A DNA stretch of 31,572 nucleotides from a virus, in IMG/VR virus record IMGVR_UViG_3300013307_000038, positions 1-31,572 of that record, one strand, 5' to 3'. Positions 1 to 31,572 of this stretch are shown here, piece after piece. The translations under genes and the position numbers were made by a program. Below the pieces are notes generated by a model. It was given only the letters and a program-made list of their open reading frames with translations, made no database searches and was not told the DNA's origin. Numbering within the stretch: position 1 is the first letter of the stretch; the number at the start of each line of letters is the position of its first letter.

Positions 1-801
1 TACACCTGCGGCGCTCATGGTGGCCTGACTGGTGAAGCGTTGCTCCAAGAGCCTGACTACGCCCTGCTGGCTCAGATGTTGGAGGAGAAGGCAGAGGCGA
101 GTGGACGAACCTATCCCGAGGCTTGGCTGGCAACCTTTGATGCGGGGCCGGTCCATCCGTATTGGCTCCAGCGATTTGATGAAGGAACTTCTAGGCGATT
201 TCGACTCGGTCATGATCCGCGATCAGATGCGGTCACGTACCCGCTGCGCGGAACTGGCGGTGAAGTGCTCGGCGTCGTACGCCGACCACTGGCTAGAGAC
301 CACTCAGGTCCTAAGTACATCTACCCCAAGGGAGTGGATGTCTCTCGGCTACTGGGTTGCTACAGCCCTGACGCCCGCAAGGCCGTTGTCCTGGTGGAGG
401 GCTTCCTCGACGCCGTCGCCCTCTCGATGGTCGGCGTACACGCCTTCGCGATCTACGGCTCCCGGCTCAGCAGGTTTCAGGTGGCCCTCATTGACCGAGT
501 GGACCCTGACCGCGTGTACACCGCCTTCGATGCAGATGACGCCGGGTTCGGCGCTCATAAGGCTGCTGAACGAGCCTTCCCACATCGGGCTGTGACTCGG
601 CTGACTTGGCCTGAGGCCTGGGGCAAGGACGTGGACGAGATCGGTCTAGAACACCGCCAAGAAGTTGTGTCTAGGTTGTTGAGTTCTGGTCTGGGGTGTG
701 TAGAGTGTGGGACATGCGCATCGCCCCCGCCACTCCGACTCCTGAAGTCACCGAGTACCTCGAAGCGCTCAAGGCTGCGGATCAGGCCAATGATCGCCTG
801 A
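1..801 (+). CDS. DnaG-like DNA primase, C-terminal part (5' partial)
   Basis: The reading frame is open from base 1, so the N-terminus lies outside the window. The first residues (YTCGAHGG) look like the end of a CHC2-type zinc-binding domain. A TOPRIM domain follows: the acidic motif VEGFLDA is encoded near 397-417 and the DADDAG motif near 532-549, the metal-binding residues of DnaG-type primases. It should make RNA primers for the DnaE-type polymerase encoded at 2568. After about base 690 the protein stops resembling a primase and becomes Ser/Pro/Arg-rich. Its last 88 nt overlap the next gene in another frame, so the real domain probably ends near 690. No helicase domain is visible in this part. 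The TOPRIM call is firm; the exact role of the tail is not known. Confidence 0.85.
   Translation, partial: YTCGAHGGLTGEALLQEPDYALLAQMLEEKAEASGRTYPEAWLATFDAGPVHPYWLQRFDEGTSRRFRLGHDPRSDAVTYPLRGTGGEVLGVVRRPLARDHSGPKYIYPKGVDVSRLLGCYSPDARKAVVLVEGFLDAVALSMVGVHAFAIYGSRLSRFQVALIDRVDPDRVYTAFDADDAGFGAHKAAERAFPHRAVTRLTWPEAWGKDVDEIGLEHRQEVVSRLLSSGLGCVECGTCASPPPLRLLKSPSTSKRSRLRIRPMIA
679..706 (+). promoter_or_regulatory. Possible promoter for a leaderless transcript
   Basis: A -35-like TTGAGT (679-684), a 16-nt spacer and a -10-like TAGAGT (701-706) lie in the primase 3' end. The -10 element is followed by 7 nt and then ATG at 714, so transcription could begin on the start codon. There is no usable Shine-Dalgarno sequence before 714. 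Each hexamer matches the sigma-70/SigA consensus at only four of six positions, so this is a tentative call. Confidence 0.3.
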
Positions 802-1121
802 CCCAGGCCAAGGAGAAGCTCCTGGCGTACATGGAGGAGGGCAAGACCAAGACCATCAAGTGGACCGATGCCTCTAACCGCATCGCCTCCATCACCTACG
901 TGCAGTCCCGCACACCGGTGATTGATGAGAAGGGTCTGCGCAAGGCACTAGGTGCGCGGGTGTTCGACAAGTACACGGTCAAGAAGCTGGACAAGCGCAA
1001 GATGGAAGCCGCGATGGAGACCGGCGAGGTTGATCCGGTCACAGTGGCGAAGTTCGTCACCGAGCGACTCTCGGCCCCGTATCCGAAGTTCACCCTGACC
1101 GAGCAGAAGGAAGAGCAGTGA
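714..1121 (+). CDS. Hypothetical protein, replication-module associated
   Basis: This 135-residue protein is not recognised. Residues 10-45 form a charged helical, probably coiled-coil segment. A compact domain follows with a pattern of short strands and Lys-rich helices (KKLDKRKMEAAMETGEVD), ending in an acidic tail. I chose ATG 714 because normal GC3-rich codon use begins there; GTG 696 would add six residues. The gene starts inside the primase tail and ends at 1121, overlapping the next GTG start by 4 nt, so translation of the two is probably coupled. Its position between primase and a DNA-binding protein suggests a replication or recombination accessory role, which is inference only. Confidence 0.75.
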   Translation: MRIAPATPTPEVTEYLEALKAADQANDRLTQAKEKLLAYMEEGKTKTIKWTDASNRIASITYVQSRTPVIDEKGLRKALGARVFDKYTVKKLDKRKMEAAMETGEVDPVTVAKFVTERLSAPYPKFTLTEQKEEQ

Positions 1122-1471
1122 GCAAGGACTACAAGGTCGTCTCCAGTGGCGACATCAAGCCGATCAAGCGCAAGTCCCCGATGCACATCATCTTGGACTC
1201 CGTCGACGGCGACTTCTGGACCATGCAGCAGGTCGCTGACCACATCGGCGTGCACATCGAGACCATCCGCCGCATCACCAAGAAGCGCACAGCGGACGGC
1301 TCCAAGCTGCTCAAGGCTCCTACGTCGGCAGTTCGTTCCGGGGAGGCAGTGATCTACCTCTTCGACGCAGCCGACGTGAAGGAGATCGAAGAGCACTTCG
1401 AGGACCGGGGCTACTCCCTGGGCCGCAAGATCGATCAGAACAAGCCCCTACGTGAACAGGCTGTGGTGTGA
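1118..1471 (+). CDS. Helix-turn-helix DNA-binding protein (MerR/excisionase-like)
   Basis: The protein has 117 residues. A helix-turn-helix of the MerR/excisionase type is visible at about residues 33-53 (WTMQQVADHIGVHIETIRR), followed by a Lys/Arg-rich wing and a beta-hairpin that ends in YLFDAADVKEIEEHF, the usual close of such a domain. The role is probably sequence-specific DNA binding in the early region, either regulatory or as a replication accessory. Both ends overlap neighbours by 4 nt (GTGA), placing it in the middle of a tightly coupled operon. No integrase is present in the window to pair with an excisionase role. Confidence 0.7.
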   Translation: MSKDYKVVSSGDIKPIKRKSPMHIILDSVDGDFWTMQQVADHIGVHIETIRRITKKRTADGSKLLKAPTSAVRSGEAVIYLFDAADVKEIEEHFEDRGYSLGRKIDQNKPLREQAVV

Positions 1472-1710
1472 GGATCGAAGGAAACATCGGAGAGGGAGAG
1501 TACGAACTCTTCGACGGCGATGACATCACGGTGGGCGTGACCCACCAGATCAGGATCGCCGGTGAGGACTCCTGGGTGAAGTACGAGGTGCGAACCCGCA
1601 TGCGCCCCGGAGAGACCACGCAGCAGGCAAGGACAAGGGCCATCGGCCACGTCGACGCCAGTGCAATGGAAGCAGTCCACCGTGTGGTGGACACCGTCAG
1701 AAAGGCATGA
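1468..1710 (+). CDS. Hypothetical small protein upstream of the ssDNA-binding candidate
   Basis: This is an 80-residue acidic protein with alternating beta-strand-like segments (residues 10-45), followed by one helix rich in Ala, Arg and Thr. No family is recognised. The GTG start overlaps the previous stop (GTGTGA), and the gene ends one base before the next ATG at 1712, so it is co-translated with the ssDNA-binding candidate. The size and position would fit a small accessory of that protein, but nothing in the sequence proves it. Confidence 0.65.
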   Translation: MRIEGNIGEGEYELFDGDDITVGVTHQIRIAGEDSWVKYEVRTRMRPGETTQQARTRAIGHVDASAMEAVHRVVDTVRKA

Positions 1711-1711
1711 C

Positions 1712-2500
1712 ATGAGGTTCGGACAGAAGCCTGAAGAGGCTGCGCAGGACACCCGGTCCACCGGTGGTGGCAACTGGATGAAGTACATGAAGGACGGGGA
1801 CACCACCTTCCGGGTGGTCCAGGAGCCCGACGAGTGGACCTACTGGTGGGAGCACTTCGCCGGGAAGCTGTCCTTCCCGTGCACCAACGACCGGGACACC
1901 TGCCCAGGGTGTCGCTCGGACAACGAGAAGGTGGCCAAGGCCTCGCGCAAGGTCAGCTTCAACGTCCTTGAAGGCGAGTACGTCAACGTCTACAAGGTCC
2001 CGCCGCTGCTGGCCGACAAGCTGAAGCTGCGCTTCGACCGGCTCGGCACGATCACCGACCGCGAGTACACGATCACCCGGTACAAGACCGCTGGGGACAA
2101 GATCGAGTACGACGTGGAGGGCTCTACGCCCAAGGAGATCAACGTCTCCAAGCTGGAGCTGAAGGACGTGGAGGAGATGCTCGCGGCGGCGTACAACGAA
2201 GCCTGGGGCGACTCCAACAAGGCCAAGGCCACCCAGCAGGCATCTGCGGACGCTGAGGCCGACGCCAAGCTCAAGGAGAAGATGGCCAAGGCTGCCGCTG
2301 AGCAGCCCCAGGACCCCCCTTCTAAGCCCTCGACCGACGCCAAGGCCGAGGGGGAGACTGAGGTCAGCGAGGCTGAACTTCGCGCGATGAGCTTTCGTCA
2401 ACTGCTGGCCTTTCTCGTGAAGGAAGAGATCGACCTCCCTGAGGAGATCGACAACACGAACGACGCTGTCGACTGGCTCATGGCCAACGCCGCCAGCTAG
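1712..2500 (+). CDS. Candidate ssDNA-binding protein, gp32-like zinc type
   Basis: The protein has 262 residues from ATG 1712. Residues H48, C57, C64 and C67 give a His-Cys-Cys-Cys order that resembles the zinc site of T4 gp32-type single-stranded DNA-binding proteins. The N-terminal half has strand-rich segments with aromatic residues (WTYWWEHF), suited to stacking on DNA bases. From about residue 165 an Ala/Lys/Glu-rich helical linker leads to an acidic C-terminal tail with LPEEID, typical of SSB proteins that recruit partners. It lies directly before the DnaE-type polymerase, where an SSB would be expected. An alternative is another replication accessory with a zinc knuckle. A 14-bp-arm hairpin begins 5 nt after the stop. 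Confidence 0.6.
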   Translation: MRFGQKPEEAAQDTRSTGGGNWMKYMKDGDTTFRVVQEPDEWTYWWEHFAGKLSFPCTNDRDTCPGCRSDNEKVAKASRKVSFNVLEGEYVNVYKVPPLLADKLKLRFDRLGTITDREYTITRYKTAGDKIEYDVEGSTPKEINVSKLELKDVEEMLAAAYNEAWGDSNKAKATQQASADAEADAKLKEKMAKAAAEQPQDPPSKPSTDAKAEGETEVSEAELRAMSFRQLLAFLVKEEIDLPEEIDNTNDAVDWLMANAAS

Positions 2501-2505
2501 TAGAC

Positions 2506-2546
2506 GTGGGTGGTGGTCATGCGACCGCCCGGTGACCACCACCCAC
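2506..2546 (+). terminator. Strong GC-rich hairpin between SSB-like gene and polymerase
   Basis: The arms 2506-2519 (GTGGGTGGTGGTCA) and 2533-2546 are perfect reverse complements over 14 bp with a 13-nt loop. The structure begins 5 nt after the upstream stop codon and lies wholly before the chosen polymerase start. No T-tract follows, so it could be a U-less actinobacterial-type terminator, an attenuator or an mRNA-stabilising hairpin. Confidence 0.7.
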
Positions 2547-2567
2547 CCCCAGGGAAGTAGCCGCCCC

Positions 2568-5336
2568 GTGAAGATCATCCCCACTGCCCGCTTCTGGTCA
2601 GCCCACACCCACAGCAGGTACAGCGCCGAGGACGCGCTGCCCAAGGTCGAACAGATCGTCGCCAAGGCCGCGAAGATGGGTCAGAAGGCCATCGGTCTGA
2701 CCGATCACGGCAACATGGCTGGCTCTGTGGAGCTGTACAAGGCTGCGTCCAAGGCCGGGATCGCTCCGTTCCCTGGGTCAGAGCTGTACTTCGTGCCCGA
2801 CACCACCGCGCACCGGCACGACCGGGCTCGCAAGGACGGTGAGAAGGCCCAGCGCTATCACCTGGGTGTACTGGCGTACACCACCGAGGGCTACGAGAAC
2901 CTGGTCGCGCTGTCGACGGCGACCCACAAGAACCACTTCCACAAGCCACTGGTCGACTTCAAGATGCTCGCCCAGTTCGCTGAGGACGGGCGTACCAAGG
3001 GGCTGGCGATCACCACCGGCTGCTACTTCGGGTACGCCGCGCAACTGATGGTCACCCGAGGCCCGGACGAGGTGAAGCAGTTCCTGGCCACGCTGGAGAG
3101 CTGGTTCCCCGGCTCGGTGTATGTCGAAGGACAGAACCACCACATCGATCACGGAGATGGCTGGAATGACGACCTACTGGCGGACGCGATGCTCGGCGTG
3201 GCTCAAGAGATGGGCCTCCCGTTCATCATCACCCAGGACTCCCACTACCTCGAACCAACAGACAAGGAACTCCATGAAACCCTCAAGCAGCTCGTCGCCT
3301 TCGGGCCCGACCCTGACGACGCCGTTTTTCCCGGAGACGGGTTCCATCTCGCAGATGATCGATGGATGCGAGACCATCACGGGGAAGGTCGGCTTGAGCG
3401 CGGCCTTGAAGGACTGGCAGATCTCCTCGGCAAGCATCGACTCTCGATCCCGGTCCTTGACTCTTACTCTTACTCGGTCCCCAGCGTCGTCTCCGACCCC
3501 CGAACCATCATGGAACGACGTTGTCTGGCGGAACTGGAACGCCGAGGCCTCAAGGGACGCTACCTGGAGAAGCTGGCTGAAGAGTTCGAGGTCATCAACG
3601 CGGTAGACATGGCGGGCTACATGGTCCTCGTCGCCCAGGTCACTGACTGGATGCGCGAGAACGGTGTGGTCTTCCAGACCCGTGGCTCGGCTGCGGGCTC
3701 GATGGTCTGCTGGCTGATGGGGATCACCCAGGTCGACCCGATCAAGTGGGACCTGCGCTTCGAGCGCTTCCTCTCCAAGGACCGGACCAAGCCCCCGGAC
3801 ATCGATCTGGACATCGCACATGACCGTCGCGATGAGCTGATCGAGTGGTTGGACACCAAGTTCACCGCGCACCAGATCGGCTCGTGGATGAAGTACAGCC
3901 TGGATGACTCCGAGGACGAGGAGGACGAGGGCGGGTCCCTGATGCGGAAGTACTTCTCCACCGCTACCAAGGCTGGGCACACCTACGAGAAGCTCTCCGA
4001 CATTCCGGCCCACGACCGCGAGCTGCTCAACAAGCTCTCCGACGTGGAGACCTACAAGGGCATGGGCACCAACGCCGCTGGGGTGGTGCTGACTAGTACG
4101 CCGCGCGAGTTCGACAAGCTGGTCCCGCTGGCGTACATGAGCCGTGGTGGCTACGTGAGCCAGTACCACCTGAAGTCCATCGAGGACCTGGGTCTGGTCA
4201 AACTCGACGTGCTGGGCTCCAAGACCCTGACGGTGCTACGCCGGTGTACCGACATCATGGACTGGCCAGTGGCCAAGCTCGATGAGATCCCACTACGCGA
4301 CGCCAAGGTCTACAAGACCATCGCCTCAGGTGAGACCGCTGGGATCTTCCAACTGGAGGGCAACAGCTCCAAGTGGGGCACCAAGTCCCTGCGCCCTGAC
4401 CGGATCGCCGACGTGATCGCCGCGATGGCGCTGTTCCGACCCGGCGTACAGGCAGTCCAGGGCGACAAGCACTACATCGCTCGCAAGCATGGCCGTGAGC
4501 AGGTCCCGACACGCCATGAACTGATAGACCGTGTGACCAGGGACACACACGGGATCATGCTGTACCAGGAGCAGGTGATCGACATCCTGCGTGGCCTGGG
4601 GATGGGCGCTGACGACCTCACAGCCTTCCTGAAGGCGGTCAAGGCATCGAACTCCAACGTCGCTGAGGCAGGGCGCGTCATCGCCTCCTACAAGGGCTGG
4701 ATCGACCAGCGCTGTGGAGAGATCGGGATGACTGATGAAGATCGACAGTTCCTTGATGATGCATTCGCTGGCTTCGCTGAGTACGGCTTCAACCGCGCTC
4801 ACGCGACGGTGTACGGGCTTACCGCGTACCGCTGCGCGTGGCTTGCTACACACCATCCAGTGGAGTTTCACGCAGCACTACTCGCGGTCGCAGCCGGTGA
4901 CAAGAGCAAGGAGCCGAAGTACCTGCGGGCTACCCGCTCGCGGGGAGTTCGTGTTCTACCGCCGTCCCTCAACATCAGCGGAGCGACGTACACCGCCGAC
5001 CAAGAGCGCGGGGTCATCCGAAAGGGACTTCGCAGCCTGGACGGGATCGGTGAAGTTACAGCGGGGGTCATTGCGTCCTTGGCACCCTTCCGTGACCTGG
5101 ACGATCTGGTGGAACGAGCCCCGTCCCGACCTGTCAGTGGAGGGAAGAACTACGACGGGACCCCAGAGTCCCTCAACGGGGTCCTCGGAAAGTTGAGAGA
5201 CCAAGGAATGCTCGATCTGCTGATCGTGCGAAAGGAGCGACGCGATGACTCACGACTGGTGGAGCGCTCTGAGGGGGTGGGATCGGAACGTGTTCGCAGA
5301 CATCTCAAGGTCGTGCGAGGCGATGGTGCTGCTTGA
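2568..5336 (+). CDS. dnaE: DNA polymerase III alpha subunit, DnaE type with intact PHP domain
   Basis: This is the replicative polymerase of the phage. From GTG 2568 it has 922 residues. The PHP domain keeps all nine expected metal ligands: H13, H15, D22, H47, E72, H98, C152, D224 and H226. The palm has the catalytic motif PPDIDLD (D411, D413) and a third aspartate at D547 (KLDVLG). Other DnaE marks are QTRGSAAGS, GIFQLEG and LYQEQV. An acidic insert (DDSEDEEDE) sits near residues 446-454. The protein is shorter than cellular DnaE (about 1160 residues) and seems to lack the C-terminal OB/tau-binding region. GTG 2532 is also open, but it lies in the upstream hairpin, whereas GTG 2568 follows AGGGAAG by 10 nt and gives the usual N-terminus. 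The last 92 nt overlap the HNH gene. Confidence 0.93.
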   Translation: MKIIPTARFWSAHTHSRYSAEDALPKVEQIVAKAAKMGQKAIGLTDHGNMAGSVELYKAASKAGIAPFPGSELYFVPDTTAHRHDRARKDGEKAQRYHLGVLAYTTEGYENLVALSTATHKNHFHKPLVDFKMLAQFAEDGRTKGLAITTGCYFGYAAQLMVTRGPDEVKQFLATLESWFPGSVYVEGQNHHIDHGDGWNDDLLADAMLGVAQEMGLPFIITQDSHYLEPTDKELHETLKQLVAFGPDPDDAVFPGDGFHLADDRWMRDHHGEGRLERGLEGLADLLGKHRLSIPVLDSYSYSVPSVVSDPRTIMERRCLAELERRGLKGRYLEKLAEEFEVINAVDMAGYMVLVAQVTDWMRENGVVFQTRGSAAGSMVCWLMGITQVDPIKWDLRFERFLSKDRTKPPDIDLDIAHDRRDELIEWLDTKFTAHQIGSWMKYSLDDSEDEEDEGGSLMRKYFSTATKAGHTYEKLSDIPAHDRELLNKLSDVETYKGMGTNAAGVVLTSTPREFDKLVPLAYMSRGGYVSQYHLKSIEDLGLVKLDVLGSKTLTVLRRCTDIMDWPVAKLDEIPLRDAKVYKTIASGETAGIFQLEGNSSKWGTKSLRPDRIADVIAAMALFRPGVQAVQGDKHYIARKHGREQVPTRHELIDRVTRDTHGIMLYQEQVIDILRGLGMGADDLTAFLKAVKASNSNVAEAGRVIASYKGWIDQRCGEIGMTDEDRQFLDDAFAGFAEYGFNRAHATVYGLTAYRCAWLATHHPVEFHAALLAVAAGDKSKEPKYLRATRSRGVRVLPPSLNISGATYTADQERGVIRKGLRSLDGIGEVTAGVIASLAPFRDLDDLVERAPSRPVSGGKNYDGTPESLNGVLGKLRDQGMLDLLIVRKERRDDSRLVERSEGVGSERVRRHLKVVRGDGAA

Positions 5337-5649
5337 TAGCTGGCGGCACGACACCCCGAAGTACGCGATGTGCGGCGTGATGCCCGTGGAGGTGCATCAC
5401 CGTCTCACCAGAGCCCGTGGCGGCAAGATCCTGGACAAGGCCGGGGAGACCTACCACCTGATCAACCTGTGCCGAGAGCACCACAAGTACGCCCACGAGA
5501 AGGGCGGCGAGGACTCTGGGTTGATGCTCGGTGGCTCGGTGACCACCTGCAAGCAGTGCAAGCGCCCGTTGTACATCGGCGATGACCCGTTCCTGACCCA
5601 GACCTACGGTCAAGGTGCCCACGATCTGGATCACAAGGTGGTCAGCTAG
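5245..5649 (+). CDS. HNH endonuclease-like protein
   Basis: The protein has 134 residues. The HNH core runs from about residue 43 to 84: C43, the pair H51-H52, then HLINLCREHHKYAH with N74, H79, H80 and H84, matching a beta-beta-alpha-metal fold. A second zinc pair, C102 and C105 (CKQC), follows. The start at 5245 is preceded by AAAGGAG with ideal spacing, although it lies 92 nt inside the polymerase 3' end. Such proteins nick or cut DNA and may be homing nucleases or help replication or packaging. Its place at the end of the polymerase gene fits either a free-standing homing nuclease or a replication-linked nuclease. Confidence 0.8.
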   Translation: MTHDWWSALRGWDRNVFADISRSCEAMVLLDSWRHDTPKYAMCGVMPVEVHHRLTRARGGKILDKAGETYHLINLCREHHKYAHEKGGEDSGLMLGGSVTTCKQCKRPLYIGDDPFLTQTYGQGAHDLDHKVVS

Positions 5650-5667
5650 AGAACAGGAGCAAGAAAG

Positions 5668-5880
5668 ATGGCTGGAAGCATTGATTCATCGTGTGGGACG
5701 TGTGTAGCGTGTGGTAAGCAGTGCTTCCTCACACGCAAGGGCGCGCGATCTATGGGCAAGAAGCTCTACCCCGGCACCAACTTCACCGTCTACCAGTGCG
5801 GTGAGTACTGGCACTACGGCCACAAGGTCTACTCGGTAGCCCGTGGCTTCCAGGACCGAAAGGACTACTACACGGCATGA
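5668..5880 (+). CDS. Small zinc-knuckle protein
   Basis: This 70-residue protein has C9, C12, C15 and C19 near its start and a second cluster, C44, H49 and H52 (QCGEYWHYGH), making it a likely zinc-ribbon fold. Small proteins with a CG-x-WH-x-GH motif are frequent in actinophage genomes, but their function is unknown to me. An AGGAGC Shine-Dalgarno precedes the ATG. The stop overlaps the next start (ATGA), indicating coupled translation. Confidence 0.7.
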   Translation: MAGSIDSSCGTCVACGKQCFLTRKGARSMGKKLYPGTNFTVYQCGEYWHYGHKVYSVARGFQDRKDYYTA

Positions 5881-6158
5881 AGCGATGGGTAGAGGCAGCG
5901 TTCTACGTACCGGAGATCCGCGAAGAGGCCAGCGCCTGGGCTGTCTCCAAGGGGCTGAACCCGAAGGACATCCCGATTGCTGGGCTGCTGCGTGAGGGTC
6001 CAAGCGGCTGGATCGAGGTGGAGTGCTTCAAGTTCGACGAGGCGGGCGCGATCTTGTGGGACCACGATGCTGCTGACGGTGAAGGTCGCCCGCTGTCGGA
6101 GTGGATCGTGGTCCAAGGCCCGATCCCCGCACATCTAGTAGAGGACGTGGAACTTTGA
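5877..6158 (+). CDS. Hypothetical protein
   Basis: This 93-residue acidic protein is not recognised. It starts with a helical segment (VEAAFYVPEIREEASAWAVS) and continues with a strand-rich half (IEVECFKFDE, WIVVQGPI). There is no membrane segment and no Cys/His cluster. The ATG overlaps the previous stop by 4 nt, and its own stop overlaps the next ATG by one base, so it belongs to the same translation unit as the zinc-knuckle and membrane proteins. Confidence 0.65.
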   Translation: MKRWVEAAFYVPEIREEASAWAVSKGLNPKDIPIAGLLREGPSGWIEVECFKFDEAGAILWDHDAADGEGRPLSEWIVVQGPIPAHLVEDVEL

Positions 6159-6346
6159 TGTTGATCGTGTTGCTGGTGATCGGGACGCACACCCTGGTGG
6201 GTGGGCTGTGCTACTTCGCTGGCTGGGAGAGCGGGCTGACTGCCGTTGCGCGAGAGGCAGAGGCTAATCCGGTGCTCCATGTCGAAGAGAGCAAGCCCAA
6301 GCGAGCCTGGGACAAGACCACCTACGTGGACGGTCCTGTTGATTGA
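6158..6346 (+). CDS. Small membrane protein
   Basis: This is a 62-residue protein from ATG 6158. Residues 1-23 (MLIVLLVIGTHTLVGGLCYF and following) form one transmembrane helix or an uncleaved signal anchor. The rest is a short charged tail rich in Glu, Lys and Pro, likely cytoplasmic or periplasmic depending on topology. It overlaps the preceding stop by one base and the next gene by 8 nt. No function can be assigned. Small single-span proteins in early regions sometimes act on host processes, but nothing here shows that. Confidence 0.6.
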   Translation: MLIVLLVIGTHTLVGGLCYFAGWESGLTAVAREAEANPVLHVEESKPKRAWDKTTYVDGPVD

Positions 6347-6773
6347 TGACGCGACCAAGGCGTACCTGGCAGGAGCTATCGACCTGATCGGGCTGATCCG
6401 GTTGCGTGATGCTCCTCGTGGGCCCCTGCCGGTGGTGCAGATGCACGGCCCGCACTTCAACGTGATGACCCTGCTCGGCGAACTGACCGAGACCAAGGTG
6501 ATCCCCACCTCCAGGGACTTCGTGCGTGCAGGCTGTCTGGAGCACTGCGCTGATCGCCACCAGCACATCAAGTCCATCTCGGCGCGGTGGTCAGTGACTG
6601 GAGCCAAGGCCACGGTGCTGCTGTGGAACCTGCTGCCCTACCTGCGCGCCAAGCGCACCATCGCTGATGTGGTGATGGAGGCCGGGATCAACGCTGGCTA
6701 CAAGCCCGCCACGGTTCGCAAGATGCAAGAGCTTGGCTGGGAGATCCCCGACGTACGCAGGAAGGCTTCATGA
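6339..6773 (+). CDS. LAGLIDADG-like protein with altered catalytic motif
   Basis: The protein has 144 residues from TTG 6339, the most plausible start because no ATG or GTG lies near the beginning of the conserved region. Residues 8-22 (AYLAGAIDLIGLIRL) match the LAGLIDADG helix of homing endonucleases. Residues 84-105 (WSVTGAKATVLLWNLLPYLR) match the closing segment of that fold, WxVxG followed by LLPYLxxK. In the motif L10-A-G-A-I-D-L-I-G18, the eighth position, normally the catalytic Asp/Glu, is Ile17. It is therefore probably not a normal nuclease and may be a relic or a DNA-binding derivative. C66 and C70 plus nearby His residues could bind metal. It lies before a Cas4-like exonuclease and overlaps its ATG. 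Confidence 0.6.
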   Translation: MIDDATKAYLAGAIDLIGLIRLRDAPRGPLPVVQMHGPHFNVMTLLGELTETKVIPTSRDFVRAGCLEHCADRHQHIKSISARWSVTGAKATVLLWNLLPYLRAKRTIADVVMEAGINAGYKPATVRKMQELGWEIPDVRRKAS

Positions 6774-7558
6774 AGTTCGGCGAGCTGATGAAGGTCCACA
6801 AGCCGGACCTGGTGATCAGCAAGAGATACGACGCCTGGGTGCAGAAGAACTCCAACCCGGTGTACAGCGAGGAGGCGCTGCGGTTCGGTGTCGAAGCCCT
6901 GGCTGCGCAAGCCACACCCCGAGACCGAAGAGGGACCGTCAGCGCCTCCTCTTCGGGGAAGTGTATGAGGCGGCAGCAGTTCACCTACATCGGCATGCCC
7001 GAGATGTTGTTCAGCGCCAAGACCTCAGCGATCTTGCAGAACGGCACCTTCATGCACATCCGCTGGCAGATGGCTGGGCTCACCGAAGGCTTCATCCGTG
7101 AAGCAGAAGTACCAGTGCCCAGGAACAACAGCCTCAAGTTGAGCGGCACGATGGATGCCATCGCCTACGACGGCTCGATCATCGAACTGAAGAGCGCGAA
7201 CTCTGGCTCGTTTGGGCGGGTGGTGACCTTCAACGAGCCCCTGCACGGCCACGACATGCAGCTCGGGACCTACATGATGGTCACCGGTGCGGAGAAGGGC
7301 GTGCTGCTCTACGAGAACAAGGACACCCAGGAGTACAAGGAGATCGTGATCACCGCTGACCAGGTGCAGACGGTGATGATCACCCGCAAGCTCGAAGAGC
7401 TGTGGCAAGAGATCAGCATCGAGCGGCTGGCTGAGCCCCTAGGAGCGGCGTACGAAGCCAAGGCTCCCTGTTCCACCTGCCCGTTCCGAGACAACTGCCT
7501 GCTGGTGAAGGACTGGGACCACGCCAAGGAGATTGCTGATGCCCACCGTGAAGGTTAA
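6770..7558 (+). CDS. Cas4/RecB-like Fe-S exonuclease
   Basis: The protein has 262 residues. The PD-(D/E)xK nuclease core is visible: H96, D129 (SGTMDA), E139-x-K141 and the RecB motif Q164 (HDMQLGTY). Cys65 upstream of the core and C234, C237 and C243 at the C-terminus form the four-cysteine pattern that holds a [4Fe-4S] cluster in Cas4 and AddB-type nucleases. Members cut ssDNA ends; in phages they usually serve recombination or replication. No Cas1, Cas2 or repeat array is seen, so a CRISPR role is not supported here. The gene starts at an ATGA overlap with good SD (GGAAGG), and its end overlaps the next gene by 20 nt. Confidence 0.85.
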   Translation: MKFGELMKVHKPDLVISKRYDAWVQKNSNPVYSEEALRFGVEALAAQATPRDRRGTVSASSSGKCMRRQQFTYIGMPEMLFSAKTSAILQNGTFMHIRWQMAGLTEGFIREAEVPVPRNNSLKLSGTMDAIAYDGSIIELKSANSGSFGRVVTFNEPLHGHDMQLGTYMMVTGAEKGVLLYENKDTQEYKEIVITADQVQTVMITRKLEELWQEISIERLAEPLGAAYEAKAPCSTCPFRDNCLLVKDWDHAKEIADAHREG

Positions 7559-7733
7559 GTACGACAAGGACGAGTACTACCCGTACTACTGCCCGCTGCC
7601 AGTGGACTACCAGCATCCCTACGGCGAGATCGAGATCACCGAGTTGATGTACGCCCGCTGGGTGGATGCATTGGAGAAGTTCAACCAGATCCAGAAAGAG
7701 ATCGGGGAGATTGTGGATGCGAGTCGTGCCTGA
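7539..7733 (+). CDS. Hypothetical small protein
   Basis: This 64-residue protein is Tyr-rich in its first half (KYDKDEYYPYYCPLPVDY) and helical in the second. ATG 7539 follows AAGGAGA with ideal spacing. It starts 20 nt inside the Cas4-like gene and overlaps the next gene by 17 nt. No family is recognised. The repeated aromatic residues and the acidic-basic mix suggest a small partner-binding protein, which is inference. Confidence 0.65.
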   Translation: MPTVKVKYDKDEYYPYYCPLPVDYQHPYGEIEITELMYARWVDALEKFNQIQKEIGEIVDASRA

Positions 7734-8133
7734 CCAGAAGGTCGTACACCCCTCTCAGGTGCAGTTCGGGCGCACGCTCACCGATGTACCAGTGGGCTCG
7801 GACCTGCCCAGTCCTGAGGAGATCCAAGACGAACTCCTGTACTACTGCGACGTGCTGTTGGGCCGGATTCCACCGCCCATCGACAACGTCTACCTGACCC
7901 AGCAGGAGGTGGCTACGGCGTACCTGGCGCGGGCTGCCGAACTGGAGATGAAGATCCTCTGGGAGGAGCAGAACCACCGGGTGATCCGTGGTCACATCCT
8001 CAACCGGATGCGCACCGGCCAGATCCGGACCTTCATCGAGATGGCCAAGAAGGTCGCTGACGCAGGTAGTCGGCGGCTGACCCAAGAGGTGCTGCTCAAC
8101 GACCAGCGATACGACTCAGGAGACCGTGGATGA
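7717..8133 (+). CDS. Hypothetical helical protein
   Basis: The protein has 138 residues from ATG 7717, preceded by GGGGAGA at about 6 nt. After a short N-terminus (VHPSQVQFG), the body is almost entirely helical, including PSPEEIQDELLYYCDVLLG, an Ala-rich helix near residues 66-90 and a basic segment (RGHILNRMRTGQIRTFIEMAKK). That pattern would suit a DNA- or nucleoprotein-associated accessory. I do not recognise the family. It overlaps the following HTH gene by 4 nt. Confidence 0.65.
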   Translation: MRVVPDQKVVHPSQVQFGRTLTDVPVGSDLPSPEEIQDELLYYCDVLLGRIPPPIDNVYLTQQEVATAYLARAAELEMKILWEEQNHRVIRGHILNRMRTGQIRTFIEMAKKVADAGSRRLTQEVLLNDQRYDSGDRG

Positions 8134-8363
8134 CGATGAGCAACAGCGAGGCCAGGAAGCGCTTCGCTGACATCAAGAGCTTGCAGGAAGAGGCTGAAGA
8201 CGAACTGTTCACCGTCCGCCAAGAGCGCGCGTTGTTGAAGGAGAAGTACCACGCGGCCTTGGCCAAAGGCGCTGAAGCAGGAATGAGCAATCGCAAGATG
8301 GGCGAGATCGTCGGCGTGAGTGAAGCTGCGATCCGGATGTACAGGAAGAGGAACGGACTGTGA
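8130..8363 (+). CDS. Small coiled-coil plus HTH protein (copy 1)
   Basis: The protein has 77 residues. Residues 7-45 form a charged coiled coil, and residues 52-73 (SNRKMGEIVGVSEAAIRMYR) form a helix-turn-helix. It is probably a small DNA-binding regulator that dimerises through its coil. ATG 8130 follows AGGAGA and overlaps the upstream stop; ATG 8136 is an alternative. The next gene has the same layout, suggesting an old duplication. Confidence 0.7.
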   Translation: MTMSNSEARKRFADIKSLQEEAEDELFTVRQERALLKEKYHAALAKGAEAGMSNRKMGEIVGVSEAAIRMYRKRNGL

Positions 8364-8602
8364 GCCACAAGATCGACACCGAGAACCTGACCGAGGAAGA
8401 GCGGCTGATCATCGATGAGGTCAAGAAGGCGAAGTACGAGCTGAAGCTAGCTCAGCACGAGTACAGCCAGCTCCTGGGTGAAGCATCGCGCAAGGTGCAC
8501 TACAAGAAGATCGCCGCGCACACCTCCCAGAGTGATGGCGCGGTACGGATGCAGTTACGACGGATCGAACACGGGAAGCTCGGCCTCCCGATGCCCCAAT
8601 AG
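8360..8602 (+). CDS. Small coiled-coil plus HTH protein (copy 2)
   Basis: The protein has 80 residues and starts with GTG at an overlap with copy 1. Residues 11-42 form a charged helix, and residues 47-70 (HYKKIAAHTSQSDGAVRMQL) form the helix-turn-helix. Domain order, spacing and the AIRM/AVRM recognition-helix start resemble the preceding gene, although overall identity is low. It is probably a DNA-binding regulator, perhaps able to pair with copy 1. A perfect AGGAGGT site for the following gene begins at 8601, at its stop. Confidence 0.7.
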   Translation: MSHKIDTENLTEEERLIIDEVKKAKYELKLAQHEYSQLLGEASRKVHYKKIAAHTSQSDGAVRMQLRRIEHGKLGLPMPQ

Positions 8603-8612
8603 GAGGTGCGCG

Positions 8613-8828
8613 ATGAATCTCCTCAAAGTCGCCGACGCAGTCTGGATCAACCCCAACGATGTCAGCCGCGTGGAGTGGGCAAGCCACGCCCCGGTGATCA
8701 TCATGACCAGCCAAGCCCGTGTCCCCGCGACGAGTTTTGGCGTAGAGACCGGCGCGGTAGTTCCAATAGCGAAGATCAACGAGTGCATGAACACGCTGGC
8801 CAACGCGATTATCAAAAGCAGCTCGTGA
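8613..8828 (+). CDS. Hypothetical small protein
   Basis: The protein has 71 residues from ATG 8613, which follows AGGAGGT by 6 nt, one of the best ribosome sites in the window. The sequence is mixed: a strand-rich first part (VWINPNDVSRVEW, PVIIMTS) and a final helix (INECMNTLANAIIKS). There is no membrane segment and no known motif. The stop overlaps the next GTG start by 4 nt. Strong initiation within a coupled operon suggests it is needed in larger amounts than its neighbours. Confidence 0.7.
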   Translation: MNLLKVADAVWINPNDVSRVEWASHAPVIIMTSQARVPATSFGVETGAVVPIAKINECMNTLANAIIKSSS

Positions 8829-9037
8829 AGATCACTCCTACAGAGGTGGAGACCAGAGCCACCCAGCGCGAGAAGGTACTGACCGCACTGAAGGGTGGAC
8901 CGATCAGCAACTACGAGCTGATCAAGATCTGCCAGCGGTTCGGCGCGAGGATTCATGAACTACGCGAAGAAGGTCATGTGATCACCACGCGCAAGATCAA
9001 CGCGACAAAGACCCTCTATACCTATGGAGGGGAGTAG
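8825..9037 (+). CDS. Winged-helix HTH protein
   Basis: The protein has 70 residues. Almost the whole chain forms a winged helix: QREKVLTALKGGPISNYELI, then ICQRFGARIHELREEGHVITT, the pattern of small phage winged-helix proteins in which the recognition helix precedes the LR-x-x-G wing. It is probably a DNA-binding regulator. It starts with GTG overlapping the previous stop and is the last gene of the early small-gene block before a 68-nt gap. Confidence 0.7.
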   Translation: MKITPTEVETRATQREKVLTALKGGPISNYELIKICQRFGARIHELREEGHVITTRKINATKTLYTYGGE

Positions 9038-9105
9038 GCTGCTAAGCAGTACACCAAGCACTGACACCACAAACCGTACACATTACAAAGGGGTGTGCTA
9101 AGGAT
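9038..9105 (+). promoter_or_regulatory. Intergenic gap with weak promoter-like element
   Basis: This 68-nt gap is lower in GC than its surroundings. It holds a short palindrome CTGCT-A-AGCAG (9039-9049), a CTGACA box (9061-9066) and TTACAA (9083-9088) at 16-nt spacing, plus AAAGGGG (9087-9093) that may serve as ribosome site for the resolvase gene. The promoter matches are weak. Confidence 0.25.
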
Positions 9106-9636
9106 GTGAGTAGGGTGCGTGTTGTAGGCGTAGATCTCGGCACCAGGAAAGCTTCAGTAGCTCAGTTCCACATTGATGCGCGTGGAGTGATCAGGCTCTA
9201 CGACGTGACTACGTTCTATGTTCACCCAGCAGTGCGCCCAAAGGAACTCGCCACGCTGACAACCACGATGATTGATGCCTGCAAGGGCGCGAACTACGTG
9301 TTCATCGAGGAGCCCTTGGTAGGGCGCGGCGTGAAGGCCTCGATGCAGATCAGCCAGGTGGCAGGAGCAGTGATGGCGATGCTGGGCAACCACGGCATCC
9401 ACACCGAGCTGGTGAACGTGAAGACGTGGAAGAAGGACATCTGCGGGAACGGAAACGCCAGCAAGGAAGATGTCGATATGTGGTTATCTACCACACACCC
9501 GTCGTACGCTGAGGCCTGTGGAGACGACCGACATCGCCAGGACAACGTCGATGCCTGCTGTATCGGCCTGTTCGGAGTCGCCACCCTTGAACGGGCAAAC
9601 CACGGCCTCTTGGAAGACGTTAGATCAGTTCCTTGA
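9106..9636 (+). CDS. RuvC-like Holliday junction resolvase
   Basis: The protein has 176 residues. The RNase H-type fold is shown by VVGVDLGTRKAS (D10), YVFIEEP (E68/E69) and RQDNVDA (D146, D149), the four acidic residues of RuvC-type resolvases. KTWKKDICGNGNASKEDV matches the conserved loop before the last motif. It should cut Holliday or branched DNA during recombination or before packaging. The start may be GTG 9106 or GTG 9118; AAAGGGG lies 12 nt before the first. Codons here are less GC-rich than in neighbouring genes. The stop lies at the base of a 12-bp-arm hairpin. Confidence 0.85.
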   Translation: MSRVRVVGVDLGTRKASVAQFHIDARGVIRLYDVTTFYVHPAVRPKELATLTTTMIDACKGANYVFIEEPLVGRGVKASMQISQVAGAVMAMLGNHGIHTELVNVKTWKKDICGNGNASKEDVDMWLSTTHPSYAEACGDDRHRQDNVDACCIGLFGVATLERANHGLLEDVRSVP

Positions 9637-10162
9637 ACCCAACGCTCGCGAGCACTCAACCCTCGACACGGAGCGTTGGGTTTCCTATTCCCTAGAGGAC
9701 CTGTACCCGGCCTGGCAGAAGCAGGCGCACTGCGCGGGCACTGGGGTGAACAACTACTTCGGCGACGAAGAGCAGCAACCCACGATGAGCATCAAGCAGG
9801 TGCGCAACGCCGCGAAGCTGTGTGATGTGTGTCCTGTGTTCACAGAGTGCCTACGCTGGTCACTAGAGATGCGTGAGGAGTACGGCGTCTGGGCGGGTAC
9901 CTCTGGGCGTGTACGACGACGGATCTTCGCGCTACTGGACAACGACGAGACGACCGTCGATGACGTGATCGAGGTGTTCCTCAATGGTGGAGGAGAACGG
10001 TTCCGCTCCGAAGCCGCGTATGCGGCCAGTGTCGAGCGCGGACGACGAGCCGAAGGTGAAGACGCCTCGGGGTGGTGCGAGTGGCCTAGAGAAGAAGCCC
10101 GTGGAAGGCCGCGTGGTGGACTCGATAGGAGTAGCGGCCTTCAAGCTGCGGCTGGAGGGTAA
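9587..10162 (+). CDS. WhiB-family Fe-S regulator with AT-hook-like tail
   Basis: From TTG 9587 (GGAG nine nt upstream) the protein has 191 residues; ATG 9551 is an alternative. The WhiB signature is clear: C49, C79, C82 and C88 (C-x2-C-x5-C in LCDVCPVFTEC), which bind a [4Fe-4S] cluster, then YGVWAGTS, the turn that contacts sigma factor. Such proteins are limited to actinobacteria and their phages and control transcription. At residues 172-178 the tail has RGRPRGG, a canonical AT-hook core as in the host WhiB7 type. This tail is encoded in a 179-nt overlap with the terminase small-subunit gene. The first 50 nt overlap the resolvase, and a terminator-like hairpin lies inside the 5' coding part. 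Confidence 0.75.
   Translation: MNGQTTASWKTLDQFLEPNAREHSTLDTERWVSYSLEDLYPAWQKQAHCAGTGVNNYFGDEEQQPTMSIKQVRNAAKLCDVCPVFTECLRWSLEMREEYGVWAGTSGRVRRRIFALLDNDETTVDDVIEVFLNGGGERFRSEAAYAASVERGRRAEGEDASGWCEWPREEARGRPRGGLDRSSGLQAAAGG
9636..9682 (+). terminator. Perfect 12-bp-arm hairpin after resolvase stop
   Basis: Arms AACCCAACGCTC (9636-9647) and 9671-9682 are exact reverse complements with a 23-nt loop, followed by TCC. The left arm begins on the last base of the resolvase stop codon, the usual place of an intrinsic terminator. It also lies within the likely 5' coding part of the WhiB gene, so it may act as an attenuator for it. Confidence 0.7.
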
Positions 10163-10508
10163 GCGGCTGTGGGAGATCGCTGAGATCCTCGATGTCACCG
10201 AGAACGAGGTCGAGCTGGCGATCAACAGCCGGATGAAGACCGAACGCGCCCTGATCACCTCAGGTGAGCGCGAAGGGATCATCGCGCTACAGGATGCGCG
10301 TTACGAAGCGATGATCGCAGCCCACTGGCCCGCAGCCATGATGGGCGATGACAAGAGCAGCGCGATCATCCTCAAGACGATGCACCAGAAGGAGCAGCTC
10401 CTCCAGCTCGCAGCTCTGGACCCGGAGACCTCCCAGCGCACGGTCCTTGTGATCGGCGGCAAGGAGGCGGATTACGTCCGGGCGCTGAAGGAGGCATCCG
10501 GGCAATGA
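9984..10508 (+). CDS. Candidate terminase small subunit
   Basis: The protein has 174 residues. The first 45 or so are charged, Pro-rich and probably disordered. Residues 55-84 (LRLEGKRLWEIAEILDVTEN and on) form a helix-turn-helix. A helical part follows with EGIIALQDARYEAMIAAHWPAAMMGDDKSSAIILKTM-type spacing, the pattern of phage small terminases that recognise DNA and assemble the packaging motor. GAGGTG lies 7 nt before ATG 9984. Residues 1-59 are encoded on DNA that also encodes the WhiB tail. The large subunit is about 10.5 kb downstream, which is unusual. It could instead be a regulatory HTH protein. Confidence 0.6.
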   Translation: MVEENGSAPKPRMRPVSSADDEPKVKTPRGGASGLEKKPVEGRVVDSIGVAAFKLRLEGKRLWEIAEILDVTENEVELAINSRMKTERALITSGEREGIIALQDARYEAMIAAHWPAAMMGDDKSSAIILKTMHQKEQLLQLAALDPETSQRTVLVIGGKEADYVRALKEASGQ

Positions 10509-11086
10509 CCCTTGTATCCGAAGCAGGCGCGTTCATTCAGGCGATGGCCTGGCCTCGGATCTATCACCTGGACTGGCCGCGTTGGAAGCACGAAGAGAAC
10601 AGCATCCAGGGGATCGGTCTAGCCAAGCGGCTGGGATTCACCGGGATCGACCTGGACCTGCTGATCACCAAAGACAGCGTGATCGTGGTCTGTCACTGGC
10701 ACCGACCACAGCTCAAGGACAACTTCTTCGACCCGCACCATCGGATTGCGGTGCGTAGGGCTGTGGAGCAGTTGACCTGGGCTGAGCTACAGACGCTGCG
10801 CTCCAAGGACCATGATCATCACTACCGGATCATCCGGGTGGAGCGTGCCCTGGCTGAATGTGCACGGCGCAGGATCAAGCCGGTCCTCGAACCCAAGGAC
10901 GACAAGCGCTTCGAGCAGGACTGGCCGTGGGTGGTCATCGTGGCCTACGCGCGTCAGCTCGGGATCTTGAACCGGGTCTATGTGTACTCGATCCGCAACC
11001 TGAACACCCCAGGTGCTGGCGTACGCCGGGTAGCAGCGGCGCGTAAGAACGGCATCCCGATCCGACACAGCAAGGTGATCCATTGA
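10505..11086 (+). CDS. Glycerophosphodiester phosphodiesterase-like protein
   Basis: The protein has 193 residues. Residues 30-65 (EENSIQGIGLAKRLGFTGID, then LDLLITKDSVIVVCHW) match the core of GDPD enzymes: an EN pair, an acidic D-x-D in place of E-x-D, TKD and the second catalytic His at H64. The usual first catalytic HRG motif is not present; H21 is the only candidate. The rest continues as a TIM-barrel-like alternation ending in GIPIRHSKVIH. A full enzyme hydrolyses glycerophosphodiesters and may attack teichoic acid-like polymers. Given the missing motif and a place among tail genes, it may bind or modify cell-envelope glycans. ATG 10505 follows AAGGAGG and overlaps the previous stop. 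Confidence 0.6.
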   Translation: MTLVSEAGAFIQAMAWPRIYHLDWPRWKHEENSIQGIGLAKRLGFTGIDLDLLITKDSVIVVCHWHRPQLKDNFFDPHHRIAVRRAVEQLTWAELQTLRSKDHDHHYRIIRVERALAECARRRIKPVLEPKDDKRFEQDWPWVVIVAYARQLGILNRVYVYSIRNLNTPGAGVRRVAAARKNGIPIRHSKVIH

Positions 11087-11196
11087 TGGGCGCGATAGAG
11101 GACATGCAGGAACGATTCCGGGAGATGCTGGCCGAGTGGGACCGAGACCCTGGACAGGGCCGCGATACTGAAGCTGAAGGCAAGCGAGAGGACTAG
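11086..11196 (+). CDS. 36-residue acidic peptide
   Basis: ATG 11086 overlaps the previous TGA by one base and follows AAGGTG by 8 nt. The peptide is one amphipathic helix (MGAIEDMQERFREMLAEW) with an acidic/Arg tail. The next GTG begins three bases after its stop, so it fills the gap exactly and is probably translated. The function is unknown. Confidence 0.5.
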   Translation: MGAIEDMQERFREMLAEWDRDPGQGRDTEAEGKRED

Positions 11197-11199
11197 GCC

Positions 11200-11586
11200 G
11201 TGACCGCTGCATCGGTGCCCTTGGACATTGACCAGGGTGAGGACTGGACGTGTCAGATCGTCTGGACCGACAACTTCGATGAGCCCCAGGCCCTGATCGC
11301 GCCCGCGCGGATGGACATCAAGGCCCAAGATGGATCAGTGGTCTACACCCTGGAGACCAACCCAGACATCCCTGAAGGGGAGATCCCGCAGATCGCGCTC
11401 AGTGAGACTACTGGGTTGATCCAGCTTCACATCCCCAAGGAAGCCACCATCGCGCTCGCGCCTGGCAACTACATCTACGACCTGTTCGTCACCGTCAACG
11501 ACGGGGACACCTACGCAGGTGACCAGACCTCGCGGCTGATCGTCGGTACAGTCACCGTGAACAAGCGCGTCACCATGATGACCTAG
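11200..11586 (+). CDS. Small beta-sandwich tail-associated protein
   Basis: The protein has 128 residues and is almost wholly beta-strand in character. It starts with SVPLDIDQGEDWTCQIVW, has a central TGLIQLHIP segment and continues with PGNYIYDLFVTVNDG and a final strand pair. This arrangement resembles the small beta-sandwich proteins (LtfC/gp6 type) found next to tail-fibre genes in actinophages. GTG 11200 has AGAGGA upstream at good spacing. It is probably a virion or tail-tip component just before the fibre genes. The family link is from memory of the pattern, not a search. Confidence 0.6.
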   Translation: MTAASVPLDIDQGEDWTCQIVWTDNFDEPQALIAPARMDIKAQDGSVVYTLETNPDIPEGEIPQIALSETTGLIQLHIPKEATIALAPGNYIYDLFVTVNDGDTYAGDQTSRLIVGTVTVNKRVTMMT

Positions 11587-11594
11587 GGGATCTG

Positions 11595-12290
11595 ATGGCT
11601 AACCAAGTACGGCTCATCAACGGTGGCGCGATCCAGGTCCGCACCGGCATTCTGCAAGGCGTGGGTCCGCAAGGACCTCGTGGTCTGGTTGGTCCTTCTG
11701 GGCCGATGGGCGATCCCGGTCCTGCTGGTCCGGTTGGCCCTCCAGGCTCGATCACCGAGGTCAGCTCCAAGTTCAAGGTCTCATCCCCGCAGTCGATCAC
11801 CGCTGACACTGACACGCAGGTGTCGTTCGCTGACGTGACCTTTGATGACCTGTCTGCGCACAGTTCTTCCGTGAACTTCGTCCTCCATGAGGTCGGCGAC
11901 TACCTGATCACCGCTTGGGTGAAGATGGAGAAGCCCTCCAACGATGGTGATGGGCTGCGCGCGCTGTGGGTCACTAGCGAGACCAACGGCACCCTGGTTC
12001 GCCATCAGACGCTGGCGGTGGCCGATGACGCCACCTACATCAACCTCAACACGGTGCATCGCTCCACCGTGGTCGATGAGGTTCTGCACGTCTCCTGCCG
12101 CTCAGGAGATGACCTGGCGCTGGCACTTTCAGACGGCGCGCTCACATTCACCCGCACAGGCTCGGGCCCTGTCGGCGCAACTGGTCCGATGGGTCCTGCT
12201 GGCCCTGTCGGTCCCGCTGGTCCTACTGGTCCTACAGGCCCTGCTGGTACGCCAGGCACGTACACCACGTACGGCGACATCCACAGCTAA
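11595..12290 (+). CDS. Collagen-like / C1q-like minor tail protein
   Basis: The protein has 231 residues in three parts. Residues 22-51 hold ten Gly-X-Y triplets rich in Pro. Residues 55-185 form a jelly-roll-like domain similar to C1q/TNF domains (VSFADVTFDD, GDYLITAWVKM, LHVSCRSGDDLALAL). Residues 191-221 hold a second block of ten Gly-X-Y triplets. Collagen-like segments make trimers without host hydroxylation in phage fibres, so this is likely a trimeric fibre or appendage with the globular domain in the middle. AGGGGAT precedes ATG 11595. It lies between the small beta-sandwich gene and the large fibre gene, supporting a tail-tip role. Confidence 0.8.
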   Translation: MANQVRLINGGAIQVRTGILQGVGPQGPRGLVGPSGPMGDPGPAGPVGPPGSITEVSSKFKVSSPQSITADTDTQVSFADVTFDDLSAHSSSVNFVLHEVGDYLITAWVKMEKPSNDGDGLRALWVTSETNGTLVRHQTLAVADDATYINLNTVHRSTVVDEVLHVSCRSGDDLALALSDGALTFTRTGSGPVGATGPMGPAGPVGPAGPTGPTGPAGTPGTYTTYGDIHS

Positions 12291-12299
12291 GGACTGCTC

Positions 12300-15200
12300 A
12301 TGTCGGACTTCGACCAGGCGCAATCTCCGCGTCTGGGGCAACCGACCCCTGTCGAAGCGACATCGGTTCGGATGTTCTCAGGCTCAACCATCCCCGAGGC
12401 AGCTTGGGCTGGCCAGCTCATCTACCGCACCGACACCCAGATGCTTCAGGTGTACAACGGCACCGCCTGGGAAGACGTGGTCGGTGGTGCTGCTGGACTG
12501 CTCACCTACGTCGGCCCGGACGCACCATCTGGAAGCTTAAGTACAGGTGATCTGTGGTTCGACTCTGACGACGGGCACAAGCTCTACCGCTGGGACGGCT
12601 CTGCCTGGGTCAGTGTCCAAGATGCCGGGATTGCCACCGCCATCGACGCGGCCAACAGCGCCGCGAGTGATGCTGCCGATGCGCTGAGCACCGCTGCGAG
12701 CGCGGCAGTGCTGGCTGAGCAGAAGACCCAGACCTTCGTCGCCGACGACCCTCCCACGTCGGTCTCTGCGGGCGACATCTGGTTTGACTCCAACGATGGC
12801 TACAAGCAGTACCGGGCTGCGGCTGCTGGGGTGTCCACCATCGGTTCGGGCAACTGGGAAGTAGTCCAAGACCAGGCGATCACCTTGGCGGCGGGCAAGA
12901 ACAAGGTGTTCTACCAGACCAGTGCGCCTACCGCTGAAGGCGTCGGTGACCTTTGGTACGACACTGATGACGGCTACCACATCTACGTCTGGAATGGGTC
13001 GACCTGGGCTGATGCGCGCGATACGGGCATCGCTACTGCTCTGGGTGATGCCTCTACGGCACTGACTGCCGCCAACGGCAAGAACAAGATCTTCTACGCC
13101 ACATCAGCACCAACAGCCACAGCCACCCACGACCTATGGTTCGACACTGACGATGGCTACCAGCCGTACGTGTGGGATGGCTCTGCGTGGGTGACCGTGC
13201 GCGATGCGACCATCGCAGCGGCTCAAACCGCAGCCACCAACGCGATGAGCACTGCGTTGGGCAAGAACACCGTGTTCTGGGCAGTGAGCGCTCCGACCGC
13301 CAACGCGGTCAATGACATCTGGTACGACACCTCCAACGGCAACACCATCTACCAGTGGAACGGCTCGACTTGGGTGGTGGCCCAGTACGGCACCAACGCG
13401 ATTGCCAACGGCGCGATCACAGCCTCGCTGCTGGCTGCCAACGCGGTTACAGCGGGCAAGATCGCGGCGGGTGCGGTCACCGCTGGGACGATTGCTGCGG
13501 ACGCCGTCACAGCCACTGAGATCGCTGCTGGCTCGATTTCTACCTCGGAGCTGGGCGCTGGCGCAGTCACAGCGGGCAAGATCTTCGCAGGCGCGGTCAC
13601 CACTGACGCGCTGGATGCCCAGGCAGTGACAGCGGCCAAGATCGCCACTGGAACGATCACCGCGACCCAGATCGCTGGCCAGACGATCACTGCGAACCTG
13701 CTGGCCTCTACCTTGGTCCTCGCCTCGCACATCAACATCGGCTCGTTGATGACCCTGGACGCCTCTACCGGGTTGGTGATCAACAACCCTGCCACTGGTC
13801 TGTTGATCAGCCTGCCTTCGGACGGTTCACCTGCGCAGTTCCTCAAGGTGATCCTGGAAGCCACCTCGATCCTGGTCAACGACAACTTCGAGCTGCGCGG
13901 TGCTTCCAACCGGATTTCTGGCTCGCTGAACTTGTCCACCGGTGTGGACAACCCCACGGTGACGCCGACGATCACTTACACCTGGGGATCAGCATCGGTT
14001 GGTCCGATCCTGGGCGATGTGTACCGCAGCCTGGTGGATAGCGGCGGTACCACCTGGCTCAGCGCCAACTACGGTAGCCGGTCCATCATCTCGATCAACA
14101 AGACCACCGGTGCTGTGGCCACGGTGGCGACACCCACCACACTGGGTGGGTTAGGTGCGTTTGCCAACGTCGCAGACCTTTCCAAGCTAGGCACCAACTA
14201 CTACGTCCTGTTGGGCTTGCTCTCGCGACCTGACCGGATTCGGATCTTCGACTCCTCGTGGGCCCAGGTCATTGACTGGTTCATCCCTGCGATCAGTGGT
14301 TACACCGCGCGCACGCTCACCAACGACGGCACCGACTTCTTCGTCGGCTATGGAAACGACACCCCAGGCGACAACACCGTCAAGATGATCAAGATCTTGG
14401 GCGCGGGCAGCATCATGCGCACCAACATTTTGCTCGACCCTTCGGTGGAGTGGGACGCCTCCCACCTGACCAGCTACGACGGTCAAGGCTCTGGCTGGAC
14501 TGGTCAGGTTAATCCGGTTCCAGGTGGTTCGGTCGATGGTGGTACCTGGTGCGGTGAGCGATACACCGGCTCGTTGACCGGCACTTTCGACGTTGGCCAC
14601 ACTGCGGTAGCTGCTACCGCAGGGACCATGTACGCCGGTAGTGGCTACGTGAAGTCCACGACTGCGCGCTCGTGTAAGGCGCGGTTGATCTGGCTGAACT
14701 CCTCGTCAGTGGTGATCTCGACGACCGATGGCACGGCGGCTACTGATTCCACCAGCGCTTGGACTCGGTACTCGGCGATTGGTACAGCTCCTGCTGGAAC
14801 GGCGTACGTCGTCCTGGACTTCCAATGGACCGGATGCGCGGCTAGCGAGCACCACTACGTCGACGCGATGCTGGTTGAGACCTCCGGGTCGGTGAACACC
14901 TACTTCTACGGTTCGACCTCTGCCGCAGGTCAGATGCACTACTGGACCGGGACGGCGAACCAATCCACCTCAGTGGAGTTCGCCAACACCTCGACCTACT
15001 TCACCACCGCGTCTTCGGACATGGGCGGAAGTCTGCTCGACACCTACCTGGGCTCAGCCGATTTCGGTGGCACCAGGTTCGTGTTCTGCGGCAGTGATGG
15101 AACCAACCGCGTGTTCACCACTGCTGGTGTTCGCGAGTCCACTAAGGACTGGTCCGCCGTTGGTGGGTACTCGACCAGTGGGTTGGCCTACAACGGGACC

Positions 15201-16436
15201 AACTTCATCGCGATGACCTACAGCTCTGGAGGTGTGGGATCAACCACCTTCAGTCTGTGGACGCTGAACACCTTCGTCACTGCCAAGACCTACTCGGTGC
15301 GGTACTCCCAGTACGACAGTGTTGGTTCGGCGCACGAGACTGCCTGGAGCCCTGCGGCGGCTGCTTCGGTCCCGCCTCGGATGAAGATGCAGGTGACTAC
15401 CTCCGCGCCTCAGGGCACCGGCAACGTGGATGAGCCCAACACGATCCGGCACTACATCCAGCAGGACGGCACTGGCTCCTACTACCGACAGAGCGACATC
15501 ACCGCTGCTCCGTGGCAGGCGGTGTACGCCTCGATCAGCACGGCTGGTGCTACAGCGGTCTCTACACCTGACTTCGCTGGGGTCGGCAACCCCGGCATCG
15601 TGCAGTCCTCGAAGCTGGACGCCAACAACCTGCCGATCTGGTCGCTGCGCGGTGATGGCACCGTACACATGTTCCCTGGTGAGGTCCGCGCCTTCGCAGG
15701 TGTCACTGCTCCACTGGGCACGCTGAAATGTGACGGTACGTCCTATCTGCGGTCTATCTACGTACAGTTGTTCGCGGCGGTCTCGTTCACGAAGGTCACC
15801 GACGCTGCTTCGCACCCTTCTGGGATCAACACCGTCTACATCGCCGACACCTCCAACCTGGCGATTGGGATGCAGGTAGAGCACACAGCGATCCCTAACG
15901 GTTCGACGATCACCGCAATCGTCACGAACACGCAGATCACGATCTCCAACAACACCACCGCAGCGCTTGCTGGTGCGACGATCACGATCCTCCCGCATGG
16001 CGCTGCCGACTCCACGCACTTCAACGTGCCTGACTACCGAGGCCGCACGCTGGTCGGTGCTGATGGCACCACCGAGTTCGCTGGTGTTGGCACCAAGTAT
16101 GGCGAGAAGACGCACGTACTGACCAATGCCGAGCTGACTGCCCACAGCCATGGCGGCAGTACGGGTTACGTCTCCAGCGACCACCAGCACAACATTGGGC
16201 TTTGGTATTCCAATAACACGACCACTGGCGGTACCGGCATCCGTATGACCAACTTCGCCGTCAACGGCAACACGGCCTACGGAGGTGGAACTGGTGGAGC
16301 CGGTACGACGAACAACTACGTCGGCACCAGCGGCATCACGGCTAACCACTACCACGGCGTCAACTCCGATGGTGGTGGCGGTGCGCACAACAACATTCAG
16401 CCGAGCGCGGCGATCAACTGGATCATCGCATGGTGA
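12300..16436 (+). CDS. Large tail fibre with repeats and collar-type tip
   Basis: The protein has 1378 residues. About residues 68-365 hold five copies of a module of roughly 60 residues (TSAPTA, D-[LI]-W-[YF]-D, WNGSTW). Residues 371-470 hold ten tandem decapeptides of the [10 protein letters not shown] type. Residues 575-705 look like beta-propeller blades. Residues 708-895 resemble a carbohydrate-binding module ([10 protein letters not shown] start, [10 protein letters not shown] end), after which propeller-like segments resume. A phage tail-collar domain begins near residue 1126 ([10 protein letters not shown]) and contains an inserted beta-rich segment at 1162-1237. The end is rich in His and Gly ([16 protein letters not shown]), as in metal-binding receptor tips. 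It probably makes host contact. AAGGA precedes ATG 12300. Confidence 0.85.
12501..13394 (+). repeat. Five tandem fibre modules (coding)
   Basis: Five units of about 55-70 codons encode the pattern TSAPTA-x(4)-D-[LI]-W-[YF]-D-x(2)-[ND]-G-x(4)-Y-x-W-[ND]-G-S-x-W, each ending in an Ala-rich helix. A sixth, shorter relative lies at residues 38-61, and another version occurs in the gene at 16737. Confidence 0.8.
13407..13709 (+). repeat. Ten tandem decapeptide repeats (30-nt period)
   Basis: Residues 370-470 of the fibre repeat every ten residues with the core [AS]-[VI]-[TS]-[AT]-x(2)-[IL]. No decad is interrupted. The DNA copies have diverged at many positions, so this is an established structural repeat and not a recent slippage array. 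Confidence 0.85.
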
Positions 16437-16702
16437 GAAAGAAGCCTGAGATGGCGAAGATCAACTGGCAAGACCCTCCTGCGGTCCAACTGCCCGTCAC
16501 CGACCCGACCGTTGCAGCGGTGATGAAGAAGCCTAGTCAGTGGGCGTTGGTTGCCACAGTTGGCTGGGATGAGCTTCCGAGCTGGTGGTCTGAGGTGATC
16601 ATGAACCCGAACTTCAACTACCAGATCAGCCCGGTGCTTTCGGACGACCCGAACTCGGATCGCAACATCTACATCATGTACAACCCACCCCATCAGCACT
16701 AG
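16430..16702 (+). CDS. Hypothetical small protein of the tail region
   Basis: The protein has 90 residues from ATG 16430, or 83 from ATG 16451, which follows AAAGAAG. It is Trp/Pro-rich with a short basic start (MVRKKPEM), then a central [13 protein letters not shown] segment and a polar tail ending in PPHQH. No family is recognised. It overlaps the fibre stop by 7 nt and is followed by a 34-nt gap with a strong ribosome site for the next gene. A tail-fibre accessory or assembly role is possible but not shown. Confidence 0.6.
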
Positions 16703-16736
16703 ACGAAGCGGCGATACTGGTTACAGGAGGTAGACC

Positions 16737-17063
16737 ATGCCGATCAACACTGCCAACCAGGGCATCCCGCTCCCTGCTGAAGGCGACGAGCCGGACATTC
16801 CCGCTGACCTGAACACGATGGCGCTGTTCCTGGAGAAGCAGCTCATCGGGTTCTACTCCGATGTCTCTGACCGGAATACCCGCGCGACCTCACCGAAGGA
16901 AGGTCAGATCGCGTACACCCGCGACACCAACACCTTCTACATGTACGACGGGGCGGCCTGGCAGCAGATGTACATCAGCATCGGCACCCCGCCGCCGAAC
17001 ATCACTTCGGGTACTGGCGCTCCCTCGGGTGGGGCTAACGGCGATGTCTACCTGAAGGTCTGA
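16737..17063 (+). CDS. Small tail protein with fibre-type module
   Basis: The protein has 108 residues. The central part (QIAYTRDTNTFYMYDGAAWQ) is the same strand-turn-strand module as in the large fibre at residues 38-61 ([18 protein letters not shown]). The start resembles fibre attachment segments (IPLPAEGDEPDIPADLNTMA), and the end is Gly/Pro/Ser-rich. CAGGAGG lies 6 nt before the ATG, the strongest ribosome site in the tail module. It is probably a minor tail or baseplate-attached protein that shares its fold with the fibre. Confidence 0.75.
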   Translation: MPINTANQGIPLPAEGDEPDIPADLNTMALFLEKQLIGFYSDVSDRNTRATSPKEGQIAYTRDTNTFYMYDGAAWQQMYISIGTPPPNITSGTGAPSGGANGDVYLKV

Positions 17064-17065
17064 TC

Positions 17066-17749
17066 ATGGCTGAGGTCTACCGCAAGCAGATCCCCAGCAC
17101 TGATCCACGGCTAGGGCGGCACGTTGAGCACGACCCTGCATCTCGGGGCTTTGCCATCCCCCAAGCGGTAGACAAGTCGACTTGGGTCTCCAAGAAGATC
17201 CGGATCTACGACCCGATCCCCAACCCGAACCAGACCATCGGTAACTGCACCATGTGCGCCAAGGCGATGCAGATGAACGCTGCTGGCAACCGCAAGGTGG
17301 GCGTGGTCCTGGGGATGAAGTGGGCGATGAACAAGTACGAGTGGGAGACCGCCAACGATGAGTTCCCTGGCCAGTACCCGCCAGACGACACCGGCTCATC
17401 TGGTCTGGCTGCCTCCAAGACCGCACAACACTTCGGTGTTGGTGGGGCCTACTACTGGATCTTCAACGGCGCTGATGGTGTGGTTCAGGCAGTCATGGCC
17501 GGTGACGTGGTCAACGTCGGCACCCGCTGGGACAACGACATGTTCCACCCCGACTCCAAGAACATCGTGCACCCAGGTGGTGGGGTAGCCGGTGGCCATG
17601 AGTGGGCTGTGCGAGGCTACGACAAGGACCGCGACCTGTTGATGGGCCGCTGCTGGTGGGGGACCTTCAAGGACTTCTGGATCAGCAGAGCTGACCTGGA
17701 CGCGCTCCTGCACGACGATGGTGACGCCCACATCCAGAAGCGAGCCTGA
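17066..17749 (+). CDS. Papain-like cysteine peptidase, likely tail-associated
   Basis: The protein has 227 residues. Q56, C61 and C64 in QTIGNCTMC match the papain Q-x-G-x-C-x-x-C active-site loop, so C64 is the likely nucleophile. H178 in GGHEWAVRGYD matches the catalytic His. The third motif, usually N-S-W-G, appears as C196-W-W-G199, so the catalytic Asn is replaced by Cys. An N-terminal segment of about 50 residues has no clear domain. It may cut cell-wall peptide cross-bridges during entry or lysis, or process a tail protein. There is no signal peptide. It lies between two minor tail genes and is far from the CHAP gene. Confidence 0.65.
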   Translation: MAEVYRKQIPSTDPRLGRHVEHDPASRGFAIPQAVDKSTWVSKKIRIYDPIPNPNQTIGNCTMCAKAMQMNAAGNRKVGVVLGMKWAMNKYEWETANDEFPGQYPPDDTGSSGLAASKTAQHFGVGGAYYWIFNGADGVVQAVMAGDVVNVGTRWDNDMFHPDSKNIVHPGGGVAGGHEWAVRGYDKDRDLLMGRCWWGTFKDFWISRADLDALLHDDGDAHIQKRA

Positions 17750-17751
17750 CC

Positions 17752-18819
17752 ATGACCGTCTACACCAACATCGATGGCACCTGGACCACGGTGGCCCGTC
17801 CCTATGTGTACCGCCAGGGGATCAGCGCGCCGGTCAAGCAGGTCTGGGTCAAGCGCTCTGGGGTGTGGACGATTGCCTTCGACTACGACGTAACCCCGCC
17901 TGCCCCGCCTGAGCTGACGCTGAGCGTGATCGACGGGCGCTACATCATGGTCGGCGTACGCGGCACTGGGTCCACCCACGACCCCGAGATGGCGATGATC
18001 CGCACGATGGTCGGTGGCACCGCTGGCTACCCGACCTCTCAGTTCGGCTCTGGCTACATCGGTGGCGCGGATGTCACCTACCCGACCGAGCCGTGGAGCG
18101 AGGTTCGGTACAACGGTTACGGCGGTGGCACCCACAACACCACCTCGCTGATCAAGAAGGAGTACCCGCTCAACGTCGGCTCGAAGTACGACCTGCCCGG
18201 TGGCAAGCACTACTACTTCCAGAGCTGGGCGATGGACCTGCACGGCAACTGGTCGATGGGTACCGCCGCGCAGATCTACATGCCCAAGACCGGCGATTCC
18301 AACGTGGTGGTCAAGCATGGGCGGTTCAACCCGATTGCGGATGGCAACCTACGCGCGGGTGTGGTCTACGAGGAGCCACTGACGGTGCAGAACGGCCAGG
18401 ATGTGGCCTTCTTCTACGGCGGGGCGATGGCGCAGTCGATGCGCCAGAACCAGCCTGTTGTGGACATCACCAGCGCCCAGATCTTGCTGTACCGGAAGAA
18501 CGACGACGGTCCTGCGGTGTCCAACGTCTACCTGTTCTGGCACAACGAGGACTGGATGACCTGGGCGGGTGGGGACATCCACCAGATCACCTACGTCGGC
18601 CAGATCGCCAAGGGTCAGGCCAAGTGGTTCGCGATCCCTGACAACATCAAGAGCCATCTGGCTGATGAGTCCGCGCGCGGGATCGGGCTGTACTACAAGG
18701 ACCCGAATAAGCCCCAGGCCAACCCCGAGGACTACCTCCAGCTCTACAGCTTCGACGACGAGACTGGCGGTACGGTCACTGGGATGATCGACCTGGTCTG
18801 GACTGAGAAGCCCTCCTAG
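17752..18819 (+). CDS. Minor tail protein
   Basis: The protein has 355 residues. It starts with two W-x(n)-YV strand repeats (IDGTWTTVARPYVYR and VKQVWVKRSGVWTIAF), a pattern frequent at the N-terminus of actinophage tail proteins. A Pro-rich hinge at residues 47-52 (TPPAPP) follows. The remainder is beta-rich with many Gly, Tyr and Trp residues, including an aromatic region near residues 262-275 (YLFWHNEDWMTWAGGD), possibly a ligand-binding face. Its stop codon overlaps the stop of the opposing minus-strand gene on a CTAG tetranucleotide. It is the last plus-strand tail gene in this block. Confidence 0.7.
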   Translation: MTVYTNIDGTWTTVARPYVYRQGISAPVKQVWVKRSGVWTIAFDYDVTPPAPPELTLSVIDGRYIMVGVRGTGSTHDPEMAMIRTMVGGTAGYPTSQFGSGYIGGADVTYPTEPWSEVRYNGYGGGTHNTTSLIKKEYPLNVGSKYDLPGGKHYYFQSWAMDLHGNWSMGTAAQIYMPKTGDSNVVVKHGRFNPIADGNLRAGVVYEEPLTVQNGQDVAFFYGGAMAQSMRQNQPVVDITSAQILLYRKNDDGPAVSNVYLFWHNEDWMTWAGGDIHQITYVGQIAKGQAKWFAIPDNIKSHLADESARGIGLYYKDPNKPQANPEDYLQLYSFDDETGGTVTGMIDLVWTEKPS

Positions 18820-19256
18820 TTCTGAGTCAGCACCGGAGGCGGCTCTGGGGTCTTGTACTTCTTGTTCAAGTTAGAGCAATCCCTAGGCGCGAACAGCTCG
18901 ACGATGTAGGTCTGGAACTGCTGGGCGACCTTCTTCTGCTGCGGCGTCTGGTTGGGGTTGGATGCAGCCGAAGCGGTGAGCACGAAGCTCCATAGGTTGA
19001 GCTGAGCAGCCCGAGCGTCGTTGCCGTTCTCGCAGGTCTGGACCTGAGCAGTGTGGATCTGGGTGAACAGGTAGATGTTGGCCACAGCGCTGATCAGGGC
19101 GAGAGCGGACAGAACAACGGTGATCCGGCTGAGCAGTCGGGTGCGTCGTACGGTGCGCTGGTCGATGGTGAGTTTGCGAGACAGTTCCTTGACCTGGTTG
19201 GTGATCTCCGTGACGGCGTTGGTGAGCGCCTCCAGAGCCAGGGTCTGGTCAGTCAT
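18816..19256 (-). CDS. Coiled-coil membrane protein with external Cys pair
   Basis: The protein has 146 residues. Residues 5-35 form a coiled coil, followed by a basic stretch (RRTRLLSR), one transmembrane helix at about 43-65 and a C-terminal domain with C75 and C127 that could form a disulfide. Positive residues before the helix predict N-in, C-out topology. The segment CENGNDARAAQLNLW resembles a motif I recall from small actinophage membrane proteins of unknown role. It is the last gene of a three-gene minus-strand unit, overlapping the upstream gene by 8 nt. It might regulate lysis or exclude other phages; neither is shown. Confidence 0.7.
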   Translation of the reverse strand: MTDQTLALEALTNAVTEITNQVKELSRKLTIDQRTVRRTRLLSRITVVLSALALISAVANIYLFTQIHTAQVQTCENGNDARAAQLNLWSFVLTASAASNPNQTPQQKKVAQQFQTYIVELFAPRDCSNLNKKYKTPEPPPVLTQN

Positions 19257-19401
19257 CTTCTTCGTCCTCCAGCTCGGGGCTTCTCGGGGGTAGTTGCTTC
19301 TTGGCTAGCTCAACAGCCCTGCTCAGCCGCTCGGAGATGTCCCCAAGCTCGTCAACCAATGCCCAGGCGTCCTCGATCTGATGGAGCGACTCTGTAGGCA
19401 T
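19249..19401 (-). CDS. 50-residue acidic helical peptide
   Basis: The ATG at 19401 shares one base with the upstream TAA stop, GGAGGGG lies about 8 nt before it, and its own end overlaps the next ATG by 8 nt. The peptide is one acidic helix with a heptad-like Leu/Val/Ile pattern (WALVDELGDISERLSRAVEL) and a Glu/Asp tail. It has no membrane segment and may bind the coiled coils of its two membrane neighbours. Confidence 0.55.
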   Translation of the reverse strand: MPTESLHQIEDAWALVDELGDISERLSRAVELAKKQLPPRSPELEDEEDD

Positions 19402-19742
19402 TATTTCCGCCCCTCCTCGGCCTTGTTCAGAAGATCCTGAAGGGCCCGAGTCACTTCTTCCATGTCGGCTTGCATCTGTGCGGTGTTCGCCGGGATCGTC
19501 TCAGCGAGCTGGACGAACTTTGTGAGTGCCGGGATAGTGTTCCCGGTCAACTGGTTTTGAAATCCTTCGATCAGGTGAGCTTGCTGAGCGATCTGGGCTT
19601 GCAGGTTCTCCACCTCTGACTTCGTGCGGAGCTGGCCGGTTACCAAGAGCGCGATGACGACCCCGGCAACCCCGAGGTTCACTAGCCAGGTCAGCGGATC
19701 TCCACTGGCACTGGTAGTGGCGAGAAGAACCAGCAGCGCCAT
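19401..19742 (-). CDS. Single-span membrane protein with coiled coil, holin-like
   Basis: The protein has 113 residues from the ATG ending at 19742, with AGGAGGGA about 10 nt upstream. A hydrophobic start and a transmembrane helix at about residues 17-36 (LTWLVNLGVAGVVIALLVTG) are followed by a long coiled coil (about 42-110). A segment of the type WLVNLGVAGVVI-x-L-x-TG is common in actinophage membrane proteins that are often called holins, but the role is unproved. It is the first gene of the minus-strand unit. The next start shares a base with its stop. A more upstream start is open but lacks normal codon use. Confidence 0.65.
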   Translation of the reverse strand: MALLVLLATTSASGDPLTWLVNLGVAGVVIALLVTGQLRTKSEVENLQAQIAQQAHLIEGFQNQLTGNTIPALTKFVQLAETIPANTAQMQADMEEVTRALQDLLNKAEEGRK

Positions 19743-19859
19743 GCACGCTCGTCCCTCCTGGTGGGCGGTCCCATGTGGGACTTTGAGACCAGCGTAACTG
19801 CGCTCGCACCTCACAACGGCGTGACAGCATGGTGATCCTGGAGGAAGAAGGGAGCACCA
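19743..19859. promoter_or_regulatory. Divergent control region between membrane cassette and lysis genes
   Basis: These 117 bases separate the minus-strand cassette from the plus-strand lysis set. They must hold any local promoter for the minus genes. No convincing -35/-10 pair is seen. An interrupted palindrome GTCCCA-TG-TGGGAC occurs at 19768-19781, 26-39 nt before the minus-strand start, and could be an operator. AAGGGAG before 19860 serves the plus gene. Confidence 0.35.
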
Positions 19860-19949
19860 ATGACTACCGTCCCAGAGCCTGATGAGCCCACTGAGTACAC
19901 CAGTGCACCCGTTGAAGGTGACAACCAAGATCCGGAGGCGACCGAATGA
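19860..19949 (+). CDS. 29-residue acidic peptide before the endolysin
   Basis: ATG 19860 follows GGAAGAAGGGAG at about 8 nt, and the stop overlaps the endolysin ATG (ATGA). The peptide is rich in Pro, Glu, Asp and Thr and probably disordered. It may be a leader that couples translation to the endolysin and not a functional protein. Confidence 0.45.
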   Translation: MTTVPEPDEPTEYTSAPVEGDNQDPEATE

Positions 19950-20377
19950 CCTGGTCCGCCCACGACTCCAATGAAGCTCTGGCGTTCGCTCGCCATCAGC
20001 ATCACATCAACACGCGCGCCTGGGAAGGTCGCTGCCTGGCCTTCGTGCGGACTGCCTACGGGATTCCGGCGAAGTACCCCACTGCGATCTCGGCCTGGGA
20101 GCACTGCCCCGCTAGCCACAAGCACGCTGGTGGTCGGCCCTATCAGGCCCCGGTGGGCGCGCTGCTGTGCTTCAGCGGCGGCGACAAGGGCTACGGGCAC
20201 ATCATGATCGCCGCCCGACCGTTTCCTAACGGCAAGCGCGCAGCTTGGTCTAACGACCTAGTGGTCCCTGGTGGGATCGACAAGGTGCGTCGCAACGCCC
20301 CAGAGAAGTACTGGGGCCAGCACTACCTGGGCTACATCACCCAGGTCAACGGCGTGAATCTGAGGTTGGTCTCATGA
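19946..20377 (+). CDS. CHAP-type endolysin-like cysteine hydrolase
   Basis: The protein has 143 residues. C30 in WEGRCLAFVRTAYG is the likely nucleophile, and H85 in KGYGHIMIAA and N103 in AAWSNDL complete a CHAP/NlpC-P60-type triad. The spacing from the Cys helix to the GH strand fits these peptidoglycan amidases or endopeptidases. No cell-wall-binding domain or signal peptide is present, so the protein is a bare catalytic domain and should depend on the downstream holin for release. It overlaps the 29-residue peptide before it and the holin after it by 4 nt each, forming a lysis unit. Confidence 0.75.
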   Translation: MTWSAHDSNEALAFARHQHHINTRAWEGRCLAFVRTAYGIPAKYPTAISAWEHCPASHKHAGGRPYQAPVGALLCFSGGDKGYGHIMIAARPFPNGKRAAWSNDLVVPGGIDKVRRNAPEKYWGQHYLGYITQVNGVNLRLVS

Positions 20378-20607
20378 ACCCGCTTGGCAACTACCCCGAG
20401 ATCCGCAAGGCGCTGTACACGATCCAGTACGTGGTGAGTGGTCTCATGCTGCTCATTGGAGTTGGGTACGGAGCTACTGCAACTCCGCTGCCGTCCTGGT
20501 ACGCGGTGGCTTCCGCAGTGCTCTCTGCACTGTGGGCGTACACCGGTATCACAGCTTCGTCCAACATCAATCAACCTAAGGAGGACGGCGATGGCTCGGA
20601 AGTCTGA
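20374..20607 (+). CDS. Two-span holin
   Basis: The protein has 77 residues. There are two hydrophobic helices, at about 16-34 (TIQYVVSGLMLLIGVGYGA) and 41-60 (SWYAVASAVLSALWAYTGIT), joined by a short turn, with a charged N-terminus and an acidic C-terminal tail. This is the layout of class II phage holins, which open the membrane at the end of infection. It starts at an ATGA overlap with the endolysin, and its last 17 nt overlap a small membrane peptide gene whose ribosome site (AAGGAGG) lies inside the holin coding region. Confidence 0.75.
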   Translation: MNPLGNYPEIRKALYTIQYVVSGLMLLIGVGYGATATPLPSWYAVASAVLSALWAYTGITASSNINQPKEDGDGSEV

Positions 20608-20692
20608 GCGAGGATTCATCGATGGCAACGCTGCGGCTCTGCTCGCAGTACTGCTGATCGTGTTGATCCTGGCCTTCCTACTGTTCCGCTGA
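20591..20692 (+). CDS. 33-residue membrane peptide
   Basis: ATG 20591 follows AAGGAGG by 5 nt, an excellent ribosome site, and the reading frame ends at 20692. A charged start (MARKSERGF) precedes one membrane helix of about 19 residues (AAALLAVLLIVLILAFLLF). It could be a second holin, an antiholin or a spanin-like partner. Confidence 0.65.
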   Translation: MARKSERGFIDGNAAALLAVLLIVLILAFLLFR

Positions 20693-20693
20693 G

Positions 20694-20714
20694 TGTCACG
20701 TAGACTGACATAAT
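20694..20714 (+). promoter_or_regulatory. Possible late promoter with overlapping operator
   Basis: TGACATAAT (20706-20714) matches an extended -10 element (TG-N-TATAAT) at all but one position. It overlaps the right half of an inverted repeat TGTCA-N7-TGACA (20694-20710). There is no -35 element, which extended -10 promoters do not always need. It would drive the terminase and head genes. Confidence 0.4.
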
Positions 20715-21018
20715 GAACATCTCAGTGATCACTGTTCAGGGGCGGCTCGTCGATGACAACGGGCCGCTCTCTGGGCAGATCTGGTTCATCCCCACCAAGC
20801 CCGCCTTCACCTATGGAGACAAGCTCTTCGCGGTGAAAGGCGGGCATTGTTGTCTGCACGACGGGACGTTCAGCGTCGAACTGACCCCGACAGACACCTT
20901 CTCAGGACAACCCTTCTACTACGACGTGTACTTCGAGACCATTCACTGGCGACTCAAGGTCGAAGGTGAAGGTGAAGTACAGCTTGCTGACCTGCTACCC
21001 AAGAAGGCGGATAGTTGA
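20713..21018 (+). CDS. Small beta-sandwich protein before the large terminase
   Basis: The protein has 101 residues from ATG 20713, or 97 from GTG 20725. The sequence is strand-rich (VITVQGRLVDDNGPLSGQIW, GTFSVELTPTD, FYYDVYFETI), typical of an Ig-like or transthyretin-like beta-sandwich. Comparable domains occur in minor tail and head-decoration proteins. No Shine-Dalgarno precedes ATG 20713, and that codon overlaps the promoter-like element. If the element is real, the transcript would begin near 20721 and translation would have to use GTG 20725. Its stop overlaps the TTG start of the terminase gene. Confidence 0.65.
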   Translation: MNISVITVQGRLVDDNGPLSGQIWFIPTKPAFTYGDKLFAVKGGHCCLHDGTFSVELTPTDTFSGQPFYYDVYFETIHWRLKVEGEGEVQLADLLPKKADS

Positions 21019-22514
21019 GCCTCTACCTGGAGCGTGAGCCCAGGACCGATGAGGAGCTGTACCACCTGGTCAAGGTGATGTGGGGTCACACGATCCCGCG
21101 CACCAAGGTCTGTGCCGACCACGACGCTCCCTTCGATGCCTTCGCGACCGCCTACTTCAACCGCGAGCCACAGATCCTGATCCACGGTTCGCGTGGTTTG
21201 TCCGGTAAGTCCCGGACGATGTCGATCCTCGGATTGTCGATGGCAGCTATCAAGGGCTCGGACGTGAACATCCTCGGGGGCTCACTGAACCAGTCCCAGA
21301 ACATCCACGACACGATGCGTGACGCCTGGGAGCATCGCAACGCTCCGTCGTACTTGGTTCAAGACGAGTCGATGTCGCTGATCCGACTCACCAACGGCGC
21401 GAAGATCCGACCGCTGACGGCTTCCCAGAAGACTGTCCGTGGCCCGCACCCGCCGACGCTGCTGCTCGATGAGATCGACGAGATGGACCAGGCCATCTTC
21501 GACGCGGCCAAGGGTCAGCCGATGCCGCAGACCAACAAGGTCACCGGGGACTACATCCAGGCGCAGACCGCGATGTCGAGCACCTGGCAGTACCCGGACA
21601 AGACCTTCGCCAACGAGTACAAGCGGTTCCAGGAGGAGGGTCTGCCGATCTTCACCTGGTGCTTCCGGGAGACCTCCAACCCAGTCGACGGCTGGCTGGA
21701 CCCCAGCTTCATCGAGCAGAAGAAGCGCGAGATCCCTGCCGAGATGTGGCGGGTGGAGTACGAGCTGGGTGAGCCGAGCATCGGCAACCGTGCCTTCGAC
21801 TCAGAGAAGGTCGAGGAGTGCTTCAGCCTGCCGACTGAGGCGATCAAGAAGAAGGTCGCCAAGGACTACGAGGAGTACCAGTTCGCCGAGCCCCGGATGG
21901 ACACCGACTACGTGGTGGCTGCGGACTGGGCCAAGGCTCAAGACTTCACCGTGTTCACCGTGTACGCCTGCTCGCAGATGCCCGCGCGGGTGGTCTACTG
22001 GGTGAAGATGAGGCGACGCCCCTACCCGGTGATGATCGAGCACTTCAACCGGCTGATCAAGGCCTACCGAGCTGAAGCCATCCACGACGCCACCGGACTA
22101 GGGGGCGTGGTTGCCGACTACATCGACACCCGCGCCTATGGGTTTGTGATGAGCGGGATGGTCCGCGACAACATGCTCAGTGAGTACATCAACGCAGTGG
22201 AGAACGGGAAGGTCCGGGCTCCTCGGATCGACAGCTTCTACAAGGCGCACCTGTACTGCTCGGTCGAGGATGTCTACTCGCGCGGTAAGGAGTTCCACCT
22301 GCCTGACGAGGTCTGCTCAATGGCGCTGGGCTGGAACCTGATCGGGCACCGGGCGATTGCCGCCGATCCGCTCACCTTCGCTGGCGACGGCAAGCAGAAC
22401 TGGATGGCGACCTCGGTTGAGCACAACAGGGCCGCTGACCGGAAGAGCGGCTGGATCGGCGAGGCTCACAACAAGACCAAGGAAGCAGAGTCCGAGTTCA
22501 GCTTCATGGTGTGA
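21015..22514 (+). CDS. terL: Terminase large subunit
   Basis: The protein has 499 residues from TTG 21015, which overlaps the previous TGA and follows AAGGCGG. The ATPase part has a terminase-type Walker A (SRGLSGKS, K65) and Walker B (TLLLDEIDEM, D152-E153). The nuclease part, of RNase H fold, begins with VVAADWAKAQDF (D304) and includes AIHDATGLGG (D358). It drives ATP-powered DNA packaging into the prohead and cuts the concatemer. The candidate small subunit is about 10.5 kb upstream, not adjacent. The 3' end overlaps the antisense HNH gene by 11 nt. Confidence 0.9.
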   Translation: MSLYLEREPRTDEELYHLVKVMWGHTIPRTKVCADHDAPFDAFATAYFNREPQILIHGSRGLSGKSRTMSILGLSMAAIKGSDVNILGGSLNQSQNIHDTMRDAWEHRNAPSYLVQDESMSLIRLTNGAKIRPLTASQKTVRGPHPPTLLLDEIDEMDQAIFDAAKGQPMPQTNKVTGDYIQAQTAMSSTWQYPDKTFANEYKRFQEEGLPIFTWCFRETSNPVDGWLDPSFIEQKKREIPAEMWRVEYELGEPSIGNRAFDSEKVEECFSLPTEAIKKKVAKDYEEYQFAEPRMDTDYVVAADWAKAQDFTVFTVYACSQMPARVVYWVKMRRRPYPVMIEHFNRLIKAYRAEAIHDATGLGGVVADYIDTRAYGFVMSGMVRDNMLSEYINAVENGKVRAPRIDSFYKAHLYCSVEDVYSRGKEFHLPDEVCSMALGWNLIGHRAIAADPLTFAGDGKQNWMATSVEHNRAADRKSGWIGEAHNKTKEAESEFSFMV

Positions 22515-22827
22515 GGAGGCGGATCTTCTCCTCGACGTACCACTGGTAGGTGCGTTCGGCCTCAGCCTTGGCAGCTCTGCCGATGTGGTCAGGTTGGCGA
22601 TGTTCACCCAGCAGCCAGTACAGCCAGGCGTGGATGGAGTCGTGACAACTGGAACAGACCCACAGCGACGGGCCGTAGAGGATCTTCCCGTAGAGCTGGT
22701 TCTGAAGGAACACTGGCTTCTGGTGGTGGTACTCGGTCATCACCGGACGAGGAGCGTGGTAGTCCACCAGTTCGCACGGATGCTCTGTGAAGAAGGCAGT
22801 CCGTTGTTCCGGGTTCACGACATACAC
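22504..22827 (-). CDS. Antisense HNH endonuclease-like protein
   Basis: The protein has 107 residues from GTG 22827, or 104 from GTG 22818. H34-H35 (EYHHQKPVF) and the zinc/His cluster C58, C61, H62 and H66 (WVCSSCHDSIHAWLYWLL) form an HNH-type core, followed by an Arg/Lys/Glu helix. It lies on the minus strand between the large terminase and the portal. HNH proteins beside terminases help cut cos sites in some phages, but those are usually on the same strand. A TATCGT box ends 7 nt before GTG 22818 on this strand, and no Shine-Dalgarno is seen, so leaderless expression is possible. Confidence 0.7.
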   Translation of the reverse strand: MYVVNPEQRTAFFTEHPCELVDYHAPRPVMTEYHHQKPVFLQNQLYGKILYGPSLWVCSSCHDSIHAWLYWLLGEHRQPDHIGRAAKAEAERTYQWYVEEKIRLLTP

Positions 22828-22879
22828 GATACGCGCGTTACAGCCCGGTGGGGCTCGACACCTGTAGGAGACTGAGGGT

Positions 22880-24715
22880 ATGACGGTGCAGCGGAATGTC
22901 TCAGAGACCTGGGAGGACCTGGCCGACTCTGAGAAGATTCCTCAGGCTGGCCCGATGCAAGAGCTTGGTGTCACCGGCATCAAGCGCACTGGCGGGTACA
23001 TCGACGAGGAGTTCCTGCCTGCACTCCGAGGCCGCAAGGCGGTCCGGGTCTTCCGGGAGATGTCGACCAACGACTCGATGGTCGGCGCGCTGCTGTTCGC
23101 CATCGACAAGCTGGTCCGCGAGGTGGAGTGGCGAGTCGTCCCGGCTGACCAGACCGAAGAGAACGTGATGGCTCAGGAGTTCCTTGAGTCGTGCATGGAG
23201 GACATGTCCCACTCCTGGGACGACTTCATCGGTGAGGTCCTGACCATGCTGGTCTACGGCTGGTCCTGGCACGAGGTGGTCTTCAAGCGTCGCCTGGGCC
23301 CGTGGCAGAAGGACCCGGCCAAGCGGTCCAAGTACGAGGACGGGATGATCGGCTGGCGGAAGATGCCGATCCGCGCCCAAGAGACGCTGATGCGCTGGGC
23401 CTTCGATGACTCTGGCGGGATCAAGGGCATGATCCAGATGGCCCCGCCGAAGTACACCCAGACCGCGCTGCCCATCGAGAAGTGCCTGTTGTTCCGCACC
23501 TCGATCTCCAAGGGCAACCCGGAGGGCCAGTCTCTGCTCCGGAGCGCCTACCGGTCCTGGTACATGAAGAAGCGCCTCGAAGAGTTCGAGGCCATCGGTG
23601 TGGAGCGTGACCTGGCCGGTATGCCGGTGGGTCGGGTGCCTGCGGAGTTCCTCCGGGCCCAGCCGGGTACCGAGCAGGCCAAGACCGTCGACGCCTTCCG
23701 CAAGATGGTGCGCGGGGTGCGTCGGGACGAGAACGAGGGGATCATCCTCCCCACCCAGTACGACCGGGACACCAAGCAGCCGCTGTTCGACTTCGAGCTG
23801 ATGAGCGCCGGTGGCTCTCGGGCCTTCGACACCAACGCGATCATCCAGCGCTACGAGCAGCGCATCCTGATGTCCGTTCTGGCCGACTTCATCCTGGTTG
23901 GTCACCAGGACACTGGCTCCTACGCGCTGCACACCGACAAGACCGGCATCTTCCGGGCGGCGCTGAACGCGATCACCAAGACCATCGCCGACACCCTGAA
24001 CCGGCACGCGGTGCCCAAGCTGTTCGAGGTCAACGGCTGGAAGCTTGATGAACTGCCGAAGTTCGAGCCCACCGACATCGACCCGCCCGACCTCAACGAG
24101 CTGGCCTCCTTCATCACTGCTACCGCTGGCGCGGGCATGCAGTGGTTCCCGGACCCGGAGCTGGAGAAGTTCCTGCGCGACATCGCTCGGCTGCCTGAGA
24201 TGACCGACGAGACCGTCGAGTTCAAGCGCCAGCTCCTGATGCAGAACCAGGCGATGGAGTTCGCGACCAACCAGATGGGCCTGATCGGCATGAAGCAGAA
24301 GGCCGAGATGACTGCCCAGGGGATGACCCCGGAGCAGGCCGAGATGGCTTCGCAGCAGCCGACCAGCGACATGATGGCCCAGCAGGCGCAGGCTGAGCAG
24401 GACGGTGAACTGGTACGCCGCGCTCACCCGGTGGGCCAGCAGGACATGGCGATGCAGCAGCAGCAGATGGACATGGCTAACCAGCCACCGCCTGAGGACC
24501 CGAACGCTGCCAAGCAGCACGCCCGGGACAAGGAGAAGATGACTCTCCAGGAGCGTCAGGCCCAGGCAGCCCACGGTCGGGAGAAGGAGAAGATGAAGCT
24601 CTCCGACCAGGTCCAGGCCAATCAGCACAAGCGCAAGATCGAGCAGATGCGCGAGCAACTGAAGGCGGCTCAGAAGAAGCCCGCTCAGAAGCCGCCGCCG
24701 AAGAAGGGGAAGTGA
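22880..24715 (+). CDS. Portal protein (Mu gp29-like)
   Basis: The protein has 611 residues. The core, to about residue 440, fits the Mu gp29/DUF935 portal family: VFREMSTNDSMVGALLFAID near residue 57, then VEWRVVPA, WSWHEVVFKRR and LLRSAYRSWYMKK. Twelve copies should form the ring through which DNA enters and leaves the capsid. From about residue 457 a long tail rich in Gln, Met, Lys and Glu follows, with coiled-coil character and a basic Pro/Lys end (KKPAQKPPPKKGK). This extension may lie inside the capsid. It follows the terminase and antisense HNH gene and overlaps the next gene by 4 nt. Confidence 0.88.
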   Translation: MTVQRNVSETWEDLADSEKIPQAGPMQELGVTGIKRTGGYIDEEFLPALRGRKAVRVFREMSTNDSMVGALLFAIDKLVREVEWRVVPADQTEENVMAQEFLESCMEDMSHSWDDFIGEVLTMLVYGWSWHEVVFKRRLGPWQKDPAKRSKYEDGMIGWRKMPIRAQETLMRWAFDDSGGIKGMIQMAPPKYTQTALPIEKCLLFRTSISKGNPEGQSLLRSAYRSWYMKKRLEEFEAIGVERDLAGMPVGRVPAEFLRAQPGTEQAKTVDAFRKMVRGVRRDENEGIILPTQYDRDTKQPLFDFELMSAGGSRAFDTNAIIQRYEQRILMSVLADFILVGHQDTGSYALHTDKTGIFRAALNAITKTIADTLNRHAVPKLFEVNGWKLDELPKFEPTDIDPPDLNELASFITATAGAGMQWFPDPELEKFLRDIARLPEMTDETVEFKRQLLMQNQAMEFATNQMGLIGMKQKAEMTAQGMTPEQAEMASQQPTSDMMAQQAQAEQDGELVRRAHPVGQQDMAMQQQQMDMANQPPPEDPNAAKQHARDKEKMTLQERQAQAAHGREKEKMKLSDQVQANQHKRKIEQMREQLKAAQKKPAQKPPPKKGK

Positions 24716-27700
24716 TGGGACGGTACAAGTCCGTAGTTGATGGCGTGCTGCTTCCGCTCGGTACCGGTACGGCTGCGGCGGTGATCGCCAACCAGCTCCC
24801 GCAGAACCAGCGCAGCACCAAGAAGGTGCTCGAAGCCAAGGACAAGAAGCTCAAGAAGGTCGAGGCGAAGTTCGAGAAGAGCGCGGACTTCAACGAGCGC
24901 GCTGCTCAGGAGGCCTTCGATCTGGTGATGAAGATGGACACCGAGACCGCTCGGGTGTTCACCTCGATGATCGTGGCTGATGTGGTTGAAGAGACCATTG
25001 AGAAGAACCTGCGCACCTTCCAGGGTCGACTGGATCGGGTAGTGGCCAAGCGCGAGGACCAGATCAAGAAGGCGCTGGTTCGGGTGGCGATGGAGAGCCC
25101 AGAGAAGGCGCTGCCGTACGCCAAGGCGCTCACCGAGATCACCAAGGCCAAGACCCCCTACGACTACGGCTACCGGTTCCAAGAGTCTGACTTCAACCGC
25201 GACCCTTCCACGGGGCAGTTCCGGATGAAGGTCAAGCACACGATGGCCAAGCCGGTCTCGGAGAAGCAGGCTCCTGCGGTGATCGGCACCAAGAACCCTC
25301 AGGGTCTCAAGGGCAAGGACCTGGCGCGCTACCAGGATGAGTACCGCCAGGTGGCTGGCTTCTTGGACTCGGTGAGCCACTCGATGGGTCTGGACAACGC
25401 CAACGTCGTGATGCACCTGCGCGACCGGACCACCGGTGAGCGTTGGGTCGAGCCGGTCTTCTCCAAGAAGCCGCCCAAGGACATCATGGAGAACCCCAAC
25501 ATCGAGGTCCAGGCGATGCAGGCGCGCCCGACCACGCTGACGGTGGGTGGGGCTGCCTTCGGGCTCTCCACGGCCCTGGGTGGTCAGCCCAGCGGTCCCT
25601 ACGACGGTCATGGCGCTGCTGGTGCAGCCCGTGGCTTCGACGACTTCGCCACCTCGTGGATGAGCACTGACCGAGACGACGCGAAGAACTCCAACGCCCG
25701 TACCTACCGGCGTGTCGAGGCTGGCTCGAAGTACCTGGGCCAGATTGCCCCGGCAGGCTCCAAGCTTCAGATGGCGGCTGCCTTCGGACAGTTCGCTGGC
25801 GAGATGGGCCCGCAGGCCGAGATGGTGATCGGCCCGTCCGCGCGCAAGACCGCCTACCGCTACCGGGGCACCGAGAAGACCCCGGACGCTGACCTGGTTC
25901 GCGCCTACGAGCTGGCGGTCAACCGCGCCAAGCAGAGTTCAGTGATGGAGGCGCGGTCTGGCCCGCGCAGGCTCACTGAGCGTCCGATGGGTTCGGGACA
26001 CACTCCGGTCACTCAGCGGGCGCAGGAGATCCAAGCTCAGCGGCGTAGTCCTACCTGGGCCGAGCGTGAGCCGGGGCGTGCAGAGATCGTCGGCTATCTC
26101 CAGAAGAACAAGCTCCCCAACGAGGAACTGTCGGAGCTGCAACTGGCCTCTGGGCACACCCCGCCGTCTGAGGGTGTGATGCTCAACCGCGACGGGCAGA
26201 TTGTCACTCAGGCGGTCGGCTACGCCGATGACCACTACCTGCCGTTCAACCTCAAGCACCTCAAGGAACTCAAGGGCGGGGAGTACATCCGGACCCGGTC
26301 CTACGGTGGTCTGACTTCAGAGGATGTCTACACCGGGCTGGTCTCCGGTGCACGTCGAGTGACCGTGGTCTCCCACAACGGTGTGTTCACGATGGAGTTC
26401 GAGCCGGACTTCCGTGGTGGGCGTCGGCACAACGACAAGGCGCGTCGGATGACCCGGCGCTACGAGCAGATCCTCGATGCGGTTCAGTCCGGGCAGATCA
26501 GCCGTCGTGGGGTGGACCCGCTGATCCGGCGCAAGATCATCGACAACGTCCGCGCGGAGTTCCCCAACGAGTCGCCTGCCACCGTCCAGCGGACGATCAA
26601 CCAGCGAATCGAGGCCTACAAGTCTGACCCGGAACTGACCCCTGAGGATGAGGAGCTGATCAACGAACTGGCGCTGCGTCGTGCGGCGCAGGAGGGTCGG
26701 CCTTCGCGGGACGCCCAGGAGTACATCGAGCAGATCACCAACGACCGGATGCAGGCTAAGGCGCTCCGGTTCCAGCTCGACGGTCCCGGCTACAAGGCTG
26801 CACAGGATGCGTTGCGAGAGCAGTTCCCGTACTACATCACGACCGACGCTCACGTCCGTGGGCCCAAGGACACGATCAACCCGACCAAGGACCGGGGCTA
26901 TGTTGAGCCGGGTCGGATTCGGCCTACCGAGGCGCGAGGTGCTGGTCTGTACGGCACCGATGTCAACCCTGGCATCAAGCGCGAGGGGCTGCGAGCGTCG
27001 ACAGCTTCCCACGTCGACTACCAGGGTGCGGGCGCGGTACGCCGAGGTGGCACCCCGAACGGTGGTCCTGGGCCACAGGCAGAGGCTCCTACCGAGGGCA
27101 AGCCTGAGGTGCTGCCCAAGGACCGGGCCAAGGAGATCATCCAGCGGGCTCGGTACGCCGACGCTGCTGAGGAGATCCACCGGGTGTTCAACAACCCGCG
27201 TGTGATCCACCCCGACGACATCAAGCAGTTCCCGCTGCTTCAGCTCCCGGCTGAGGAGTTCCGAGCACGGGCTAACGACCCGCAGGGTGCGCGTGAGGTC
27301 AGCGCGCTGTTCAACGAGCTGAACCAGCCTGCCAACCGCGAAGAGCTTCAGCGCACTGGTCAGATCGAGGCGATCCGGGCGCTGGACAACTACGCGCGGG
27401 CTGCTGGTGGGGCAGACGCCAAGGAGTACGAGCCGTCCCTGGGGCTGCACTGGTCGGCTCAGCCGATGAAGTTCCCTGGTCGGGCCTACCAGCCCGGTGC
27501 CTCGCTGGACGAGCGTCAGGCCGAGGTGCGCAAGATCAACGAGCGCACCAAGAGCGTGCTCACCGGTCGGAACCTGTCCTCGCTCAATGACGATGAGATG
27601 CGTCGGGAGGTCGAGGCGCTGGCTGAGGTCTACCGGGTGGTCAAGGACAACCCGGATCTCCAGGGTCGTGACGAAGCCGGGGCGCAGGCGCGTAAGGACA

Positions 27701-28176
27701 TCGCTGCTGGGCTGCCCAGCCTTCAGGGGCTGGACCGGAATGCGGTCGAGCTGATGCTGGAGAGGCCGCAGAAGCTGGAGAAGCGGATCGAGGATGTACA
27801 CCGGATGCGTGCGCTGATGTCCACCTTCCAGGGCATGGACCGGGCTCAGTTCACCGCCCGCGATGTCCCGGTGCCTGAAGCGCAGTTCATCCGGCCTGAG
27901 CCGCGTACGCCTGAGCAGGCTGCTCGGACTCACGAGGCTGCTCAGAGCCTGGTCGGTGACACCTTGCAGATGATCAAGGACAACCTCCGCGCCGGGTACT
28001 ACGACCACGATCCGGACCTGAAGGAAGAGGTTCGCCAGCACGTAGCTGACGGCACCTCCATGCTGATGGCTATGGACGATCCTGGGTTCGACACTGCGGA
28101 GGCCACCACCTGGGTTCAGGACGGGTTCGCGCTTCAAGAGCGGGCTAGGCAGCGCCGGAACAGGCCCGCACATTGA
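24715..28176 (+). CDS. Large virion-type protein of unknown function
   Basis: The protein has 1153 residues from ATG 24715 (GTG 24712 is equally open) after GAAGGGGAAG. It is not recognised. The start has a Gly/Ala-rich hydrophobic stretch (GVLLPLGTGTAAAVIANQ), then a Lys-rich coil and KSADFNERAAQ. A central part near residues 525-590 is better ordered (GGEYIRTRSYGGLTSEDVYT; RVTVVSHNGVFTMEFEPDF). Much of the second half is charged helix with many Arg, Glu and Gln residues. It lies between portal and MuF-type genes and overlaps both, so it is probably a head-associated or internally packaged protein. No catalytic motif is visible. Confidence 0.7.
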   Translation: MGRYKSVVDGVLLPLGTGTAAAVIANQLPQNQRSTKKVLEAKDKKLKKVEAKFEKSADFNERAAQEAFDLVMKMDTETARVFTSMIVADVVEETIEKNLRTFQGRLDRVVAKREDQIKKALVRVAMESPEKALPYAKALTEITKAKTPYDYGYRFQESDFNRDPSTGQFRMKVKHTMAKPVSEKQAPAVIGTKNPQGLKGKDLARYQDEYRQVAGFLDSVSHSMGLDNANVVMHLRDRTTGERWVEPVFSKKPPKDIMENPNIEVQAMQARPTTLTVGGAAFGLSTALGGQPSGPYDGHGAAGAARGFDDFATSWMSTDRDDAKNSNARTYRRVEAGSKYLGQIAPAGSKLQMAAAFGQFAGEMGPQAEMVIGPSARKTAYRYRGTEKTPDADLVRAYELAVNRAKQSSVMEARSGPRRLTERPMGSGHTPVTQRAQEIQAQRRSPTWAEREPGRAEIVGYLQKNKLPNEELSELQLASGHTPPSEGVMLNRDGQIVTQAVGYADDHYLPFNLKHLKELKGGEYIRTRSYGGLTSEDVYTGLVSGARRVTVVSHNGVFTMEFEPDFRGGRRHNDKARRMTRRYEQILDAVQSGQISRRGVDPLIRRKIIDNVRAEFPNESPATVQRTINQRIEAYKSDPELTPEDEELINELALRRAAQEGRPSRDAQEYIEQITNDRMQAKALRFQLDGPGYKAAQDALREQFPYYITTDAHVRGPKDTINPTKDRGYVEPGRIRPTEARGAGLYGTDVNPGIKREGLRASTASHVDYQGAGAVRRGGTPNGGPGPQAEAPTEGKPEVLPKDRAKEIIQRARYADAAEEIHRVFNNPRVIHPDDIKQFPLLQLPAEEFRARANDPQGAREVSALFNELNQPANREELQRTGQIEAIRALDNYARAAGGADAKEYEPSLGLHWSAQPMKFPGRAYQPGASLDERQAEVRKINERTKSVLTGRNLSSLNDDEMRREVEALAEVYRVVKDNPDLQGRDEAGAQARKDIAAGLPSLQGLDRNAVELMLERPQKLEKRIEDVHRMRALMSTFQGMDRAQFTARDVPVPEAQFIRPEPRTPEQAARTHEAAQSLVGDTLQMIKDNLRAGYYDHDPDLKEEVRQHVADGTSMLMAMDDPGFDTAEATTWVQDGFALQERARQRRNRPAH

Positions 28177-30272
28177 GCCAGGCGGCAGAGGAGTTCCCGG
28201 CACCGGAGGTCTCCCTCTACTTCCGCCCTGAGGATCTGACTCACTCAGAACTCGGGGCGCTGGCCCTTTCCCAAGAAGCCAAGGACGACCCCAAGCACGC
28301 GATCCATCACGCGCTGCTGGCTTCGCACCTGTGGATGACTCGCAACCTCACCGAGGAGTTCATCAAGGGCACGGTTGCCTACGACCAGTCCGGAATCGCG
28401 GTGGCTGCGGACACGCTGTGGCAGCTCTATCTACCGGTCTTCCAACGGGTGACTGGACCGGCGCTGGCCAGCACCTACTTCCGGGCAATGGCTCAGGCCA
28501 AGGCTGGTGATATCGACCAGGCGTTGATCTATGCGCTGGCCAACGAGCACGCGGCCCGGATGGGCAACTACTTCCACGAGACCTCGCGTGACGCGATGGT
28601 CCAGGGATTCAACTCGTTCGTGAACCGCAAGGTGCCTGCTCGGGCGGCTGCGGAGCGGGTGATGGCGGCGTACGGGCTGACCCCGAAGCAGATGTCGGGG
28701 TACGTCGCGCTGGAGCCACAGAAGGCCGTGAAGACCTCGATCACCCAAGACCTGAAGATGAAGCTGAAGGCTTACGTCGCTTCGTCGATTAGGCAGCGGC
28801 TTAAGGTCTTCAGCCTTCAGGAGGACCACAACCTCGAACAGCAGGCCAACCAGTTCGTCTGGATGTGGATGGTCGAGCACGGCCAGATGGATGAGCGCAC
28901 CGAGAAGGTGTGGTTCACCGCCAAGGACGAGCGGGTCTGCCCGATCTGCGGGCCGCTGCACGGGGTAGCGGTACCGGTCACCGAGCAGTTCGTCACCGAG
29001 GACGGCAAGTTCTGGGTTCCCGGCGTACACGTCAACTGCCGCTGCTGGGTCAAGACTCGGGTGCCGCGTCGGGTGTTGGAGTCAGTGACCAAGGCCGATG
29101 ATGACGAGTGGAACCCGCGCGAACACCCGCGTGGTGGCAACCCGCGCAACCGGGGGCAGTTCTCTCGCAGACCCAGCCGTCCGTTCGCCGAGCCAGAGCC
29201 GCAGATCGCGATTCCTGGTCTGGAGGAGATCCTGCGCGACCTGGAGTCGCGTACTGAGGAAGTCACCCCGGACCTGGAGACCCCACAGCCAGCTCGGTTG
29301 GTCAGTCGTCGGCCTGCGGAATCCCGGCCTGCTCGGCTGAGGCCGATTGCCGCTCCTGAGGAGCCTGCTGCTGAGCCTGCTCGGGTGACCCCTGAGCCTG
29401 CCCGGATTCAGCCCACGCAGGCTCGGTTGCGCGCTCCTGAAGCGCGAGTACAGGCTGAGCCAACGGCTCGACCGGCACGGTTGCAGACCCCTGTTGGGTT
29501 CACTGGTCAGCCCAGGGTTCAGCCTGAGCCGAAGCCTCGTCCTAAGCCGATCCCGATGGTGGTCCCGCTGCACGAGCCGATCTACGCGATGCTGACTCCG
29601 GATGACATGACGATGTTCCAGCAGACCGGTCACATGCACTTCACCCACGACCGGGTCTTCGTTCCTGATGAGCTGAAGGTTGTCGCGGAGGCTGCTCAGC
29701 TCCGGGAGAACACCAAGCAGGACATCGTCGACCGCGTCACCCAGCACCGCGAGGTGACCAACAACATCCACCTGCGCGACCGCAAATCTGGTGAGTTGGT
29801 TCAGGTTCGGGTCTACCCCAGTGACGTGGACCAGATCGCTGACATCTGCGCGGCCATCGCTTCTGGGGAGATGGAAGAGGACAGCGCGGGTGCCTATGTC
29901 CTGCTGGATGAGTTCGATGCCAACGACATCTACATGACCTCACGTAAGTACCACGCGGTCGAAGCCGCTGGCTCGTTGAGTCCTTCCTTCGGTCCTGAAG
30001 ACCTGAAGGTCGGGATCATGAAGATCGAGAGTGCACACGAGTCCCAGCGAGGCGCAGTCAACTACGAAGCCGGTACCCGGTACGGCATGGAGCGGATCAC
30101 TCTGGGTGGTCAGTACCGGGCTGATCTGACTCAGGAAAACGAGGTCGAAGGCGCGGCTATCGGTGGTCAGCAGGCTCGGGGTAACCGCATCCCGATCTTC
30201 GACCTGGAGCCCTACGACCCGGAGCTGTACTACCCCGAAGATGACCGTCCCCGAGACGACTGGAACGAGTGA
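28173..30272 (+). CDS. MuF-type minor head protein with extra C-terminal domain
   Basis: The protein has 699 residues from TTG 28173, which overlaps the previous stop. Residues 60-300 form the MuF/SPP1 gp7-like head-morphogenesis domain, ending in WFTAKDERVCPICGPLHG (C256, C259, H263) and PGVHVNCRCW (H286, C289, C291), the metal-binding mark of the family. Residues 312-333 (EWNPREHPRGGNPRNRGQFS) are a linker seen in other MuF fusions. Residues 372-437 are a Pro/Ala/Arg-rich stretch with seven AR-[LVI] units. Residues 460-699 form a further domain (PLHEPIYAMLTPDDMTMF; YHAVEAAGSLSPSF) that I do not recognise. MuF proteins bind the portal and may travel with the DNA. Confidence 0.8.
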   Translation: MSQAAEEFPAPEVSLYFRPEDLTHSELGALALSQEAKDDPKHAIHHALLASHLWMTRNLTEEFIKGTVAYDQSGIAVAADTLWQLYLPVFQRVTGPALASTYFRAMAQAKAGDIDQALIYALANEHAARMGNYFHETSRDAMVQGFNSFVNRKVPARAAAERVMAAYGLTPKQMSGYVALEPQKAVKTSITQDLKMKLKAYVASSIRQRLKVFSLQEDHNLEQQANQFVWMWMVEHGQMDERTEKVWFTAKDERVCPICGPLHGVAVPVTEQFVTEDGKFWVPGVHVNCRCWVKTRVPRRVLESVTKADDDEWNPREHPRGGNPRNRGQFSRRPSRPFAEPEPQIAIPGLEEILRDLESRTEEVTPDLETPQPARLVSRRPAESRPARLRPIAAPEEPAAEPARVTPEPARIQPTQARLRAPEARVQAEPTARPARLQTPVGFTGQPRVQPEPKPRPKPIPMVVPLHEPIYAMLTPDDMTMFQQTGHMHFTHDRVFVPDELKVVAEAAQLRENTKQDIVDRVTQHREVTNNIHLRDRKSGELVQVRVYPSDVDQIADICAAIASGEMEEDSAGAYVLLDEFDANDIYMTSRKYHAVEAAGSLSPSFGPEDLKVGIMKIESAHESQRGAVNYEAGTRYGMERITLGGQYRADLTQENEVEGAAIGGQQARGNRIPIFDLEPYDPELYYPEDDRPRDDWNE

Positions 30273-30285
30273 GGACGATAAGAAC

Positions 30286-31221
30286 ATGAGCGCCGATGTC
30301 TTCCGTGAGGTCGCCGAACTCCTGTACGGGGACGGCGCTGAAGAGCTGATCGCCAAGCGCGCTGCGCTTTCTACCGATGACACCAAGAAGCGCCGGGTGA
30401 CCGCTGGGCTGAGCGCGGTTGGTGCCGCTGCCGGTACCGCTGGCCTGGGTCTGGCCGCCCACGACATCCGACACGGGATGAAGGAAGCCAAGGTCGCCAA
30501 CCCATCGCTGAAGCCGCTGGGTGCGCTCAAGGCCGCGACCAAAAGCCGGAAGTTCGCCACTGCGCTGGTCCCGTTGGAGGTCGCTGGCCTGGGTGGTGAG
30601 CTGATGGCCACCAAGATCCTGCACGGCGACGCCAAGAAGAAGGTCTCCAAGGCCAACCCGGATGGCGCTGACCTGCACGTTCCGACCGCTCGGGGTGTGC
30701 TGCGCTCGTACGGCACCAAGCAGGCTGTGAAGGCTGCGCCGAAGGTCAAGAAGGCCGGTGGCAAGCTCACCGCGATGGCCAACCAGAAGGTCAAGGAGAT
30801 CACCAAGAGCGCCGAGATCGTCTGGGAGGGTGAGTTCTCCAAGGTCGACTCCGACAAGCGCCAGGTGTTCGGCTGGGCCTCCATCGTGAAGAAGGACGGC
30901 GAGGACATCGTCGACCTCCAGGGTGACTACATCTCCATCGACGAGATCGAGAAGTCGGCGTACGACTACGTGGTGAAGTCGCGCAAGGGTGGCAACCAGC
31001 ATCTGCGCGACGGTGAAGCTCCAGTACATGTGTCCGACATGATCGAATCCTTCCTGGTCACCCCGGAGAAGATCGAGAAGATGGGCCTGCCGGAATCCAC
31101 CCCGCTGGGCTGGTGGGTCGGCTACCAGATCAACGACGACAAGACCTGGGAGCAGGTGAAGTCAGGTGAGCGCACTGGCTTCTCGATCCACGGGCGCGGT
31201 GTCCGGAAGGAGATCGGATGA
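30286..31221 (+). CDS. XkdF-like capsid maturation protease with hydrophobic N-terminal domain
   Basis: The protein has 311 residues from ATG 30286. Residues 176-311 match the XkdF-type phage protease: VFGWASIVKKDGEDIVDLQG, then H239 and S255 (MIESF) as likely catalytic residues, and GWWVGYQINDDKTWEQVKSG with GFSIHG at the end. Such proteases trim scaffold and capsid proteins in the prohead. Residues 1-172 are unlike the family: Lys-rich with two Gly/Ala-rich hydrophobic stretches (about 39-58 and 92-108). The order portal, MuF, protease is as expected for head modules, and the major capsid gene should lie soon downstream. The stop overlaps the next ATG. Confidence 0.8.
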   Translation: MSADVFREVAELLYGDGAEELIAKRAALSTDDTKKRRVTAGLSAVGAAAGTAGLGLAAHDIRHGMKEAKVANPSLKPLGALKAATKSRKFATALVPLEVAGLGGELMATKILHGDAKKKVSKANPDGADLHVPTARGVLRSYGTKQAVKAAPKVKKAGGKLTAMANQKVKEITKSAEIVWEGEFSKVDSDKRQVFGWASIVKKDGEDIVDLQGDYISIDEIEKSAYDYVVKSRKGGNQHLRDGEAPVHVSDMIESFLVTPEKIEKMGLPESTPLGWWVGYQINDDKTWEQVKSGERTGFSIHGRGVRKEIG

Positions 31222-31529
31222 GCATCAGCGCATTCGGCGTGGAGCATGGTGACTTCGCCAAGGCCTATACCGACCCCGACACTGGGAAGAAGGCATCAGT
31301 CGGAAGGCGGGTCACCGCTGGGGTCTTCCCGGCGATCCACCCGCTGGTCGCAGGCAAGAAGGGTAAGAAGCTTCGCGCCTTCGGTAACGAGGCGGGTAGC
31401 GGGATCGCCGGTGGGTTTGTCGGGTCAGCGATTGGCGGTCCAGTCGTCGGACTGGCAGCTCAGGGTGCGGCTACCCAGCTCGGTGTGAACCGCAACCAGC
31501 GCAAGGGCTACCTGAAGAGGGAAGACTGA
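31218..31529 (+). CDS. Gly/Ala-rich head-module protein
   Basis: The protein has 103 residues. After a short polar start, a Lys-rich segment (GKKGKKLRAFGNEAG) leads into a glycine-zipper-like hydrophobic stretch (SGIAGGFVGSAIGGPVVGLA, about residues 61-81), then a polar basic tail. Glycine zippers often insert in membranes, so it could be a virion peptide that helps DNA entry. AAGGAGA precedes the ATG. It overlaps the protease gene by 4 nt and the next ATG by one base. No family is recognised. Confidence 0.65.
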   Translation: MSISAFGVEHGDFAKAYTDPDTGKKASVGRRVTAGVFPAIHPLVAGKKGKKLRAFGNEAGSGIAGGFVGSAIGGPVVGLAAQGAATQLGVNRNQRKGYLKRED

Positions 31530-31572
31530 TGCCGAACATCCACGCGGAGATGGTGCATCTCCCCGGCTTCAA
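31529..31572 (+). CDS. Partial gene at the right edge
   Basis: ATG 31529 overlaps the previous stop by one base and follows GAGGGAAG. Only 14 codons are in the window (MPNIHAEMVHLPGF), so no function can be given. Its position after the protease would fit a scaffold, decoration or head protein. Confidence 0.6.
   Translation, partial: MPNIHAEMVHLPGF

What the first reader, a model, noticed from the sequence alone, without database searches (positions are those of the whole stretch)
9984..10162. WhiB AT-hook tail encoded in frame overlap with terminase small subunit
For 179 nt the same DNA appears to encode the C-terminal tail of the WhiB-like protein, including RGRPRGG, and residues 1-59 of the candidate terminase small subunit in another frame. 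AT-hooks are known from host WhiB7, where they aid promoter binding. If both frames are used, the regulator acquired a DNA-binding tail by overprinting a disordered packaging-protein N-terminus.
Basis: partly seen in the sequence, partly recalled or inferred. Interest (0 to 1): 0.62.

Follow-up and report, generated by a model that had tools for sequence, protein, structure and literature searches.

The report
Phage regulator gene overlapping packaging gene
In a family of uncultured phages two neighbouring genes really do share about 100-200 letters of DNA in different reading frames, but the extra tail this gives the regulator drifts freely and the DNA-gripping 'AT-hook' seen in it occurs in one genome only, so it looks like a by-product rather than a conserved invention.

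Summary
The WhiB-like frame (stop 10160-10162) and the small ORF 9984-10508 share exactly 179 nt. Twenty-five distinct related phage loci, the window included, were compared. All start the downstream gene in the same register inside whiB behind a Shine-Dalgarno-like site, and whiB runs on 98-203 nt. The overlap is therefore real and old, not a gene-calling error.

Selection on the WhiB amino-acid sequence reaches only about 11 codons into the overlap (motif G-x-G-[D/E]-x-[Y/F]-R in the main clade). Beyond that the tail varies freely, synonymous divergence of the downstream gene is not reduced, and RGRPR occurs in the window alone. A GRP core appears in 2 of 25 tails. Synonymous resampling gives RGRP in 1.4% and GRP in 3.7% of trials. 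Outgroup whiB-terS pairs mostly overlap by only 4-20 nt.

The WhiB frame does look translated to its end: it is open more often than expected (23/25 vs 15.9), and its stop is retained at a synonymous site of the downstream gene (T in 17/17).

Best reading: a run-on of whiB into terS whose tail sequence is a by-product. The AT-hook idea is not supported. 'Terminase small subunit' is plausible but unproven.

The parts
9106..9636 (+). RuvC-like Holliday junction resolvase gene directly upstream; its 3' end overlaps whiB
   Evidence: PF02075 E=2e-6, phrog_159 E=4e-20; found upstream of whiB in nearly all relatives
9551..10162 (+). whiB-like gene; start at ATG 9551 is a guess (other in-frame starts: GTG 9518, TTG 9587); G-V-W-A-G turn at 9884-9898
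   Evidence: PF02467 E=5e-17; 26-57% identity to 24 relatives over the full length
9971..9976 (+). Shine-Dalgarno-like GAGGTG for the downstream gene, lying inside whiB codons
   Evidence: SD-like site present at this start in all 25 derived loci
9984..10508 (+). candidate terminase small subunit (HTH protein); disordered N-terminus, HTH, helical hairpin
   Evidence: phrog_645 E=6e-10, label 'Rnase E'; homologues are gene 1 of Microbacterium/Arthrobacter phages named HTH protein or terminase small subunit; model
9984..10162 (+). the 179-nt overlap
9983..10012 (+). overlap part A: end of the conserved WhiB sequence (NGGGERFRSE here, NGRGDTYRLP in relatives)
   Evidence: codon-position rates follow the WhiB frame
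10013..10159 (+). overlap part B: the variable WhiB tail
   Evidence: no WhiB-frame constraint on sequence, frame kept open, low-confidence model
10100..10120 (+). RGRPRGG, AT-hook-like, unique to this genome
10160..10162 (+). WhiB stop TAA, made by GGT AAG (Gly-Lys) of the downstream gene just before its second HTH helix

Best explanation
whiB and the downstream HTH gene (candidate terS) are both translated, with a real same-strand overlap. The downstream ribosome-binding site lies in the last WhiB-specific codons and its start codon sits inside whiB. In the ancestor whiB probably ended near the terS start (8-20 nt overlap, as in outgroups); loss of that stop, or an upstream move of the terS start, let whiB run on until the first stop that the terS codons offer, in the HTH. 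Shown: the overlap, the conserved start, WhiB-frame constraint ending about 11 codons in, the excess of open frames and the retained stop. Inferred: that translation takes place, that the overlap couples the two genes, and that the tail after YR[LIV]P, including RGRPR, is a by-product of terS coding with no conserved function.
For: Same register and SD site in 25/25 loci, and L099 and L120 have no other plausible start before the HTH. In part A of the 18-locus main clade, WhiB G, Y and R are kept and WhiB position 2 is slowest (0.17), while the downstream gene's position 2 (=WhiB position 3) is the fastest (0.34); L124 changed terS V-D-I to G-G-T while WhiB GDRYR stayed. In part B the codon-position profile is flat (0.44/0.44/0.40) and terS-synonymous divergence is 0.41 [0.32-0.51] against 0.30 [0.25-0.35] in single-coding terS. 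The WhiB frame is open to the HTH in 23/25 vs 15.9 expected. The stop is made by TCT/ACT-GA at one terS column in 17/17 loci, where TCT is 9/147 of Ser codons elsewhere and no other terS-only column has T in 8 or more; the window and L112-L114/L127 use GGT-A instead, and L120/L126 have an earlier TAG. Outgroups overlap by 4-20 nt. Fonseca et al. (PMC3887535) model such overlaps as mainly 3' elongation of the upstream gene without selection.
Against: The retained-stop test is modest (P=0.034 given an ancestral T; 0.23 in the slowest rate class). A flat codon-position profile could also come from weak constraint on both frames; WhiB-frame identity relative to TerS identity is somewhat higher in the last 20 tail codons than in the untranslated shadow. 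The excess of open frames says the tail is not wholly free. The derived set was chosen by having the long overlap. No expression data.
Confidence: 0.68

Rival explanations
1. The tail works as a sequence-tolerant disordered extension of WhiB: its presence or length matters, its residues do not.
For: The WhiB frame is kept open and ended at a retained stop; length is fairly steady at 22-57 residues past part A; the modelled tail is low confidence.
Against: Outgroup WhiBs lack it. Steady length follows from stops lying in the conserved HTH. Keeping the frame open and stopped may only protect against long run-on: in 10 of 25 loci the terS codons after the stop hold no further WhiB-frame stop.
Confidence: 0.2
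2. One reading: the tail is an AT-hook DNA-binding tail gained by overprinting, working like WhiB7's.
For: RGRPR core is present; WhiB7's C-terminal AT-hook is needed for its function (PMC3905903); a GRP core also occurs in L128.
Against: No RGRPR in 24 relatives, GRP in 2/25 tails, mean charge about neutral or acidic; 1.4% RGRP and 3.7% GRP by synonymous resampling. The WhiB7 box is KRPRGRPRK (PMC6282962), whereas here the core is flanked by EEA and GGLD and lies about 67 residues past the turn.
Confidence: 0.05
3. Artefact: the downstream gene starts later, or whiB ends earlier (sequencing error, mispredicted start).
For: Palleja et al. (PMC2478687) found no real co-directional overlap over 60 bp among 715 in prokaryotic genomes.
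Against: 25 independent loci share start, SD and open frame, with codon-level evidence for both frames in part A.
Confidence: 0.05

Closest known systems
Long same-strand (terminal) overlapping genes in viruses and prokaryotes
   Same: Two neighbouring co-directional genes; the upstream 3' end reads into the downstream 5' end in another frame; modelled as 3' elongation after stop loss (PMC3887535)
   Different: 98-203 nt and shared by a divergent family; 84% of viral overlaps are under 50 nt (PMC7017920), and the longest real bacterial co-directional one accepted by PMC2478687 is holD-rimI, up to 56 nt
WhiB7/WblC, the Wbl with a C-terminal AT-hook
   Same: Wbl fold signature (four Cys, G-[V/I]-W turn, basic block) and an RGRPR core in the C-terminus
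   Different: Here GVWAG, not GVWGG; the hook is remote from the turn, has no basic flanks and is not conserved in the family
Actinobacteriophage WhiB regulators (PMC8612146; e.g. mycobacteriophage MooMoo, Che8)
   Same: Phage-borne Wbl, 27-39% identity in tblastn
   Different: Here whiB sits in a ruvC-whiB-terS cassette with long overlaps; none of the phage records covers 80% of this protein
phrog_645 HTH proteins / putative terminase small subunits (Microbacterium phages Appa, Blett; Gordonia phage Jace)
   Same: HTH plus helical region; 26/26 members match phrog_645
   Different: In those phages it is gene 1; here terL lies about 10.5 kb downstream

Membership tests
WhiB-like (Wbl) proteins | Pfam PF02467 match above cut-off | tested here: met
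   62.6 bits vs cut-off 23.6
WhiB-like (Wbl) proteins | Four cluster cysteines and G-[V/I]-W turn followed by basic block | tested here: met
   C61, C91, C94, C100 and GVWAG-TSGRVRRR; cysteines and turn Trp invariant in 25 loci
WhiB-like (Wbl) proteins | Fe-S cluster and sigma-A region 4 binding | not testable with these tools
   needs protein work
WhiB7/WblC AT-hook subclass | AT-hook core RGRP with basic flanks in the C-terminus | tested here: not met
   core RGRPR present in the window but flanked by EEA/GGLD, absent from 24 relatives
WhiB7/WblC AT-hook subclass | Binding to AT-rich DNA upstream of -35 | not testable with these tools
   needs binding assay
Real same-strand gene overlap | Downstream start conserved in homologues with a ribosome-binding site | tested here: met
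   25/25 loci
Real same-strand gene overlap | Selection in both frames across the overlap | tested here: inconclusive
   met for the first ~11 codons; beyond them only openness and the stop show selection
Terminase small subunit | N-terminal HTH and helical oligomerisation region | tested here: met
   AlphaFold model with HTH and long helical hairpin; PDB fold hits match the HTH only, none at E<=0.001
Terminase small subunit | Family assigned to TerS in annotated phages | tested here: inconclusive
   homologues labelled terminase small subunit, HTH protein or 'Rnase E'; BFVD hit 'Terminase small subunit' E=7e-4, low TM-score
Terminase small subunit | Binds packaging site and TerL | not testable with these tools
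   needs biochemistry

The most novel reading that the evidence does not exclude
The terS-encoded WhiB tail is a selected appendage: the family keeps the frame open and the stop in place because a disordered extension is useful, and in the window's lineage that extension has turned into a working AT-hook, a regulator gaining a DNA-binding module from a packaging gene's other reading frame.
Probability: 0.05. Interest if true: 0.7.

Novelty: new member of a known kind. Interest (0 to 1): 0.34.

Why it matters
[quoted passage not shown] Here is one of 98-203 nt whose start, SD site, open frame and stop can be followed through 25 divergent loci, with the selected and the unselected part of the upstream protein cleanly separable. 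It is a good natural case for asking what keeps a long overlap in place. It also warns against reading motifs such as RGRPR in a shadow tail as functional.

Tried and rejected
No DNA-level match in the phage collection, and single-protein scans with WhiB and TerS found nothing in viral or genome contigs; the relatives came through TerL, then whole contigs, then alignment scans. A first open-frame test that ended at each observed stop was discarded because it is open by construction; one search uses a fixed HTH anchor instead. Codon-position tests on close pairs depend on gap placement (one search gives different order by alignment guide), so the main weight is. A terS downstream start was considered and rejected. 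Rfam finds nothing in 9000-10700. PDB sequence hits to the TerS profile cover only the HTH, or are designed helical proteins. The prophi91-4 whiB lies in a replication/toxin-antitoxin region and has no terS neighbour. A direct test of RGRPR in the window's own lineage was not possible: no close relative was found.

Full report
What is there. The window is a 31.6-kb virus record from IMG/VR. The WhiB frame ends at 10162, and an ORF of 174 codons starts at ATG 9984, so 179 nt are shared in two frames. The upstream protein is a true WhiB-family member (PF02467, E=5e-17). The downstream one matches only phrog_645, labelled 'Rnase E'.

Finding relatives. No phage record matches at DNA level. TerL of the window (21015-22514) has 73 relatives in viral contigs, and 24 of 37 whole contigs searched encode the small protein. 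In those loci it lies directly downstream of whiB, mostly with ruvC upstream. Alignment scans added more, giving 25 distinct loci with the long overlap, the window included, and outgroups L097, L098, L129, L132/L133, L136 and L203, where the overlap is 4-20 nt. L140 has a candidate start 71 nt upstream of the whiB stop and was left unresolved.

The overlap is real. In all 25 loci the downstream start codon falls in the same register, 28 codons after the GVWAG turn (L108 and L109 start one codon earlier), with an SD-like site ahead of it inside whiB codons. In L099 and L120 there is no other plausible start before the HTH.

Where WhiB selection ends. In the 18-locus main clade the first ~11 overlap codons evolve like WhiB: position rates 0.29/0.17/0.34, with WhiB G, G, Y and R kept. 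In L124 the terS N-terminus changed from VAKVTDIGS to VAKGTGTGS while WhiB GEGDRYR stayed. A G-x4-Y motif is also seen in outgroup WhiBs (L097, L129, L136), where terS starts further downstream, so it belongs to WhiB proper. After that, the profile is flat and terS-synonymous divergence is 0.41 [0.32-0.51], against 0.30 [0.25-0.35] in single-coding terS. The tails differ in length and sequence, and the modelled tail is low confidence.

Signs that the frame is nevertheless read. Against synonymous resampling with a fixed anchor, 23 of 25 tails are open where 15.9 are expected (P=0.001); the third frame (12 vs 16.2) and single-coding terS (67 vs 63.2 of 100 windows) show no such excess. T in third position before AA/AG/GA codons is 2/158 in the tail against 32/456 before other codons (P=0.004), with no difference in single-coding terS. 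The stop is made at one Ser/Thr-[E/D] pair in 17 loci, always with T, though TCT is 9 of 147 Ser codons elsewhere; the window and four others use GGT-A; L120 and L126 have an earlier TAG, and L120 has lost the later T. The tree-based chance of keeping T in all 17 is 0.034, so this is support, not proof. Loci are related, which softens all these P values.

The AT-hook. RGRPR is in the window only; GRP also in L128. Resampling gives RGRP in 1.4% and GRP in 3.7%. WhiB7's hook is KRPRGRPRK (PMC6282962) and is required for function (PMC3905903); here the flanks are EEA and GGLD.

Origin. In a tree of concatenated WhiB and TerS most outgroups have short overlaps; L098/L132/L133, with 8-nt overlaps, may nest between L128 and the rest, so gain and loss of the long overlap cannot be ordered with confidence. 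Stop loss with 3' elongation is the commonest route in simulations (PMC3887535).

The downstream protein. The model has a disordered N-terminus, an HTH and a long helical hairpin. Relatives are gene 1 of Microbacterium and Arthrobacter phages under the names HTH protein, terminase small subunit or 'Rnase E'. Terminase small subunit is a fair working name, not a demonstrated one.

Verdict. A real, conserved long same-strand overlap; the tail sequence is most likely a by-product; the AT-hook interpretation is not supported.

Noticed in passing
9551-9636 and relatives: whiB also overlaps the end of ruvC; in L102, L105, L110 and L180 every usual start codon ahead of the first cysteine (bar one inside the domain in L110) lies well inside ruvC, so whiB appears overlapped at both ends.
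   Followed up: partly
phrog_645: The 'Rnase E' label on this HTH / terminase-small-subunit-like family looks like a transferred misannotation; other records of the same genes say HTH protein.
   Followed up: partly
9984-10508 and 21015-22514: The candidate terS is about 10.5 kb from terL, with structural genes between; a similar gap of roughly 11-13 kb is seen in several relatives.
   Followed up: partly
10505-11086; first ORF after terS in other loci: The gene right after terS differs between relatives: a GDPD-like phosphodiesterase here (PF03009 E=6e-9), a caspase-like start in L114, others in L117 and L127, suggesting a cargo site.
   Followed up: partly
11595-12290: ORF with collagen-like GPx repeats flanking a central domain.
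   Followed up: no
2532-5336: Long ORF that reads like a DNA polymerase III alpha subunit, upstream of the ruvC-whiB-terS cassette; named by eye from its sequence only.
   Followed up: no
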